Shown: piece by piece, positions 1 through 64,000 of the stretch | Position numbering within the stretch: the first letter of the stretch is position 1 | Layout: every line of letters starts with the position of its first letter | NCBI RefSeq assembly: GCF_027946175.1 | Contig: NZ_AP026671.1 | Coordinates: 1 to 64,000, forward strand | DNA length: 64,000 nt | Direction: 5' to 3' | Source: Nitratiruptor tergarcus DSM 16512 | GTDB lineage: Bacteria; Campylobacterota; Campylobacteria; Campylobacterales; Nitratiruptoraceae | Position numbers and translations under genes: made by a program | Notes under the pieces: generated by a model | Told to the model about the DNA's origin: nothing | Seen by the model: the letters and a program-made list of their open reading frames with translations, nothing else | Database searches by the model: none

Positions 1-2
1 CT

Positions 3-107
3 CCAGATAATTGTAAAAAACATCATCAAAAAATGATAAATTTATTAAAAGAAAATCTTAATACCAATGAACAAGTGCAAAATAGCAAATATTGTGAGAA
101 AACTTAA
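3..107 (+). pseudogene. 3' tail of an unidentified gene cut by the window edge
   Basis: An open frame runs in from the window edge and reads 34 codons to TAA at 105-107. The peptide is hydrophilic, starts PDNCKKHHQKM and contains two Cys. Reading past the stop gives 15 more plausible codons before TGA, and fragments of other frames downstream look coding. The region therefore looks like a decayed gene end rather than an intact gene. I do not recognise the family; it could also be an intact C-terminus of a gene starting outside the window. Confidence 0.3.
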
Positions 108-360
108 AAGAGTTTATCAGATGCTATCAAACGTAGTTGCAGAACTAAAACTTGATTAGCATGAAAAGAAGGACTGAGGTATATGTACTATTGTTATGAA
201 GTTTTGATGGGTGAAATAGAAAAACTTTCTTATTATTTCTTCTGTGAACAATCCTACGAATGAAGATATAAAATGCATCGATCCAGCTATAGAAACTGGG
301 GAGAAGTTTTAACTTATAAATTTGTTATGATTTAAAACAATAATTTTATCTCTCAATTCT
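108..360. other. Gene-free, apparently decayed stretch
   Basis: No convincing gene. Short frames open and close at 183-263 and around 240-311 on the plus strand; the latter reads NPTNEDIKCIDPAIETGEKF then a stop, which looks like coding sequence broken by frameshifts. No clear hairpin or repeat was seen. Confidence 0.35.
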
Positions 361-376
361 TAAAAATAGGTTGTGC

Positions 377-400
377 TATAATACTTATAAATATAAGTAT
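377..400 (+). promoter_or_regulatory. Promoter and palindromic operator of the toxin-antitoxin operon
   Basis: A perfect TATAAT -10 box lies at 377-382. An inverted repeat immediately follows: ATACTTAT (381-388), spacer AAAT, ATAAGTAT (393-400). It covers the expected transcription start near 389. An AAGGA ribosome site follows at 401-405, six bases before the ATG at 412. Antitoxins commonly repress their own operons by binding such palindromes, so this is the likely autoregulatory operator; binding itself is inferred. Confidence 0.6.
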
Positions 401-411
401 AAGGACTAGTA

Positions 412-738
412 ATGAAAGCATTGGGTATCAGAGATTTGCAGAAAAATCCATCGGCTTTAACAAAATTTTTGGAGGAAAATGAGTATACATTAATAACCAA
501 AAGAAACGTTCCTTTGGGAATAGCTATATCTTTTAATGATGATATCATCACAAAAGGATTGAAAACATCTCTCCTTATCAATGCTTACGAAGAAGGCTTG
601 GTAAGTCTGGGGGAATTGGCAAAAGCCTTGGATATATCGAAAAAAGAGGCCATGAAGCTGATATCTATCAATGGAAAAAACGTAATTGACTACGATTTCA
701 AAGAGGATCTGGAAAATTTGAAAGATTTTGCACAATGA
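412..738 (+). CDS. Antitoxin, Phd-like N-terminus with UPF0175-like C-terminus
   Basis: 108 residues. The first ~45 residues (start MKALGIRDLQKNPSALTKFL, then a 'TKRNVPLGIAI' strand) resemble the DNA-binding fold of Phd/YefM antitoxins. The second half (about 55-95: a 'GLVSLGELAKALDISKKEAM' helix pair, then NGKNVIDYDFKEDLE) matches the pattern of UPF0175 antitoxins. The stop overlaps the toxin start by four bases (ATGA), so the two are translationally coupled. It should neutralise the downstream PIN toxin and repress the operon through the palindrome at 381-400. Family placement is from motif recognition only. Confidence 0.72.
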   Translation: MKALGIRDLQKNPSALTKFLEENEYTLITKRNVPLGIAISFNDDIITKGLKTSLLINAYEEGLVSLGELAKALDISKKEAMKLISINGKNVIDYDFKEDLENLKDFAQ

Positions 739-1190
739 TTGTAGTGAGTGACAGTACTACATTGATAATTTTATTTGATTTGAATAGATTGGATCTACTG
801 CAAAACCTTTTTCAAAAAATTTATATTCCTAATAAGGTACATGAAGAAATTACTTATAAAGAAGATATCTCTATACCAGAGTTCATTGAAATAGTGGAGG
901 TAGATAAGAGTGAAATATTGAAATATCTTGAGTTTTATCTCGATGAAGGAGAGAGTGAAGCGATCTCATTAGCTTTGGAGAGAGAACTACCTTTGATTAT
1001 TGATGAGAAAAAGGGAAGAAAAATAGCAAAAAATCTGGGTATCAAGATAGTGGGACTTCTTGGTATCATATATCTTAATATACAAAAGGGTTTTATCACA
1101 AAAAAAGAGGCGAAAGAGCTTTTAGAAACAGCCGTGAAAAATGGTTATAGGATTTCTGAAAAATTGATTAAGGAAGTACTAGAGCGATAA
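735..1190 (+). CDS. DUF3368-type PIN-domain toxin (predicted RNase)
   Basis: 151 residues. It begins MIVVSDSTTLIILFDLNRLDLL, the first PIN motif with Asp6 and the S-[ST]-x-L-I pattern typical of DUF3368. Further acidic residues expected to hold metal are in 'DEGESEAISLALE' (about 73-85) and 'LIIDEKKGRKIA' (about 93-104), followed by 'LGIKIVGLLGII', another family hallmark. PIN toxins cleave RNA with Mg2+ or Mn2+. The gene is coupled to the upstream antitoxin by ATGA overlap. All core acidic positions appear kept, so it is probably functional. Confidence 0.78.
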   Translation: MIVVSDSTTLIILFDLNRLDLLQNLFQKIYIPNKVHEEITYKEDISIPEFIEIVEVDKSEILKYLEFYLDEGESEAISLALERELPLIIDEKKGRKIAKNLGIKIVGLLGIIYLNIQKGFITKKEAKELLETAVKNGYRISEKLIKEVLER

Positions 1191-1309
1191 AAAAGGCAAA
1201 ATGGAGAGTTTAATCAAAAGGTCTTCTCTCGATTATTTTGATGTAGCTAATCTTGAGTAGAAATCAACCTCTATAAAAAACACTCAAGAAATACTTTGAG
1301 ACAAATTTC

Positions 1310-2770
1310 TCAAATCTTCTTCTTATCCTCCAAAATAAACCTGTGCAGCTCTTTACAAAAATCGCTATAGCAGACGATATTTTGCTCTTCGATGTTTTCA
1401 GCGAGCTCTAGCTGCATACGCAAATAGTCTTTTTCTTGGCGTCTTAAAAAGAGTACTCCGCAGTAAAAAAAGCCAAGTTTTCGTAAAGCCTCTACCACTT
1501 TATCGATATTTGCTACACTTTGCAAGCATATATCTGCATAGACCATATCGGGATGTTTTTTGACAGCCTCTTCAAAAATAGCGGTAACACGCTCCTCAAA
1601 ATTTATTCCAGCACCATCAATGACGATCGCTGTAATATTAAATGTAGCGTTATGCTCAATGGCAATCTTCTCTTTTGTCTCTCCTCCTTCTGCAATTTCA
1701 AATGGTACATTGCAAAGTTCATAACTCTTTTTGATCCACTCTTGATAACGTTTTGGGATAAATATTTTTCGAAGTGTTCTCTTAAAGACCAAATACTCTA
1801 CAACGGTTGCTCCCCTTGTATCTCTAAAGGGGTATTTATGCCCTTTGAGACGCACCATCTGATGCACCTCTCCAAGCTGCAAAGCAGTAGGTGCAAAGCC
1901 AAACCTCGCATTTGCTCTTTGGCTGTAGGGATGAAATGTGACAGCTTCGCCAAAAAGTGCACTGAGCCCTAGCTCTTTTGCCTTTTGGATGAGCTTTTCA
2001 AACATCACTTTCATAATTCCCATCCCTTTGAAGTTGGGATCTACTACAGCGATGCCAATTTCTGCTGTATTAGAATTTGGTACCATCACGAGGGCAAAGT
2101 GACCAACTATTTTGTCATCAATTTGCGCTACGATGGAGTGGATTGCGCCTGAGCGCTCTTTTTGTACTATTTTTTCAGGAAAGTAGAAGATGTCTTTGAA
2201 GTAGGTGTAGCCATAGTTTTTATAGATGAGTCGCGCTATGCCAACCTCATCTCCCTCTTGAAAGCTGCGTACTATGAGTCTTTCTTTGATATGCTCTTTT
2301 GTTGTTTGATCGAGATCGTCTCCAATATCGCTATAAAAACCAACATCCTCTTTGAGACGCAGATGCAAAGGAGCATATTTGATGACTGAAAATTTTTTGC
2401 CATGCAGGCCAAGATTGAAATATTTCAAACTATCTACGAGTAAATAGACGCGATTGAGCCCTTTGTTTTTCTCTTTAAGATCTAATGGGACTTGTCCTAA
2501 AATCTTAGGATCAAATGGTAGCCCCTCATCTCTTACATCTATTTTTATTCCATTGTGAAAAATCTCGCACTCGATTTCAATAATCCCTTCCTCATCTTTT
2601 TCATAGGCATGCTCTACCGCATTTTCAAAAAGCTCCCAGACTGCTTCAATGAGCTCATCAGTCTCTTTTTTTGGAAATGAGACGATAGCGCATAATTCAG
2701 CTAAAAAACTACGTACCGGCTTGAAAAACTCGATATCGTTGTATGTTTTAATAAAAAATCTATTTTTCAC
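1310..2770 (-). CDS. Fusion of RsbW-like ATPase domain and GNAT acetyltransferase
   Basis: 486 residues. Residues 1-140 look like an anti-sigma-factor-type HATPase: the N box is in 'ELFENAVEHAY' (47-56) and the ATP-binding Asp-x-Gly in 'DVRDEGLPFDP' (78-88). Residues about 165-320 form a GNAT domain; 'AEIGIAVVDPNFKGMGIMKV' carries the acetyl-CoA-binding loop. The last ~150 residues are unassigned but share the style of acetyltransferase-associated tails. The start overlaps the end of the amidohydrolase gene by 11 bases, so the two are coupled. The ATPase part suggests a regulatory switch; no sigma factor or anti-anti-sigma gene is adjacent. Substrate unknown. Confidence 0.7.
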   Translation of the reverse strand: MKNRFFIKTYNDIEFFKPVRSFLAELCAIVSFPKKETDELIEAVWELFENAVEHAYEKDEEGIIEIECEIFHNGIKIDVRDEGLPFDPKILGQVPLDLKEKNKGLNRVYLLVDSLKYFNLGLHGKKFSVIKYAPLHLRLKEDVGFYSDIGDDLDQTTKEHIKERLIVRSFQEGDEVGIARLIYKNYGYTYFKDIFYFPEKIVQKERSGAIHSIVAQIDDKIVGHFALVMVPNSNTAEIGIAVVDPNFKGMGIMKVMFEKLIQKAKELGLSALFGEAVTFHPYSQRANARFGFAPTALQLGEVHQMVRLKGHKYPFRDTRGATVVEYLVFKRTLRKIFIPKRYQEWIKKSYELCNVPFEIAEGGETKEKIAIEHNATFNITAIVIDGAGINFEERVTAIFEEAVKKHPDMVYADICLQSVANIDKVVEALRKLGFFYCGVLFLRRQEKDYLRMQLELAENIEEQNIVCYSDFCKELHRFILEDKKKI

Positions 2771-3959
2771 AAAACTCTCCCATCGCTTTTAGAGCTGCTG
2801 CGCTTAAAATTTTCATACCAATTGGTAACGCATCCTCGTCCACATCAAATTTTGGATGGTGCTGCGCTACACAAGTTCCTTTTTTGGGATTACACACACC
2901 AAGGCGAAAAAAGGCTCCTGGTACGAACTCTAAGTATCTACTAAAATCCTCTCCACCCATCACGGGATCTTTCAAGTCAATCACGTTCTCTTCGCCGATA
3001 ATCTCTTTTGCAACTTCTACAATAATATCTACTGCCTTATCATCATTGATAAGCTCTGGATTCCCATACTCATAGTGAAACTTATATTGTGCACCCATAG
3101 CGTGGCAGATTCCGTGAATAGTATCTTCCATCATAGCTGGAATATTTTTGCGCACCTTCTCATTTACTGTTCGCACAGTTCCTGTTAGCTTTATATGATC
3201 GCAAATGATGTTTGGTGCAGTTCCGCCCTCAATGGTTCCAAGACTAATAACTGCTGGGTGGAGGGGATCGATGCGGCGGGAGATGATGTGGTTGAGTGAG
3301 TTAACACACATCGAAGAGACCAAAATTGCATCCACTCCCTCATGTGGTCTTGCTCCATGAGCGCTCTTGCCAAATATTTCTATTTCAAATGTATCGGCAC
3401 TTGCCATCATCACACCGTATTTGTAGCCAATTTGCCCCGTCATGAGATAGGGATAGACATGGAGCCCAAAAATGGCTTTGACATTTTCTAGTGCACCATC
3501 GCGTATCATCTCTTCAGCTCCACCATCGCTTACCTCTTCTGAGGGCTGGAAAATAAAGCGAATATTGCAAGGGGGCTTCTCTTTTACCTGTGCAAAAGCA
3601 ATTGCTGCTCCTACTGCAATTGCTGTATGGGCATCGTGCCCGCAAGCATGCATGACGCCTGGCACTTCGCTCGCGTAAGGTTTTTCATTTTGCTCTTGAA
3701 TAGGCAGAGCATCCATATCGGCGCGAATTGCTACAAAGGGTTTACTCTCATCTACTACTAAATCAGCTACAAGACCATGATGTGTTGCAAACTCTTTAAT
3801 CGCATATCCTTCAATCTCTAAAATCCCTTTGACAAGATATTTGGTATGTTCTTCATGGTGGGAGAGTTCAGGGTGTTTGTGGATATCTCTCCGTACGTGG
3901 ATAACTTTGTCTTTGAGGCCATCGATGATTTTAAAAAGCTCTTTTTTTATCTCCTTCAT
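2760..3959 (-). CDS. M20D-family amidohydrolase (hippurate/N-acyl-amino-acid hydrolase type)
   Basis: 399 residues, the usual family length. Metal and catalytic motifs are all present: RADMDALPIQE (Asp81/Asp83), HACGHDAH (Cys106, His108), QPSEE with catalytic Glu141/142, and GGEDFSRYL near 345. The family removes acyl groups from amino acids or peptides using two metal ions, with Cys coordination typical of the M20D subgroup (HipO, IAA-amino-acid hydrolases). Cytosolic, no signal peptide. First gene of a two-gene minus-strand operon with the ATPase-GNAT fusion. Exact substrate cannot be read from sequence. Confidence 0.88.
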   Translation of the reverse strand: MKEIKKELFKIIDGLKDKVIHVRRDIHKHPELSHHEEHTKYLVKGILEIEGYAIKEFATHHGLVADLVVDESKPFVAIRADMDALPIQEQNEKPYASEVPGVMHACGHDAHTAIAVGAAIAFAQVKEKPPCNIRFIFQPSEEVSDGGAEEMIRDGALENVKAIFGLHVYPYLMTGQIGYKYGVMMASADTFEIEIFGKSAHGARPHEGVDAILVSSMCVNSLNHIISRRIDPLHPAVISLGTIEGGTAPNIICDHIKLTGTVRTVNEKVRKNIPAMMEDTIHGICHAMGAQYKFHYEYGNPELINDDKAVDIIVEVAKEIIGEENVIDLKDPVMGGEDFSRYLEFVPGAFFRLGVCNPKKGTCVAQHHPKFDVDEDALPIGMKILSAAALKAMGEFCEK

Positions 3960-4065
3960 GCAAAGCCTTTTTTTCTATGATAAATCAAAAAAGTTTAAAA
4001 GTTTCTGTAATGGGAAAATAAAAAGCTTACAATATAAAGAAAGACTCGATTTTATGGGGATTATG

Positions 4066-4115
4066 AGTGGTGGCCAGAGGCGGATTCGAACCGCCGACAC
4101 AGGGATTTTCAGTCC
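4066..4115 (-). repeat. Left att repeat: displaced 3' fragment of tRNA-Phe
   Basis: These 50 bases are identical to 7074-7123. They cover the 3' part of tRNA-Phe from the anticodon stem through the T arm and acceptor to the encoded CCA, on the minus strand. Homology stops at 4116, where the real tRNA continues but this copy reads TAAAATT. Beyond the other edge an imperfect match continues for about 20 bases (TCGATTTTATGG is shared), marking original tRNA-downstream sequence. It is not a functional tRNA. Confidence 0.85.
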
Positions 4116-4294
4116 TAAAATTACTATATTTTCATAAATCTTAATCCGTTATCAATGCTTCTTAATAGTCCTTGAAATCGAGCCTATCAAACTGTTATGA
4201 TGTTATCAGGATATAGCATAAAAAATTAAGTTTTCTAAATTCTAGTTACCTATAGGTTACTTTTTTGATTTTCTAAAAAATTTAAAGAGTGAAA

Positions 4295-4345
4295 ATGGAC
4301 TGGATACGCTCTAAAAAATATACTGGTGTATATTCAAAAAATTGA
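4295..4345 (+). pseudogene. Start remnant of a tyrosine-recombinase integrase
   Basis: The frame opens with ATG and reads MDWIRSKKYTGVYSKN before TGA. The 'W-x-[RK]-SKKYTGVY' opening is what I recall for integrases of Campylobacterota islands, at the arm-DNA-binding domain. Everything after about codon 13 is lost. It lies 180 bases inside the left att repeat and points into the element, as an element's own integrase would. With so few residues the call is suggestive only. Confidence 0.42.
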
Positions 4346-4378
4346 AAAACTCAAACAAGAGGTAATCGGATAAAAAGG

Positions 4379-4710
4379 ATGCTAAAGCAGTGGCAGGATA
4401 TTGTGGATGAGCTATGGCCAGAAAACAAAAAGGCGGGTAAATATCGCATCACAAAGATCTGCAAAGACTTGGAGCTACAGTTTTGAGTCTTGGCCTCTCA
4501 AACAAAGACAGGAAATTGTAAAGCGGCTTGGCTGAAATAGAGCAGGACAGTGATGGTATCTTAAAAATAGAAGCGATTACCGATGTTAATAAAGTGCAAG
4601 TGGAAATCAAAAAAGCTGGCAGGGTAAGATTTGCTTACACAAAACCGCTTATCTATCAAACCAATGTAGCGACTGATAATGATGAGGTATTAAAATGGAG
4701 AAAGTTTTAG
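4379..4710 (+). pseudogene. Frameshifted unidentified element gene
   Basis: Coding-like sequence passes through three frames. From ATG 4379 it reads MLKQWQDIVDELWPENKKAG... to TGA after 'CKDLELQF'. One frame over it continues SYSFESWPLKQRQEIVKRL. Another shift near 4525 gives AEIEQDSDGILKIEAITDV... to TAG at 4708-4710. Joined, this would be a roughly 110-residue protein with two frameshifts. The last part alone could still be translated from TTG 4528. No family recognised. Confidence 0.4.
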
Positions 4711-5009
4711 CAAATATCAGGCCAGTGGATAAGGAGATAGATATCGAGGAGCTCAAAAAACGCAAAAAGCAAGAGGAAAAAGATAGACACCTTATCAATG
4801 GTTTCCAGGCGATTTTGAGATTGAATAATGGCAAGTTGATCCAAAAGCAGATACTCAAATATTTCAATGAGGATGATTATAGTGTATATAGTAAGCAAAA
4901 GATTTTTCCAGTATTGAATAATCCACACTATGATGGCAAGTATTGGAAGGTGTGGCGCACAGGTGAAAGAAATCATATCAAAGAGTATCATTTGATAGAT
5001 ACACTGTAG
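4695..5009 (+). CDS. Hypothetical protein of the tRNA-Phe element
   Basis: 104 residues, intact, starting ATG within the 3' end of the preceding broken frame (16-base overlap in another frame). The N-terminal third is charged and helical (DIEELKKRKKQEEKDR). The C-terminal part is rich in aromatics (NPHYDGKYWKVWRTGERNH) and could be a small winged-helix-like fold, but I recognise no family. No strong ribosome site precedes it (GATGAGG around 4680). It may be the tail of a larger decayed gene rather than an independent gene. Confidence 0.45.
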   Translation: MEKVLANIRPVDKEIDIEELKKRKKQEEKDRHLINGFQAILRLNNGKLIQKQILKYFNEDDYSVYSKQKIFPVLNNPHYDGKYWKVWRTGERNHIKEYHLIDTL

Positions 5010-5267
5010 AGAGTTACAGATAGAATCAAAGAAAGCTTATAGGGTGGGAAAAATGTGAATCGTTGGAAACGTGGGAATTTCGGATAATGAACAATCAAAT
5101 AAAAGCAAACAAAAAGCAAATAAAAAGGAGAACAATAAAGGAGAATAAAAGCAATTATCAATACATGAATAACAACTATTTACGAAAGCAATATGCCAAC
5201 GATACCGCGCTCTATGGCTACTTTGAGCGTATTGTATTGAATATTTGCATCTAAAAATATCCTTACA
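5010..5267. other. Low-complexity, probably decayed stretch
   Basis: The sequence is Lys/Asn/Gln-codon rich. One frame reads NEQSNKSKQKANKK...GE and stops near 5149, looking like the hydrophilic tail of a lost gene; another frame is open from 5063 to 5254 but of low complexity. Neither has a ribosome site or recognisable domain, so I annotate no gene here. Confidence 0.35.
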
Positions 5268-5296
5268 ATTATATCATATGATATAATAATTATAAT
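5268..5296 (+). promoter_or_regulatory. Palindromic operator and promoter of the brnT-like operon
   Basis: A perfect 20-base palindrome spans 5268-5287 (half site ATTATATCAT). Two TATAAT hexamers are present, at 5282-5287 inside the palindrome and at 5291-5296. Transcription would start around 5295-5303, ahead of the GTG start at 5331, which is preceded by AAAGG. BrnA-type antitoxins are known to bind DNA through a ribbon-helix-helix domain and repress their operon, which fits this site; binding here is inferred. Confidence 0.6.
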
Positions 5297-5330
5297 AGAA
5301 ACGATATAGAAACTATACCAAAGGTAATAA

Positions 5331-5603
5331 GTGCATATCGAATACGATCCAAACAAAAGTAAAGCCAATAAGCAAAAGCATGGCTTAGACTTTGAGGAGG
5401 CTAGAGAGCTCTTTGAAAATGACGACTCACTCATCGTGCCAGCCAAGATTATTGATGGCGAGGAGCGATATGCGCTTATCGGCTATCTCGATGGCAAGTG
5501 CTATGTGGCAATATTCACCTATAGAGGTGAAAATATCAGGATCATAAGTGTGAGAAGATGTAGAAAAAACGAGGAGAGAAACTATGAAGAGTATAACGGC
5601 TAA
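5331..5603 (+). CDS. brnT: BrnT-like toxin (DUF497), predicted RNase
   Basis: 90 residues starting at GTG. Hallmarks of the BrnT/DUF497 fold are visible: 'EYDPNKSKANKQKHGLDFEEARELFEND' at 3-30 (the W/Y-D-P-x-K-x2-x2-N-x2-K-H pattern), then 'EERYALIGYLDGKCYVAIFTYR', and the C-terminal 'IRIISVRRCRKNEERNYE', the usual R-I-I-S-x-R-x-A/C-x-x-x-E-x-x-x-Y signature. BrnT toxins cleave RNA. The 3' end overlaps the antitoxin gene by 20 bases. Toxin-first order is typical for brnTA. The gene is intact although the element around it is decayed. Confidence 0.82.
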   Translation: MHIEYDPNKSKANKQKHGLDFEEARELFENDDSLIVPAKIIDGEERYALIGYLDGKCYVAIFTYRGENIRIISVRRCRKNEERNYEEYNG

Positions 5604-5841
5604 AGAGTTTGATGAGAAGTTTGATAGAGGCGAAGATATAAGTGAGTATCTTGATTTTGGTAAGGCTAAAAGAGTAGGAGAAGTTAAAAAGCAGCCTACC
5701 AAAAAGATAAATATCGACCTACCTCAAAACATCCTCAATCTCATCGATGAGGAAGCAAGTAAAATAGGAGTGGCAAGGCAGGCACTGCTGAAAGTGTGGA
5801 TAGTGGAGAGGCTCAAAGAGGAACTATCCAAGCCATTGTGA
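5584..5841 (+). CDS. brnA: BrnA/CopG-like ribbon-helix-helix antitoxin
   Basis: 85 residues. The N-terminal half (MKSITAKEFDEKFDRGEDI) is the flexible toxin-wrapping part; the C-terminal half 'KINIDLPQNILNLIDEEASK' then IGVARQALLKVWIVERLKEE is a ribbon-helix-helix: a basic strand followed by two helices. It starts inside the toxin gene (20-base overlap), ensuring coupled expression. Expected to bind the toxin and, as a dimer of complexes, the palindrome at 5268-5287. Assignment to BrnA rather than another CopG antitoxin rests on the BrnT partner. Confidence 0.78.
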   Translation: MKSITAKEFDEKFDRGEDISEYLDFGKAKRVGEVKKQPTKKINIDLPQNILNLIDEEASKIGVARQALLKVWIVERLKEELSKPL

Positions 5842-5952
5842 TTTGACGCTTATATGGATGCTTACATCAAAGGTACTGGGTGGAAGATCAAGTGCGCCAG
5901 TGGTGCGTGCCCCGATATTTTTTAGTTGAACGATTGAAAAAAAGGAGTTCAT
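5842..5952. other. Short gap after the antitoxin, no intact gene
   Basis: The plus strand reads FDAYMDAYIKGTGWKIKCAS and nine more codons to TAG near 5924, without a usable start, so it may be a fragment of a lost gene. A good ribosome site (AAAGGAG, 5941-5947 region) precedes the next broken gene. Confidence 0.3.
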
Positions 5953-6137
5953 ATTTCACAAAAAATATTTGGAACTGATGAGGAACTCGCAAGCGTATTA
6001 CAACCATTTATTGAACAACTTATCGAGAAGCTTGCTCCAAAAATCTCCTTAATCAAAGATATCAATGAAGCCAAAGAGAGTTGTTAGAGGATCATATCCA
6101 CTTCCTTTCAAATGATTTGATTGCAATGGAGGCTTAA
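5953..6137 (+). pseudogene. Broken small element gene (start mutated, one frameshift)
   Basis: After an AAAGGAG ribosome site, the frame begins at ATT rather than ATG and reads SQKIFGTDEELASVLQPFIE and on to ...KDINEAKESC, stop at 6085-6087. A shift at about 6079 restores an open frame, ELLEDHIHFLSNDLIAMEA, ending TAA 6135-6137. Repaired, the product would be about 60 residues, mostly helical. Its N-terminus resembles the leader helix of small excisionase/helix-turn-helix proteins of related elements, but the DNA-binding part is not evident. Confidence 0.45.
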
Positions 6138-6238
6138 TGTGGATATCATAACTATGCTGCTCATAATTTCACTTTATAGTAAGCTTATTGCAATCAAGAG
6201 CTGATTACATCCTCATAAGTATCTGCTGGATTATCCTA

Positions 6239-6362
6239 TTAACCAATTGCAAAGAGTTCAATATCGTTACTATCATCAATTGAAAAGTAGAGTTTTTTCA
6301 ATACTCTTTGAAGCGGTTTTTTTATCTTTTTTGATGAATTTTTGCACTTTAAGGATTTTGAA
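6239..6362 (-). pseudogene. Possible minus-strand gene fragment
   Basis: On the minus strand a frame open for 41 codons ends ...KKLYFSIDDSNDIELFAIG, stop TAA (6239-6241). It has no ATG and a stop just upstream. Amino-acid composition looks coding: a lysine-rich helix followed by an acidic tail. It may be the 3' remnant of an element gene. Confidence is low because the fragment is short and no family is recognised. Confidence 0.25.
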
Positions 6363-6554
6363 ACTTAAATGTGAATAGTTTTTCACATCTTTATTGATTT
6401 TGATGGCGATATATAAATAATTCATTTAAGTTTTGAGTATTTATCTACACTATGAAAAGTAAAGCTTAAAAGATAACAATATAACAATAAAAATGACAAA
6501 AATAAGTGTAATTATCTACGATATGTACATATCACATTATACCAAAGGGGAAAA
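6363..6554. promoter_or_regulatory. Noncoding control region ahead of the element's small genes
   Basis: AT-rich, without open frames. It contains an inverted repeat TGTGAA (6370-6375) / TTCACA (6382-6387) with a six-base spacer, a possible operator. The start at 6555 is preceded by AAAGGGG (6544-6550). Nothing else was identified. Confidence 0.3.
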
Positions 6555-6749
6555 ATGACAGCAAAAGAGATGGCAGCTGCTATCAATGTGCCAGAGAACA
6601 CCTTCAGTAGATAGAAGCACTCACGTCCAGAACTCTATCAGCGTATCGTCAAGAGCTTTGAGTGTGAAGAGGCTTTGAATAAACTTGCAATAATGTTAGA
6701 TGAGGCAAAAGAGATTATCGAAAAATACAAAAAGGAGAGAAAAATATGA
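6555..6749 (+). pseudogene. Small helix-turn-helix gene with a nonsense codon
   Basis: From ATG 6555 the frame reads MTAKEMAAAINVPENTFSR, then TAG at codon 20, then KHSRPELYQRIVKSFECEEA and on to ...KKERKI and TGA at 6747-6749. In such helix-turn-helix openings the interrupted position is normally Trp ('SRWK'), so a single TGG-to-TAG change explains the break. Repaired, it would be a 64-residue phage/plasmid-type DNA-binding protein. Its stop overlaps the next gene's ATG (ATGA at 6746-6749), so the two formed an operon. Confidence 0.6.
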
Positions 6750-6946
6750 GTCAAGATTATATGGCTAAAGAGTGGTTTCACAATAAAATGAAAAGAAAAA
6801 TAAACGAGATGAAAGAATCTCATGATGAGCTTAATGCTATGCAGTGGACTTTGTATTTACGTTTTCTTATGGGTGAAACGATGGATATCATTGATGATCT
6901 TGAGAAACGATATACGGCAATTGAAAAAGAGCTTGAAGCGCTATAG
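6746..6946 (+). CDS. Small helical hypothetical protein of the element
   Basis: 66 residues, intact. Predominantly helical with a charged C-terminal coiled-coil stretch (IIDDLEKRYTAIEKELEAL). Preceded by AAGGAGAGA at a good distance and overlapping the broken helix-turn-helix gene by ATGA. No recognised family. Because its partner is nonfunctional and the element is decayed, it may be a relic that is still open. Confidence 0.5.
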   Translation: MSQDYMAKEWFHNKMKRKINEMKESHDELNAMQWTLYLRFLMGETMDIIDDLEKRYTAIEKELEAL

Positions 6947-7073
6947 AAAAAAAATGTTAGTAATGGGTAATGATTTTTCAAATAGGTGTAAAGAGGGTAT
7001 AATGACTTAAAATCTATTAACCTTAAAAAGTTTCTCAAAATGCTTTTAAGTTTCGATTTTATGGAGATTTTGA

Positions 7074-7123
7074 AGTGGTGGCCAGAGGCGGATTCGAACC
7101 GCCGACACAGGGATTTTCAGTCC
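7074..7123 (-). repeat. Right att repeat, inside the intact tRNA-Phe gene
   Basis: Identical over 50 bases to 4066-4115. The crossover must lie within this stretch, which covers the anticodon loop to the 3' end of the tRNA. Integration regenerated a full tRNA on this side. Confidence 0.85.
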
Positions 7124-7151
7124 CTTGCTCTACCTACTGAGCTATCTGGCC
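7076..7151 (-). tRNA. tRNA-Phe (GAA anticodon)
   Basis: 76 nucleotides on the minus strand. The acceptor stem GGCCAGA pairs with TCTGGCC; the D arm has AGCTCAGT..GAGC; the anticodon loop is CTGAAAA in stem GGGA/TCCC, giving anticodon GAA; the T arm contains GGTTCGAATCC; and the 3' CCA is encoded. It is the integration site of the element to its left. Confidence 0.96.
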
Positions 7152-7189
7152 AAGAAGTTGAATGAAATTATACTTGAAAAATTTGAAAA

Positions 7190-8371
7190 TCAGCTTAAAA
7201 CTTCTTTTTTTAAAAGAGTTCCTCGCTCTTTATAGCTGCTAAATTGATCGAGACTCGCACAAGCAGGGGAGAGGATTGCTACGCTTTGGCGAGTATGCCG
7301 CTTTTTGATGAGTTTTACCGCATTTGAAAGCGTTTTTGCCTCTATTGCTTCGATGCTATATTTTTTTGCAAGATCTAAGATATGAGGAGCTGCTTTTCCT
7401 ATTGCATAGAGGGAGACATTGTGCAGATTTTGTATAAGTGGCTCAAGATCCACTCCTTTGTTATCTCCTCCAAGTATGAGATGGATATGGCGATCTTGAT
7501 AGTTTTTGAGAACTTGCAGTGTTGCATCGATATTTGTGGCTTTACTATCATTAACCCAAAGCCGCCCTAACTTATCATAAAATTCCTCTTGCTTATGCTC
7601 TTCTATTGTAAAGCTATTGATTGCTGCGTAATCAATCTCATCAAAAAGAATTTTACTCACAGCTAGCGCTAAAACGGCATCAAGGAGGAATGCCCCCTTA
7701 AATCTTGTTTTCTCAGGAACAATTCCAAAAAAATCGGCTAGTTCATGGATATTTTCATATCCTATGAGGTAGCCATTGGATGGAGTATTTGCAAACTTTT
7801 GTGGAACGATAGCTACTTCTCCTTCTTTTAAAAATGAGAGAGGTTTAAGTTTTGCTGCCTGATACTTGGCAAAACTACCATGCCAGCTGATGTGATCGGG
7901 GGTGATGGGGAGCAAAACATAGAGATTTGGTTTAGCAATACGTGTGTAGTGAAGAGTAAAGGAGCTTGTCTCTAGTACCCAGATAGGGGCGTTTTGCGAA
8001 AGCTCTGCTAGGGGAGTGCCGATATTGCCTCCACTGACAGCACCATATTTTTTGAGTAGATGCGTAATCATCTGTGTAGTTGTAGTTTTTCCGTTTGTGC
8101 CACTTATCCAAATGCTAAAGGGCATTGTAGCAGCAAAGAGATCATATTCACTTAAGAGATTTTTTGCTCTTTGTATAAGCTCACGAGAAGGTGGAATGCC
8201 AGGACTTGGTACTGCTATAGAAAACTTCGTTGGATCATAGTCGGATGAAGGGCGATGAAAAAACCCCTCCTCATCTTTATATGCATGAGAAATATCTTCA
8301 AAAAAGACTACATCTTTGAATTTTTTTGCAATTGCTTTTGTTGTCTTTCCTGTGCCAAAAAGAGCTATCAT
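7190..8371 (-). CDS. murD: UDP-N-acetylmuramoyl-L-alanine:D-glutamate ligase
   Basis: 393 residues from the ATG at 8371. The frame stays open 19 codons further upstream, but that part lies inside mraY. Mur-ligase ATP site: 'WISGTNGKTTTTQMI'. The middle domain has 'VLLPITPDHISWHG' and the C-terminal domain 'LWVNDSKATNIDATLQVL' and 'LILGGDNKGVDLEPL', both MurD hallmarks. It adds D-Glu to UDP-MurNAc-Ala in the cytoplasm. Start and mraY stop share one base (TAATG). Slightly shorter than E. coli MurD (about 438), as usual in this phylum. Confidence 0.94.
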   Translation of the reverse strand: MIALFGTGKTTKAIAKKFKDVVFFEDISHAYKDEEGFFHRPSSDYDPTKFSIAVPSPGIPPSRELIQRAKNLLSEYDLFAATMPFSIWISGTNGKTTTTQMITHLLKKYGAVSGGNIGTPLAELSQNAPIWVLETSSFTLHYTRIAKPNLYVLLPITPDHISWHGSFAKYQAAKLKPLSFLKEGEVAIVPQKFANTPSNGYLIGYENIHELADFFGIVPEKTRFKGAFLLDAVLALAVSKILFDEIDYAAINSFTIEEHKQEEFYDKLGRLWVNDSKATNIDATLQVLKNYQDRHIHLILGGDNKGVDLEPLIQNLHNVSLYAIGKAAPHILDLAKKYSIEAIEAKTLSNAVKLIKKRHTRQSVAILSPACASLDQFSSYKERGTLLKKEVLS

Positions 8372-9435
8372 TAACGAATCTTTAGTGTAATAAGAGCTAT
8401 AATGTTTGTAATAAAAGCGATAATCCAAAATCGCACGATTATTTTGCTCTCATCCCATTTTTTCTCTTCAAAGTGGTGATGAATAGGAGCCATGAGAAAA
8501 ACGCGCCTACCTCGCAGTTTATAGCTTCCTACTTGGATAATGACACTCACAGCTTCCATAACAAACACAAACCCAATGAGCAGGAGCAAAATCTCACTCT
8601 TTGCAACTACTGCAATATAGCCAATAAATGCTCCAAGCGGTAAACTCCCGCTATCTCCCATAAAAATTTGTGCTGGGTGGCAGTTGTACCATAAAAAAGC
8701 TATAAGGCTGCCAGCGTAAGCTGCAGCTACGACGCTTAGCTCTCCTGCGCCTGAGATTTTTGGCAAGAGAAGATAGGAGCTCAATATCGCATGGCCTGTA
8801 AGATAGCTGATAATTCCTAATGATGCAAGAGCAAAAAGAGATGGGACTGTAGCAAGACCATCAAGTCCGTCAGTGAGATTAACAGCATTGGATGTAGCTA
8901 CAATCACCAGTGTCCAAAAAAGAAGTGCAAAAAGATGCATATCAAAAAGAGGGTATTTGTAAAAAGGTATAAATAGATGAGAGTCAAGATGTGCTATGAA
9001 AAAGAGATAGAGACTCACACCAAATGCAAATAATATCTGCAAAAGAAACTTTTGCTTGGCTGTAAGTCCGCTCGTATTGGATTTTTTTACCACTTTGCCC
9101 CAATCATCGATAAAGCCAATATAGAGATAACTACAAATGAGTAAAAATGCAGCAATGACAAAATGATTAGATATTTTTGCACTGAGAAAAGATGCAAGGA
9201 GTGTAGTAAAAGTAAATACAACGCCACCCATTGTAGGAGTGGAGCCCTTTTTTTGATGGTGTTCGGGGGCAAGAGAGTAGATAGGTTGATAGGAGTTTTT
9301 TTGCTGGGCCCATTGAATAAATCTTGGTAAAAGCAAGAGTGTAAATATAAAGGCTATAAAAAATGCAAATCCTGCTCGTACAGTGATGTATTGAAAAAGA
9401 TTGAGATGAAAAATCGTATAGAGATAGTATAGCAT
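8371..9435 (-). CDS. mraY: Phospho-N-acetylmuramoyl-pentapeptide transferase
   Basis: 354 residues, about ten membrane segments. Signature stretches: 'KKGSTPTMGGVVF' near the N-terminus, 'IGFIDDWGKV' with the catalytic Asp pair, 'NAVNLTDGLDGLA' and 'FMGDSGSLPLGAFIG', and the C-terminal 'MAPIHHHFE' loop. Transfers phospho-MurNAc-pentapeptide to undecaprenyl phosphate, making lipid I. Co-transcribed with murD on the minus strand. Divergent from fabG across a 77-base region. Confidence 0.97.
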   Translation of the reverse strand: MLYYLYTIFHLNLFQYITVRAGFAFFIAFIFTLLLLPRFIQWAQQKNSYQPIYSLAPEHHQKKGSTPTMGGVVFTFTTLLASFLSAKISNHFVIAAFLLICSYLYIGFIDDWGKVVKKSNTSGLTAKQKFLLQILFAFGVSLYLFFIAHLDSHLFIPFYKYPLFDMHLFALLFWTLVIVATSNAVNLTDGLDGLATVPSLFALASLGIISYLTGHAILSSYLLLPKISGAGELSVVAAAYAGSLIAFLWYNCHPAQIFMGDSGSLPLGAFIGYIAVVAKSEILLLLIGFVFVMEAVSVIIQVGSYKLRGRRVFLMAPIHHHFEEKKWDESKIIVRFWIIAFITNIIALITLKIR

Positions 9436-9479
9436 CGATAACCTAGTGTAATTAATCTGGTTTGAAGTGAAATGTTACT

Positions 9480-9497
9480 AAAATTTAATTAAATTTT
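9480..9497. promoter_or_regulatory. AT-only palindrome between mraY and fabG
   Basis: A perfect 18-base palindrome (half site AAAATTTAA) sits 16 bases before the fabG ATG, in the divergent mraY/fabG promoter region. It could be an operator or an AT-rich promoter element; in such AT-rich DNA chance occurrence is possible. fabG has a good ribosome site, AAGGGGAG. Confidence 0.3.
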
Positions 9498-9512
9498 CGA
9501 TAAAGGGGAGCT

Positions 9513-10256
9513 ATGAAATTTGGCGGTAAAAATGTGCTTGTAACTGGCGCTAGCAGAGGAATTGGCGCAAAGATTGCTGAGGTTTTAGCTGGATATGGCC
9601 TCAAAGTTTGGATCAACTATCGCAGCAGTGCGCAAGAGGCAGATAGACTCAAAGAAAAGATTGAGGCTGCTGGAGGTGAAGCTGCAGTTATCGGATTTGA
9701 TGTGAGTGATGAGAAGGCTTTTGTAGATGCAATCAAAACAATCATCGATAGCGATGGGGAGCTAAGCTACCTTGTAAACAATGCAGGTATTACAAAAGAT
9801 AAACTTGCTATTCGCATGAGCGTGGAGGATTTTGAAGCAGTTATTAGAGCAAATCTTACAAGTGCTTTTATCGGTTGTAGAGAGGCTTTGAAAGTTATGA
9901 GCAAAAAGCGCTTTGGTAGTGTTGTGAACATCTCTTCTATCGTTGGTGAGACGGGAAATGCTGGACAAGTAAATTATAGTGCTAGTAAGGGTGGGATGAT
10001 AGCGATGACAAAATCTTTTGCTCTTGAGGGTGCAGCAAGAGGGATTCGCTTCAATAGCGTAACACCTGGCTTTATTGCTACCGATATGACAGATGCGCTC
10101 AAAGATGATATCAAACAGAGCTACATCGAAAAAATACCTCTGCGACGTTTTGGAGATCCAGAAGAAGTAGCCGAGACTGTAGCCTTTTTGCTCAGTGATG
10201 GTGCAAGTTATATCACAGGTGAAACAATCAAAGTCAATGGTGGTATGTATTTATAA
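9513..10256 (+). CDS. fabG: 3-oxoacyl-[acyl-carrier-protein] reductase
   Basis: 247 residues, standard length. NAD(P)-binding 'VTGASRGIGAKIAE' near residue 10; 'YLVNNAGITKDKL' near 86; catalytic Ser in 'VVNISSIVGETGNAGQ' and Tyr-x-x-x-Lys in 'NYSASKGGM'; C-terminal 'SYITGETIKVNGGMY'. NADPH-dependent reduction of beta-ketoacyl-ACP in fatty acid elongation. First of four fatty-acid genes in order fabG-acpP-fabF-accA. Confidence 0.96.
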   Translation: MKFGGKNVLVTGASRGIGAKIAEVLAGYGLKVWINYRSSAQEADRLKEKIEAAGGEAAVIGFDVSDEKAFVDAIKTIIDSDGELSYLVNNAGITKDKLAIRMSVEDFEAVIRANLTSAFIGCREALKVMSKKRFGSVVNISSIVGETGNAGQVNYSASKGGMIAMTKSFALEGAARGIRFNSVTPGFIATDMTDALKDDIKQSYIEKIPLRRFGDPEEVAETVAFLLSDGASYITGETIKVNGGMYL

Positions 10257-10312
10257 AGAGTTAAATCTTTTTTTGATAGAATTGGTCGATAACATTTTAG
10301 AAGGAGTAACTG

Positions 10313-10549
10313 ATGGCAGATATTTTTGAACAGGTGAAAGAGGTTGTTGTTGAGCAACTTAATGCAAATCCTGATGAGGTAAAACCTGAATCAAGATTTG
10401 TTGAAGATCTCGGTGCTGATAGCCTCGATGTAGTAGAGCTTGTTATGGCGCTTGAAGAGAAGTTTGGTATTGAGATTCCAGATGAGGATGCAGAAAAGAT
10501 CCAAACAGTTGAAGATGCAGTAAAATATATCCAAGAGCATAAATCTTAA
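10313..10549 (+). CDS. acpP: Acyl carrier protein
   Basis: 78 residues, acidic. The phosphopantetheine attachment Ser lies in '[18 protein letters not shown]'. Carries acyl chains during fatty acid synthesis. Strong ribosome site AGAAGGAG. A likely own promoter precedes it (TAGAAT around 10277). A GC-rich hairpin follows at 10556, so acpP mRNA may be produced in excess over fabF. Confidence 0.97.
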
Positions 10550-10555
10550 TAAAAT

Positions 10556-10580
10556 AGTCGGGTTTATCCCGGCTTTATCT
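10556..10580 (+). terminator. Hairpin between acpP and fabF (partial terminator)
   Basis: AGTCGGG (10556-10562) pairs with CCCGGCT (10568-10574) with one G-T wobble and loop TTTAT, followed by TTATCTTT. The U-run is interrupted, so this is probably a partial terminator that raises acpP over downstream genes. Confidence 0.5.
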
Positions 10581-10632
10581 TTAATAAGTCTAAGAGAGTT
10601 AGGTTTATTAGAGATTAAGCCAAGGAGATGTT

Positions 10633-11856
10633 TTGAGACGAGTGGTAATAACCGGGCTCGGTATGATCAATGCACTAGGACATGATAAAGAGAGTGCTTT
10701 TGATGCTATTGTAAGAGGAGAGAGTGGAGTAGATACAATTACACTTTTTGATCCTTCAAATCAATCTGTACGTATAGCTGCAGAGGTAAAAGATTTTGAT
10801 CCCAAAACAGTAATGGATCCTAAAGAGGTGAAAAAGGCTGACAGATTTATTCAACTAGGTATCAAAGCTGCTAGAGAAGCTATGGCTGATGCGGGAATTG
10901 ATGAGAGTGTAGAGCGCGAAAAGTTTGGTATCAGTTCTGCTTCAGGCATCGGGGGTCTTGCAACAATAGAGAAAAATGCTGTCATCTGCCACACAAGAGG
11001 TCCACGACGTATTAGCCCATTTTTTATCCCTTCCGCATTAGCGAATATGCTAGGGGGATTTATCTCTATTGAGCATAAACTCAAAGGTCCAAACCTCTCA
11101 AGTGTTACTGCATGTGCAGCAGGAACACATGCGATTACTGAGGCCGCCAAGACTATCATGCTAGGTGGTGCTGATCGCATGCTTGTAGTGGGAGCTGAAG
11201 CTGCTATCTGCCCTATTGGAATAGGAGGATTTGCAGCAATGAAGGCGCTCTCAACTTATAACGATGATCCAAAACACGCTTCACGCCCGTTTGATGCCAA
11301 GAGAAATGGCTTTGTGATGGGAGAGGGGAGTGGTGCATTGGTGCTTGAAGAGTATGAAGCAGCAAAAGCAAGAGGTGCGAAGATCTATGCTGAGCTCGTT
11401 GGATTTGGAGAAAGTGGTGATGCAAACCATATTACAACGCCAGCTCCAGAGGGAGAAGGGGCATATAGAGCGATGCGAGCAGCACTCCAAATGGCAGGTG
11501 TGACAAAAGTAGACTATATCAATGCTCATGGTACAAGTACTAAGTATAATGACTGGTATGAGACGATGGCAATCAAAAAAGCTTTTGGAGGCAAAGAGAA
11601 CTGTCCACCGGTAAGCTCCACAAAAGGACAAACTGCACACTGCCTAGGTGCAGCGGGGGCAATTGAGGCAGTTATTACTCTCATGGCAATGGAGAGAGGC
11701 ATTATTCCTCCTACAATCAACTATGAAGAGCCAGATCCTGATTGTAATCTCGATTATGTTCCGAATGTAGCGCGAGAGGCAAAGATCGAAGTTGCGATGA
11801 GCAACTCTTTTGGATTTGGCGGGACAAACGGTGTAGTAGTATTTAAAAAGGTCTGA
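10633..11856 (+). CDS. fabF: 3-oxoacyl-[acyl-carrier-protein] synthase II
   Basis: 407 residues from a TTG start (10633) preceded by AAGGAG. The Cys-His-His triad is visible: '[13 protein letters not shown]' (Cys), '[13 protein letters not shown]' (His) and '[13 protein letters not shown]' (His). C-terminal '[15 protein letters not shown]'. Condenses malonyl-ACP with acyl-ACP. The fatty-acid operon continues into accA one base later. Confidence 0.96.
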
Positions 11857-11857
11857 T

Positions 11858-12802
11858 TTGGCAACATATCTTGATTTTGAAAAGAAGATCCAAGAGATTG
11901 AATCTGAACTTGAAGCTGCAAAAGCGCGGGGTGATAGTGCAGCAATAGAGATTTTAGAAAAAGATCTCGAAAAAGAGGTTGCTAAAACATACAAAAACCT
12001 TAGCGATTATCAAAAATTACAGCTTGCCCGCCATCCCGATCGCCCTTATGCTCTTGATTATGTGCGTTTGATTATGCATGATTACTATGAGATCCATGGC
12101 GATAGATGCTTTCGTGATGATCCTGCGATAGTCTGTTTTATTGGATATGTAGACAATCAAAAAACAATGCTTATTGGTGAGCAAAAGGGGCGTGGTACAA
12201 AAAATAAGATCAAGAGAAATTTTGGTATGCCCCACCCTGAAGGATATCGTAAAGCGCTGCGCCTTGCAAAAATGGCAGAGAAGTTTAATATTCCTGTGCT
12301 GATGCTTGTAGATACACCTGGAGCTTACCCTGGTATTGGTGCTGAAGAGCGTGGGCAGAGTGAAGCAATTGCAAGAAACCTTTTTGAATTTAGTAGACTG
12401 AGAGTCCCTACTGTATCAATTGTCATTGGAGAAGGTGGAAGTGGTGGAGCTCTTGCGATTGGTGTTGCGGATAAGCTTGCAATGATGCGCTACTCTGTCT
12501 TTAGCGTTATATCCCCTGAGGGATGTGCAGCAATTTTATGGAATGATCCTAGCAAAGTAGAGCAGGCCACGAAAGCACTCAAAATTACTGCTGAGGATCT
12601 CAAAGAGCTAGGCCTCATAGATGATATTATTGAAGAGCCTCTCATTGGAGCACACAGAGATAAAGAGGGTGCTGCAAAACTGCTTAAAGAGTATTACTTG
12701 CAAAGCGTTGCGCAGTTGCAGCAGATGAGCGTAGAAGAGAGATTAGAAAAACGCTATAATAAACTTATGAGTATGGGGAGATTTTCTGAGAGTGAGGCGT
12801 AG
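11858..12802 (+). CDS. accA: Acetyl-CoA carboxylase carboxyltransferase, alpha subunit
   Basis: 314 residues from TTG 11858, one base after the fabF stop. Typical AccA landmarks: N-terminal helices '[15 protein letters not shown]', '[20 protein letters not shown]', '[20 protein letters not shown]', '[20 protein letters not shown]' and '[17 protein letters not shown]'. With AccD transfers the carboxyl group from biotin to acetyl-CoA. No other acc genes in this window. Confidence 0.96.
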
Positions 12803-12823
12803 GATCAGAGCTTTATCTGATCC
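12802..12823. terminator. Hairpin between convergent accA and HicA-like genes
   Basis: Perfect eight-base stem GGATCAGA (12802-12809) / TCTGATCC (12816-12823), loop GCTTTA. It starts on the last base of accA and overlaps the 3' codons of the convergent small gene. No U-run in either direction, so termination is uncertain. Confidence 0.45.
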
Positions 12824-13074
12824 GTGATACCGTGCTCTTGAAGAAAGTGTTTGAGTTTTGTTATCTCCTCTTTACTGTTTATCTCATGATTGTGGACAAT
12901 GAGCAATAGCTCTTTGCCTTCCTTATCAATCACTTTAATATGATTTTTCTTCGTATATTCAACTGTAAATCCAAGATGTTTCAAAAGATTTTCCACCCCT
13001 CTCCAGTCAAGGTTTGCTGGGATTGGGTGGGAGAATATCTTTTCTAGCTTCTTTTGGAGTTTGTGTAAACCCAT
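12805..13074 (-). CDS. HicA-like small protein without HicB partner
   Basis: 89 residues. Residues about 22-50 (LDWRGVENLLKHLGFTVEY, then KKNHIKV) follow the HicA double-stranded-RNA-binding pattern, where a conserved His sits after a G/N-rich turn. Helical ends extend both sides. No HicB-type antitoxin gene is beside it; the upstream neighbour two bases away is a DUF465 coiled-coil protein. It may therefore be a housekeeping HicA-like protein rather than a toxin. Confidence 0.5.
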   Translation of the reverse strand: MGLHKLQKKLEKIFSHPIPANLDWRGVENLLKHLGFTVEYTKKNHIKVIDKEGKELLLIVHNHEINSKEEITKLKHFLQEHGITDQIKL

Positions 13075-13076
13075 TT

Positions 13077-13307
13077 TTATAGTCCATGCTCTTTTTTGTA
13101 TTGCATAACGATCTGGTATGCTTCATCTTTGAGGCGCAGTTTTTCGAGTTTGAGTTTTTCAAGCTCGAGATCTTCCATATGCTCGCGTCCCTCTTCTACT
13201 TCGTGAACTATTCTTTTAAGTTCTTCATGTTTTTCTATGATTTTATCGAAGTGTGGGTTTTCTTGTCTGATTTTTTGGATCAACTCTTGTGGAAACTCTT
13301 CTAGCAT
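13077..13307 (-). CDS. DUF465/YdcH-like coiled-coil protein
   Basis: 76 residues, almost entirely helical and highly charged. The 'NPHFDKIIEKHEELKRIVHE' stretch, then a Glu-rich heptad region and 'LEKLRLKDEAYQIVMQYKK', match the YdcH/DUF465 pattern (two helices, central L-K-x-x-R/K-L-x-x-K-D). Function of the family is not established. Good ribosome site (AAAGGAGC on the minus strand). First of two genes with the HicA-like protein. Confidence 0.75.
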   Translation of the reverse strand: MLEEFPQELIQKIRQENPHFDKIIEKHEELKRIVHEVEEGREHMEDLELEKLKLEKLRLKDEAYQIVMQYKKEHGL

Positions 13308-13342
13308 AGTAGCTCCTTTTTCTTTTTTATAAATTGTAGCAT

Positions 13343-14521
13343 TTAGGTTCTGTATTCCGCATTAATCTTGACATATTCGTATCCTAAGTCACAGCCATAG
13401 GCTGTAAAATTCTCTTCTCCAACGCCAAGATCGCACGTAATTGCAAACTCCTCTTTTTGCATAACTTTATGAGCTTTTTCTTCTTGCTCTTTGTTAAAGA
13501 GGATCTCTCCTCTATCATAGACTAAAACATCTTCAAATGCGATGCGAAGTTTCTCTTCATCACATGTCACACCGCTTGCACCTATAGTAGAAGCTATGCG
13601 TCCCCAGTTTGGATCCTCGCCAAAAAGAGCGGTTTTGACAAGCAAAGAGTTTGTGAGTGCTTTTGCAGCTTTTTTTGCTTCCTCTTTTGACTTAGCGCCT
13701 GTAATCTTGAAAGCTACAAGTTTTTTTGCCCCTTCTCCATCTTTGACTATAAGGAGTGCTAAACGGTGCATGATCTGCTGTAGTGCAAAATCAAAAGACT
13801 CTTTTTCATATATTTCGCTTTTGCCATTTGCTAGTAAAAAGACTGAATCGTTAGTAGATCTGTCTCCATCTACACTTATTGCATTGAAGGATGTTTCAGC
13901 ATTTTTTCTAAGAAGCTTATCCATATCCTCTTTTGGAATTGCGGCGTCTGTTACAATAAAGCAAAGCATTGTTGCCAGTGCTGGATCAATCATCCCAGCA
14001 CCTTTTGCAACGCCAGCAATACGAAAGCTCTTTCCATCTTCTAAGTGCACTTCAAACCCAACACTTTTTGGAAACGTATCGGTTGTCATGATGGAGTGAG
14101 CGAAGTTGTCTGCATTTTTTGCTTGCAGATGAAACTTTTTAGCTGCATCTATAATCTTTTCTTTAGTAAGTCTCACTCCAATGACGCCAGTTGAGCTCAT
14201 GAGAGGATTTTGCATGGGAAAATCTAAAGAGGAGAGAATCTCTTCGATATCTTCTATACCAGCTTTGCCTGTCATCGCATTGGCGTTTTTGGAATTGGTT
14301 AGAATGAAATTTGTTTGTGTGATAGCATGTTTTTGAAAATGTTTAATTGGCGCAGCTTGAAAACGGTTAGAAGTAAAAATTGCACTTATATCACACAGAG
14401 TATCGCTATAGATGAAGCCTATGTCAGGTCCATCCTTTTTGAGTCCCGCATGCACTCCATCGCAAAAAAAGCCATCGACATCTGCAATACTATTTGCTAG
14501 TGGTAAGAGCTGGAAGTGCAT
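13343..14521 (-). CDS. argJ: Bifunctional ornithine acetyltransferase / N-acetylglutamate synthase
   Basis: 392 residues. The autoproteolysis site typical of ArgJ is visible as '[21 protein letters not shown]' (Thr nucleophile in A-T-M-L). Other hallmarks: 'SGNANAMTG'-like '[13 protein letters not shown]' near residue 78 and '[10 protein letters not shown]'. Transfers the acetyl group from N-acetylornithine to glutamate, recycling it in arginine synthesis. Cleaves itself into alpha and beta chains. Downstream of rpmB on the minus strand. Confidence 0.94.
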
Positions 14522-14545
14522 AAGGATCCTTGGGGAGGAGAACTC

Positions 14546-14746
14546 TTAAGAGAGTTCGAAGTTTTTCTTTTTGAGGATGCGTAAGCCTTTTGCTGAGACT
14601 TTTATCTTCTTTTTCGTTCCATCAGGAAGTGTAACACGTACAGTTCTCATATTTGGTAAAAATCTTCTCTTTGTCTTATTATTTGCGTGGCTGACATTGT
14701 GGCCAGTCATCGGCTTTTTACCTGTAATTTGGCACTTTTTAGACAT
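14546..14746 (-). CDS. rpmB: Ribosomal protein L28
   Basis: 66 residues, basic. Starts [20 protein letters not shown], the L28 signature, then '[12 protein letters not shown]' and '[11 protein letters not shown]'. Large-subunit protein. Divergent from rpe. Confidence 0.96.
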
Positions 14747-14767
14747 AGCATAACCTTTTTATGATTT

Positions 14768-14853
14768 TGTGCTTGCAATTATAGCTATTTTCCCTTAAAT
14801 TTAACTTATTTTAAACTATATTTAAGCTATTACTTTTGCTATAATTATAGCAA
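14768..14853. promoter_or_regulatory. Divergent promoters of rpmB and rpe, with palindrome
   Basis: For rpmB (minus) a TATAAT lies within CTATAATTGC around 14776-14785 read in reverse. For rpe (plus) a TATAAT at 14840-14845 lies inside a perfect 18-base palindrome, 14836-14853 (half site TTGCTATAA). The two promoters thus share nearly the same motif. The palindrome would also present a -10 box on the opposite strand. Confidence 0.5.
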
Positions 14854-14872
14854 TTTTTTCAAAAGGCAAAGC

Positions 14873-15511
14873 ATGCTTGTAGCGCCAAGTATTTTGAGTG
14901 CAGATTTTGGGATATTGGCTAAAGAGGTTGTGTCGATTTGTGAAGCAGGAGCTGATCTTGTCCATGTTGATGTCATGGATGGTCACTTTGTGCCAAATAT
15001 GACCATAGGTCCAGTTGTTGTAAAAGCTGTAGCAGATGTAGCGATGAAGCCGCTTGATATACATTTGATGGTAGAAGATAACACATTTTTTATAGATCTT
15101 TTTGCACCACTAAAGCCAAAATATATATCTTTTCACTATGAGAGTGAAAAGCATCACCATAGAATTGCGCAAAAGATACGATCCTATGATATCTCTCCAG
15201 CAATTGTTATCAACCCAGCAACGCCTGTAAGTTGCTTGAGTGAAATAGTAAAATATGTGGATATGGTACTTTTAATGAGTGTTAATCCAGGATTTGGTGG
15301 GCAAAAATTTATCCCAATCTATGATAAAATCAAAGAGCTTAAAAGTCTTATAGAAGCAAAAAATCCTTCTTGCCTCATAGAAGTAGATGGGGGAGTGAGT
15401 GACAAAAATATTCATGCGCTCAAAGCTGCTGGAGTTGATATTGTAGTTGCTGGCAGCTACATTTTTGGTCATAGAGACTATGCTGCAGCTATAAAGAGCC
15501 TCAAGGTGTAG
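14873..15511 (+). CDS. rpe: Ribulose-phosphate 3-epimerase
   Basis: 212 residues. TIM-barrel signatures: 'APSILSADF' at the start, 'VHVDVMDGHFVPNMTIGP' with metal-binding His/Asp, 'DIHLMVED', 'LLMSVNPGFGGQKFIP', 'EVDGGVSDKN'. Interconverts ribulose- and xylulose-5-phosphate in the pentose phosphate pathway and in Calvin-type cycles. Followed after two bases by trpF. Confidence 0.97.
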   Translation: MLVAPSILSADFGILAKEVVSICEAGADLVHVDVMDGHFVPNMTIGPVVVKAVADVAMKPLDIHLMVEDNTFFIDLFAPLKPKYISFHYESEKHHHRIAQKIRSYDISPAIVINPATPVSCLSEIVKYVDMVLLMSVNPGFGGQKFIPIYDKIKELKSLIEAKNPSCLIEVDGGVSDKNIHALKAAGVDIVVAGSYIFGHRDYAAAIKSLKV

Positions 15512-15513
15512 GT

Positions 15514-16104
15514 GTGCGCGTTAAAATATGTGGCATCACAAATCTTGAGGATGCTCTTGTTGCCATTGAAGCAGGGGCTGATGCTTTAGGATTTGTCTTC
15601 TATCCCGATTCACCTCGCTATATAGATCCTGCTAAGGCTGCTATGATCGTTGCTGATCTTCCCCCTTTTGTGGAGCGGGTAGGGCTTTTTGTCAATGCTT
15701 CAAAAGATTTTATCGAAGAGGTATGCAAGGCAACCAATATGAGTTTAGCACAACTCCATTTTGATGTGGATGAAGAGTTTATAGAATCACTTGCTATCAA
15801 AGCATTGCCGGTAGTAAGAGCACGCAGTAAAGATGATATCAAGAGGTTTGCCAACCGGTACCGCCTCGTGGATGCGTATGTTCCTCAGTTTGGAGGAGCA
15901 GGAAAAAGAGTGGCGCTTGAGTGGTTCGAAGGGGTAGATTGCTCCAAAATTATTTTAGCAGGTGGACTAACACCGCAAAATGTGGGTGAAGTGAAAAAGT
16001 ATGATTTTTATGGTGTGGATGTAAGTAGCGGCGTAGAAGCAAAAAAAGGCAAAAAAGATCCCAAGAAGGTGCGCGAATTTATCGCAAAGGCAAAGTTTGA
16101 ATAA
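15514..16104 (+). CDS. trpF: Phosphoribosylanthranilate isomerase
   Basis: 196 residues, GTG start two bases after the rpe stop. Starts MRVKICGITNLEDAL, the TrpF signature with catalytic Cys6; 'ALGFVFYPDSPRYI'; 'LAGGLTPQNVGE'; 'GVDVSSGVEAKKGKKDPKKV' phosphate-binding end. Third step after anthranilate in tryptophan synthesis. No other trp genes nearby. The exonuclease gene overlaps its last eight bases. Confidence 0.96.
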   Translation: MRVKICGITNLEDALVAIEAGADALGFVFYPDSPRYIDPAKAAMIVADLPPFVERVGLFVNASKDFIEEVCKATNMSLAQLHFDVDEEFIESLAIKALPVVRARSKDDIKRFANRYRLVDAYVPQFGGAGKRVALEWFEGVDCSKIILAGGLTPQNVGEVKKYDFYGVDVSSGVEAKKGKKDPKKVREFIAKAKFE

Positions 16105-16921
16105 ATTAGAAAAACTTGCATATAGACTCATAAAAAAAGATTATCCTCTTGAGCAGTTTTATGCTCTTTTACAATCGATTTTTGGTTTGACCGAAGATCC
16201 TGAGCTACTCTACCAGACACTTCTTGCACGAGGATTTCCTCTAGCTCAAAAAGATGATCACATTCTTTTAAAAACTGCAAAAACCCCTTTTTTAAAGCAG
16301 GAGTTTGTAGTAGTCGATATTGAAACCAATGGAAGCAAACCTGAGTTTTCACAGATAATTGAGATTGGGGCGATAAAGTTTCAAGGAAGTGAAATTATTG
16401 ATCGTTTTGAAAGTTTTGTCTTTGCTGAAGAGGTACCAGAATATATTACCAAACTAACAGGTATTGAGCTTGATGACCTGGCTCACGCTCCTGGTCAAAA
16501 AGAGGTCTTGCTAGCATTTAAGAAGTTTTTGGGTGATAGCGTATTTGTAGCCCATAATGTCAATTTTGATTACAACTTTATCTCACGAAAATTGGAACAG
16601 TTAGGCTATGAGAAACTAGCAAACAGGAAGCTCTGCTCTATAGATCTTGCAAGAAAAACAATTCAAAGTGAGCGGTATGGTTTAGAGTACCTCAATGAAA
16701 ATCTTGGTATTAATACACTTGTGAGTCACCGCGCCTATGCAGATGCTTTTACAGCATACAAGCTTGTACAAATGGCATTGGAGAAGATTCCAGATGAAAT
16801 TATTACTACTGAAGATCTGATTAAATTTAGCAAAAGTGCAAAAAAGACAAAAAAAGCTACAAAAGCCTCTGAATCAACTTCGCTCCCAGCAGATCTCCCC
16901 AGTTGTTCACAGCAGTCCTGA
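16097..16921 (+). CDS. dnaQ: DnaQ-like 3'-5' exonuclease
   Basis: 274 residues from TTG 16097, overlapping trpF. Exonuclease motifs: ExoI 'FVVVDIETNGSKP' (Asp73, Glu75), ExoII 'VFVAHNVNFDYNFI', ExoIII 'HRAYADAFTAYKL' (His and Asp). An N-terminal ~65-residue helical region is extra compared with E. coli epsilon. The Lys/Ser-rich tail (KKTKKATKASESTSLP) overlaps by 65 bases the convergent symporter gene, so the last ~20 residues are constrained by it. Likely the replicative proofreading subunit or a related repair exonuclease. Confidence 0.85.
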   Translation: MNKLEKLAYRLIKKDYPLEQFYALLQSIFGLTEDPELLYQTLLARGFPLAQKDDHILLKTAKTPFLKQEFVVVDIETNGSKPEFSQIIEIGAIKFQGSEIIDRFESFVFAEEVPEYITKLTGIELDDLAHAPGQKEVLLAFKKFLGDSVFVAHNVNFDYNFISRKLEQLGYEKLANRKLCSIDLARKTIQSERYGLEYLNENLGINTLVSHRAYADAFTAYKLVQMALEKIPDEIITTEDLIKFSKSAKKTKKATKASESTSLPADLPSCSQQS

Positions 16922-18053
16922 ACATATCCAAAAAGCGATCAACTGTAATAATCAGTGCAATTGACTCAACTGGCAGTCCTACGCTATCCAGCACCATCGT
17001 CATCATAATAAGACCTGCTCCAGGAATGCCGGCTGCTCCGATAGAAGCGAATGTAACGGTGATAAAGATAGTAATTTGCTGTGCTAATGTGAGCTCAACT
17101 CCGCTTATATTTGCAATAAACATTACTGCAATCGATTCATACAGTGCCGTGCCATCCATATTGATGGTAGCTCCAAGAGGCAGTACAAATCCTGCTACTT
17201 TTTTACTTACTCCTCCCTTTTCTTCAGCAACTTCAAGACTTACAGGAAGTGTAGCAGAGCTTGAAGCAGTAGAGAATGCTATGAGCGGAGCCTCTTTGAT
17301 CTGTAAAAAATATTTGTAGGGATTAAACCTTCCAATAAAAAAAGCAAGTACAGGTAGTATAAGAAGCGCATGGATTGCAAGGGCAGCTAAAACAGTAAGC
17401 ACATAGCTATAGAGATTGAATATAGGATCTAATCCATTTTTTGCAACAGTTGCAGCGATGAGAGAAAAAACACCTATTGGGGTTAAAGTGATTATCCATT
17501 TTGCAAGGACCATCATTGCATCATTGACACTATCAAAGAAGTTGTACAAAGTTGTGCGCTTTTGCTCTGTTATAAAGAGTGCTCCTACTGCAAAGAGGAT
17601 TGTAAAAAAGATAATGGGTAAAATCGCACCTTTACTGAGAGCTGTAAAAATATTTGCTGGGATAAAAGAGAGTAAAAAGTCGTTAATACTTAGATCTTTG
17701 TGTTCTACCGAGAAATTTGAAGGTAGTTGCAGCAGATGCTTTCCCGCTCCTGGATTAAAGAGATGAAAGATAAAAAGCCCTAAAATTACCGCTAATGCAG
17801 TGGTTGTAAGATAGTATGCAAAGGCTTTGATTCCGATAGATTTGAGCTCCTCTTTGCCACTGAGAGAAGTTATTGCAATAAAAATTGAAGCAAATACAAG
17901 AGGAATGATGAGCATTTTTAAAAGCTTGAGATAGATATCGCCAATGACTTTGAGATCTAGCGAGAGTACAGGAAAAAAGTAGCCAAAAGCGATACCGGCA
18001 AAAATTGCAGCAATAGTGAGGTTCTCTACATTTAAAAGCTTTTTATGAGCCAT
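16857..18053 (-). CDS. Sodium/proton:dicarboxylate (or glutamate) symporter, DAACS family
   Basis: 398 residues, about eight membrane segments plus two re-entrant loops. Family hallmarks are clear: the serine-rich hairpin 'AFSTASSSATLPVSLE', the 'NMDGTALYESIAVMFIA' segment and the 'DRFLDMFRTAVNNWGD' motif near the C-terminus that holds substrate and Na+. Imports C4-dicarboxylates or acidic amino acids. It follows, with a 22-base overlap, the deformylase-like membrane protein. Substrate cannot be decided from the sequence. Confidence 0.9.
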   Translation of the reverse strand: MAHKKLLNVENLTIAAIFAGIAFGYFFPVLSLDLKVIGDIYLKLLKMLIIPLVFASIFIAITSLSGKEELKSIGIKAFAYYLTTTALAVILGLFIFHLFNPGAGKHLLQLPSNFSVEHKDLSINDFLLSFIPANIFTALSKGAILPIIFFTILFAVGALFITEQKRTTLYNFFDSVNDAMMVLAKWIITLTPIGVFSLIAATVAKNGLDPIFNLYSYVLTVLAALAIHALLILPVLAFFIGRFNPYKYFLQIKEAPLIAFSTASSSATLPVSLEVAEEKGGVSKKVAGFVLPLGATINMDGTALYESIAVMFIANISGVELTLAQQITIFITVTFASIGAAGIPGAGLIMMTMVLDSVGLPVESIALIITVDRFLDMFRTAVNNWGDLLGAKLIQRLL

Positions 18054-18823
18054 GATCCTCCATAGAGCACTACAATAACAGCCAAATAGATTGCACTGGT
18101 ACCAAATACATTGGCCCCTTGACAGGATGTACAGTTTTTATATTTTGTTGTCTCATATTTTGCATAGAGCGCATAAAAAATAAGCCATGCAAATTCAAGT
18201 ATAAAAAGAGGGGTATTGTACGAGAGAACAAACTTTGCAAAGTTTGCAAAAAGTGCAAATATAAGTAAAACAAAGTGGCTAACTAGAAAGAGACGCAAAG
18301 CTGTAAGGATCTTATCTTTGACAAAAGAGGTAGGGCATGTATCACCGTAGCTGCCATACTCTTTAAAAAACTTTTTTTGCTCCTTTTTTGAGAGCTTATC
18401 AAACAGATAACCACCAAATATCATGTCGATTTTTCGCTGCAAAAGTACGGCTTCATCATCTTTCGCAGTATAAAATTTTTGATTTCCCTCTCTATCTTCA
18501 TACATGATTTTTATAACAGGGTAGCGATTAACGGTTACTTCTATGTTTGGTAAACTCTCATCACTCTCGGTTGAAGCAAAGTATTTTCCTTCTTTGCCAT
18601 AAATGACAGGATTTATCATCACTTCATAATCATCATCTTTTTTGAGCACTATTATTCTTAGAGGTATGCCAATTTGTATAGCTGCAAGTGCTTGGAGACT
18701 GTTTTCTTCAATTGTCTTTTTCATCTCATCAATAATCTGCACAAGATTTGGATCTTTGAAATCTCTTATTAGCCCAGAAATTTGTAAAAGCGTATGATCA
18801 GGATAGGTGAGAATTTCTGCCAT
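18032..18823 (-). CDS. Degenerate peptide deformylase fused to a membrane domain
   Basis: 263 residues. Residues 1-150 align by eye with peptide deformylase, but every catalytic motif is altered: GxGLAAxQ is 'LQALAAIQIGIP' (43-54); EGCLSxP is 'ESDESLP' (86-92), with Asp88 for the metal-binding Cys; and QHExDH is 'QRKIDM' (129-134), with Arg, Lys and Met replacing His, Glu and His. 'GGYLFDKLSKKEQKK' keeps the fold's end. Residues about 170-263 have three hydrophobic segments and a Cys-x-x-Cys (231, 234). No deformylase activity is expected; a sensor or scaffold role is speculative. Coupled to the symporter gene. Confidence 0.75.
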   Translation of the reverse strand: MAEILTYPDHTLLQISGLIRDFKDPNLVQIIDEMKKTIEENSLQALAAIQIGIPLRIIVLKKDDDYEVMINPVIYGKEGKYFASTESDESLPNIEVTVNRYPVIKIMYEDREGNQKFYTAKDDEAVLLQRKIDMIFGGYLFDKLSKKEQKKFFKEYGSYGDTCPTSFVKDKILTALRLFLVSHFVLLIFALFANFAKFVLSYNTPLFILEFAWLIFYALYAKYETTKYKNCTSCQGANVFGTSAIYLAVIVVLYGGSWLIKSF

Positions 18824-18840
18824 TAAAACCCTTTGAGTAT

Positions 18841-18863
18841 AAGGGGCAAAAGCCCCTTTTTTT
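18841..18863. terminator. GC-rich hairpin between deformylase-like and 58-aa genes
   Basis: AAGGGGC (18841-18847), loop AAAA, GCCCCTT (18852-18858), then a T-run to 18863. The T-run suits plus-strand termination, yet both flanking genes are on the minus strand. There it follows the 58-residue gene's stop immediately and would end that transcript without a U-run. Confidence 0.5.
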
Positions 18864-19038
18864 AGTGGTGAGATTTAGAAACGACTGCGAGCATTTTGAG
18901 GTTAATAACGATGAATCTAATGAACTGCCAAATTTTGCACGTTCTAAGAAATTTTTGAAAAGGCCCTGGAATCAATGTTCCATACGTCTTACCATCATAA
19001 GGTTTGATGTTTTTTTGAATCTCTTTAAAATCTGCCAT
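18862..19038 (-). CDS. 58-residue conserved-looking protein beside the SQR-like gene
   Basis: Starts MADFKEIQKNIKPYDGKTYG with ribosome site AAGGAGAAA on the minus strand, 12 bases after the SQR-like gene's stop. Contains 'LIPGPFQKFLRTCKIWQF' and a hydrophobic C-terminal half 'IRFIVINLKMLAVVSKSHH', which could be a membrane-associated helix. Composition and ribosome site support a real gene. I do not recognise the family. Position suggests it helps the SQR-like enzyme, for example in membrane attachment (inference). Confidence 0.7.
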   Translation of the reverse strand: MADFKEIQKNIKPYDGKTYGTLIPGPFQKFLRTCKIWQFIRFIVINLKMLAVVSKSHH

Positions 19039-19050
19039 AATTTCTCCTTT

Positions 19051-20526
19051 TTATTCAGGGATGAGTGTCCATCCAGGTTTGAGCTGCGCCTTCCACATAA
19101 ACATATAGTGGAGGATATGTTTGATCCAGTGTCCTGCAAGACCGATTTCACCAAAAGTGTAGTCTGGATCACGACCAGTTCCTGGGAATCTGTCATAATC
19201 AGGTACAACAGGATAAACGGTCAATGCTACTGCAGAACCATTCATGAGGCTCTTTCCAGTTGAAGCAACACACGCCGCACCCATCTCTGCCATAGAGGCA
19301 TGGTGACCTTTCTCTTTTACCTCTTCGAGGCTATATTTGCCGTTAATTACCTCTGTGATAGTTTGCGCAACAGTTTTACCAATAATTCCTGAAGGCATAC
19401 CTGTTCTTGGAGGTGCTGGTGTGATTGGCGTGCCATTTACAGATTTTGCTGGTTTACTAATTGGATGAGGCGGTGCAAATGCGATACCTACTGCAAACAT
19501 ATTGAGGTAATCTGGGTTTTGATAATATTTTGGCCAGTCACTTGCTTTCCACTCTTCAAACGGTTTTGGAGTGTAGTCTGCATCTACCTTCATGAAACCA
19601 TTTGGTGCGAAAACTTTATCAGTGATGTCATTACCAGCTTTGTCGTATGCTTTTAGACCTACACCACTAAATGGAGGAATAAGCATTGCAAAATCAAATG
19701 TCTCTTCTCCTTCTGTTCCATCGAGAAGTTCATATTGCAGTTTTCCTTTTTGTACCTCTTTGACATGTGCTCCAGTGATCCAGTCAACGCCACGCTCTGC
19801 AAAGAGTGACTCAGCTAAAACTTTAGAGCTAACAATATGTCCACCCCATTTGATATGAAGACCTGCAACACCAAAGTCTCCGAGGAACTGCTCGTTAGAG
19901 ATCCACTTGATTTCTGCTTTATCTCTTACGCCTGCTTCTCGAAGCTCATGCTCGATGTTGAAGATATATTCAAATGCAGCTCCCTGACATGTACACATAC
20001 CGTGTCCAGTACCGATGAGGAATTTTACTTTTTCCCCTTTTTTCATACGCTCAATTGCATTTTGAAAATGGGTATTTGCTTCTGCCGCATGGAGATATGT
20101 ACAGACTGAGAGTGAATTACCTTCGTCTGGTCCAAGTCCCGGAGTTGCAGCGAAGTTGAGCTTTGGACCTGTGGCATTGATAAGGTAGTCATACTCTACC
20201 TCTTCAGTCTGTCCAGCTTTGTTTGGATCGGTATATTCGATTGTAACGTAAGGTCTGTCACTTCCCTCTTTTCCTTCTGGATGGATAGAGACAGCTTTAG
20301 CTTGTTTAAAATCGATTCCAGCTTTTTGATAGACTGGCGCAAGCTCAAATACAACATCTTCTGGTGCCATTTCACCAACACCAACCCAGATGTTTGATGG
20401 AATCCAGTTCCATTTACTGTTTGGAGAGACAACTACTACTTCATGTTTGTCTCCAAGCCAGTGTTTAGCAAAAGTAGCAGCAGTATGTCCAGAAACACCT
20501 GCTCCTAACACAACAATTCTTGCCAT
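19051..20526 (-). CDS. FAD-dependent sulfide:quinone oxidoreductase-like protein
   Basis: 491 residues. N-terminal FAD-binding 'IVVLGAGVSGHTAA' (Gly8/10/13); second half of the fold 'YDYLINATGPKLNF' near 113-125; 'FLIGTGHGMCTCQGAAFEY' near 169-187 with a Cys-x-Cys; 'GMPSGIIGKTVAQTITEVI' near 395. The C-terminus is aromatic and may touch the membrane. The overall pattern fits SQR/flavocytochrome-c-type enzymes, longer than type I SQR (about 430). Probably oxidises sulfide and passes electrons to quinone, but another sulfur substrate is possible. Co-transcribed with the 58-residue protein. Confidence 0.78.
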   Translation of the reverse strand: MARIVVLGAGVSGHTAATFAKHWLGDKHEVVVVSPNSKWNWIPSNIWVGVGEMAPEDVVFELAPVYQKAGIDFKQAKAVSIHPEGKEGSDRPYVTIEYTDPNKAGQTEEVEYDYLINATGPKLNFAATPGLGPDEGNSLSVCTYLHAAEANTHFQNAIERMKKGEKVKFLIGTGHGMCTCQGAAFEYIFNIEHELREAGVRDKAEIKWISNEQFLGDFGVAGLHIKWGGHIVSSKVLAESLFAERGVDWITGAHVKEVQKGKLQYELLDGTEGEETFDFAMLIPPFSGVGLKAYDKAGNDITDKVFAPNGFMKVDADYTPKPFEEWKASDWPKYYQNPDYLNMFAVGIAFAPPHPISKPAKSVNGTPITPAPPRTGMPSGIIGKTVAQTITEVINGKYSLEEVKEKGHHASMAEMGAACVASTGKSLMNGSAVALTVYPVVPDYDRFPGTGRDPDYTFGEIGLAGHWIKHILHYMFMWKAQLKPGWTLIPE

Positions 20527-20558
20527 ATTCTGCCCCTTTATAAAAATTGGTACGAGGT

Positions 20559-20564
20559 ATTATA
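20559..20564 (-). promoter_or_regulatory. -10 box of the SQR-like gene
   Basis: The minus strand reads TATAAT here, 33-38 bases upstream of the ATG, with AAAGGGG ribosome site between. The neighbouring 155-base gap is very AT-rich and also holds a widely spaced inverted repeat AATAATGTAA (20598-20607) / TTACATTATT (20677-20686), which ends in the carbonic anhydrase gene. Confidence 0.5.
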
Positions 20565-20681
20565 GTCCTTTTGTGTTTAAAAAAAAATTATAAAAAAAAT
20601 AATGTAAGTAAAAAATTATTTGAAATTTTAAGGATTATAACTCCACCTTAATATAGTAATAATTTGAAGTTATATTTTACA

Positions 20682-21218
20682 TTATTGAATAAAATCGATA
20701 TACTCATTTTTAAATGCAACATACCTTTTTGCACTTGCGTAAAGCTCTTGTACCTCTTTGTCTGTCAGTTCTCTTACCACTTTTGCTGGAGTTCCTAAAA
20801 TGAGGCTTCTTGGAGGAAATTTTTTTCCGCCAGTAACCAGTGCTCCTGCTCCTACGATCGACTCTTTTCCTATGACGGCTCCATCGAGTATGGTGGAGTT
20901 CATCCCAATGAGACATGCATCTTCAATAATGCATCCATGCAGCATCACTCTATGCCCTACTGTTACATCGTTGCCTATGATAGTAGGATAGCCATCGCTC
21001 ATATCAGGCTTTTTATAATGGGTGACATGAATCATACTTAAGTCTTGAATATTTGTACGATCTCCTATTTTGATGTAGTGTACATCACCGCGTATAACGC
21101 ATCCAAACCATATGGAGCTCTCTTTTCCAATTTCCACATTTCCTACTACTGTTGCATCTGGAGCGACCCATGCATTTTGACCAATTGTTGGAAACCACTC
21201 TTTATAGCGTAAAAGCAT
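20682..21218 (-). CDS. Gamma-class carbonic anhydrase-like hexapeptide protein
   Basis: 178 residues made of left-handed beta-helix repeats: 'AWVAPDATVVGNVEIGKES', 'SIWFGCVIRGDVHYIKIGDR', 'IQDLSMIHVTHYKK', 'TVGHRVMLHGCIIED'. The three metal-binding His (in 'IHVTH', 'VGHRVMLHG') are kept, as in YrdA/Cam. Carbonic anhydrase activity is plausible but unproven in many such proteins. Start and ppk stop share one base (TAATG), so it is coupled to ppk. Confidence 0.88.
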   Translation of the reverse strand: MLLRYKEWFPTIGQNAWVAPDATVVGNVEIGKESSIWFGCVIRGDVHYIKIGDRTNIQDLSMIHVTHYKKPDMSDGYPTIIGNDVTVGHRVMLHGCIIEDACLIGMNSTILDGAVIGKESIVGAGALVTGGKKFPPRSLILGTPAKVVRELTDKEVQELYASAKRYVAFKNEYIDFIQ

Positions 21219-23311
21219 TAACTCTCCTTCAAAAGTCTCTTTGCAAGTCTTTTTGCTTTGCTTGTTGTATTTTTTTGGTGGGATGTATGGAGGAGTTTTG
21301 CATACTCTTCCATTAAAAGTTGGGAGTTGATTTTTGGTTTCCCCTCTTCAGGGTGAAGTTTAATGTAGTTGCCATCTGGAAGAAGTATTCTTGCTTTGAC
21401 ATTATCTTTGAGCTGAATTTGCAAGATCTCTAATAATCTTTCAGCGATATTCTTATCAAATATTGGCGTCATGAGCTCTATGCGGCGCTCAAGATTTCTT
21501 GGCATCCAATCTGCACTAGAGATATAGATTTGAGGAGAAGAGTGTTTGAAGTAAAAGATTCTTGCATGCTCAAGATACTTTCCTACTATAGATATAACAC
21601 GAATATTCTCACTTACTCCTTCAATTCCAGGGCGCAGGCAGCAGATACCTCTGATAATGAGATCAATTTTTACACCTGCTTGACTTGCTTTATAAAGAGC
21701 AAGTATTACATCAGGATCTACGAGTGAGTTCATTTTTGCAATTATATGTCCCTCACTCCCTTTTTTAGCCTCCTCATCAATCATTTGTAAGAGTTTAGGC
21801 TTTATTTGAAAAGGTGACATATAGAGGGTTTTGAGTTTTGTCTTTTTGCTAAATCCTGTAAGAAAGTGGAAAAAACGGGTAGCATCTGCAGTAATATCTT
21901 TATCAGCTGTAAAGAGACTCACATCAGTATAAATTTTTGCTGTACTTGGATTGTAGTTACCAGTAGCAAGATGCACATACTGTTTGAGTCTGTCACCATC
22001 TTTTTTTATTACTTGTGCGATTTTTGCATGAACCTTAAATCCTGGTATGCCAAATATTACGTGTGCACCTGCTTTTTCAAGCTCTTTTGCCCAGATGAGG
22101 TTGTTTTCTTCATCGAATCTTGCTTTAAGCTCTACCATGGCAGTAACCTGTTTGCCAGATTCTGCTGCATTAATGAGAGCTTTGACAATAGGGGAGTTTT
22201 TACCAACTCTATAAAGAGTCATGCGAATAGCTAGTACATCAGGATCCTTGCTTGCTTCTTTGATAAAGCGCACTACAGGATCAAAACTCTCATAAGGGTG
22301 GTAGAGCATAACATTTTCATGCTCAATTATATGAAATACTGGCTCATTTGTATCAAATGGGGGAAGAATCTTTGGTGTATATGGCTCAAAGAGGAGATGA
22401 GGAAAGTTTTTATTTGATACAATTTCCCAGAGTGCTCCAAGATTAATAGGAATATTGTAGCGATAGATATCACCTTGTTCTATATATATATGCTCTTTGA
22501 GAAAATTAATAAGATCCTCTTCTGCATTTGCGCCAATCTCAAGTCGTACTATCTCTCCTCTTCTACGAAGCTTGAGTCCCTCTTCAAGGAGCTCCATAAA
22601 ATCGTCTGCCTCTTCCTCTTCTATCTCAATATCTGCATTGCGTGTAACACGGAATGGGGCAGAAGCTAAGATTGTATAACCTGGGAAGAGAGATTCTAAA
22701 TGCGCTTGGACGATGGACTCAATAGGAATATATGTGTTTTCTATTTGAACAAAACGAGGAAGAACACGGGGAATACGTACTAATCCGTATTTAATGTCAT
22801 TAGGATTGTTTGTATCACTCAGCTTCAATGCAAGTGCAAAACTAAGATTATTAAGATGAGGGAATGGGTGTGTGGCATCTACTGCGATAGGGACAATAAC
22901 GGGATAGAGATTTGTATGGAAATACTCATTAATTTTTCTTTTTGTTTGTGCATCAAGATCTTCATAGTTAACAAGCCTTAATCCTTCATGAGATAGTTGT
23001 TCGATAATTTCAAAAAATGTCTTTTCAAGCTCTTTTTTTTCGGCGTGGAGATACTCTCTTATGGCTCGTAGTTGTTCAAGAGGTGTCATTTTGTCTGGTC
23101 CAGTAACACGTATGCGGTATTTAAAGAGCTTTTTGAGTCCTGCAACGCGTATCATATAAAACTCATCGAGATTGGTGCCATATATAGCGATGAATTTAAG
23201 ACGTTCTAAAAGTGGATTGCTTGTATCTTGTGCCTCTTCAAGAACGCGCGTGTTAAATTTGAGCCATGAGAGCTCTCTATTAATGTAGAGTTTTGGATCT
23301 TTGAGATTCAT
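21218..23311 (-). CDS. ppk1: Polyphosphate kinase 1
   Basis: 697 residues, standard length. N-terminal '[19 protein letters not shown]'; '[17 protein letters not shown]'; '[16 protein letters not shown]'; phosphohistidine region '[20 protein letters not shown]'; second catalytic His in '[20 protein letters not shown]'. Makes polyphosphate from ATP. Followed by the gamma carbonic anhydrase gene. Confidence 0.96.
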
Positions 23312-23379
23312 ACACCACCTTTTACTGTTATAAGAAAAATTTTAACAAATGTTGACTAAAATCAACCAAAAGGGGTTAT

Positions 23380-24015
23380 ATGCATATAAAAAAATTTATA
23401 GATAATTATCAAGAATTTAAAAAAATTCATTTTAAAAAATATGAAAAGCTCTTTGAAGAGCTTGCTTTAAAGGGACAGAGCCCAAAAACACTTTTCATAG
23501 GATGCAGCGACTCACGCGTTGTTCCAGATCTAATTACGGGAGCAAAGCCAGGAGATCTCTTTGTCTTTCGCAACATTGGCAATTTTGTTCCTCCATTTAA
23601 ACCCGATAACGATTTTCATGCAACAGCGAGTGCGATTGAGTATGCTGTGAGTGTGTTAGAGGTAAGAGATATTATTATTTGTGGGCATAGTCACTGTGGA
23701 GCTTGCGAGAGTCTCTATAAAGAGATCCCGCAAAATATTGAGCTCATACATATTAAAAAATGGCTTGAGATTGGAGAGCCTGCAAAAGAGATTGCGATTG
23801 ATACTGTTGGCACCGAAGATAATGAGCTTTTGTTGCGTACTACAGAAAAGGCTTCAATTTTGGTGCAACTTCAAAATCTTCTTACCTATCCTGCTGTAAA
23901 AGAGAGGGTAGAAGCGGATAAACTCTTCTTGCATGGATGGTACTATAAAATTGAATCTGGCGAAATTGAGTATTTTGATGAGGAAGAGGGGGATTTCAAG
24001 CCTATAGAGCCTTGA
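23380..24015 (+). CDS. can: Beta-class carbonic anhydrase
   Basis: 211 residues. Zn ligands and catalytic dyad: '[13 protein letters not shown]' (Cys42, Asp44, Arg46) and '[10 protein letters not shown]' (His103, Cys106). Hydrates CO2 to bicarbonate, useful for autotrophic carbon supply. Divergent from ppk1 and convergent with uvrB, whose end it overlaps by 14 bases. Confidence 0.95.
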
Positions 24016-26032
24016 TTTTTTCAATTTCGTCTCTGAGTCTTGCTGCCTCCTCAAACTCAAGTTTTTGTGCTGCTTCATGCATAGCCTTACGCAGCTCTTT
24101 GATGATTTTCTCTTTTTCACTTGGTGGAATTTTCTCCATCTTTTTTTTGCGCTCATAGAGTTTATCGAGATCTTCGCTTTTGAGATTTTCATCGAGGCGT
24201 CGTTTGACTGTTTTTGGTGTAATGCCGTGTGCTTTATTGTATGCTTCTTGCTTTTTGCGCCGCTCAAGTGTGGTTTTTATAGCGCGATACATTGAGCCTG
24301 TTATTTTCTCTTTTACCTGCTCAAGATCTTCTGAATTTTGCAGTTCTTGATACTCTTCAATTTTATCTGCAAACATAATGACTCTCCCACTTGCATTTCT
24401 TGCTGCTCGTCCCATTGTCTGAATGAGGCTTGTCTCACTTCTTAAAAAGCCCTCTTTATCTGCATCAAGCACTGCTACGAGGCTTACTTCTGGCAGATCA
24501 AGCCCTTCTCGCAAGAGGTTGATACCCACAAGAATATCAAACTCTCCTCTACGCAAACCTCGGATAAGCTGGTTTCGCTCGATTGCATCAATTTCAGAGT
24601 GCATATAGCGCACTTTGAGCCCTAAATCTGCATAGTATTTAGTTAAGTCTTCAGCCATCTTTTTTGTAAGGGTTGTTACAAGTACTCTGTTTCCTTTTTC
24701 GATCTCCTTTTTTGCTTCATCATGCAAAATTTCTACTTGCCTGCTGCTTGGAGCTAGAGCAATGAGAGGATCGAGAAGGCCCGTTGGGCGAATAATCTGC
24801 TCGGCTACTACACTGGAGAGCTCAAGCTCCAACTCTCCTGGGGTTGCTGAAACAAAGAGATAGTGAGGCGCTTTATTGATAAACTCTTCAAATTTAAGTG
24901 GACGGTTATCAAGAGCGCTAGGGAGTCTAAATCCATACTCTACAAGCACCTCTTTGCGGCTCCTGTCTCCCGCATACATCCCACGAAATTGGGGAAGGCT
25001 TACATGGGACTCATCTACTATTATGAGATAGGGCTTGCCCATTGCTTCAAAGTAGTCAAGAAGTGAATAGGGCGTTTCGCCAGGTTTTTTGCCAGTGAGG
25101 TGGCGCGAGTAGTTTTCAATACCTTTACATGTTCCTGTGGTCTCAAGCATCTCTAGATCAAATTCAGTGCGCTGTTTGAGACGCTGATACTCTACAAGTT
25201 TATTCTCTTTATAAAAGTAGTCCAAGCGCTCTTCAAGCTCCTTTTCAATCGATTTAATCGCTTCAGTGAGGCGGTTTTGTCCTACGATAAATTGGCTTGC
25301 TGAGTAGAGGGTAAAAGAGTCTCTATCAGCTAGTTTCTTGTTTGTGAGGGGATCGAAGATATATATTGATTCAATCTCATCTCCAAAAAACTCGATTCTC
25401 ACAGCCTCCTCTTCAAAGTATGCTGGATATACATCTATCACATCTCCGCTTACGCGAAAATCTCCTCTATCAAAAAATTTATCATTGCGTTTATATCCCA
25501 TCTCTAAAAGACGCAAGAGTAGCTCTCTTTGGCCAATCTCGTTTCCCACTTCAAACTTAAAGACCATTTTTCTATATTCATGAGGGTTACCAAGTCCGTA
25601 GTTTGCACTTACTGATGCTACTACTATCACATCTTCATACTCCAAAAGGCTAGCTGTAGCACTGAGACGCAAACGCTCTAGCTCATCGTTGATGGAGCTA
25701 TCTTTTTCAATGAAGAGATCTTGTCTTGGGAGGTAGGCTTCTGGTTGGTAGTAGTCGTAGTAGCTGATGAAATACTCTACATGGTTTTTTGGGAAAAATC
25801 CTTTGAATTCACTATAAAGCTGTGCTGCTAAGGTTTTATTGTGTGTCATGATAAGAGTTGGTATTTGTAGATTTTCAATAATCTTTGCCATTGTATATGT
25901 CTTACCGCTTCCTGTGACTCCCAAAAGTGTTTGGTAGCGGTTGCCCTCTTTAATAGAGAGTGTAAGTTTTTCTATTGCTTTTGGTTGATCTCCAGCTGGA
26001 GAGAAGTCAGTGACCATCTTAAATTTTGCCAA
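24002..26032 (-). CDS. uvrB: Excinuclease ABC subunit B
   Basis: 676 residues. Walker A '[16 protein letters not shown]'; beta-hairpin region '[20 protein letters not shown]'; '[12 protein letters not shown]' (Walker B); helicase motifs '[13 protein letters not shown]' and '[15 protein letters not shown]'; C-terminal UVR domain '[24 protein letters not shown]'. Damage-verifying helicase of nucleotide excision repair. Complete. Confidence 0.98.
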
Positions 26033-26059
26033 TTTTAAAACCTCTTTTAGTAATTTTTG

Positions 26060-26070
26060 CTACAATTATA
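26060..26070. promoter_or_regulatory. Overlapping divergent -10 boxes, uvrB / coiled-coil gene
   Basis: Plus strand TACAAT (26061-26066) and minus strand TATAAT (26065-26070) overlap in the 75-base divergent gap. Either polymerase would exclude the other, linking uvrB and the small-gene operon. Confidence 0.45.
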
Positions 26071-26107
26071 CAAAAATTAAACAAAACTTAAAAGACAAAG
26101 AGGCTTA

Positions 26108-26335
26108 ATGGAACATATCGATTTGATGGAAAAGCTCTCGCAAAAAATTGATGATCTTCTTGATAAATATACAATATTGAAAGATGAGAACGAACGACTG
26201 CGTACAGAGCTTGTCACATGCAAAGCAGCAAGCGAAGAGAAAGATAAAGAGATTGAAAAGCTGCGTGATGAGCTGGCAATGAAAAATTTAGAGATTGATG
26301 AGATTATCAAAAAGATAGAAAATCTTGTGAGTTAG
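26108..26335 (+). CDS. Small coiled-coil protein, ZapB-like
   Basis: 75 residues, an uninterrupted heptad coiled coil (MEKLSQKIDDLLDKYTILKD, LRDELAMKNLEIDEIIKKIE). Length and character resemble ZapB-type division proteins, but coiled coils are poor evidence for homology. Two bases before the next small gene, hence an operon. Unknown function otherwise. Confidence 0.55.
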   Translation: MEHIDLMEKLSQKIDDLLDKYTILKDENERLRTELVTCKAASEEKDKEIEKLRDELAMKNLEIDEIIKKIENLVS

Positions 26336-26337
26336 CA

Positions 26338-26553
26338 TTGCAAAAAGTAACCATTAAGATAGAAGGAAAAGAGTATGATATCCAGCTCAAGGAGGATTTT
26401 GCACAAAGTCTCCTTGAGTATCTCCAAAAAGATCTTCCCCCTCACTCTTCGAATAGTATAAAAAATCTTCTCCATGCATATCTGAAAAAGTGTTACGATT
26501 GTTATGTTTTAGAAAAGAGATTGCAAGAGTTATTAAAAAAATTTCCAAACTGA
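26338..26553 (+). CDS. Small conserved-looking protein, possibly ZapA-like N-terminus
   Basis: 71 residues from TTG 26338. Opens QKVTIKIEGKEYDIQLKEDF, a two-strand start similar to the head of ZapA; the rest is helical with three Cys/Tyr-rich positions (KKCYDCYVLEKRL). Directly follows the coiled-coil gene, and a ZapA/ZapB-like pair would make sense, but this is inference from shape rather than recognised homology. Confidence 0.5.
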   Translation: MQKVTIKIEGKEYDIQLKEDFAQSLLEYLQKDLPPHSSNSIKNLLHAYLKKCYDCYVLEKRLQELLKKFPN

Positions 26554-26554
26554 C

Positions 26555-26580
26555 TAAAAAAATAAAAAATCTGCCGATAA
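26555..26580 (+). promoter_or_regulatory. Sigma-28 (FliA)-like promoter of the pseudopilin genes
   Basis: GCCGATAA (26573-26580) is an exact match to the sigma-28 -10 element, with TAAA (26555-26558) 14 bases upstream, against the usual 15. Transcription would start near 26588, at a hairpin TGCAGG (26588-26593) / CCTGCA (26598-26603), followed by AAAGGAG and ATG 26629. It suggests control with flagellar late genes. Confidence 0.55.
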
Positions 26581-26628
26581 TGAAAAATGCAGGAAGCCCT
26601 GCAAAAAAATTTTTTCAAAGGAGTCGTC

Positions 26629-27018
26629 ATGAGACGTGGTGGTTTTACTATGATTGAGTTGATCTTCGTGATCGTTATCTTAGGTATCTTAGCAGCAGTT
26701 GCATTGCCAAAGTTTATTGGTGTGGGTGAGCAAGCAAGAACAGCAAAGATTAAAGCTTTTGTAGGAACGCTTAATAGAACTGTTGGACCAACACTTTGGA
26801 GTAAATCTATAGCAGAGGGGCACAATGGACAGATTCGTAATTATTATTGTAGAGATTTGGCTAAATATACGGATATTCCTGATGAAGTTAGGAAAATGAG
26901 GGGTAATAGGTGTGATTTTAGGATAAATAATCAAAAAACAGGTTTGTCAGGTGTGATTACATTTACAGATGGAAATGCTACAGATTCACCAAGATGGGAT
27001 CTCAATATCAGTAGTTAA
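26629..27018 (+). CDS. Type IV pilin-like / type II secretion pseudopilin 1
   Basis: 129 residues from ATG 26629, which has AAAGGAG five bases upstream; an earlier in-frame ATG (26587) lies at the predicted transcription start and is unlikely. MRRGG leader, cleavage before Phe, Glu5 in 'FTMIELIFVIVILGILAAVALPKF'-type helix. The globular part has two Cys (YYCRDL, NRCDFR), possibly a disulfide. Short leader and size fit a pseudopilin. Similar in layout to the next two genes, which suggests local duplication. No assembly ATPase nearby. Confidence 0.82.
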   Translation: MRRGGFTMIELIFVIVILGILAAVALPKFIGVGEQARTAKIKAFVGTLNRTVGPTLWSKSIAEGHNGQIRNYYCRDLAKYTDIPDEVRKMRGNRCDFRINNQKTGLSGVITFTDGNATDSPRWDLNISS

Positions 27019-27048
27019 TAAAATATAATGCTCAATTAAAGTTAAATA

Positions 27049-27504
27049 ATGCAACGCTCAGCTTTTACTATGATAGAGTTTATTTTTGTCATAGTAGTTC
27101 TTGGGGTTTTGGCTATGGTAGCCTTACCCCGCTATTTTACTGTAGAAGAGCTTGCGCAAAAAAACATTGCCAAAGCTTTTACTGCTACGCTCACTAGAAC
27201 TGTAGGACACTCTTTATGGTCAAAGTCTCTCTTTGCGGGGAGAAAAGGCAGTATAAAAAGTGATAATGATGGGGATAATTTTCTCTTCTATGGACGCAGT
27301 CTGGAAATGTATGTCTCCATTCCAAAATATTTTGATAAAACAAGTGTAGATTTTAGTCAATGTGTTACTCCTGGGAATGTTGCGCATCCTTTCATTGCAA
27401 AAAATCCAAATGTTGGAGGCAAATATAACGTTTTTTGCCGCGATGGTAATGAAACCGATGCACCAAAGTTTGTTGTTGCAGCTAAAGATACATATAGTTT
27501 TTAG
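27049..27504 (+). CDS. Pseudopilin 2
   Basis: 151 residues. MQRSA leader with cleavage between Ala and Phe (Ala at -1 instead of Gly), then 'FTMIEFIFVIVVLGVLAMVA' with Glu5. 'TATLTRTVGHSLWSKSLFAG' closely parallels 'VGTLNRTVGPTLWSKSIAEG' of pseudopilin 1, and both end in an 'N[AE]TD[SA]P' motif, so the two are paralogues by tandem duplication. Two Cys (SQCVTPG, NVFCRDG) in the C-terminal part. No strong ribosome site (AAAGTTAAATA before ATG). Confidence 0.8.
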   Translation: MQRSAFTMIEFIFVIVVLGVLAMVALPRYFTVEELAQKNIAKAFTATLTRTVGHSLWSKSLFAGRKGSIKSDNDGDNFLFYGRSLEMYVSIPKYFDKTSVDFSQCVTPGNVAHPFIAKNPNVGGKYNVFCRDGNETDAPKFVVAAKDTYSF

Positions 27505-27516
27505 AGGAAAGAGACA

Positions 27517-27945
27517 ATGGGCAGAATAAAAAGAGCCTTTACATTAATTGAGCTTGTTTTTGTAATAGTTGTATTAGGAATATTAGCCACGATTGCATTG
27601 CCAAAACTAGGTGGAGCAATGGATGAGGCGCAGATAAGCAATGCAAAATCGACTGTAACAGCAATACGTTCTGGTCTACAAGTCTATAAGAATCGTCACA
27701 TACTCCTTGGACAAGATCCTTATCCCAGTGCTTTAGAAAACGACAGCTCTAAGCTCTTTTCCAATGTCCTTCCTCATCCAATTACTCCTTCTACTAATCC
27801 TGGAGGTTGGAGTAAAGAGGGAAATTACTACATATTCCATGCTAATCAAGGGAAAATAGCTTTTAGCTATAATAAAGATACAGGTGAATTTTCTTGCATA
27901 GAAGGAACTCCTACGACTGTTGAAGGAGCGTGTAAAAATTTTTGA
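27517..27945 (+). CDS. Pseudopilin 3 (GspG/GspH-like)
   Basis: 142 residues. MGRIKRA leader with Ala at -1, then 'FTLIELVFVIVVLGILATIA' with Glu5. The following 'AQISNAKSTVTAIRSGLQVY' is a typical pseudopilin helix end. Less similar to the other two than they are to each other. Cys pair in the last 20 residues. Ribosome site AGAGGAAAGAG. Ends one base into the priA start. Confidence 0.8.
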   Translation: MGRIKRAFTLIELVFVIVVLGILATIALPKLGGAMDEAQISNAKSTVTAIRSGLQVYKNRHILLGQDPYPSALENDSSKLFSNVLPHPITPSTNPGGWSKEGNYYIFHANQGKIAFSYNKDTGEFSCIEGTPTTVEGACKNF

Positions 27946-29774
27946 TGCATTATTATGAAATAGCTCTTATCAATACTCCTTTACAATTAACATACTCTTG
28001 CGAAGACAAAAGAGAGATTGGGGAAGTAGTAGAAGTTAGCCTTCGCAATAGACACACAAGAGGTGTAATTGTACAGGAGGTTACAAAACCCACATTCGAA
28101 TGTCTTCCTATTGAAAATAGTACTTCGTTTTTTTACACTTCCGAGCAGATAGCGATAGCGCAATTTATAGCAAAATATTATGTCTCTAGTTTTGGTGAGG
28201 CTATAGGGCTTTTTGTGCCTTTTAAAGAAAACCAAAAGAAGCAAAATTTATCACTTCCAATAAACAATACCATAACCCTTTCACCCCAGCAGCAAGAGGC
28301 TATGGAGTTTATTAAGTCTCATCCCGTATCACTTCTCTTTGGAGAAACTGGAAGCGGAAAAACAGAGATTTACATAGAACTCATTAAAAAGAAGCTAAGT
28401 GAGGGAAAGAGTGCTATTTTTTTGATGCCAGAGATCTCTTTGACACCCCAAATGGAGAAGAGACTGCAAGCTGTTTTTGGTGATGGGGTAGTGATTTGGC
28501 ATAGTAAACTCACAAAGAAAAAAAGAGAGCTGCATCTTTCTAAGATTTATGATGGCACAGCTCGGGTTGTTGCAGGACCAAGAAGTGCACTCTTTTTGCC
28601 ACTACAAAATCTGGGACTCATTGTGGTAGATGAAGAGCATGACGATAGCTACAAGGCTTTGAATGCTCCAAGGATCAATGCAAAAGATGTAGCTATATAT
28701 ATGGGTAAAAAATTAGATATTCCAGTGGTTTTAGGAAGTGCCACACCGAGCGTGACAAGTTATTACAAGTATCCTCACTTTCAATTAAAAAAGTTTTATC
28801 AAACAAAAAAAGATTTTTTCTTTGATACAGGCAATGGGTTTACTCCTACAATTATTGAAGAGCTCGAGCAGGTACTTTCCCGAAAAAAGCAGGCTCTTAT
28901 CTTTATTCCAACACGTGCCCATTTTAAATATCTCATCTGCCAAGAGTGTGGAGAGGCTGTGAAGTGTCCTTACTGCGATGTAGGAATGAGCGTACATTTT
29001 GATAAGCGGGCTTTGCGATGTCACTACTGCAACTTTACTGAATTTATCCCACAAAAGTGTCCTCACTGCGGAAGTGAGGAGCTAAGTACCAAGCGTATGG
29101 GAACTAGTGAGGCAGTTGAAGAGCTGCAAACTCTCTTTCCGCAAGCAGTGATAGAGAAATTTGATAAAGATGTAGTAACAACACAAAAAAAACTTGAAAC
29201 GATTTTACAGCGCTTTAGTAATAAAGAGATAGATATTCTCGTTGGTACACAGATGCTCTCCAAAGGACATGACTATCCTGATGTTACATTGAGTGTAATT
29301 TTTGGGCTTGATTTTTTGCTTGCGATGGCTGATTATAGAGCACGAGAAAAGGCTGTTGCACTTTTGCTCCAAATTGCGGGACGTGCTGGAAGAAGAGAAT
29401 ATGCCAAAGTGATTATACAGACGAAAAATGAAGAATTTTTCAAAAGATATCTAGATTTTAAGCTCTTTTTACAAGAAGAGCTAGCCTTACGCCAAGGATT
29501 TTATCCTCCTTTTGTGCGCTTAGCGCTTTTGCGGTTTTCGCACAAAAACCGTCAAATAGCACAAGAGGCGATGGAGGAGGTATTGCAGCGTTTGCAAGCT
29601 TTCAAAAGTGTAGAGATTGTGGGATATGGACCAAATGCTATTGAGAAAATCGCTGGGAAGTTTCGTTTTCATATTCTATTAAAAAGCGCTTTTGCAACAG
29701 AGCTTCTCAAAGCGATTTATGCTTCTAAAAATGAGTTGTGTGAAGTGGATATGGATCCTGTCAATTTTACATAG
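27945..29774 (+). CDS. priA: Primosomal protein N' (replication restart helicase)
   Basis: 609 residues from ATG 27945; a TTG one codon earlier is also open. Walker A 'LLFGETGSGKTEIYIE'; DExH 'IVVDEEHDDSYK'; zinc cysteines 'CQECGEAVKCPYC', 'RCHYC' and 'KCPHCGSEEL'; late helicase motif 'QIAGRAGRREYAKVIIQT'. Shorter than E. coli PriA (732), the N-terminal DNA-binding domain being compact. Reloads the replisome at stalled forks. Confidence 0.95.
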   Translation: MHYYEIALINTPLQLTYSCEDKREIGEVVEVSLRNRHTRGVIVQEVTKPTFECLPIENSTSFFYTSEQIAIAQFIAKYYVSSFGEAIGLFVPFKENQKKQNLSLPINNTITLSPQQQEAMEFIKSHPVSLLFGETGSGKTEIYIELIKKKLSEGKSAIFLMPEISLTPQMEKRLQAVFGDGVVIWHSKLTKKKRELHLSKIYDGTARVVAGPRSALFLPLQNLGLIVVDEEHDDSYKALNAPRINAKDVAIYMGKKLDIPVVLGSATPSVTSYYKYPHFQLKKFYQTKKDFFFDTGNGFTPTIIEELEQVLSRKKQALIFIPTRAHFKYLICQECGEAVKCPYCDVGMSVHFDKRALRCHYCNFTEFIPQKCPHCGSEELSTKRMGTSEAVEELQTLFPQAVIEKFDKDVVTTQKKLETILQRFSNKEIDILVGTQMLSKGHDYPDVTLSVIFGLDFLLAMADYRAREKAVALLLQIAGRAGRREYAKVIIQTKNEEFFKRYLDFKLFLQEELALRQGFYPPFVRLALLRFSHKNRQIAQEAMEEVLQRLQAFKSVEIVGYGPNAIEKIAGKFRFHILLKSAFATELLKAIYASKNELCEVDMDPVNFT

Positions 29775-29812
29775 GATTTTCTTGAAAATTTACTACTATT
29801 TTATTTTTATGA

Positions 29813-29954
29813 TATAATTTTAATTCCCCTCCCCCTATGTAGCAGCAGGGCATCTGCTCTGCTGTGAATTAATTTAGATTTTTTATTGAAATAAAAATAT
29901 ATTTTCGTTAGTATTTCGCTCCAAAATCCAAAAAAATCTCTAAAAGGCTAAAGA
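29813..29954 (+). promoter_or_regulatory. Promoter and structured leader of rpmE
   Basis: TATAAT at 29813-29818 starts a leader of about 130 bases. A strong hairpin, CAGCAGGGC (29843-29851) / GCTCTGCTG (29856-29864) with one G-U pair and loop ATCT, is preceded by a C-run (CCCCTCCCCC) able to pair with Shine-Dalgarno sequences, and by a minimal ATG-TAG frame (29837-29842). The hairpin has no U-run, so it is not a plain terminator. It may control L31 synthesis, as ribosomal protein leaders often do. Confidence 0.5.
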
Positions 29955-30155
29955 ATGAAAAAAGGTATCCATCCAGAGTATGTTGAATGCGAAGTAACAT
30001 GTGCATGTGGCAACCATTTTGTAGTACTTTCAAATAAACCACAGTTAAAAATAGATATTTGCAATAAATGCCATCCATTTTTCACTGGAAGTGAAAAAAT
30101 CGTAGATACAACAGGTCGTGTAGATAAATTTAAAAAGAAATATAACTTGAAATAA
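29955..30155 (+). CDS. rpmE: Ribosomal protein L31 (zinc-binding form)
   Basis: 66 residues. Starts [20 protein letters not shown]; Cys at 'CEVTCACG' and '[10 protein letters not shown]' form the zinc site of the C+ type L31, as opposed to the zinc-free YkgM paralogue. First gene of a long plus-strand run; rsmI starts one base after the stop. Confidence 0.97.
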
Positions 30156-30156
30156 T

Positions 30157-30972
30157 TTGCTCACCCTTGTTCCCACTCCTATCGGCAATCTCGAAGATAT
30201 TACCTTCAGGGCTCTTCATGCCCTAGAAGAAGCTGATATTTTACTGTGTGAAGATACGCGTGTAACAAAAAGACTTCTTCATCTACTCTCGCAAAAATAT
30301 AAAAGAGATTTTGGCACAAAAGAGTTTATAGCACTCCATGAGCACAATCAAAAGAGCTTTCTTGCAAAAATTGATCCTTTCTTTTTTACTCGTAACGTAG
30401 TATATGTGAGTGATGCTGGTATGCCAGGTATAAGTGATCCGGGAGCACTTTTGGTACAGTATGCACAAGAGCATGGAGTGCCATACGATGTATTGCCAGG
30501 AGCTAGTGCAGTAGTGACTGCTTATGCAGCAAGTGGGTTTGAGGGTGGTTTTTGCTTTTTTGGTTTCTTGCCTCATAAAGGAAATGCAAGAAAAGAGGCT
30601 TTGCAAGAGGCTTTAGCATCCCAAAACAATGCTGTTATTTATGAAGCTCCTCACAGACTCCTAAAACTTCTTGACGAGATTGCTGCAATTGATCCACAAA
30701 GAGTTCTCTTTTTGGCAAAAGAGCTTACCAAATCGCATCAAAGTTTTTTCAAAGGTCAAGCACAAGAGCTGGCACGCCAAATACCTCAAGAGAAGGTAAA
30801 GGGAGAGTGGGTTGTGGTTGTTGAGAAAGCAACTACAAAAAGAGAAACAATTACTCTTTCATTAGAAGAGATTTTGCAACTACCACTTCCAAAAAAAGAT
30901 CTTGCCAAACTTTTAGCGCAAGTTAGCGATAAAAGCGTTAAAGAGTGGTACACTTATCTTAATGAAAATTAA
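30157..30972 (+). CDS. rsmI: 16S rRNA (cytidine1402-2'-O)-methyltransferase
   Basis: 271 residues from TTG 30157, with one base between it and rpmE. Family signatures 'LVPTPIGNLEDITFRALHAL', 'CEDTRVTKRLL', 'VSDAGMPGISDPGALLV', 'VLPGASAVVTAYAASGF' and 'FFGFLPHK'. Methylates the ribose of C1402 in the 16S decoding centre. SAM-dependent, tetrapyrrole-methylase fold. Confidence 0.96.
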   Translation: MLTLVPTPIGNLEDITFRALHALEEADILLCEDTRVTKRLLHLLSQKYKRDFGTKEFIALHEHNQKSFLAKIDPFFFTRNVVYVSDAGMPGISDPGALLVQYAQEHGVPYDVLPGASAVVTAYAASGFEGGFCFFGFLPHKGNARKEALQEALASQNNAVIYEAPHRLLKLLDEIAAIDPQRVLFLAKELTKSHQSFFKGQAQELARQIPQEKVKGEWVVVVEKATTKRETITLSLEEILQLPLPKKDLAKLLAQVSDKSVKEWYTYLNEN

Positions 30973-30996
30973 GTTTGAAAAAGATAAAATCTCTTT

Positions 30997-31680
30997 ATGA
31001 TAGTCTATGGCAAGCAGATATTTACCTATATTGTAGACAAGCATCCTCATATTATCAAACATGTCTATGTGAGCAAAGAGTTAGATAAAAAAGATTTTGC
31101 AAAACTCCGGGCTCTTGGCATAAAAGTTGTAAGGGTAGATAATAAAAAGGCGCAAAGTCTGAGTCGTGGTGGTAATCATCAAGGAGTTTTGCTTGAAATT
31201 GACGATTTTCTATTTGCCACACTGCAAAGTATAAAAGAAGAGAGTTTTTTAGTTTTGCTCTATGGCGTAACGGATGTTGGCAACATTGGTTCAATTGTTC
31301 GCAGCGCGTACGCTTTGGGCGCAGGTGGAGTGGTTGTGAGTGGATTGAAGTCCTTGAAAATGGAAGGAGTAATTCGTAGAAGCAGTGGTGCAGCCCTTGA
31401 TCTACCAATAGTGCTCTATCCAAATCTTTTGGATCTTATGAAAGAGCTGCAAGATAGTGGCACAAAGATATATGGGGCAGATATGCAAGGCGAAGATGTG
31501 AGAAAAGTGCACTTTGTCGGAAAGAGAGCGATACTTTTAGGAAGTGAAGGGGAGGGTCTTCCCAAAAAAGCACTGCAAAAATGTGATAAACGGTTACAAA
31601 TCAAGATGGAACGAGAATTTGATTCTCTCAATGTAGCAGCTGCAGCGGCAATTTTTATAGATAGGATGAGAGATGGGTGA
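30997..31680 (+). CDS. rlmB: SpoU-family 2'-O-rRNA methyltransferase (RlmB-like)
   Basis: 227 residues. N-terminal substrate-binding part 'IVYGKQIFTYIVDKHPHIIK', then the SPOUT domain: 'LLYGVTDVGNIGSIVRSAYA' (motif 1; the usual Asp-Pro-x-Asn is Asp-Val-Gly-Asn), 'AILLGSEGEGLPKKAL' (motif 2) and 'LNVAAAAAIFIDRM' (motif 3). Probably makes Gm2251 in 23S rRNA; another ribose target is possible. Overlaps the next gene by eight bases. Confidence 0.88.
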   Translation: MIVYGKQIFTYIVDKHPHIIKHVYVSKELDKKDFAKLRALGIKVVRVDNKKAQSLSRGGNHQGVLLEIDDFLFATLQSIKEESFLVLLYGVTDVGNIGSIVRSAYALGAGGVVVSGLKSLKMEGVIRRSSGAALDLPIVLYPNLLDLMKELQDSGTKIYGADMQGEDVRKVHFVGKRAILLGSEGEGLPKKALQKCDKRLQIKMEREFDSLNVAAAAAIFIDRMRDG

Positions 31681-32587
31681 TCTTGATAAACTCAAAAATA
31701 TGGATCCCGAAGAGATATTTAAAAAGACATATATTGCTCCAAAGATTATACGAGCTCTCATTGAAGAGGATTTTAAAAAACTCTCTTCAAAAAGTAAAGC
31801 TTTAGGTTTTATCAAAATTTTGGAAAAGCAGTTGGGGCTCGATCTTACAGAATTGCGCCAAAAAGTAGAGGAGTATTATGAAGATAAAATTGATTACCAA
31901 AATGCATTTGCAATTGAAGAAAAAGGAATAGAACATCATACCAATCCGTTTTTAAAAATCTTTCTTTTTATTATTATCCTCATTGCTGGGATCTATCTCT
32001 ATTTTGATAAATTTGCACCAAAAGAGGAGCATAAAGCAAAAAAAGAGTTTTTTGCACCAAGCAAAAACTCTTCTACTCTATCTAGCCAAAGTTCTTTATC
32101 GAGTATAAGTAGTAGTTTGCAAAGTAGTAGTGCATCTGTAGAGGCTTTGGAAGAAAAGAGAAGCCAAGAGACGCCTAAGGTTGTAGTTGCTCAAGAAGTA
32201 AATGGCACGCAAGAAGCAAATAGAACACAAAATATGGCACAAATTGTTGAAGAGAATATAACTCAAGCTACTGAAATAAACACTACGCAAGAAGAGTTAG
32301 CTATCACACCAAGCATCACTATAATTCCTAAGCGAAAATTATGGGTTGGAATTATCTATCTTGATAACTATAAACGAAAAAACTATCTCACCTCTTCTCC
32401 GATTGAACTCAATACTTCACGAGATCAGCTTATCGTTACAGGACATGGTATGCTGCAAATTGATATCAATGGAGAGATTCAAGATTTTAGTGAAAAAGGT
32501 AAGCAGCGCTTTTTGTACCGGGCAGGAGAACTGGAGCGCATCGATAGAAAGACTTTCAAACAGTATAACAGGGGCAAAGATTGGTAA
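31673..32587 (+). CDS. RodZ-like membrane protein
   Basis: 304 residues. Residues 17-72 ('KKTYIAPKIIRALIEEDF', 'KALGFIKILEKQLGLDLTEL') follow the RodZ cytoplasmic helix-turn-helix pattern (T-x-I...I-x-A-L-E-x-x-D-F...G-F-I...L-G-L-D). A single membrane helix lies at about 94-110 (FLKIFLFIIILIAGIYLYF), then a Ser/Thr/Gln-rich periplasmic linker, then a C-terminal beta domain (about 225-304) like RodZ's outer domain. It may link MreB to the cell-wall machinery; this is my inference. Confidence 0.6.
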   Translation: MGDLDKLKNMDPEEIFKKTYIAPKIIRALIEEDFKKLSSKSKALGFIKILEKQLGLDLTELRQKVEEYYEDKIDYQNAFAIEEKGIEHHTNPFLKIFLFIIILIAGIYLYFDKFAPKEEHKAKKEFFAPSKNSSTLSSQSSLSSISSSLQSSSASVEALEEKRSQETPKVVVAQEVNGTQEANRTQNMAQIVEENITQATEINTTQEELAITPSITIIPKRKLWVGIIYLDNYKRKNYLTSSPIELNTSRDQLIVTGHGMLQIDINGEIQDFSEKGKQRFLYRAGELERIDRKTFKQYNRGKDW

Positions 32588-33387
32588 GGCTCTTTGCTGT
32601 TTTGTTGCTTCCTCTTTTGCTCTTCGCAGCTTCAATAAAGGAGAAGGTAAAAGAGATAATAGGAACTGAAAAATTTAATCAATCCCTTCTCATTATCAAT
32701 ACAGTCTTTGCAAATGAAGAGAGGTTTATGCACGACTCTCAGGTCGATATGCTTAAAATCTTGCAAACTCTCAAAAAACTTGGGTTTATAAAGAATAATT
32801 TAGAAGCACCACAAAAACAGAGTATTGAGCTTTACTCTTTTACAGTAAATCCCCTGGTGTATAAACTTTTTTTGCGCTCTATAGAAGAGGCTGGAGTATT
32901 TCGTTACCAAATTGATCGTATCGTGCAAGATGGTGATGGAGTATTTGCTCGTCTCTCTTTTTATTCAAGCTTTATTGCTGATCCAGTGAAAATCACGAAA
33001 TTCTTGCACCATTATGGAGCAAAAGTACTCAGTGTGGTGGTAGAAGAGAATAGTTGGCGCTACTATATCGATTTTACTCAAGCAAGATTTGCTGCTTTAT
33101 CTTTGCAAAAAGAGCTGCATATTCCAAATATCCGCAAAGGAGTGTGGATTGAGAGTAATGGGATCACTTCTTTTTTGATAAAGAGTCATAGAAAAAACCA
33201 CTGGCATCCGAAGATCTATATTTATGATTCCAATCTCAACCCAGTAGATGTGATTAAAAAAACGAAACGAGTCAAAAAGTTGCGTTTAAAATTGCCAAAA
33301 GGTTTCTATTATATTAAAATTGCAGATACATTTACCATCGATAATATAAAATACGGCATCGATATCTATGCTTTAGAGGATAAGTAA
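32581..33387 (+). CDS. Periplasmic hypothetical protein
   Basis: 268 residues, TTG start overlapping the RodZ-like gene by seven bases. Signal peptide [20 protein letters not shown], cleavage likely after the second Ala. No cofactor motif. The C-terminal third is beta-rich and basic ('[19 protein letters not shown]'-like). Conserved position between the RodZ-like and aminotransferase genes (I recall the same order in C. jejuni). Probably acts with its neighbour in the envelope. Confidence 0.7.
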
Positions 33388-33389
33388 CA

Positions 33390-34604
33390 ATGTTTGATGA
33401 GATTAGATTCAATAAAATCGATAGATTGCCAAAATATGTTTTTGCAGCAGTTAATGAGATTAAAATGGCTGCACGCCGTGCTGGTGAAGATATAATTGAT
33501 TTTAGTATGGGAAATCCTGACGGTCCCGCACCACAACATATAATTGATAAACTCATAGAAGCTGCACAAAAGCCAAAGAACCATGGATATAGTGCGAGTA
33601 AAGGGATTTATAAGCTGCGCCTAGCAATTTGTAACTGGTATGAGAGACGCTATGGTGTGGCTTTGGATCCTGAGAGTGAAGCTGTGGCTACAATGGGAAG
33701 CAAAGAGGGATATGTCCATCTTGTGCAGGCTATTACCAATCCTGGTGATGTGGCAATTGTTCCTGATCCTACATATCCGATACACTCCTATGCTTTTATA
33801 CTTGCAGGTGGTAGTGTGCATAAGATGGAGTTGCAGTACAATGAAGAGTTTGAAGTTGATGAGGAGCAGTTTTTCAAAGATCTTCATAAATCTCTCAACG
33901 AAGCCTTTCCAAAGCCAAAATATCTTGTAGTCAATTTTCCTCACAACCCTTCTACTGCTACAGTGACTCCAGAGTTTTATGAAGAGCTCGTGCGGATTGC
34001 AAAAAAAGAGCGATTTTATATCATCAGTGATATTGCATATGCAGATCTTACCTATGATGGGTATAAGACTCCATCTATTTTAGCAGTTGAAGGTGCAAAA
34101 GATGTGGCAGTAGAGAGCTTTACACTCTCTAAAAGCTACAATATGGCTGGCTGGCGTGTTGGCTTTGTTGTAGGAAACAAAAAGCTCATCGGTGCACTGC
34201 AAAAAATTAAGAGCTGGATAGATTATGGGATGTTTACTCCTATTCAAGTGGCAGCTACAGTGGCTCTCAATGGTCCACAAGATTGTGTAGAAGAGATTCG
34301 TAAAAAATATGAAAAAAGAAGAGATGTATTAGTTGACTCTTTTAGTAGAGCTGGATGGCATATCAACAAACCGAAAGCTACAATGTTTGTATGGGCGAGG
34401 ATCCCACAGGAGTTTCGCCAAATGGGAAGCTTAGAGTTTTCTAAAAAGCTTCTTACCGAAGCAAAAGTTGCTGTGAGTCCCGGGATTGGATTTGGCGAAG
34501 GTGGTGAAGAGTATGTGCGCATCGCATTGATAGAGAATGAAAAGAGAATTCGTCAGGCAGCCAAAAATATTAAGAAATTTTTAGCCAATTACAAGGAAAT
34601 ATAA
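33390..34604 (+). CDS. Class I aminotransferase (alanine/aspartate type)
   Basis: 404 residues. PLP-binding '[17 protein letters not shown]' with Lys in S-x-S/T-x-x-x-M-x-G-W-R; '[12 protein letters not shown]' near 41; '[17 protein letters not shown]'; C-terminal '[20 protein letters not shown]'. This form, next to hom, is usually an alanine- or LL-diaminopimelate-type transaminase; which one cannot be decided here. Lies two bases after the periplasmic gene and overlaps hom by one base. Confidence 0.87.
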
Positions 34605-35866
34605 TGGTAAAAGTTGGCATTATTGGGGTAGGGACAGTTGGAACGAGCGTTGTTAAAATTTTAGAAAAAAATCGCGATATTATTACCGCACGTGCTGGCA
34701 AAGAGATTAGAGTTGTCAAAGGGGTTGTACGAGACCTCTCTAAAAAAAGAGATCTGACTATTCCACTTACAACTGATCCCTATGAAGTGACAGACGATCC
34801 TTCAATCGATATAGTTGTAGAGCTTATGGGTGGGGTAGAGGAGGCTTATAAAATAGTAAGACGTGCCTTGGAAAATAAAAAGGCTGTGGTCACTGCAAAC
34901 AAAGCACTTTTAGCATATCATCGCTATGACCTTAAAGAGTTAGCACAAGATATCCCTTTTGAGTTTGAGGCAAGTGTTGCAGGCGGTATTCCTATTATCA
35001 AAGCTTTGCGTGAAGGGCTCAGCGCCAACCATATCGAAGCGATTAGCGGTATTATGAATGGAACATGTAACTATATTTTGACAAAGATGGCACAAGAGAG
35101 AGTCGCATTTGATGAAGTATTAGCAGAAGCACAAGAGCTAGGCTATGCTGAAGCAGATCCTACATTTGATATTGAAGGGTATGATGCAGCCCATAAGCTA
35201 TTGATTTTAGCAAGTATCGCTTATGGAATAGATGCTAAGCCAGAAGATATATTGATTGAAGGAATTACAAATATAGATAAGCTCGATTTTGAATTTGCGC
35301 AAGAGTTTGGCTATGCAATTAAGCTGCTTACAATCGCAAAAAAACGTGGTAATGAGGTAGAACTGCGTGTCCATCCTACGCTTGTTCCAAAGGATCGTAT
35401 GATTGCAAAAGTTGATGGGGTAATGAATGGTGTAAGTGTCATTGGGGATGTGGTAGGTGAGACGATGTATTATGGTCCCGGTGCTGGAGGAGATGCTACT
35501 GCAAGTGCAGTGATTTCCAATATTATCGATATAGCTCGCGGGGGCAAATGTTCACCAATGCTAGGTTTCAAGCGCCCACTTGAATCTGGTATGCGCTTAG
35601 CAGCTAAAGATGCAATAGAGACAAAATATTATCTTCGCTTTGTTGTGGAGGATAGACCTGGAATTTTGGCAAAAATAGCTTCTATTTTTGGTGAATATGC
35701 AATTTCAATAGAGTCTATGTTGCAAAAGCCATCTTGTGAAGGTTTGGCAAATCTGTTGCTCTCAACGCACCAAACCACTGAAAATGCAATTCAAAAAGCA
35801 CTTGAGGATCTCAAACAGCAAGAGTTTTTGAAACAAGAACCGGCTATGATAAGGATGGAAGAGTAG
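34604..35866 (+). CDS. hom: Homoserine dehydrogenase
   Basis: 420 residues. NAD(P)-binding 'VGIIGVGTVGTSVVKIL'; 'VVTANKALLAYHRYDL' and 'EASVAGGIPIIKALREGL' (catalytic Lys region); 'GIMNGTCNYILTKM'; C-terminal ACT domain 'VEDRPGILAKIASIFGEYAI' for feedback by threonine. Third step of the aspartate pathway to threonine and methionine. One-base overlap with the aminotransferase gene. Confidence 0.96.
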   Translation: MVKVGIIGVGTVGTSVVKILEKNRDIITARAGKEIRVVKGVVRDLSKKRDLTIPLTTDPYEVTDDPSIDIVVELMGGVEEAYKIVRRALENKKAVVTANKALLAYHRYDLKELAQDIPFEFEASVAGGIPIIKALREGLSANHIEAISGIMNGTCNYILTKMAQERVAFDEVLAEAQELGYAEADPTFDIEGYDAAHKLLILASIAYGIDAKPEDILIEGITNIDKLDFEFAQEFGYAIKLLTIAKKRGNEVELRVHPTLVPKDRMIAKVDGVMNGVSVIGDVVGETMYYGPGAGGDATASAVISNIIDIARGGKCSPMLGFKRPLESGMRLAAKDAIETKYYLRFVVEDRPGILAKIASIFGEYAISIESMLQKPSCEGLANLLLSTHQTTENAIQKALEDLKQQEFLKQEPAMIRMEE

Positions 35867-35899
35867 CTTAAGAGCTTATTTTACTCTTACTCTTGAGCT
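35865..35899 (+). terminator. Hairpin after hom
   Basis: AGCTTAAGAG (35865-35874) pairs with CTCTTGAGCT (35890-35899) with one G-U pair and a 15-base loop. The stem includes the hom stop. No U-run follows, so it is a weak terminator or an mRNA-end stabiliser. Confidence 0.4.
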
Positions 35900-35949
35900 T
35901 CCCTTAACCCCCTACTGTGTAATATAGTAAAAAATATGGTGGAGAGCCG

Positions 35950-37992
35950 ATGGTAATCGAGAGTGTCTGTACATACTGTGGGGTGGGCTGTGATGTTGCA
36001 GCTGAAGTGGAAGAGGGCAAAATCAAACGTTTTTTTGCAAAAGAAGAGGGAGTTGTCAGTCAAGGAAAACTCTGTATCAAAGGAAAATATGGATGGGAGT
36101 ATCTCTACCATCCTAAGAGACTGCGAGGAGTTCTTGTTAAAAAGAGTTTTGTAGCAAAAAACCAAGATCTTTTTACTAATGTAGCGCTCTCTTCTTTTGA
36201 TGAGGAGTGGTATCGCCTCTCTTATGTTGATGCCTATCACATAACAGCCAAAAAACTACAAAATATTATTCAAAAGCACTCTCCAGATAGTTTTGCAGCC
36301 ATTGGTGGAGCGAGAACGAGCTGTGAGAGTGGATATCTACTGCAAAAATTTACGCGTGAGCTTATTGGATCTCCGCATGTGGATAATTGTGCGAGGGTGT
36401 GCCACTCTCCAAGCCTCAAAGGTATGCGAGCAACTATTGGAGAGGGAGCAGCAACAAACCCTTTTGATGATATCTACCATACCGAAAATCTCCTTGTCAT
36501 TGGCTCAAATACTACTGAAGCACATCCAATAGTAGCTAATCGCATTAAGGATGTCATAAAAAGGGGAGTGTCACTTCATGTTATGGATGTAAGAGAGATT
36601 ACGCTGAGCCGTTTTGCTACGAATCATCTCTCTATCCCTTTTGAGACAAATCTTATGGTACTCAATATGATAGCGCGCACTATTATTGAAAATGAATGGG
36701 AAAATAGAGAGTTTATTCAAAAGCGCTGCAAAAGATTTGAAGAGTATAAAAAAGCTTTATTCACAGATCCTTATAGTGATAGAGAGATTTTTGCACATAT
36801 TCGAGGATATGAGGATCTGCCTGAAAAAATAGAAAAAGTTGCTTACGACTTAGCACACAAAAGGAGTCTTATTCTTTGGGGGTTGGGAGTAACAGAGCAT
36901 ATTGATGGCAGTTATGCAGTAATGGCAATTACACACTTAGCTATGCTCACTGGCAATATAGGCAAAACTGGAGCAGGACTTATGCCTTTGCGAGGACAAA
37001 ATAATGTGCAAGGAACCTGTGATATGGGGATGTTGCCTTATTATCTGCCAGACTATAAAAAGCCTGAGGTTGAAGGCTTAATGACCCCTGATATCATTGA
37101 TGGGATTGAAAAGGGGAGGATTCATGCAATTTTTAATATGGGAGAGGATATTGCGCACATTCACCCTAATCAAAATAAAATCAAAAGGGCACTAAAAAAA
37201 CTGGACTTTCTTGTTGTTAACGAGATCTTTTCTAATGAAATTGTTAAATATGCTGATATAGTCTTTGGCGTAAAAAGTGCCTATGAAAAGACAGGAGTCT
37301 ATGTGAATGCTGAGCGCAGACTCCATCTCTCACACCCTATTATAGATACAGATCTCCCTGACGATTGGGAAGTATTAACACAAATTGCAAAGTATTTTGA
37401 TAAAGATTTTACTTATAACTCCAGCGAAGAGATATGGAACGAAGTAAGAGTTGTAGCTAAAGATCGTTTTAGTGGGGCAAGTTATGAAAAGCTTGCTGCT
37501 AAGAGACTCCGAGGACTCCAGTGGCCAGTCTTTGAAGAGGATACACCAATTTTACATAAAGAAAAATTCCGCACAAAAGATGGTTATGGCTATTTTCGCT
37601 TCCAAGCTTATGAGTTGCGAGGTATGATGAAAGAGCTTTTACAAAAAAGAGATCCCCATTTTTATCTTACAACTGGGCGCATTATCGCGCACTACAATAA
37701 TGCTGCACAGACAAAAGCGTGTGAATCATTATCCAAACGCCACAGGGAAGATATTCTATTAGTGAGTGAGAAGGATCGAGAGTTTTTTGAAGGAAAAGAA
37801 AGGGTAGTGCTTGAGAGCAAGTATGGACGCAGCCATCCCCTTAAAATCAAATTTACTAAAGCTTTAAAGAGAGGAACGCTCTATACCACTTTTCACCATG
37901 TAGCAAGTCATATCAACTACCTTTTTGGTGATGAATCTGATAGCTTTGTAAAAACTGCCCGCTTTAAGAGTGTAAAAGTTAAAGTGATTTAA
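35950..37992 (+). CDS. Molybdopterin oxidoreductase, formate-dehydrogenase-like
   Basis: 680 residues. N-terminal [4Fe-4S] ligands Cys7, Cys10, Cys14 and Cys42. The FDH active-site stretch 'NCARVCHSPSLKGMRATIGE' has Cys151 at the Mo-ligand (Sec/Cys) site followed by His. Also 'GAATNPFDDI', 'MLTGNIGKTGAGLMPLRGQNN' and 'NMGEDIAHIHPNQ', all FDH/NarB-like. No twin-arginine signal, so cytoplasmic. No partner iron-sulfur, NADH-binding or membrane subunits nearby, so its electron partner is unknown. The only gene here interrupting the hom-yraN order I recall from C. jejuni. Confidence 0.82.
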   Translation: MVIESVCTYCGVGCDVAAEVEEGKIKRFFAKEEGVVSQGKLCIKGKYGWEYLYHPKRLRGVLVKKSFVAKNQDLFTNVALSSFDEEWYRLSYVDAYHITAKKLQNIIQKHSPDSFAAIGGARTSCESGYLLQKFTRELIGSPHVDNCARVCHSPSLKGMRATIGEGAATNPFDDIYHTENLLVIGSNTTEAHPIVANRIKDVIKRGVSLHVMDVREITLSRFATNHLSIPFETNLMVLNMIARTIIENEWENREFIQKRCKRFEEYKKALFTDPYSDREIFAHIRGYEDLPEKIEKVAYDLAHKRSLILWGLGVTEHIDGSYAVMAITHLAMLTGNIGKTGAGLMPLRGQNNVQGTCDMGMLPYYLPDYKKPEVEGLMTPDIIDGIEKGRIHAIFNMGEDIAHIHPNQNKIKRALKKLDFLVVNEIFSNEIVKYADIVFGVKSAYEKTGVYVNAERRLHLSHPIIDTDLPDDWEVLTQIAKYFDKDFTYNSSEEIWNEVRVVAKDRFSGASYEKLAAKRLRGLQWPVFEEDTPILHKEKFRTKDGYGYFRFQAYELRGMMKELLQKRDPHFYLTTGRIIAHYNNAAQTKACESLSKRHREDILLVSEKDREFFEGKERVVLESKYGRSHPLKIKFTKALKRGTLYTTFHHVASHINYLFGDESDSFVKTARFKSVKVKVI

Positions 37993-38333
37993 TGGGGTTA
38001 GAGAGCTATAAGAGGGGAAGGGAAGGTGAAGAAAGGGCAGCTGCGTTTTTAATTGAAAAGGGTTTTACAATTTTAGAGCGCAATTTTCACTCGCGATTTG
38101 GAGAGATTGATATTATCGCTATGAAAGATGAAATTTTACATTTTATCGAGGTGAAATATTCACCCAAAAATGATGCAGAGTATTTTATTACACCTCAAAA
38201 GATTACTAAATTTGTGAAAACTATTGATTACTATCTTTTACGAAAGAGGTGGCAGGGGATGTATCAGATGGATGCAATCATAATAAAAGGAGAAAAAATC
38301 TCCTATTTAGAAAATATTTCAATTTGGGGTTAA
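37992..38333 (+). CDS. yraN: UPF0102 nuclease-like protein YraN
   Basis: 113 residues, one-base overlap with the FDH-like gene. Starts GLESYKRGREGEERAAAFLI; 'ERNFHSRFGEIDIIAMKDE' and 'FIEVKYSPKN' form a PD-(D/E)xK nuclease-like core (E-I-D ... E-V-K). Family function is not settled; some members have been linked to DNA processing. Confidence 0.9.
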   Translation: MGLESYKRGREGEERAAAFLIEKGFTILERNFHSRFGEIDIIAMKDEILHFIEVKYSPKNDAEYFITPQKITKFVKTIDYYLLRKRWQGMYQMDAIIIKGEKISYLENISIWG

Positions 38334-38344
38334 GAAAAAGTAAG

Positions 38345-38375
38345 TATAATTATAAACCATGATGAAAGTTATAAT
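38345..38375 (+). promoter_or_regulatory. Promoter region of trxA
   Basis: Two TATAAT boxes, at 38345-38350 and 38370-38375, precede the trxA ribosome site AAAAAGGAG. The second is only about 19 bases from the ATG, so its transcript would have a very short leader; the first is a more ordinary distance. Confidence 0.55.
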
Positions 38376-38393
38376 ATAAAAAAGGAGAATGAA

Positions 38394-38714
38394 ATGGGAA
38401 AATATGTTGAACTCAATGCATCAAATTTTGATGAAACTATCAAAAATGGCGTTGTAATGGTAGATTTTTGGGCACCTTGGTGTGGGCCTTGTAGAATGAT
38501 TGCACCAATTGTTGATGAGTTAGCAGAAGAGTATGAAGGAAAAGCAACGATTGCAAAAGTAAATACTGATGAAGAGCAAGATATTGCTATTAAGTATGGT
38601 ATTCGCTCTATTCCAACTATTCTCTTTTTCAAAGATGGAGAGCTTGTTGATCAAATGGTAGGAGCTGCAAGCAAGGATGTTTTTAAACAAAAACTCGACG
38701 CGCTTCTTGGATAA
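38394..38714 (+). CDS. trxA: Thioredoxin
   Basis: 106 residues. Redox site '[11 protein letters not shown]', then cis-Pro region '[15 protein letters not shown]'. Cytoplasmic disulfide reductase, reduced by TrxB encoded just downstream. Own promoter and following hairpin suggest separate high expression. Confidence 0.98.
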
Positions 38715-38736
38715 TTTTGGGGCATTCGCCCCAAAA
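38715..38736 (+). terminator. Hairpin between trxA and trxB
   Basis: Perfect nine-base stem TTTTGGGGC (38715-38723) / GCCCCAAAA (38728-38736), loop ATTC, directly after the trxA stop. No U-run after it; probably a partial terminator or 3' stabiliser of trxA mRNA. Confidence 0.5.
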
Positions 38737-38794
38737 GAGTTACGATTGCAGAAGCTCTTCTTCAATCCTAACTCTTCATTTGTAAGGAAAATCA

Positions 38795-39745
38795 ATGCTT
38801 GACTTGGCGATTGTCGGTGGTGGGCCTGCAGGTCTTACAGCAGGGCTCTATGCAACAAGAGGTGGTTTAAAAGATGTTGTGATGTATGAAAAAGGTCTGC
38901 CAGGAGGCCAGATTACTCAATCAAGCGAAGTGGAAAACTATCCTGGTGTGTGTGAAGTAGTAACAGGAATGGAGCTCATGGAGTGTTGGCCTAAACAAGC
39001 TATGCGTTTTGGTTTGCAACACCAGATGCAAGAGGTCAAGCGAATTGAGCGCAATTGTGATGGGACATTTACTATTAAACTCGCTGATGGAAGTGAGCAA
39101 AAAGCAAAAGCTGTCATAGTCTGTACAGGAAGTGTGCCAAAGAGAGCCGGTTTTGAGGGTGAAGATCAGTTTTTTGGAAAAGGTGTGAGTACCTGTGCCA
39201 CTTGTGATGGATTTTTTTATAAAGATAAAGAGGTTGCTGTACTTGGAGGTGGTGATACAGCTTTAGAAGAGGCGCTTTACTTAGCAAATATTGTTAGCAA
39301 GGTCTATCTCATTCATAGACGTGACAAGTTCCGTGCTGCGCCTGCAACAGTAGAGCGCGTGATGAAAAATCCAAAAATTGAACTTCTTCTCAATGCAAGC
39401 GTCAAAAGAGTGTATGGTGATGAGCGAGGAATGGAAGGGATTATTATAGAGCAAGAGGGCAAAGAGAGAGATCTTAAAGTTCCAGGCATCTTTGTATTTG
39501 TTGGAATGAATGTAAATAATGATGTGCTAAAACAAGAAGATGGTAGCTTCTTGTGTAGTGTCAATCACTGGGGTGAAGTTATTGTAGATCTTCGTATGCG
39601 TACAGATATACCTGGCCTTTTTGCTGCTGGAGATATACGTGCAGATGCTTCGAAGCAGGTTGTTTGTGCTGCAGGTGATGGAGCCACAGCAGCTTTGAGT
39701 GCTATTAGCTATATAGAAAATATAGGAGAGTTACGACCATGCTAA
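38795..39745 (+). CDS. trxB: Thioredoxin reductase
   Basis: 316 residues. FAD site '[16 protein letters not shown]'; redox '[20 protein letters not shown]' (Cys-Ala-Thr-Cys); NADPH site '[15 protein letters not shown]' and 'IHRRDKFRA'; '[17 protein letters not shown]'. Ribosome site TAAGGAAAA. Its end overlaps dapB by seven bases. Confidence 0.97.
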
Positions 39746-40503
39746 ATATAGGTATTTATGGAGGAAGTGGAAGAGTAGGAAGCTTACTTATCAAAAATTT
39801 GCAAAATGATGAAGTTGCAAAAGTGAGCTGTGTACATGTTATAGAAGGTATTGAGATTGAAGTACCTGGCGCAGTTGTGACAAATGATATCGATACGCTA
39901 ATACAAAATAGTGACGTTATTATCGATTTTACATTGCCTGAAGGTACGCAGGCACTTTTGGAAAAACTTCTTATTACTCCAAAGCCGCTTGTAAGCGGCA
40001 CGACAGGTCTTAACGATCATCAGATCAATCTCTTACGCGAAGTTGCACAAAAAGCTCCAGTTCTCTATGCGACAAATATGAGTTTAGGAATAGCAATACT
40101 GAAGCGTCTCGTAGCCCTTGCAAGTGAGAAGCTAAGAGATTTTGATATAGAGATAGTGGAGATGCATCACCGCTATAAAAAAGATGCTCCAAGTGGTACT
40201 GCGCTAACTCTAGCTGAATTTGCTGCAAAAGCAAGAGGGCTTGATCTTGATGAAGTTCGTGTAAGTGGAAGAGATGGCAATATAGGAGAACGTAAAAAAG
40301 ATGAGATAGGAGTTTTTGCTCTGCGTGGTGGCGATATAGTGGGACGCCATACAGTAGGCTTTTACAATGATGGAGAGTATTTAGAGCTTAACCATACTGC
40401 TACAAGTCGTGACACTTTTGCTAAGGGTGCAATTAAGGCTGCAAAATGGGTGGTTTCTCAGGAGCCAGGACTCTATACGATAGATGATTGTTTAGGATTG
40501 TAA
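39739..40503 (+). CDS. dapB: 4-hydroxy-tetrahydrodipicolinate reductase
   Basis: 254 residues. N-terminal '[18 protein letters not shown]'; '[15 protein letters not shown]'; catalytic '[20 protein letters not shown]' with His-His and Lys; '[18 protein letters not shown]'. Reduces the dihydrodipicolinate precursor for lysine and diaminopimelate. One base before purF. Confidence 0.96.
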
Positions 40504-40504
40504 A

Positions 40505-41845
40505 ATGTGTTCAGTAATAGGGCTCTTTAATGTTCCAGAAGCTGCGAAATATGCCTATTTTGGTCTCTTTTCTCTCCAGCATAGAGGACAAGAAGCTGCT
40601 GGTATTGCAAGTAGTGATGGAGAAAAGATCTATATCACCAAAGGTAGAGGACTTGTAACACAAGTTTTTGATGAGACAAAACTCACAAAACTCATTGGTT
40701 CAAGTGCTGTAGGACATACAAGATACTCAACTGCTGGTGAAGACTCAGTCCTTGATGCCCAACCGATATTTGCTCGCTATGATTTGGGGCAGATTGCTGT
40801 AGTGCACAATGGTAATCTCACAAATGCGAAGCAAGTACGAAGAGAGCTTATCAAAGAGGGTGCGATTTTTCAAACATTTATGGATACAGAAAATCTTATA
40901 CACCTCATCGCAAGAAGTCATAAAGAGCATCTTTATGATCGTATTATAGAAGCGCTACAGCAAATTGAAGGGGCATATTCACTGATACTTTTGAGCCGTA
41001 AAAAGATGTTTGCTGTACGTGATCCTTACGGTTTTCGCCCTCTTTCTATGGCAAAGTTAGGAGATGGTTGGGTTGTGGCGAGTGAGACGTGTGCTTTTGA
41101 TCTCATAGGAGCAGAGTACGTAAGAGATATACGTCCTGGGGAGCTTGTGGTTTTTGAAGAGGGCAAAGAGCCAAGAAGCATTCAAGTCTTTGAGCCAACT
41201 CCTCATAAATGTATTTTTGAGTATATCTACTTTGCTAGACCAGATAGCAATATTTTTGGTAAAAATGTGTATAAACTGCGCAAAGCAATGGGAAGAGAGC
41301 TTGCAAAAGAGTATCCAGTAGAAGCTGATATGGTGGTACCGGTACCAGATAGTGGTGTAGCATCAGCAATTGGATATTCTGAAGAGAGTGGCATCCCTTT
41401 TGAGCTTGGAATCATTCGTAATCACTATGTAGGACGTACATTCATCGAGCCTACCCAAGCTATTCGGGATCTCAAAGTCAAAATGAAACTTAATCCTATA
41501 AAAAATGTAATAAAAGGCAAACGTCTCGTTGTTATTGATGATAGCATTGTACGGGGGACTACTAGTAAGAAGATAGTAAATATTTTAAAAGATTTTGGTG
41601 CAAAAGAGGTGCATATGCGTATTTCTGCTCCTCCTACAACTGGACCATGCTATTATGGGGTCGATACACCTACAAAAGAGGAGTTAATAAGTTCACGCTA
41701 CTCAGTTGAGGAGACAAGAAAATATATAGGAGCAGATACTTTAGCCTATCTTTCAATTGATGGGCTACTTCGCAGTGTAGGAAACGATTTAAGCTACTGT
41801 ATGGCATGTTTTGATGGCAACTATCCAGTGCCATTAAAAGAGTAG
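40505..41845 (+). CDS. purF: Amidophosphoribosyltransferase
   Basis: 446 residues. After Met removal Cys2 is the glutaminase nucleophile (MCSVIGLFN); no propeptide. 'LQHRGQEAAGIASSDG', 'GHTRYSTAGEDS', 'HNGNLTNAKQVRREL'; PRPP-binding 'RLVVIDDSIVRGTTSKKIV'. First step of purine synthesis. Confidence 0.97.
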   Translation: MCSVIGLFNVPEAAKYAYFGLFSLQHRGQEAAGIASSDGEKIYITKGRGLVTQVFDETKLTKLIGSSAVGHTRYSTAGEDSVLDAQPIFARYDLGQIAVVHNGNLTNAKQVRRELIKEGAIFQTFMDTENLIHLIARSHKEHLYDRIIEALQQIEGAYSLILLSRKKMFAVRDPYGFRPLSMAKLGDGWVVASETCAFDLIGAEYVRDIRPGELVVFEEGKEPRSIQVFEPTPHKCIFEYIYFARPDSNIFGKNVYKLRKAMGRELAKEYPVEADMVVPVPDSGVASAIGYSEESGIPFELGIIRNHYVGRTFIEPTQAIRDLKVKMKLNPIKNVIKGKRLVVIDDSIVRGTTSKKIVNILKDFGAKEVHMRISAPPTTGPCYYGVDTPTKEELISSRYSVEETRKYIGADTLAYLSIDGLLRSVGNDLSYCMACFDGNYPVPLKE

Positions 41846-41853
41846 GGAAGCGA

Positions 41854-42801
41854 TTGAGAGAGATAATTACATTTGGAAAATACTATAAAAAACGTATCAA
41901 AAAGAGAGTAAAAAAAATCCCCCTAGGACTTTCTGGGTTTACCTGTCCAAATATTGATGGACGGGTTGCCAAAGGGGGATGTACTTTTTGTGAAAATGAA
42001 TCCTTTGCTCCAAATCTTGGGAAAAGTAAGAAATTCTTTTTAAATCCCGATACAAAAGAAAATCCCCTCTTACAAAAGCAGATCCAAGAGATAGAGTTCC
42101 AATATAGTGCAACGGCAGGCTACTACCGCCAAAAAGGGTATGAGAAATTCTTAGCCTATTTTCAAGCTTTTACCAATACCTATGCTCCATTGGACACCCT
42201 GCAAAAACTTTATGAGCATGCATTATCACAAGAAGATTGCATTGGACTCAGTATCGGTACACGTAGTGACAGTGTGAATGAAGAGGTGTTGGATTATCTT
42301 GCCAAGCTTTCATCTGCATATGAGATATGGATCGAGTATGGAATACAGAGTGTCTTTGATGAGACTTTAGAGAAGATAAATAGAGGGCATGATAGCAAAA
42401 GTGTAGAGCAGTGGATAAAGCGCTCTAAAGATAAGGGCTTGAAAGTGTGTGGCCATGTGATTTTTGGTTTGCCAGATGAGACACAAGAAATGATGTTAGA
42501 GACAGTACAAAAGGCAGTCGATTGGGGTATTGACTCTATTAAAATTCATCCACTCTATGTTGTCAAAAATACGGCATTAGCGATTGATTATATGAAAGGC
42601 AGATTTACACCAATTACTCAGGAGCTCTATATTGATACTTTGCTCAAAGCTTTCGATATTTTGCCAAAAGATATGGTTGTACAGCGAGTTACTGCTGGCA
42701 TAGGAGATAGCTCGTTGCTTGGTCCCTCTTGGTGTGCTGATAAGAATGCACAGTTGCGATCGATTCGCCAAGCTTTAATAAAGAAGGGCCTTCGTTACTA
42801 A
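41854..42801 (+). CDS. Radical SAM protein, TIGR01212/YhcC family
   Basis: 315 residues from TTG 41854. Iron-sulfur Cys in 'FTCPNIDGRVAKGGCTFCEN', the spaced Cys arrangement of YhcC proteins. 'IGLSIGTRSDSVNEEVLDYL' and 'HVIFGLPDETQEMMLETV' match Elp3-like radical SAM barrels. Substrate not established for the family. Confidence 0.9.
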   Translation: MREIITFGKYYKKRIKKRVKKIPLGLSGFTCPNIDGRVAKGGCTFCENESFAPNLGKSKKFFLNPDTKENPLLQKQIQEIEFQYSATAGYYRQKGYEKFLAYFQAFTNTYAPLDTLQKLYEHALSQEDCIGLSIGTRSDSVNEEVLDYLAKLSSAYEIWIEYGIQSVFDETLEKINRGHDSKSVEQWIKRSKDKGLKVCGHVIFGLPDETQEMMLETVQKAVDWGIDSIKIHPLYVVKNTALAIDYMKGRFTPITQELYIDTLLKAFDILPKDMVVQRVTAGIGDSSLLGPSWCADKNAQLRSIRQALIKKGLRY

Positions 42802-42802
42802 T

Positions 42803-43459
42803 TTAGCGAGCAATCATTCCTCTTTTGCAACCTCGTGCTGTATTCTTTGCTTTTTCAAGAAGTGCAGCAAGGGGAGTTTTAGGAGCAATTTTACCTTTGA
42901 GATTGATACGCATTTCGGTAAGATAGCCTTTTTTGCAGATAAATTTTACTCGTTTGCCTGCTCCTTTGAAAAATGCCTTGTCAAACTCTTTTCGAATCTT
43001 CCAAGTAGCTACTCTCTTACCTCTATTTTGTAAAAAAAACTGTTTTATTGGACTTTGATTGAGTTGTGAAACAAGACTTATTGCATCAAGAAAATAGATA
43101 TCTGGTTTTTTGCTATAGCAGCTGCCATGTTTGACCCATTCATGCTTATGGAGCCCCGATACATAACCAGGCATATACTCTATGAGAAGCTCTGCTAAAA
43201 CTGGCGAGATATCAACTTTAATCTCTTGCCAGTAGCCTTTTTTATCGAGGATTTTATTACGAGGCGAGACGTTACAGTAGTGTTTGCCTTTTGGCCAGAG
43301 GCCATGGAGTGTAAAATTAGTTTTCCAAAATGGTAGCATCTTTTTGCAAGCGCGGTAGTTTTGCGTTTTACACACACTTGGATACCAGTTGATTGCTAAA
43401 ATATACTCTCCTGCAAAGAGTGTAGCGCTTAAAAGGAGGGAGAGGAGAAACTTTTTCAT
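42803..43459 (-). CDS. Secreted RNase T2-family ribonuclease
   Basis: 218 residues. Signal peptide [17 protein letters not shown], cleavage near 17. Catalytic motifs CAS I '[10 protein letters not shown]' (His52) and CAS II '[12 protein letters not shown]' (His106, Glu107, Lys110, His111). Seven or so Cys could form disulfides in the periplasm. Degrades RNA non-specifically, probably for nutrient salvage. Overlaps hisIE by four bases, an unexpected operon partner. Confidence 0.9.
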
Positions 43460-44127
43460 TTTCTACTCCTTTTTTCTTCTATTCCACTCATACCAAAACG
43501 TCTTTTGAGCTCTTTACGTACAAGTTCTGGAGATATATTGCTATATGCAAGGGCTACGAGAGCATGATAGACAAGATCCGCACACTCATAAATAATCTCA
43601 TCACGATTTTTATCTTTAACAGCAAAGCAAAATTCCCCTGCCTCTTCTACAACTTTTTTGAGAATACTATTTTCTCCCTTGCTAAAAAGTTTTGCAGTCC
43701 ACGATTTTTCAGGATCTGCCTCTTTTTTCTCTTGGATCACATGGTAGAGTGTATCAACGACATCCTCATACATCTCTTGAGGATTTTGGAGAGGCTCACT
43801 TATACTCTTACCTGTTTGCAAGTCTTTATAAAAGCAGCTTTTGCGCCCAGTATGGCATGCTGGTCCTGTTTGCTCTACTTGCAAAAGAAGTGTGTCACTG
43901 TCACAATCAAGCCTTATTGCTTCTACTTTTTGAACGTTACCGCTACTTTCACCCTTTTTCCAAAGCTTTTGACGGCTTCTGGAGTAGTAGTGAGCATACC
44001 CTGTTGCAAGTGTCTTTTCAAAAGCCTCTTTGTTCATGTAAGCAAGCATCAAAACTTCACCCGTTTGACTATCTTGTACAATTGCTGGGATGAGGGGATG
44101 TTTTTGCCAATCTATCTGAAACTGCAT
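43456..44127 (-). CDS. hisI: Bifunctional phosphoribosyl-AMP cyclohydrolase / phosphoribosyl-ATP pyrophosphatase
   Basis: 223 residues (HisIE). HisI half: '[22 protein letters not shown]', '[22 protein letters not shown]' with zinc Cys/Asp, 'SCFY'. HisE half from about 110: '[20 protein letters not shown]', '[15 protein letters not shown]', '[15 protein letters not shown]'. Steps two and three of histidine synthesis. Followed by RNase T2 with a four-base overlap. Confidence 0.96.
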
Positions 44128-44148
44128 GGTCTCCCTTTACCAGAGGGC

Positions 44149-45198
44149 TCAGCGCCCAATGGCAGTTGCTTTTTGTCTGTCTTTGCTATCGATCCAGATA
44201 TTTGGTACAGCACCACCAGGTGTTAAGAAGATTTTTGCATCTTTGTTGGTTTTAAGAGCTTCGTTGAATTTGCCCTGTACTTCAATCTGTTTGAGTTGCA
44301 AAAGCTCAGGTGTCACACTTTTTGCAATAGCAATGTTAGCCTGTGCTTTTGCCTTTGCTTCAATCATGATACGCTCTGCTTCACCTTGCGCACGAATCTT
44401 TTTCGCTTCTGCTTCACCTCTAGCTTGAGCAGCACGTTTTTCGGCTTCCTGTTTTGCTTTTTCTACTTCATACTTCATACGCTCAGCCTCTTGTTTTGCG
44501 ATTTGGACTCGCTCAATCTGATCTTTGATTTTTGGAGGAAGGTTGATTTCTCTGAGCTGCACTGATTCTAAAAAGACAGGCTTATTTTTGAAGCTATCTA
44601 TCTTTTTGCGGATCTCTTGCTCAATGAGTGCAGCAATTTCGTTTCGTTTAACTGGAAGTTCTTCAGCTTTATAACGACCTATGACATTACGTACAACTTC
44701 GCGTACAACTGCATTGATGAGTTTCTCTTCCCAGCTAAGACCCCATGTAGCAATAGTTTGTGGAGCATTTGCAGGATTGAGTCTGTATTGAACTGTCAAA
44801 TCAATGCTAACAGGAAGCCCTCTTGCATCAAGAACAGTAATAGCCGGTTTTTCGATAATGCCTTCGTTTATATTGCCAAACGAGGTATCACGCTCGCTCT
44901 TATAGTTAATGATACGTACCTTTGTATCTACTTTGATAATTTTTTGGATACCAGGTATGAAAAAGTGGATACCGGGTGCCAATGGAATAGGATCGAATTT
45001 TCCTGCTGTTACTTTAATACCAACTTCACCAGATTGGATAATAGTATAGGGCTTAGCAATGATGAAAAGTACTGCTATTGCTAAAATGACATATAAAATA
45101 GTTGCTTTTTTACTAAAATCTTTCAAAAATTGCGGAGCTTTATTGCCCCCATCATCATTCATCTTGTTTTTAAAATAGTCATTCAAATCTGCTGGCAT
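44149..45198 (-). CDS. SPFH/prohibitin-family membrane protein
   Basis: 349 residues. N-terminal cytosolic 30 residues, a membrane helix at about 32-52 (ATILYVILAIAVLFIIAKPY), the SPFH domain ('GEVGIKVTAGKFDPIPLAPG'), then a long charged coiled coil with repeated K/Q-AEAE-x-x runs (about 225-290). Prohibitin/HflK-like scaffolds organise membrane microdomains and restrain proteases such as FtsH. It lies downstream of ilvE in the same order I recall for C. jejuni. Confidence 0.85.
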   Translation of the reverse strand: MPADLNDYFKNKMNDDGGNKAPQFLKDFSKKATILYVILAIAVLFIIAKPYTIIQSGEVGIKVTAGKFDPIPLAPGIHFFIPGIQKIIKVDTKVRIINYKSERDTSFGNINEGIIEKPAITVLDARGLPVSIDLTVQYRLNPANAPQTIATWGLSWEEKLINAVVREVVRNVIGRYKAEELPVKRNEIAALIEQEIRKKIDSFKNKPVFLESVQLREINLPPKIKDQIERVQIAKQEAERMKYEVEKAKQEAEKRAAQARGEAEAKKIRAQGEAERIMIEAKAKAQANIAIAKSVTPELLQLKQIEVQGKFNEALKTNKDAKIFLTPGGAVPNIWIDSKDRQKATAIGR

Positions 45199-45207
45199 AG
45201 TGCCTCC

Positions 45208-46122
45208 TTAAATATATGTGAGCATATGTTCGTATGCTGGATTACGTCCATAGACGATATCAAAATAGGCTGTTTGCAGCTCTTTTGTCATTTCGCCTCT
45301 GCTGCCACTTCCAATAATACGCCCATCTACTTCACGAATAGGCGTAACCTCTGCAGCTGTTCCTGTAAAGAATGCTTCATCTGCAATATAGACTTCATCT
45401 CTTGTTACTCTTCTGCGCTCTACTGGAATCCCTTTTTCATGAGCGATTTTCAAGATAGTATCTTGTGTAATCGATTCAAGAGAGTTATCATTTGGAGGAC
45501 TTATAAGAACGCCATCACGTACAATAAAAAGGCATTCACCACTACCTTCAGCAACAAAACCCTCCTCATCAAGTAAGAGTGCTTCTTCATATCCTGCTAT
45601 TATTGCTTCATATTTTGCCATCTGGGAGTTAAGGTAGTTAGCAACCGCTTTTGCTTTACCCATAGTGGATTTAACGCTATTTCTTGCAAAAGAGCTTACT
45701 TTGACACGAATACCTTTTTCTAATCCTTCATCGCCAAGATATGCTCCCCATTTCCATGCTGCAATAGCAACTTCAACTGGTGCGTTAACATGGTAGAGTC
45801 CCATAACACCATAACCAAGATATATAAGAGGGCGAATATAGACATTGCCATCAAAACTGTTTTGACGAAGAAGCTCTATTTGCGCATTCTCTAACTCTTC
45901 AAGAGTATAGGGTACTTTAATTGCTGTAATTTTAGCTGAATTGAGTAGCCTCTTTGTGTGATCGCGCAGACGAAAGATAGCGAGTCCTTTTGCTGTTTTA
46001 TAGGCTCTTGTGCCTTCAAAAACGCCATTTCCATAATGGAGTGTATGGGTTAGAACATGCACTTTTGCATCGTCCCAAGGAACAAACTCTCCATTCATCC
46101 ATATATATTTCGCTTTTTCCAT
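45208..46122 (-). CDS. ilvE: Branched-chain amino acid aminotransferase
   Basis: 304 residues. Class IV fold: 'WMNGEFVPWDDAKVHVLTHT', 'HYGNGVFEGTRAYKT', PLP Lys in 'MGKAKAVANYLNSQMAK', 'DEEGFVAEGSGECLFIV' and 'DEAFFTGTAAEVTPIREVDG'. Final step of Val, Leu and Ile synthesis. Divergent from the aldehyde dehydrogenase gene. Confidence 0.95.
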   Translation of the reverse strand: MEKAKYIWMNGEFVPWDDAKVHVLTHTLHYGNGVFEGTRAYKTAKGLAIFRLRDHTKRLLNSAKITAIKVPYTLEELENAQIELLRQNSFDGNVYIRPLIYLGYGVMGLYHVNAPVEVAIAAWKWGAYLGDEGLEKGIRVKVSSFARNSVKSTMGKAKAVANYLNSQMAKYEAIIAGYEEALLLDEEGFVAEGSGECLFIVRDGVLISPPNDNSLESITQDTILKIAHEKGIPVERRRVTRDEVYIADEAFFTGTAAEVTPIREVDGRIIGSGSRGEMTKELQTAYFDIVYGRNPAYEHMLTYI

Positions 46123-46185
46123 GTTTGCAAAAATCCTTTAACATTTTATAAAGTGGATTTAAGTCTATCAAAATATAGGTTAAAT

Positions 46186-46191
46186 TATAAT
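46186..46191 (+). promoter_or_regulatory. -10 box of the aldehyde dehydrogenase operon
   Basis: TATAAT 29 bases before the ATG at 46220, in the 97-base gap divergent from ilvE; ribosome site GAGAGGAAG follows. Confidence 0.5.
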
Positions 46192-46219
46192 AATTAAAAA
46201 AGATAAATGAGAGGAAGCA

Positions 46220-47638
46220 ATGGAAGAGGCAAGAATCTATTTTGGATCAACTCCAGCGACAAAAGAGGAAAAAAGAGAGGTTCGCTCTCCATTTAATGAC
46301 AAGGTAGTATCGATTTATCCAGTTTGTAGTGCAGATGATGCACATAAAGCTTTAAAAATTGCGCAAGAGGCCTTTGCTAAACACAAAGACTCTCTTCTTA
46401 GTCAAAGGATCGCGTGGCTACGAGATGTAGCAAATAGGCTCAAAGAGCAAAAAGAGGAGTTTGCTCTTACTATCACCAAAGAGGTGGGAAAGCCGATTAG
46501 CTTTAGTAGGATAGAAGTACAAAGAGCAATCGAGACTATTGAGCTAAGTGCCGATTTTGCTACTTCTCTTGCGGGAGAAACAATTAATACTGATGCTACG
46601 CAAAGTGGCAGAAAAACGATGAGTTTTTATAAACGTGTACCTGTTGGTGTAGTGGTGGCAATCACGCCATTTAATTTTCCACTTAATCTCTCAGCCCATA
46701 AGCTTGCTCCTGCACTCGTTGCTGGTAATGCAGTAGTGTATAAACCAACTCCTGAAGCTCCTCTTACGGGCTATAAGCTTGCAAAACTTTTTATTGAGAG
46801 TAAATATGCTTTGCCTGATATGCTCAGTGTAGTTTATGGGGATGCAGAAGTGGGAAGTGCGTTAGTGCAAAGTGATATTCCAAGAAAGATAAGCTTTACA
46901 GGAAGTGTTCCCGTTGGAAAAATTATTATGAAAAACGCTGGAATAAAAAAGGTGAGTTTAGAGCTTGGCGGTAATGCAGCTACTTTTATAGATAAAGATG
47001 CAGATATTAAAACTGCAGCGAGTCGCTGCGCAGTAGGTGCCTTTGTCAATAGTGGGCAGGTGTGTATCAGTTTGCAGCGAATATATGTGCATGAAGATGT
47101 GTATGAGGAGTTTGCACAAGCGTTGGCCGAAGATACGAAAAAACTCAAAGTTGGTGATCCCTATGAGCCAGATACTTTTATGGGTCCACTTATCAATGAG
47201 GATGCAGCAATAAGGGCTCAGCGTTGGGTGCAAAGTGCAATAGAGCAAGGAGCAAAAGCTATCTTGGAAGGAAAAAGAGAGGGACGCTACTTCTATCCAG
47301 CTATTTTAGCTGATGTTACCGATGAGATGGAAATTGTTTGTGAAGAGGTTTTTGCGCCGATTGTAAGTCTTGTAAAAGTAAAAAATTATGAAGAGGCGAT
47401 AGTAAAAATGAATGACTCTCCGTATGGTTTACAGTTTTCGATCTTTACTAAAGATATAGAGTTGATCAAACGTTTTGTTGATGATGCTGAGGCTGGAGGA
47501 GTAGTAGTAAATGACATTCCAACGCTGCGTTTTGATATTCAGCCTTATGGGGGAGTAAAACTTTCAGGAATCGGGCGTGAAGGACCAAGATTTGCGCTCG
47601 AAGAGTATACAGAGCTTAAATCGGTGGTGATAGTATGA
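46220..47638 (+). CDS. NAD(P)-dependent aldehyde dehydrogenase
   Basis: 472 residues. 'AITPFNFPLNLSAHKLAPAL' near 148; 'FTGSVPVGKIIMKNAG' cofactor loop; general base Glu248 in 'VSLELGGNAAT'; nucleophile Cys282 in 'FVNSGQVCISLQR'; 'GEEVFAPIVSLV'-like stretch near 375. Resembles lactaldehyde/glycolaldehyde or non-phosphorylating GAPDH-type enzymes; substrate not readable. Overlaps the response regulator by four bases. Confidence 0.9.
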   Translation: MEEARIYFGSTPATKEEKREVRSPFNDKVVSIYPVCSADDAHKALKIAQEAFAKHKDSLLSQRIAWLRDVANRLKEQKEEFALTITKEVGKPISFSRIEVQRAIETIELSADFATSLAGETINTDATQSGRKTMSFYKRVPVGVVVAITPFNFPLNLSAHKLAPALVAGNAVVYKPTPEAPLTGYKLAKLFIESKYALPDMLSVVYGDAEVGSALVQSDIPRKISFTGSVPVGKIIMKNAGIKKVSLELGGNAATFIDKDADIKTAASRCAVGAFVNSGQVCISLQRIYVHEDVYEEFAQALAEDTKKLKVGDPYEPDTFMGPLINEDAAIRAQRWVQSAIEQGAKAILEGKREGRYFYPAILADVTDEMEIVCEEVFAPIVSLVKVKNYEEAIVKMNDSPYGLQFSIFTKDIELIKRFVDDAEAGGVVVNDIPTLRFDIQPYGGVKLSGIGREGPRFALEEYTELKSVVIV

Positions 47639-48885
47639 GACTCTTATTAATTGAAGATGACAGGTTTTATGCCAAACAGGTACAAGTCTTTTTGCGGGAG
47701 CGTTTGGGTTATGAAGTAGATGTTGTTCGCAGCTACGAAGAGTATAGAGAACTTCCTACGTTAGAGCCCTATAAATATGTTTTATTAGATATATTTTTAC
47801 ATGATTGTTTGGAGTGTGATCTTGTTGATGAGATAATTAAACAAAATAAACCGGTCATTGTCATAACCTCTTCAGAAGATCTCTCTATTTTTGATAGATA
47901 CAATAAAAAAAAGATAATTGACTATGTTATCAAAAATGATATGGTGCGGCTCGAATATCTTATAATGAAGCTAAAAATCTTAGCTTTTATGGAGCAGTAT
48001 GGTGTGCTTCTTGTAGAAGATTCGAATAGCTATCGCCGCTATCTGTACAATTTTTTTAAGATCTACTATCCCTATTCAAATATTATGGTAGCAGGTGATA
48101 CAAATGAGGCGCTCCAGATCTTAAATGAAAATGATGACTTTATCAAGCTTGTTGTGACAGATTATGTGCTTGGTAATAATACCAATGGTTTAGAACTGGT
48201 TAAAGAGATCCGTCGTAACTATCTCTTTGAAGATATTGCTGTCATTGCTTTGACAGGCCTCGATGTCAATAACATAATGACTCGCTTTTTAAAAAGTGGT
48301 GCTAACGACTTTTTACAAAAGAGTTTTTCAAACTTTGAATTTGTGTGCCGGGTTGATAATGTGATTAAATCACTTATTCAGTTTGAAGAGATTAAGAGTT
48401 TTGTTAATCGTGACTATCTTACAGGCTGCTTTAATAGACGCTATCTGTACGATGCAGGTCTGAAAATGTATCAGGTACTCAGGCGAGCTGAAAAACCTAT
48501 CTCTATTGCAATTTTTGATCTTGACCATTTTAAAAATCTCAATGATACCTATGGTCATACAGCTGGCGATAAAGTACTTAAAGACTTTTCAAGAATATTG
48601 CAAGAGAGTATCAGGGGCAGTGACTTTGTGGTGCGCTATGGTGGAGAAGAGTTTTTGATGTTTTTGGGATCCTGTGATGCGCAGATGGCAAAGCAGATAA
48701 TTGAAGAGAGGGTACGTAAAAGAGTGGAAAATCGCGTATTGCAGCTTGATGAGGGAGAGATACGCTACAACTTCTCTTGTGGAATATGTGATACAAGCTG
48801 TGCTGATAGTTTTGAAGATCTCATAAAAAAAGCTGATGAAAAACTCTATGAAGCTAAAAAGGTGCGAGGTATGACAGTTGCCTAA
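47635..48885 (+). CDS. Two-receiver response regulator with diguanylate cyclase domain
   Basis: 416 residues: REC1 (1-115, phospho-acceptor Asp52 in 'YVLLDIFLHD'), REC2 (about 122-240, Asp176 in 'LVVTDYVLGNN') and GGDEF (about 255-416). Active-site 'RYGGEEFLMFLG' is intact and preceded by RGSD, a proper RxxD inhibitory site five residues upstream. Should make cyclic di-GMP when phosphorylated and be product-inhibited. PleD-like layout. No histidine kinase adjacent; coupled to the aldehyde dehydrogenase gene. Confidence 0.93.
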   Translation: MRLLLIEDDRFYAKQVQVFLRERLGYEVDVVRSYEEYRELPTLEPYKYVLLDIFLHDCLECDLVDEIIKQNKPVIVITSSEDLSIFDRYNKKKIIDYVIKNDMVRLEYLIMKLKILAFMEQYGVLLVEDSNSYRRYLYNFFKIYYPYSNIMVAGDTNEALQILNENDDFIKLVVTDYVLGNNTNGLELVKEIRRNYLFEDIAVIALTGLDVNNIMTRFLKSGANDFLQKSFSNFEFVCRVDNVIKSLIQFEEIKSFVNRDYLTGCFNRRYLYDAGLKMYQVLRRAEKPISIAIFDLDHFKNLNDTYGHTAGDKVLKDFSRILQESIRGSDFVVRYGGEEFLMFLGSCDAQMAKQIIEERVRKRVENRVLQLDEGEIRYNFSCGICDTSCADSFEDLIKKADEKLYEAKKVRGMTVA

Positions 48886-49306
48886 GATTGCTATGAGTGC
48901 ATGCTTGGCTGGTGTGAATTGCCGCTATAATGGAAAAAATAAGAAAAACACAGAGCTATTAGAAAAACATAAAGAAGATGAGATTATACTCTTTTGTCCT
49001 GAAGATGCGGTGCTTGGTACTCCAAGAGAGACGATAGATATTGTTGAAGGTAGAGCCATTGGCAATGAGACGCAACAAGACTACACAGAGGCTATAGAAG
49101 AGCAAGCACAAAAATTTATAGCACAATATCCAAATATCGATACTATTTATTGTAAGAGCAAATCACCTAGTTGCGCTCTTTGCAGTGCAAAGATATTTGA
49201 TAAGAATAAAAATCTGTTACAATCTACTGGTACAGGTATATTTATACAAGAGTTGCAAAAGCACTATAAAAATGCAAAATTTATAGAAAAGGACGGAGAT
49301 GCTTGA
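48878..49306 (+). CDS. DUF523 protein
   Basis: 142 residues from TTG 48878, overlapping the cyclase by eight bases. 'AMSACLAGVNCRYNGKNKK' and 'YCKSKSPSCALCSAKIFDK' carry the conserved Cys of DUF523 (possible metal or thiol site); 'FCPEDAVLGTPRE' is the central motif. Function not established. Overlaps bcp by eight bases. Confidence 0.87.
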   Translation: MPKIAMSACLAGVNCRYNGKNKKNTELLEKHKEDEIILFCPEDAVLGTPRETIDIVEGRAIGNETQQDYTEAIEEQAQKFIAQYPNIDTIYCKSKSPSCALCSAKIFDKNKNLLQSTGTGIFIQELQKHYKNAKFIEKDGDA

Positions 49307-49769
49307 GATAGGTCAAAAAGCACCAGATTTTTGTCTACCCAACCAAGATGAGGTAGAGATCTGTTTGCAAGATCTCAAAGGAAAATGGGTGGTTCTCTAC
49401 TTTTATCCAAAAGATAATACACCAGGCTGTACTACAGAGGCTTTGGATTTTACTGCTCATCTTGAAGAGTTTGAAGAGCTTGGTGCAGTTGTTTTGGGAG
49501 TGAGTCCACAAGGGTGCGATTCTCATAAGCGTTTTATAGAAAAAAAAGATCTTAAAGTTACGCTTTTATGTGATGAAGAGATAGAAGTGCTTAAAAAGTA
49601 TGGCGCGTGGGGTATGAAAAAGATGTATGGGAAAGAGTATGAAGGGGTCATTCGCACAACTGTTTTAGTAGATCCACAAGGAAACGTTGCTTATATCTGG
49701 CCAAAGGTGAGAGTAAAGGGGCATGTTGAAAAAGTCTTAGAGAAACTTCGAGAGCTTATAGAAAATTAA
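49299..49769 (+). CDS. bcp: Thiol peroxidase, Bcp/PrxQ type
   Basis: 156 residues. 'LYFYPKDNTPGCTTEALDFT' holds the peroxidatic Cys; the resolving Cys five residues later in E. coli Bcp is replaced (Ala-Leu), so this is a 1-Cys-like form or uses another Cys (CDEE near 90). Reduces peroxides with thioredoxin. Last gene of the aldehyde dehydrogenase operon. Confidence 0.94.
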   Translation: MLEIGQKAPDFCLPNQDEVEICLQDLKGKWVVLYFYPKDNTPGCTTEALDFTAHLEEFEELGAVVLGVSPQGCDSHKRFIEKKDLKVTLLCDEEIEVLKKYGAWGMKKMYGKEYEGVIRTTVLVDPQGNVAYIWPKVRVKGHVEKVLEKLRELIEN

Positions 49770-49775
49770 GAAAAT

Positions 49776-49885
49776 TTTAGATAATATTAGCCGCCTTTTA
49801 TTACACACGCACTAATCCTTGATGGGTTGCGGCAAAGCCGTTGATGAGTGCGGAGGCAAAACCTCAATAAAACAAGGAGCTTTAC
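49776..49885 (+). promoter_or_regulatory. Leader region of rpsB
   Basis: An AT-rich promoter-like stretch (TAGATAATATTAG, about 49777-49789) is followed by two short hairpins: CGGC/GCCG (49830-49840) and GAGG/CCTC (49853-49865). GC content is well above the surroundings. Ribosomal protein operons such as rpsB-tsf are often feedback-controlled through such leaders. Confidence 0.4.
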
Positions 49886-50701
49886 ATGGTTACAATGAAA
49901 GATTTGCTAGAGTGTGGTGTACACTTCGGGCATCAGACAAGACGATGGAATCCAAAGATGAAGCCATATATCTTTGGTGTAAGAAAAAATATCCACATTA
50001 TTGACTTGCAAAAGACACTGCGCTACTTCCGTTATACATATAATGTAGTAAGAGATGCGGCAAAAGAGGGTAAAACAATTCTTTTTGTAGGAACGAAAAA
50101 ACAGGCGAAAAATGCCATTGAAGAGTATGCTAAGAAGTGTGGTATGCCTTATGTAAATGCAAGATGGCTTGGTGGTACTCTTACAAACTTCAACACTATT
50201 AGAAAATCAATTAGAAAACTCGAAATTATAGAAGATATGGAGAAAAATGGTCAAATTGACCTTCTTACAAAAAAAGAGGCATTAATGCTTCGCAGACGTA
50301 AAGAGAAATTAGAAAATTTTCTTGGCGGTATCCGCGATATGAAAAGACTTCCTGATATGCTTTTTATCATAGATGCAGTGAGAGAGCATATTGCTGTAAA
50401 AGAGGGAAATAAGCTTGGTATTCCTATTGTTGCGCCTCTTGATACCAACTGTGATCCAGACCTCATTGATTATCCAATTCCTGGAAATGATGATGCTATT
50501 AGAAGTATCCAGCTTTTCTGTAAAGAGATGGCTGAGGCTATAATCGAAGGAAAAGAGCTGAGAGAGCAAGAGTTAGAGGGTGAAGAGCAAGAAGAGGTAG
50601 CACCAGTAACAGAGGAAGAGAAGCAAGAGGTTATTGAAGAAGCAAGAGAAGAGATTGCAGCTGAAGAAGCTGGTGAAGAAGTTAAAGAGGAGGAGAAGTA
50701 A
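49886..50701 (+). CDS. rpsB: Ribosomal protein S2
   Basis: 271 residues. '[20 protein letters not shown]' start, '[19 protein letters not shown]', '[18 protein letters not shown]', '[21 protein letters not shown]'. A Glu-rich C-terminal extension (about 226-271) is longer than in E. coli. Overlaps tsf by one base. ATG preceded by AAGGAG. Confidence 0.97.
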
Positions 50702-51618
50702 TGGCAATTAGTGCTGCACAAGTTAAAGAACTCAGAGAGCGCACAGGCGCCGGTATGATGGATTGTAAAAAAGCGCTGCAAGAAGCAAATGGAGATATGG
50801 ATAAAGCGATAGAGATCCTTCGCAAAAAAGGTATTGCAAAAGCTGCGAAAAAAGCAGACAGAGTTGCAAGTGAAGGAACAATTGCAGTGCAAGTAAGCGA
50901 TGATTATAAGTGTGCAACCATTGTAGAAGTAAACTCTGAAACAGATTTCGTTGCACAAAATGAGAACTTTAAATCTTTGGTTGAACGAGTAAAAGGCCAT
51001 ATTGCCGAGAGTGCAGTAGAAAGCGTTGAAGAGCTTTATAAAACTCCGATTGACAATGTGATTTTTGAAGAGTACATGAAAGCAGAGATTGCAAAAATTG
51101 GTGAAAACATCGTTGTACGTCGATTTGACAAAATCTGTGTAGATGGACCAGGCGTTGTTAATGGATATCTCCATATGGGTGGAAAGATTGGTGTAATTGT
51201 TGCAGCAAGCTGCGATAAAGAAGAGGTATGCACTTCAATCAAAGATCTTTTAAAAGATGTTGCAATGCATATTGCTGCAATGAATCCAAAATATCTTGAT
51301 GAAGCAAGTATTCCAGTTGATGTGATTGAAAAAGAGAAAGAGATAGCTGCAGCGCAACTTGAAAAAGAGGGTAAACCTGCCAATATCATTGAAAAAATTA
51401 TTCCTGGAAAAATCAAGAAGTTTGTAGAAGAGAATACGCTTCTTGGGCAAAAGTTTGTAAAAGATGATAAAAAAAGTGTAAAACAAGTGATCGATGAAGC
51501 TGCTAAAGCAGCAGGTGGAACTGCAAAAATTATCGGTTTTATTCGCTATGAACTTGGTGAAGGAATCGAGAAAAAAGAGGAAGATTTCGCAGCAGAAGTT
51601 GCTGCACAGATGAAGTGA
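50701..51618 (+). CDS. tsf: Elongation factor Ts
   Basis: 305 residues. N-terminal UBA-like 'VKELRERTGAGMMDCKKALQ', 'EANGDMDKAIEILRKKGIAK', then 'EVNSETDFVAQNENFKSL' and 'DVAMHIAAMNPKYLDE'. Exchanges GDP for GTP on EF-Tu. A little longer than E. coli (283), with the extra length in the core. One-base overlap with rpsB. Confidence 0.97.
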   Translation: MAISAAQVKELRERTGAGMMDCKKALQEANGDMDKAIEILRKKGIAKAAKKADRVASEGTIAVQVSDDYKCATIVEVNSETDFVAQNENFKSLVERVKGHIAESAVESVEELYKTPIDNVIFEEYMKAEIAKIGENIVVRRFDKICVDGPGVVNGYLHMGGKIGVIVAASCDKEEVCTSIKDLLKDVAMHIAAMNPKYLDEASIPVDVIEKEKEIAAAQLEKEGKPANIIEKIIPGKIKKFVEENTLLGQKFVKDDKKSVKQVIDEAAKAAGGTAKIIGFIRYELGEGIEKKEEDFAAEVAAQMK

Positions 51619-51672
51619 GGCAAAAAGCCAAAGGCTTTTTAGAAGGACAACTGCTTGTCCTTCGTGCCTCAC
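51615..51672 (+). terminator. Compound hairpin at the end of tsf
   Basis: A closing stem GTGAGGC (51615-51621) / GCCTCAC (51666-51672) encloses two hairpins: AAAAAGCC/GGCTTTTT (51622-51640, loop AAA) and GAAGGACAA/TTGTCCTTC (51642-51663, loop CTGC). Together they form a three-way junction containing the tsf stop codon. The first hairpin, with its T-run, is a standard intrinsic terminator; the rest is unusual. Confidence 0.65.
51627..51664 (+). repeat. 38-base structured repeat, copy 1
   Basis: Matches copy 2 at 51851-51888 in 36 of 38 positions. Contains one arm of a terminator hairpin and the whole GAAGGACAA/TTGTCCTTC hairpin. Both differences (A/G at position 4, T/C in the second loop) lie in loops, so the stems are preserved in both copies. 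Confidence 0.75.
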
Positions 51673-51850
51673 TGAAACCTGCGACTATATGCGAGCCCGA
51701 AATTCAAAGAATTTCGTGAGCGAGCATAGGAGCAGGTAGGTTACCTTGAAGCAAAGCAAATGAGTGAAACGAATACAGCTTTGCGGTTATAAAATAAGCA
51801 GAAGAGCTATGTTTATGGTTATTGAAAAAAACATAAAGAGGCGAACTGAA
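51673..51850 (+). other. Hairpin-rich spacer between the two repeats
   Basis: No open frame. Hairpins: CGAAATTC/GAATTTCG (51698-51716, loop AAA) nested in an imperfect long stem bounded by CCTGC (51678-51682) and GCAGG (51732-51736); and GCAAAGC (51751-51757) / GCTTTGC (51778-51784). Looks like a structured RNA or a repetitive extragenic element rather than random sequence. Confidence 0.45.
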
Positions 51851-51888
51851 GCCGAAGGCTTTTTAGAAGGACAACCGCTTGTCCTTCG
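51851..51888 (+). repeat. 38-base structured repeat, copy 2
   Basis: Second copy, 50 bases before the ABC ATPase gene. AAGCC/GGCTT and GAAGGACAA/TTGTCCTTC hairpins are both kept. It could terminate a transcript or form part of the ATPase mRNA leader. Confidence 0.75.
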
Positions 51889-51937
51889 CACCTTCTTTGT
51901 AAATTATGTATTTTTCCCAAAAAAATAAAGGGAATGT

Positions 51938-52585
51938 ATGACTCTTTTAGAAGCAACAAATATCTCCCACTCATTTGATTATCCACTTTTTGATGATGTT
52001 AATATTAAACTCCATGCTCAAGAGAGTATTGCAGTAGTAGGAGTGAGTGGTAGTGGAAAATCGACACTGCTGCATATTCTCTCTACCCTTTTAGCTCCCA
52101 AGCAAGGAAGTGTAAAGCTTTTTGGTCAGGAGATATATACAAAGAATACGCAAAAGCAGCTTTTGCATATCAGACGTTACAAGATTGGTATAGTGTTTCA
52201 GTCTCACTATCTCTTTAAGGGATTTAGCGCTAAAGAAAATATTGAAGTTTCTTCACTTCTAGTCAATCATCCTATTGATGAAGAGATTATAAAAGCTTTT
52301 GGAATTGAGAGAGTATTAGAAAAAAGAGTTACTGAGCTTAGTGGAGGAGAGCAGCAAAGAGTAAGTATTGCAAGAGTATTGACAAAAAGACCAAAGATTC
52401 TCTTTGCCGATGAGCCTACAGGAAATTTAGATAAAAAGACTGCTGGTGCAGTTATGGATGTACTATTTCACTATGTGCAGGATAATGATGCAGCGCTTTT
52501 TCTCGTAACACACGACTTACAACTTGCACAAAGTTGTAGCAAAGTATATAGACTCGAGGATTTGAGGCTCAAAAGCCTCCAGTAG
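51938..52585 (+). CDS. ABC transporter ATPase, LolD/MacB-like
   Basis: 215 residues. Walker A 'GVSGSGKSTLLHILSTLLAP'; Q loop 'IGIVFQSHYLFKGFSAKENI'; signature 'ELSGGEQQRVSIARVLTKRP'; Walker B 'ILFADEPTGNLDKKT'; H loop 'LVTHDLQ'. The pattern fits LolD-type lipoprotein-release or MacB-type ATPases. No permease gene is adjacent, so it must work with one encoded elsewhere. Position after rpsB-tsf matches what I recall in C. jejuni. Confidence 0.9.
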   Translation: MTLLEATNISHSFDYPLFDDVNIKLHAQESIAVVGVSGSGKSTLLHILSTLLAPKQGSVKLFGQEIYTKNTQKQLLHIRRYKIGIVFQSHYLFKGFSAKENIEVSSLLVNHPIDEEIIKAFGIERVLEKRVTELSGGEQQRVSIARVLTKRPKILFADEPTGNLDKKTAGAVMDVLFHYVQDNDAALFLVTHDLQLAQSCSKVYRLEDLRLKSLQ

Positions 52586-52605
52586 ATTTTAAAGATCTAC
52601 TTTTT
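52582..52605 (+). terminator. Intrinsic terminator of the ABC ATPase gene
   Basis: GTAGAT (52582-52587) pairs with ATCTAC (52595-52600), loop TTTAAAG, followed by TTTTT (52601-52605). The stem begins in the gene's last codons. It overlaps the 3' end of the minus-strand small gene. A second hairpin, GAGGCT/AGCCTC, lies just upstream inside the coding end. Confidence 0.65.
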
Positions 52606-52686
52606 AAGGTTGAAACCGATCCACATCAATGATGAAGTCCCCATTAATGCAGCATATACAACTCCAAGAATTTCAGATGGTGCCAT
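52597..52686 (-). CDS. 29-residue predicted membrane peptide
   Basis: Reads MAPSEILGVVYAALMGTSSL then MWIGFNLKK. One hydrophobic helix with a Lys-Lys end, so a single-span membrane peptide, C-terminus probably cytoplasmic. A perfect ribosome site TAAGGAGAAATT precedes the ATG on the minus strand, which is strong support for translation. Could be a small subunit of a membrane complex, in the manner of CydX- or CcoQ-like peptides, but it matches none I know. Confidence 0.55.
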   Translation of the reverse strand: MAPSEILGVVYAALMGTSSLMWIGFNLKK

Positions 52687-52743
52687 AATTTCTCCTTATT
52701 TTATTTATTAATAATTCAATAAGAGCTATGCTTTTGCCTTATT

Positions 52744-52755
52744 GATAGTACTATC
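52744..52755. promoter_or_regulatory. Palindrome upstream of the 29-residue gene
   Basis: A perfect 12-base palindrome (half site GATAGT) lies 58 bases before the small gene's ATG in an AT-rich gap of 192 bases (52687-52878), next to a TATATA-rich stretch that could be its -10. Candidate operator; no other feature found in the gap. Confidence 0.3.
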
Positions 52756-52878
52756 CTATATAAATATAAATAAAATTAATCTTAATTTATTGAGAATGTA
52801 GAAGAATTTGGAGTTTTTATGCTCTTTATAGCATTTTTGATAAGAAAAATTTCTTTTATCGATGAAGTTTTTTGAACA

Positions 52879-53271
52879 CTATGGAAGGAAGTTTGCGTTT
52901 TTAAAGATAAACTCTCCTAGCTCTCTAAGTAAAAGAGGATTATAATGGATATGCTCTAATCCCACAGAAAAAGTATATTTTTTCCCATTTTTTGTAATGA
53001 GTTTGTTGTAAAAATCGATAAATTTATGTGTCCCATTTTTACAAAGTATATCGTTGTTGTATGTTTCATAATTTTTGTCATTACCTGCAATAATTTCACA
53101 AAAAACATGAAAAACTTTTTGACGATCATGCGGATCTATGAAGATATCAAACCAGTTTTTTCCAATTACCTCTTCTTCATCATATCCCAGACCTTCAATT
53201 TCATTATGAAACTCAACTATATTACCCTTCTCATCAAGTACTACCAGTAAAAATGGAACATATTGCTGCAT
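52879..53271 (-). CDS. Stand-alone PAS-domain protein
   Basis: 130 residues, one PAS domain: 'PFLLVVLDEKGNIVEFHNEI', 'LGYDEEEVIGKNWFDIFIDP' (typical PAS helix-turn), 'DILCKNGTHKFIDFYNKLI'. No output domain and no membrane segment. The start overlaps the prfB stop by one base (TAATG), so it is co-transcribed with a release factor gene. Ligand unknown. May act as a sensory adaptor for a kinase or cyclase encoded elsewhere. Confidence 0.85.
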   Translation of the reverse strand: MQQYVPFLLVVLDEKGNIVEFHNEIEGLGYDEEEVIGKNWFDIFIDPHDRQKVFHVFCEIIAGNDKNYETYNNDILCKNGTHKFIDFYNKLITKNGKKYTFSVGLEHIHYNPLLLRELGEFIFKNANFLP

Positions 53272-54410
53272 TATTTTTCTTTCTCTTTTTCTGCTTCGGC
53301 AATTAAAACATCTTCAATTATCTTATCTATATCTCCATCAAGAATCGCTTCTACATTGGAGTATGCTTTGCCGCTGCGGTTGTCTTTGACTTGCTGATAT
53401 GGTGCTAGTACATAACTGCGTATTTGATGTCCCCAACCTATATCACTCTTTTCAATCCCCTCTTGTTCTGCTCTTTTCTTTTCAAGCTCTAACTCATAGA
53501 GTCTACTTTTGAGCATCTTCATAGCAGTTGCTCTGTTTTTATGCTGACTTCTATCATTTTGGCATTGTACTACTATCCCAGTAGGAATGTGCGTAATCCG
53601 AATAGCTGAGTCAGTTTTATTGACATGCTGCCCCCCAGCACCACTTGCGCGGTAGGTATCCACACGGATGTCCTTATCTTCGATAACAATATCGATATCA
53701 TCATCCACCTCAGGACTCACCATCACTGAGGCAAAAGAGGTATGGCGCCTTGCATTAGAATCAAATGGACTAATGCGTACGAGCCGATGAATACCGTTTT
53801 CAGTTTTTAAGTAGCCATAAGCATTTTCACCTTTGATGATAAAAGTTACATCTTTTATTCCAGCCTCATCACCCTCTTGGTAATCAAGTACTTCGACTTT
53901 AAATCCATGTCTCTCAGCCCAGCGCAGATACATACGATACAAGATACTTGCCCAATCTTGTGATTCAGTTCCTCCTGCACCAGGATGGATAGTAACGATT
54001 GCGTTTTTATCATCATTCTCGCCGCTTAGCATTGTTTCTATCTCAATTTTGCTCACCTTTTCTTCAAGTGAAGGTGCCTCTTCAAAAAGCATTGCAAGCG
54101 TCTCTTCATCATTCTCTTCTGTTGCCATTTCAAAAAGTTCTTTGCTCTCTTCAACAGCTGTTTTTGCCTCTTTGTATTTTTCTAAAATACGCGAGAGTCT
54201 ATTTTTCTCTTTTTGGATCTCTCCAGCTCTCTTAGCATCATTCCAAAAATCTGGAGAGTTTTCTAATGTTTCTATCTCTTGAATGCGTTTTTCTATCATC
54301 TCAGGTTTGATAATATTTTTGATATTTTCTATCTTTTGCTCTAATTTTTTTAAAAGTTCTCCATATTCGTAACTATCCAATATTTTCTCCTGTTTAGGGT
54401 AAAATTTCAT
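53271..54410 (-). CDS. prfB: Peptide chain release factor 2
   Basis: 379 residues from ATG 54410. The frame is open 17 codons further, but those contain the promoter and would overlap panC. GGQ motif in '[16 protein letters not shown]'; stop-codon-reading tripeptide SPF in '[15 protein letters not shown]' marks RF2 (UGA/UAA). One continuous frame, so the programmed +1 frameshift that autoregulates prfB in many bacteria is absent. Followed directly by the PAS gene. Confidence 0.94.
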
Positions 54411-54417
54411 CAGTGCA

Positions 54418-54426
54418 ATTATATCA
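54418..54426 (-). promoter_or_regulatory. Extended -10 promoter of prfB
   Basis: The minus strand reads TGATATAAT, an extended -10 box whose last base is only eight bases before the prfB ATG. Start of transcription would fall on or next to the ATG, implying a leaderless mRNA. No ribosome site precedes the ATG, which agrees. Confidence 0.5.
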
Positions 54427-54437
54427 AAAGGCTTGTA

Positions 54438-55259
54438 ATGAAAGTTGTCTATACACCGCAAGAGTTACAAAAATTGCGAAAGGAACTGCAAGGAAGCGTG
54501 GGGTTTGTACCTACAATGGGGGCATTGCATAGTGGCCATCTTGCTTTGATTGAGCGAAGTATCAAAGAAAATGATCATACTATTGTATCTATTTTTGTAA
54601 ATCCTACACAGTTTTTGCCTGGAGAAGATTTTACTCAATACCCTAGACGCCTTGAGGCTGATAAAAAAATTTGCGAGCTTGCTGGTGTAGATGTTCTTTT
54701 TTTGCCACAAAAAGATGCTATATACAACAAAGATGAGATTTTGCTCAAAGCACCAAAAGTAAAAGGATACATTTTGGAGGGTCATTTTAGACCAGGACAC
54801 TTTGATGGGGTATTGCAAATTGTCAATAAACTTTTTCATATAACTTCTCCAACACGAGCCTATTTTGGTAAAAAAGATGCCCAACAGCTCTATTTAATCC
54901 AGCAGATGGTGAGAGATTTCTTTTGGAATATCGAGATAGTACCGTGCGAAATTGTGCGTGATCCTGATGGGCTAGCCCTTAGTAGTCGAAACCTTTATTT
55001 AAATGAAAGTGAGAGACAAAAGGCTCTTCTTTTATCGCAATCTTTGAAAAAAGCTGCTAAAATGATTCAACAAGGGATAGAGGATTGCTCTATTATTAAA
55101 AAGAGGATGCAAGAGATTTTAGAGCCTTTAGAAGTTGAGTATATTGAAATAGTAAATCGAGAATTTGAACCTCTGAATATGGTAGAAATTGGTAATACAA
55201 TAATATTGGTGGCCGCATATGTAGGCAAGACGAGATTGATAGATAATTTGTGGATATAG
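54438..55259 (+). CDS. panC: Pantothenate synthetase
   Basis: 273 residues. '[20 protein letters not shown]' (HIGH-like ATP site), '[20 protein letters not shown]', '[19 protein letters not shown]', '[15 protein letters not shown]'. Joins pantoate and beta-alanine with ATP, the last step to vitamin B5. Divergent from prfB with only 27 bases between the starts. Ribosome site AAAAGG. Confidence 0.96.
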
Positions 55260-55274
55260 ATTAAAGGAATGAAG

Positions 55275-56273
55275 ATGGATTGCAAGAAAGTATCTCTTGC
55301 GAAAGAAACGCATGATGGAATGAAAGAGCAAGTTGCTGATATTGCGAAAAAGACTTTGGCATTTATGACAAAGAGTGGAATAGACCTTACACCAATAAAT
55401 TATGATGAGTGGTTTTTCGTCATGTGCAAGGCGATTAGTGAGCAGCATGTACTCTCGCAAAAGAATCTCATGATTTTGCATCAAAAATATTTTAAAGATA
55501 TGCCAAAATTAGAGGATCTTGAAGAGGTAAAAGAGGTAAGTTATAATCTTAAAAACATCGCACATGGCTCAGAAAAAGCATTAGATGCATTTGCATCCAA
55601 TATCGGTGCACATGATCAATATATCCAAGAGAGTATCAATGCTATTAATGAACAAGATATCCAAAAAATGGAGTCGCTCAAAGAAAAGATAGCCAATCTT
55701 GAAAAAGAGAATAACAAACTCAAAAAATTTCTTGAAGAAAATAGACAGAAACTTGAATTCATAGAGAGCAAATTTAATGAGCAGAAAAAAGAGGCACAAC
55801 ACGATGCACTCACAGGACTTCTCAATAGGCGAAGTTTTGATAAAGATATGGAACAGCTTGATAAAATAAAGATGGGATATAGCCTCTTGATACTTGATAT
55901 CGATAACTTCAAAAAAATCAACGATACTTATGGTCATCTCATTGGTGATGAGGTACTGAAAGAAGTGGGAGAGATTCTTAAAACTTATGTAAGAAAAAAT
56001 ACCAAAGCCTACCGGTATGGTGGTGAAGAGTTTGTTGTGTTACTTCCTGAAGGTAATAAAATAGCAGCACAAAAGGTGGGCGAGAGACTGCGAGAGGTTA
56101 TCGAACATAAAAATCTCAAATTACCAAACAGTGGACAGATGTTGCAGTATACTGCTAGTTTTGGAGGAGCAGAAAAGCAGCCAAATGAGATATATAAAGA
56201 GGTGCTCCATAGAGCAGATGAAGCGCTCTATGAAGCAAAAAGAACGGGGAAAAACAGAGTAGTAATTAAGTAG
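55275..56273 (+). CDS. Diguanylate cyclase, cytosolic, with helical sensor
   Basis: 332 residues from ATG 55275, which has AAAGGA seven bases upstream; an ATG two codons earlier is too close to it. Residues 1-100 are an unassigned helical domain; about 105-170 is a long coiled coil (KEKIANLEKENNKLKKFLEE); then GGDEF from 175 with 'LNRRSFDKDM', 'LDIDNFKKINDTYGHLIGDE' and active 'YRYGGEEFVVLLP'. The inhibitory RxxD site is RKNT, so product inhibition is probably lost. Makes cyclic di-GMP. Confidence 0.93.
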   Translation: MDCKKVSLAKETHDGMKEQVADIAKKTLAFMTKSGIDLTPINYDEWFFVMCKAISEQHVLSQKNLMILHQKYFKDMPKLEDLEEVKEVSYNLKNIAHGSEKALDAFASNIGAHDQYIQESINAINEQDIQKMESLKEKIANLEKENNKLKKFLEENRQKLEFIESKFNEQKKEAQHDALTGLLNRRSFDKDMEQLDKIKMGYSLLILDIDNFKKINDTYGHLIGDEVLKEVGEILKTYVRKNTKAYRYGGEEFVVLLPEGNKIAAQKVGERLREVIEHKNLKLPNSGQMLQYTASFGGAEKQPNEIYKEVLHRADEALYEAKRTGKNRVVIK

Positions 56274-57270
56274 TTTTTAGTGATTGCACTATTGTTTGGG
56301 CAATAGTAGTAGCACCTTCAAGTGGAGCAAGTGAGAAGAGTTTTTGGCTGAGGGGGCTAAGATCTGCTTCAATAATCTCTTCAAGCGCGTGATCTGGATA
56401 GAGAAAAGCTGCTCCTCTGTTTACAAGATATTTGGCATTGTAGTACTGATGATTGCCTGCTGCATAAGGGTAGGGCACAAAAAGAGCGGGAAGTGCATTC
56501 GCACAAAGCTCCCACAGAGTGCTTGCACCTGCCCGTGAAACCGCAAAATCGGCTTGTGCCATTTTGTGAGCGAGATTTTTATCAAAAGCAAAAACTTCTG
56601 CTTCTATTCCCATTTTTTCATAAGCATTTTTGACTCTCCTATAGTCTTGCTTCCCTGTTTGATGTATGATAGATATTTTTTTGGAAGCAAGGAGAGGAGC
56701 ATTTTGCAAAGCAATATCGTTTATCTGTTTTGCTCCTTGACTCCCACCTAAAAAGATGATTGTTTTCAATTTTGTACGTACTCTTCTTGTGTGTAAAAAC
56801 TCTGGATTAACAGGATAAGGATCAAAAGGCGGTGTAAAGGAGCAAAAGACTCTCTTGGCAAAAGGAGAGAGAAGAGTATTGAGTTTACCAAAACGTGCAT
56901 TTTGCTCATGGATAAAAAGGGGTGTAGAAGATAGGAGTGCGCCAAAACTTGCAGGAGCAGCAGAGTACCCTCCAACACTTACTACCGCATCAATATTATA
57001 GTTTTTAATGATCTCTTTTGATTTGAGGGCTAAGTGTGAAATATTCCAAAGAGAGGAGAGTTTTTTGACTCCTTTTTGATTGATTACGCCTCTGCTCTCG
57101 AAAAACCATTTTTGCGAAAAACTCTTATCACTCTCAAACCATTCTCTATCTTGCCCATAGGTAGATCCGATATAGAAGGTTTTAACTCCTTGTTTGACAA
57201 ATGCACTATTGAGACTTTTTGCAATAGCAAGATGACCACCGGTACCTCCCCCTGTAAGAAGAATATTCAT
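56266..57270 (-). CDS. murG: UDP-GlcNAc:lipid I N-acetylglucosaminyltransferase
   Basis: 334 residues. 'LLTGGGTGGHLAIAKSLNSA' at the start; 'VVSVGGYSAAPASFGALL'; 'IHEQNARFGKLNTLLSPFAK'; 'FLGGSQGAKQINDIAL'; 'SRAGASTLWELCANALPALF'. Converts lipid I to lipid II at the inner membrane. Four-base overlap (ATGA) with ftsW; convergent with the cyclase gene, overlapping it by eight bases. Confidence 0.96.
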   Translation of the reverse strand: MNILLTGGGTGGHLAIAKSLNSAFVKQGVKTFYIGSTYGQDREWFESDKSFSQKWFFESRGVINQKGVKKLSSLWNISHLALKSKEIIKNYNIDAVVSVGGYSAAPASFGALLSSTPLFIHEQNARFGKLNTLLSPFAKRVFCSFTPPFDPYPVNPEFLHTRRVRTKLKTIIFLGGSQGAKQINDIALQNAPLLASKKISIIHQTGKQDYRRVKNAYEKMGIEAEVFAFDKNLAHKMAQADFAVSRAGASTLWELCANALPALFVPYPYAAGNHQYYNAKYLVNRGAAFLYPDHALEEIIEADLSPLSQKLFSLAPLEGATTIAQTIVQSLKTT

Positions 57271-58421
57271 GCCTTTTCTCTCCTGCTCAAAAGCAGTACC
57301 ATACCAAGTGCTACACCATTGGCAATCATGGAACTTCCTCCGTAGCTGAGCATAGGAACTGCGATTCCTTTGACAGGTAAAAGACTACTTATACCATAGG
57401 CGTTTATAAGCAGAGAAAATCCTATGAGCATAGCAACTCCCACACTAAAAAGATACGTAATTTTATCTTGCGTTTGATTTGCAAGTTTGAAGAGTTTATG
57501 GAGCAAAAGAATATAGAGTACCATTAATAGCGCAATGCCTACAAATCCGATCTCTTCAGTAAGTCCAGAGAGCACAAAATCTGTATGCACTTCACTCAAA
57601 AAACCGAGTTTGAGTTCCCCATTACCTATGCCTTGTCCTAAAAATCCACCATTATGAATAGCGTGGAGGGAGTTTATGATCTGATAAGACTCTTTGACAT
57701 TATCAAGTTTTAGCTCTTGTGCTATCCAGTCTGGCATAAAAGAGAGTATATACTTTTGAGCACTTGCCCACCACATTTTTATTCTTGCGATACGGTGTGC
57801 AGAAATATTTATAAAGAGAATAAAAACAGCAAAAGCAATTCCCAATAAAAGTATAAAAAGCTTGAAACTCCTTCCAGCGAAAAAAAACAGAATCACAAAG
57901 GTAAGCCCAAGTACAATGACCTGTCCTATATCATTTTGAAAAATGGCAATAGAGACGGCTGCCAGGAGAAAAACAGTGAGATAAGGAATGACGAGAATTA
58001 ATTCATGCAGAAACTTTTTTGGAGAATTTTTTTCAAATTTTCTTGAAAAGCTCCATGCTAAAAAGAAAACAAATCCTACTTTGAAAAACTCTACGGGAGC
58101 TAAAGAGAAAAAAGGAAACTTAATCCATCTCTTTGCTCCGCCAACTGCTGTGACTAAAGATTGAGGGAGAAAGTTCATTAAAAACATGAGTAAAAAAAAG
58201 ATTATAAAAAGTCCTAGTCCCAGAGCTTTTGCATATTTTGGATGTAAATTTGCAATAAACCACATAACTCCAATTGCTGCAAAGCCAAAAAGTGCTTGGC
58301 GAATAAAAAAATGGTATTGGTCATATCCAAAATAGAGTGTTGTATAGACTGTAAGTGAATAAGATGTGAAGATACTTACTGTAATGATAGCTGTTGCGAT
58401 AAGAAAAATCGATTTTTGCAT
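57267..58421 (-). CDS. ftsW: SEDS-family cell-division protein (FtsW/RodA)
   Basis: 384 residues, about ten membrane segments. SEDS marks: 'RWIKFPFFSLAPVEFFKVGF' (K-R-W-I...P-x-E/Q-F-x-K), 'NDIGQVIVLGLTFVILFFF', 'GGFLGQGIGNGELKLGFLSE', 'HTDFVLSGLTEEIGFVG' and 'VPMLSYGGSSMIANGVALG'. Polymerises glycan from lipid II with a partner PBP. Coupling with murG points to FtsW rather than RodA. A class B PBP is encoded divergently 83 bases away. Confidence 0.93.
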   Translation of the reverse strand: MQKSIFLIATAIITVSIFTSYSLTVYTTLYFGYDQYHFFIRQALFGFAAIGVMWFIANLHPKYAKALGLGLFIIFFLLMFLMNFLPQSLVTAVGGAKRWIKFPFFSLAPVEFFKVGFVFFLAWSFSRKFEKNSPKKFLHELILVIPYLTVFLLAAVSIAIFQNDIGQVIVLGLTFVILFFFAGRSFKLFILLLGIAFAVFILFINISAHRIARIKMWWASAQKYILSFMPDWIAQELKLDNVKESYQIINSLHAIHNGGFLGQGIGNGELKLGFLSEVHTDFVLSGLTEEIGFVGIALLMVLYILLLHKLFKLANQTQDKITYLFSVGVAMLIGFSLLINAYGISSLLPVKGIAVPMLSYGGSSMIANGVALGMVLLLSRREKA

Positions 58422-58504
58422 AATTCTCTTTTAAGTCAATATTTATTGCACTAGGAGTATTATTTTAACCATATTTAGCCCAAAACAATGTTAAGAAACA
58501 ATAT

Positions 58505-60259
58505 ATGCAGATTCCAACAAAATTCTATAAAATTATCGCTATCTTTTCCCTCTTTTTTTTGGGGATTCTCATTTTTTTAGGCGTTGTTTTTAAAATTATA
58601 GTTGAAAAAAGAAAGCTGCCGCGCCTGTACATAGAAGAGAAAAATAGAGCCTTAAGAGGATCGATTATAAGTGCGGAAGGCTATCAAGTAGCATACTCTA
58701 ATAAGCTCTATAAAGTAGCAGTCAATACAAGATGTATTGATCCTCAAAAAAAAGAGCTTTTTGTACGCCTTTTTAGTATTTATAGTAAGATCCCTCCACA
58801 CGAAGTTAGGCAAAAACTGCGGCAAAAAAGAGGGTATGTAGTTCTTTCATACACAATTGATACTAAAACTGCATATCAGCTCAAGATACTCTCTCGCAAA
58901 CTCAATGCATTAGATATTTTTATACCATATAAGGTTGGGCAAAGAGTCATAAAACAGGGACTAACCATATTAGAGAGTGGAGAGACGCGTAATTTTCCCT
59001 ATGGAGATACTCTAACTCCTGCTATAGGATATGTGAGTAAATATGAAGATTCTGGATATACAAAAATCAAAGGTATCAAGGGATTAGAGAAGTATTATGA
59101 GAGTAAAATATCTCCCAAGCAAGATGGAGTGATTCGAGGTAAACGAGATATAGGCAATAATATTATTCTCAATAAAGAGGCTTTTATAAAAAAACGTCTT
59201 GATGGATACAACCTTCATCTCAATGTCAATATGCTTTTGCAAAAAAATATAGAAAATATACTTGATACACAAAAGGCAGATCTAGAAGCTAAAGAGATAA
59301 TAGCTGCAGTAATGGAGTCAAATTCAGGTAAAATTTTAGCTATAGCAAGTTCTAATCGCTATGATCCAAAAAATATACAAAAAAGAGATCTCCCCTCACT
59401 CAATCCAAAATTTACCGAATATCCGTTCGAGCCGGGTTCTGTTATGAAGCCTATGACTTTTTCACTTCTTTTAGAGCATGGCCTCGTTTCGCCACTTGAA
59501 GTAGTAAGAGGTTACAATGGACGTATGAAACTGGGGAGAAAATATATTACAGATGAGCATAAGTTTGATTGGTTGAGTGCTGAAAATGTCATTGTGCATT
59601 CAAGCAATATTGGTATTGCCCAACTGGCACAGAGATTGAGTTATCTGCAATTTTCTCAGGGCCTAAAGATGTTGGGATTTGGGAAGCCCACAGGAGTCGA
59701 TCTTCCTTATGAAAAGGGTGGCAAATTGCTACCTCCATATAAACTTAAAAGTGAAATTTACAAAGCGACCGTAGGCTATGGATATGGGATGACAGTGACA
59801 TTTATGCAGTTGCTCAGTGCTTATAATCTTTTTAATAATGATGGATACAAGGTAACTCCAAGAATTGCTGCATTTATCACTTTAGAAAATGGTAAAAGAA
59901 TATTTTTGAAAAAGAGTAAAAAACGTAAAATTCTTTCGAGTAAAACAGTGGCCACTATGCACAATATCTTACAAAAAGTAGTCGAAAAAGGTACAGGGAC
60001 AGTAGCAAAAATTGATGGATTAGAAATTGGTGGTAAAACTGGTACTGCGCATATATCACGGGGAGGAAGATACCAAAATGCATATATCACCTCATTTTTC
60101 GGTTTTGCAAATGATGCAAAACATCGTTATACGATTGGTGTCACTGTATTTGAGCCAAAGACAAAACATTTTGCTTCCCAAACTGCAGCGCCTATCTTTC
60201 GCAATATAGTTATTGAACTCATCAACGAAGGTTATCTCATTCCAAAAAACGAACAATAA
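58505..60259 (+). CDS. ftsI: Class B penicillin-binding protein (FtsI/PBP3-like transpeptidase)
   Basis: 584 residues. N-terminal membrane anchor at about 8-30 (FYKIIAIFSLFFLGILIFLG); 'RGSIISAEGYQVAYS' start of the PBP dimer domain. Transpeptidase motifs: SxxK in 'FEPGSVMKPMTF', SxN in 'VHSSNIGIAQLA', KTG in 'IGGKTGTAHISRG'. Crosslinks septal peptidoglycan with FtsW. Divergent from ftsW, and no PASTA domain. Confidence 0.93.
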   Translation: MQIPTKFYKIIAIFSLFFLGILIFLGVVFKIIVEKRKLPRLYIEEKNRALRGSIISAEGYQVAYSNKLYKVAVNTRCIDPQKKELFVRLFSIYSKIPPHEVRQKLRQKRGYVVLSYTIDTKTAYQLKILSRKLNALDIFIPYKVGQRVIKQGLTILESGETRNFPYGDTLTPAIGYVSKYEDSGYTKIKGIKGLEKYYESKISPKQDGVIRGKRDIGNNIILNKEAFIKKRLDGYNLHLNVNMLLQKNIENILDTQKADLEAKEIIAAVMESNSGKILAIASSNRYDPKNIQKRDLPSLNPKFTEYPFEPGSVMKPMTFSLLLEHGLVSPLEVVRGYNGRMKLGRKYITDEHKFDWLSAENVIVHSSNIGIAQLAQRLSYLQFSQGLKMLGFGKPTGVDLPYEKGGKLLPPYKLKSEIYKATVGYGYGMTVTFMQLLSAYNLFNNDGYKVTPRIAAFITLENGKRIFLKKSKKRKILSSKTVATMHNILQKVVEKGTGTVAKIDGLEIGGKTGTAHISRGGRYQNAYITSFFGFANDAKHRYTIGVTVFEPKTKHFASQTAAPIFRNIVIELINEGYLIPKNEQ

Positions 60260-60299
60260 TTTTGATAAAATATCGGTTAAACTACTATAGAGGATTTCT

Positions 60300-62861
60300 A
60301 TGGATATACGAAAAGCGTTTTTAGACTATTTTGCAAGCAAAAATCATACTATCTATCCAAGTGCCCCGTTGGTGCCAGAAGATCCAACTCTGCTTTTTAC
60401 CAATGCTGGGATGGTACCATTTAAAAAGATCTTTACTGGTGAGATACCAGCTGAAGTTCCAAGAGCGACGAGCTGCCAAACCTGTATCAGAGCAGGTGGT
60501 AAGCATAATGATCTTGAAAATGTGGGCTATACCGCAAGGCACCATACCTTTTTTGAGATGCTTGGAAACTTTAGTTTTGGGGACTATTTTAAAGAGGAAG
60601 CCATTGCCTATGCCTGGGAGTTTGTGACAGAAGTTTTAGAGCTTCCGGTTGAAAGACTTTGGGTAACAGTGCATGAAAGCGATGATGAAGCTGAAAAAAT
60701 ATGGCAGAAGTTTGTAAAAAAAGATCGCATTAGACGCTTTGGAGACAAAGATAATTTTTGGCAGATGGGCGATACGGGCCCATGTGGACCATGTAGCGAA
60801 ATCTTTTATGATCAAGGCGAAGAGCATTTTAATGGCCCAGAAGACTATCTTGGCGGAGATGGGGATCGTTTTTTGGAGATATGGAACCTTGTTTTTATGC
60901 AGTATGAGAGAAATGAAGCTGGCGAGCTTCTGCCGCTTCCAAAACCAAGTATCGATACCGGTATGGGGCTGGAGCGTATTACGGCAATCAAAGAGGGTGT
61001 TTTTAGCAACTACGATAGCTCACTCTTTATGCCAATTATCAATGCTATTAGCGAACTAGCAAATAAAAAATATATTTATAAAGAGGGTGCAAGCTTTCGT
61101 GTCATCGCCGATCATATTAGAGCTGTTACCTTTTTGCTCGCGCAAGGAGTGATGTTTAGCAATGAGGGGCGTGGATATGTTCTCAGAAGAATTTTGCGAA
61201 GAGGTGTACGCCACGGCTATTTGTTGGGACTTAAAGAGCCATTTATGTATAAACTCGCTTCCAATGTAGCTGATCTCATGGGCAAGCACTATGACTATCT
61301 TCCGCAAAAATTGCCAACTGTTCAAGAGCAGATACGAGCAGAAGAGGAGCGCTTCTATCAAACAATAGAAGCAGGAATGAAACTTTTTGAAGAGGAGTTA
61401 TCTCAAACAAAAGAGACCTTTAGCGGTGATGTGGCATTTAAACTCTACGATACTTATGGTTTCCCGCTCGATTTAACTGAAGATATGTTAAGAGAAAAGG
61501 GACTAAAGCTTGATAAGAGCCGCTTTGAAGCGCTTATGCAAGAGCAGCGGCAGCGTGCTAAAGCAGCCTGGAAGGGAAGTGGTGATGTGGCTTTAAGTGG
61601 AGATTTCAAAGAGCTTTTGGGTCTGAAAAACGAGTTTGTAGGATATGAAAAGCTTAAAGCCCATACTATTATCACAGGCCTTTTGGATGAAAACTTTAAA
61701 AAGTGTAATGCTTTGCAACCTGGCCAAAAAGGGTGGATTTTACTAGAAGAGACTCCATTTTATGCTGAAAGTGGCGGACAGATTGGTGATAGAGGTGAGA
61801 TTCGGCTCTATGAGGGTGAAACAGTCGCAAAAGTACTTGATACGAAGAAGTTTTTTGATCTGAATTTAAGCCTCGTAGAAGCTGTGAAGGAAGTGAAAAA
61901 AGATGAAGCAGTAGAGGCGATTGTGGATAAAAGCAGACGCGAAATTGCCAAACACCACTCAGCTACCCATATTCTGCATTCAGCGCTGAGAAGAATTTTG
62001 GGTGAGCATGTTACCCAGCAGGGAAGTTTAGTAGAGGCAAACAGACTTCGGTTTGACTTCTCTCATCCAAAACCATTAAGTGCTGATGAGATCCAAAGAG
62101 TGGAAAATTTTGTCAACGAAGTGATTGCCCAGGGGATTGAGGCAAAAGTAGAAGAGATGCCGATTGAAAGGGCTAAAGAAAAAGGAGCTATGGCGCTTTT
62201 TGGCGAAAAATATGGTGATGTTGTAAGAGTAGTTGAGTTTGGCGATGTGAGTGTGGAGCTGTGCGGTGGAACCCATGTGAAAAACTCTGCTGAGATTGGC
62301 TCATTTTTTATTACAAAAGAGTCCGGTGTGAGTAGCGGTGTACGAAGAATTGAAGCGGTTTGTGGTATGAGTGCTGTAAATCTTGCAAAATCATGGAGAG
62401 AAGAGATTAGTCTTGCAAGTGAAGAGGTAAAAAACAAAGATGTTGTAATTGGAATCAAAAAGCTCAAAGAGGAGATTAAAACACTCAAAGAAGAGCTAAA
62501 AAATGCAACAAAAGTGAGTGCAAAAGAGCTTAAAGCCCAAGAGATAAATGGAGTCAAAGTTGTTATTGATGAAATTGATGGAGGCGATATCAAAAAAATT
62601 ATCGATGATCTAAAAAATGCATATGAAAAAATTGCAGTGATGCTTTTTCAAAAAAAAGAAAATAAAGTCTTAATTGCTGCTGGAGCAAAAGGTGTAGGAC
62701 TCAAAGCTGGAGAGTGGGTCAAAGCGGTAGCTCCTATTGTTGGAGGTGGTGGCGGAGGACGTCCAGATTTTGCCCAGGCTGGAGGAAAAGATCCTTCGAA
62801 AATAGCAGAAGCAAAAGAAGCAGCGCTTGCGTATGCCAAAGAGCATTTGAAGGAGGCGTAA
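60300..62861 (+). CDS. alaS: Alanyl-tRNA synthetase
   Basis: 853 residues. Class II start '[20 protein letters not shown]', '[20 protein letters not shown]', '[14 protein letters not shown]'; editing domain '[18 protein letters not shown]' and '[20 protein letters not shown]' (zinc His/Cys); C-Ala tail with '[20 protein letters not shown]'. Charges tRNA-Ala and hydrolyses mischarged Ser/Gly. Stop overlaps the next ATG (TAATG). Confidence 0.98.
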
Positions 62862-63322
62862 TGCTTTTATATACAATTTTTTTCCATGTGCTCAGTGCAA
62901 TTATTTGGATAGGTGGCATGATAGCAGTGCGTTTTGCAGTGCATCCAGCTCTTCAAAATATTCAAGATGATGGAATAAGGCTTGCTAGGACTCTTGAGAT
63001 AACAGGAAGACTATTTGCACTTGTTTTACCATTTATTCTTATCTTACTTGGTACTGGACTCTATCTGGCTCATATGTTTGGATTTAGAGGACATACAGAT
63101 TTGAGTATGATAGTGCATGTAAAAGAGGCGATTTGGCTTATTATGGCGCTTAACTATGCTGGTATGCTCTATCTTCGCTTTCGTGCACAAAGCTACTATT
63201 TGGCAAGTAACTATCTGATGGCGAAGAAGTTTTTAAAACCGATTGCTACATATATGCTTCCACTTAATATCTTTTTGGGTTTGGCTGCTATATATTTTGG
63301 CCTTGTTTTACGGGGATTTTGA
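62861..63322 (+). CDS. Four-helix membrane protein (CopD/DUF2269-like)
   Basis: 153 residues from ATG 62861, sharing one base with alaS and using its AAGGAGG end as ribosome site. Four hydrophobic helices; His9 in '[17 protein letters not shown]' and a His before the third helix ([10 protein letters not shown]) are positioned like haem or copper ligands in CopD/HemJ/DUF2269-type proteins. Function unknown. Between alaS and speD, translated as part of their operon. Confidence 0.72.
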
Positions 63323-63332
63323 AAGGATTGAA

Positions 63333-63752
63333 ATGAAGTCACTGGGAAAGCATCTTCTTGCTGAATATTATCGATGCGATGAGAATGCGATAAATGATGT
63401 ACAAAAAGTTGAAAATGCGCTTGTAAAAGCTGCAGAGATTGCAGGTGCTACAGTAATTGGAAAGTCTTTTCATAGGTTTGAGCCATATGGTGTAAGTGGG
63501 GTAGTGGTTATTAGTGAATCGCATCTTACGATCCATACCTGGCCAGAGTATGGCTTTGCTGCAGTGGATGTCTTTACTTGCGGCGATCATGTAGATCCTA
63601 TGAAAGCGCATGAATACCTCAAAGAGGTTTTTGGTACACAAAACGCTACAGTTGAGACAATTTTACGAGGAGTGCTCAATATTCCAGATCTTCGCCATAA
63701 GCCTGGTGGCAGTTGCATCAAAGGTGAGTGTGGAGATAAAAAAATAGGATGA
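63333..63752 (+). CDS. speD: S-adenosylmethionine decarboxylase proenzyme
   Basis: 139 residues from ATG 63333 (AAAGGA upstream); an open frame extends further but inside the membrane-protein gene. Self-cleavage Glu-Ser in '[20 protein letters not shown]' gives the pyruvoyl Ser; '[18 protein letters not shown]' holds the catalytic Cys. Prokaryotic type 1b. Supplies decarboxylated SAM for spermidine. ATGA overlap with maf. Confidence 0.94.
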
Positions 63753-64000
63753 TACGCCTTGCAAGTGGAAGTGAGACGCGAGCAAAGTTATTAAGAGATG
63801 CTGGTATTGAATTTATTCAAAGCCCTATAGAGTTTGATGAAGATTCTCTCTTAAAGCAATACAGTGATCCCAAAGAGTTTGTCTGTGCAGTTGCCCGTGG
63901 TAAATTGCAAAAAGCTATAGAGAAATATGGATTAGAGATCCCTATCGTTGTTGCAGATACTGTGGTAACAGCGAATAATGAGATTTTGCGAAAAGCCAAA
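63749..64000 (+). CDS. maf: Maf-family nucleotide pyrophosphatase, 5' part
   Basis: 84 codons before the window ends. Starts [20 protein letters not shown]; the usual S-x-S-P-R-R is SGSETRA here, keeping Ser and Arg but losing Pro. '[20 protein letters not shown]', '[13 protein letters not shown]' and 'IVVADTVV' (catalytic Asp) match Maf house-cleaning enzymes that hydrolyse non-canonical NTPs. ATGA overlap with speD. Confidence 0.85.

Follow-up and report, generated by a model that had tools for sequence, protein, structure and literature searches.

The closest described relative of the protein considered here is peptide deformylase (PDF; Pfam PF01327; Helicobacter pylori PDF, structure 2ew5), which is recognized by its fold and profile, by motif I (G-Phi-G-Phi-A-A-x-Q), by the Cys of motif II (EGCLS) and by the HExxH of motif III (QHExDH). 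For accessory PDFs of type 3 (inactive or weak), exemplified by those of S. aureus and S. pneumoniae, PMC12690207 describes substituted residues in motifs I and II; that they keep motif III is our reading of that paper. The second system that bears on this locus is sulfide:quinone oxidoreductase (SQR), for which type I structures are available (3hyv, 3sz0). Every sequenced Sulfurimonas retains a type IV SQR, a type that clusters with type I (PMC4584964). A term search returned no literature on inactive membrane PDF homologues. Neither a keyword search for work linking peptide deformylase with Sulfurimonas nor a search for a unit of SQR, small companion and pseudo-deformylase returned a report, in a literature that left subscription journals mostly outside its scope.

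The window is a 64,000-nucleotide stretch of the Nitratiruptor tergarcus DSM 16512 genome (NZ_AP026671.1, positions 1 to 64,000). Within it, a gene for a PDF-like protein with a membrane tail (hereafter pseudo-deformylase) lies downstream of an SQR gene (Table 1).

Table 1. Features of the pseudo-deformylase locus, in the order of transcription
Feature	Coordinates	Strand	Details and basis
Sulfide:quinone oxidoreductase (SQR) homologue, 491 aa	19051..20526	-	C142, C180, C419; A. aeolicus SQR 3hyv, E 1.2e-36
58-aa protein gene, unlisted	18862..19038	-	One hydrophobic/amphipathic helix, FLRTCKIWQFIRFIVINLKM
GC-rich hairpin between 58-aa gene and pseudo-deformylase	18841..18858	-	Possible partial terminator
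Pseudo-deformylase with membrane tail	18032..18823	-	263 aa, ATG start; ORF, PF01327 E 2.5e-36, alignment of 22 family members
PDF-like domain, residues 1-155	18359..18823	-	D88, R130, K131 and M134 replace Cys and HExxH; alignments, domain model
Membrane tail, residues 157-263	18035..18355	-	Three hydrophobic helices, C163 ahead of the first; model, hydropathy
C231-T-S-C234 (Cys-x-x-Cys), loop between tail helices 2 and 3	18122..18133	-	Conservation in 84 homologues
Dicarboxylate:cation symporter	16857..18053	-	PF00375; local neighbour only

The initial annotation had placed a PDF scaffold in the N-terminal 150 residues or so of this protein, with every metal ligand and the catalytic Glu replaced, and both claims held. 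The PF01327 profile matches residues 1-149 above its curated cut-off, and sequence comparison with H. pylori PDF returned an E value of 1.4e-13. When the protein is aligned with H. pylori PDF and with the native deformylase (def) of this genome, D88 takes the place of the motif II Cys, R130 and K131 that of the first His and the Glu in HExxH, and M134 that of the second His, exactly the substitutions that had been proposed. Motif II reads ESDES in place of EGCLS, motif III reads QRKIDM in place of QHExDH, and motif I (L-Q-A-L-A-A-I-Q) retains its Gln and has lost both Gly. The protein resembles PDF in fold, in a match extending over residues 1-155 and in keeping Q50, E86, Q129 and D133; it differs in that the catalytic Glu and every metal ligand are replaced, in its three-helix CxxC tail and in its genomic link to an SQR.

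The same picture was obtained across 84 distinct full-length homologues. Cys88, Glu131 and His134 are each present in 0/84 and His130 in 3/84, and no other alignment of these sequences restored the metal ligands. Scaffold residues are retained (Q50 in 78/84, E86 in all 84, with D133 also kept), position 45 of motif I is Ala in 56/84 and Gly in 27/84, and R130 and K131 occur in 73 and 71 of the 84, respectively. The residues at positions 88 and 134 differ from family to family. On the question of whether homologues across Campylobacterota share the substitutions and the tail, the loss of the same catalytic residues and the tail cysteines are shared, whereas the replacing residues differ between families. 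A chance ORF or decayed gene was ruled out because the frame is open and the motifs are conserved across families.

Structure prediction agrees with the alignments. AlphaFold returned a pLDDT of 77.8 and a pTM of 0.53 for the full-length protein, and 83.8 and 0.79 for the PDF-like domain alone. With Foldseek, the 50 best PDB matches listed for each model were all PDFs (best E 2.6e-9 for the full length and 9.1e-10 for the domain), with TM values of about 0.65-0.7 among those listed. Details of the models should not be read closely, as the input alignment was shallow (9 sequences) and the TM values are of this order; the predicted fold is nevertheless that of a PDF, with the ligands absent. On the basis of the alignments and models, the 18032-18823 product is a predicted PDF fold without a catalytic site.

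A separate, intact and putatively active def lies ~1.4 Mb away (G000:C1:1458626-1459090, E 4.6e-50), as the initial annotation had anticipated, and shares 32-35 % identity with the N-terminal part of the pseudo-deformylase. A PF01327 search of 18 genomes found a strong canonical def in 15; the three with the pseudo copy alone (G006, 82 % complete; G021, 85 %; G019, 99 %, 120 contigs) are taken as assembly gaps. As with the type 3 accessory PDFs, a diverged PDF here shares its genome with a canonical one; however, we did not file the pseudo-deformylase under that type, as it has also lost motif III and possesses a membrane tail. Within Nitratiruptoraceae (family f1), the window's own family, it is present in 21 of 22 genomes, the remaining one (G016) having a normal def only, and a search with a tail profile showed that other families of the class also have it. 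Proteins of this kind are labelled 'peptide deformylase' in genome annotation, as in Sulfurovum mangrovi. At that locus (L205, 5868-6683) two such genes are annotated because the frame is broken, reflecting either a sequencing error or a decaying gene.

The three membrane segments and the Cys-x-x-Cys described from the sequence were both recovered in the tail. The AlphaFold model has three long helices (residues 168-190, 203-227 and 239-262), in agreement with hydropathy. C231, C234 and Q235 are invariant (84/84), and N238 (83/84) and C163 (81/84) nearly so. The loop bearing the CxxC has a net positive charge, which fits the cytoplasmic side, suggesting that the CxxC lies there. No Pfam family matched the tail above cut-off, and comparison with PDB profiles gave one insignificant match only (NrfH, E 1). 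In genome G233, the slot after the SQR and small genes is occupied by a 98-aa tail-only gene (L093, 5980-6276) that encodes no PDF domain, begins directly past the stop codon of the small gene and conserves the CTGC motif, indicating that the tail can stand without the deformylase domain.

The product of 19051-20526 has the FAD-binding core and the three conserved cysteines expected of an SQR. Among 63 homologues, C142 is present in 63, C180 in 62 and C419 in 62. Its closest solved relatives are type I SQRs; by reasoning from PMC4584964, it is probably a type IV enzyme. Comparison of 40 neighbourhoods revealed a flavoprotein of ~490 aa, the SQR homologue, upstream of the pseudo-deformylase almost everywhere. 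Among 397 Campylobacterota genomes, the tail was found in 80 and the SQR (threshold E <= 1e-100) in 111; all 80 genomes with the tail have the SQR, and 31 have the SQR without the tail gene. A tail match in G173 (E 5.5e-4, six stops) was excluded as chance. The pseudo-deformylase gene lies directly downstream of the SQR gene on the same strand in 72 of the 80 genomes (72 of 88 copies); in the other eight, the two are on different contigs (five genomes) or ~7-8 kb apart (three). Fisher's test for co-occurrence gave a value of 1e-58, which is not a true probability because the sampled genomes are related and the counts not independent.

The SQR tree offers a stronger argument than this value. 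Presence of the pseudo-deformylase requires 4 changes on that tree against a shuffled mean of 18.4, and G016 (f1), G075 (f8) and G234 (f4), which lack it in families that otherwise have it, carry an SQR of another clade; the gene therefore tracks the lineage of the SQR and not that of the host species. The outer neighbours vary by family (pepN and a sensor kinase; ribosomal genes; polyphosphate kinase and a symporter), yet the SQR, small and pseudo-deformylase genes stay together. These data demonstrate strong genomic coupling of the pseudo-deformylase to the SQR. Since, among these sulfur-oxidizing relatives of Campylobacter, it occurs only in genomes with this particular SQR and usually beside that gene, the pseudo-deformylase has probably been recruited into sulfide metabolism.

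Between the two genes lies the 58-aa gene, which the initial annotation had missed; along the direction of transcription, the order is SQR, 58-aa gene, pseudo-deformylase. Homologues of the 58-aa gene sit directly behind nearly every related SQR gene, including plasmid-borne SQR genes of Thiodictyon (64 % identity) and Marivivens (58 %), where there is no pseudo-deformylase. In both of these organisms, a gammaproteobacterium and an alphaproteobacterium, respectively, the small gene is annotated as hypothetical. The 58-aa protein has no Pfam family, and its sequence suggests a short hydrophobic protein that is probably in or on the membrane. The hairpin that follows it occupies the same gap in most related loci, though its sequence differs, and expression of the pseudo-deformylase may be lower than that of the SQR as a result. 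On its other side, the pseudo-deformylase gene overlaps the start of the symporter gene by 22 bases. The symporter, with which the gene had been proposed to be operonic, was nonetheless rejected as a functional partner, as the adjacency is confined to Nitratiruptoraceae among the 40 neighbourhoods compared.

Eight genomes carry a second copy of the pseudo-deformylase away from the SQR. Several of these have CMD/AhpD-like and MerR genes as neighbours, as do the single, displaced copies in G131 and G380 (L209, L210, L212, L217 and L220 being loci of this kind), and in two genomes (L209, L210) the copy adjoins a DsrE-family gene whose product probably has a signal sequence. The DsrE and AhpD families are associated with sulfur-transfer and thiol chemistry.

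We tentatively favour a reading in which the pseudo-deformylase is an integral-membrane accessory protein of one SQR clade in free-living Campylobacterota. Under this hypothesis, a duplicated deformylase would have lost its metal site, retained its fold and become fused to the three-helix tail. The PDF domain, whose N-terminus is probably cytoplasmic given that the protein has no signal sequence, would lie in the cytoplasm and dock onto the SQR or the 58-aa companion at the membrane. C231 and C234, with C163, could act as paired thiols, accepting sulfane sulfur or electrons released by the SQR reaction; alternatively, the cysteines could bind a metal that serves it. The linkage speaks to coupling and not to chemistry, and we infer both the docking and the thiol or sulfane-sulfur chemistry. 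The DsrE-family, CMD/AhpD-like and MerR neighbours of the copies away from the SQR count in favour of an accessory role. Against it, 31 genomes and the Thiodictyon and Marivivens plasmids have SQR and companion with no pseudo-deformylase, which means that SQRs do not generally depend on it to function, and the hairpin ahead of the gene, through possibly lower expression than that of the SQR, argues against a fixed 1:1 subunit. It is possible, if somewhat doubtful, that the pseudo-deformylase, serving as docking head of a membrane-bound thiol module, joins the SQR and the 58-aa companion in an undescribed sulfide-oxidizing complex. On the accessory reading, an essential translation enzyme would have been turned into a component of energy metabolism that has no catalytic role. 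The 'peptide deformylase' annotation masks what is likely a component of sulfide oxidation in the bacteria that are dominant at hydrothermal vents and in sulfidic waters. The locus also defines a concrete set of genes with which to trace the fate of the sulfur or electrons leaving this SQR.

The main rivals to an accessory role are a sensory and an assembly function. As a sensor or regulator, the protein would monitor sulfide, polysulfide or redox conditions at the membrane through its cysteines, with the PDF-like domain relaying the signal. This would suit the invariant CxxC, the MerR regulators that adjoin copies away from the SQR and the sensor-kinase/response-regulator pair that follows the gene in many f8 loci; however, families f1 and f4 lack that pair, which is moreover found behind the SQR in a genome that has no pseudo-deformylase (L155), and the protein has no known output domain, making such a role unlikely. 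We regard as similarly improbable a role in assembling the SQR and its companion or inserting them into the membrane, in which the dead pocket would bind a protein N-terminus and the tail would act as membrane anchor. The retained scaffold, Q50 and E86 included, and the short hydrophobic companion, probably in or on the membrane, are what such a role would lead one to expect, but G233 keeps the tail alone and in many genomes the SQR and companion have no pseudo-deformylase with them.

Two further readings fare worse. The conservation of R130 and K131 could point to an altered site (R130/K131 with D/T88) that catalyses another reaction; given that residues 88 and 134 vary between families and that the G233 version has no PDF domain at all, we consider continued enzymatic activity very unlikely. 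The initial annotation had proposed that the dead domain is kept on the membrane for binding, perhaps of peptides or the translocating chain. Binding rather than catalysis is reasonable, and a PDF scaffold at the membrane is in keeping with it, but the linkage (80/80 genomes, 72/80 adjacent) points to the SQR. That the protein serves as a broad receptor for peptides or for chains in translocation is hardly credible, as its gene is restricted to genomes with one lineage of sulfide enzyme, is missing from most of the genomes sampled and displays no consistent link to secretion or ribosome genes.

SQR residues were also considered as marks of contact with the pseudo-deformylase: F214, G449 and others differ between SQRs with and without it, but they follow clades and were set aside. 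Finally, G089 encodes a second SQR of the same family (L171, 4492-5521), behind which lie a diverged small gene and, next to that, a gene for a membrane protein resembling the cytochrome b type.
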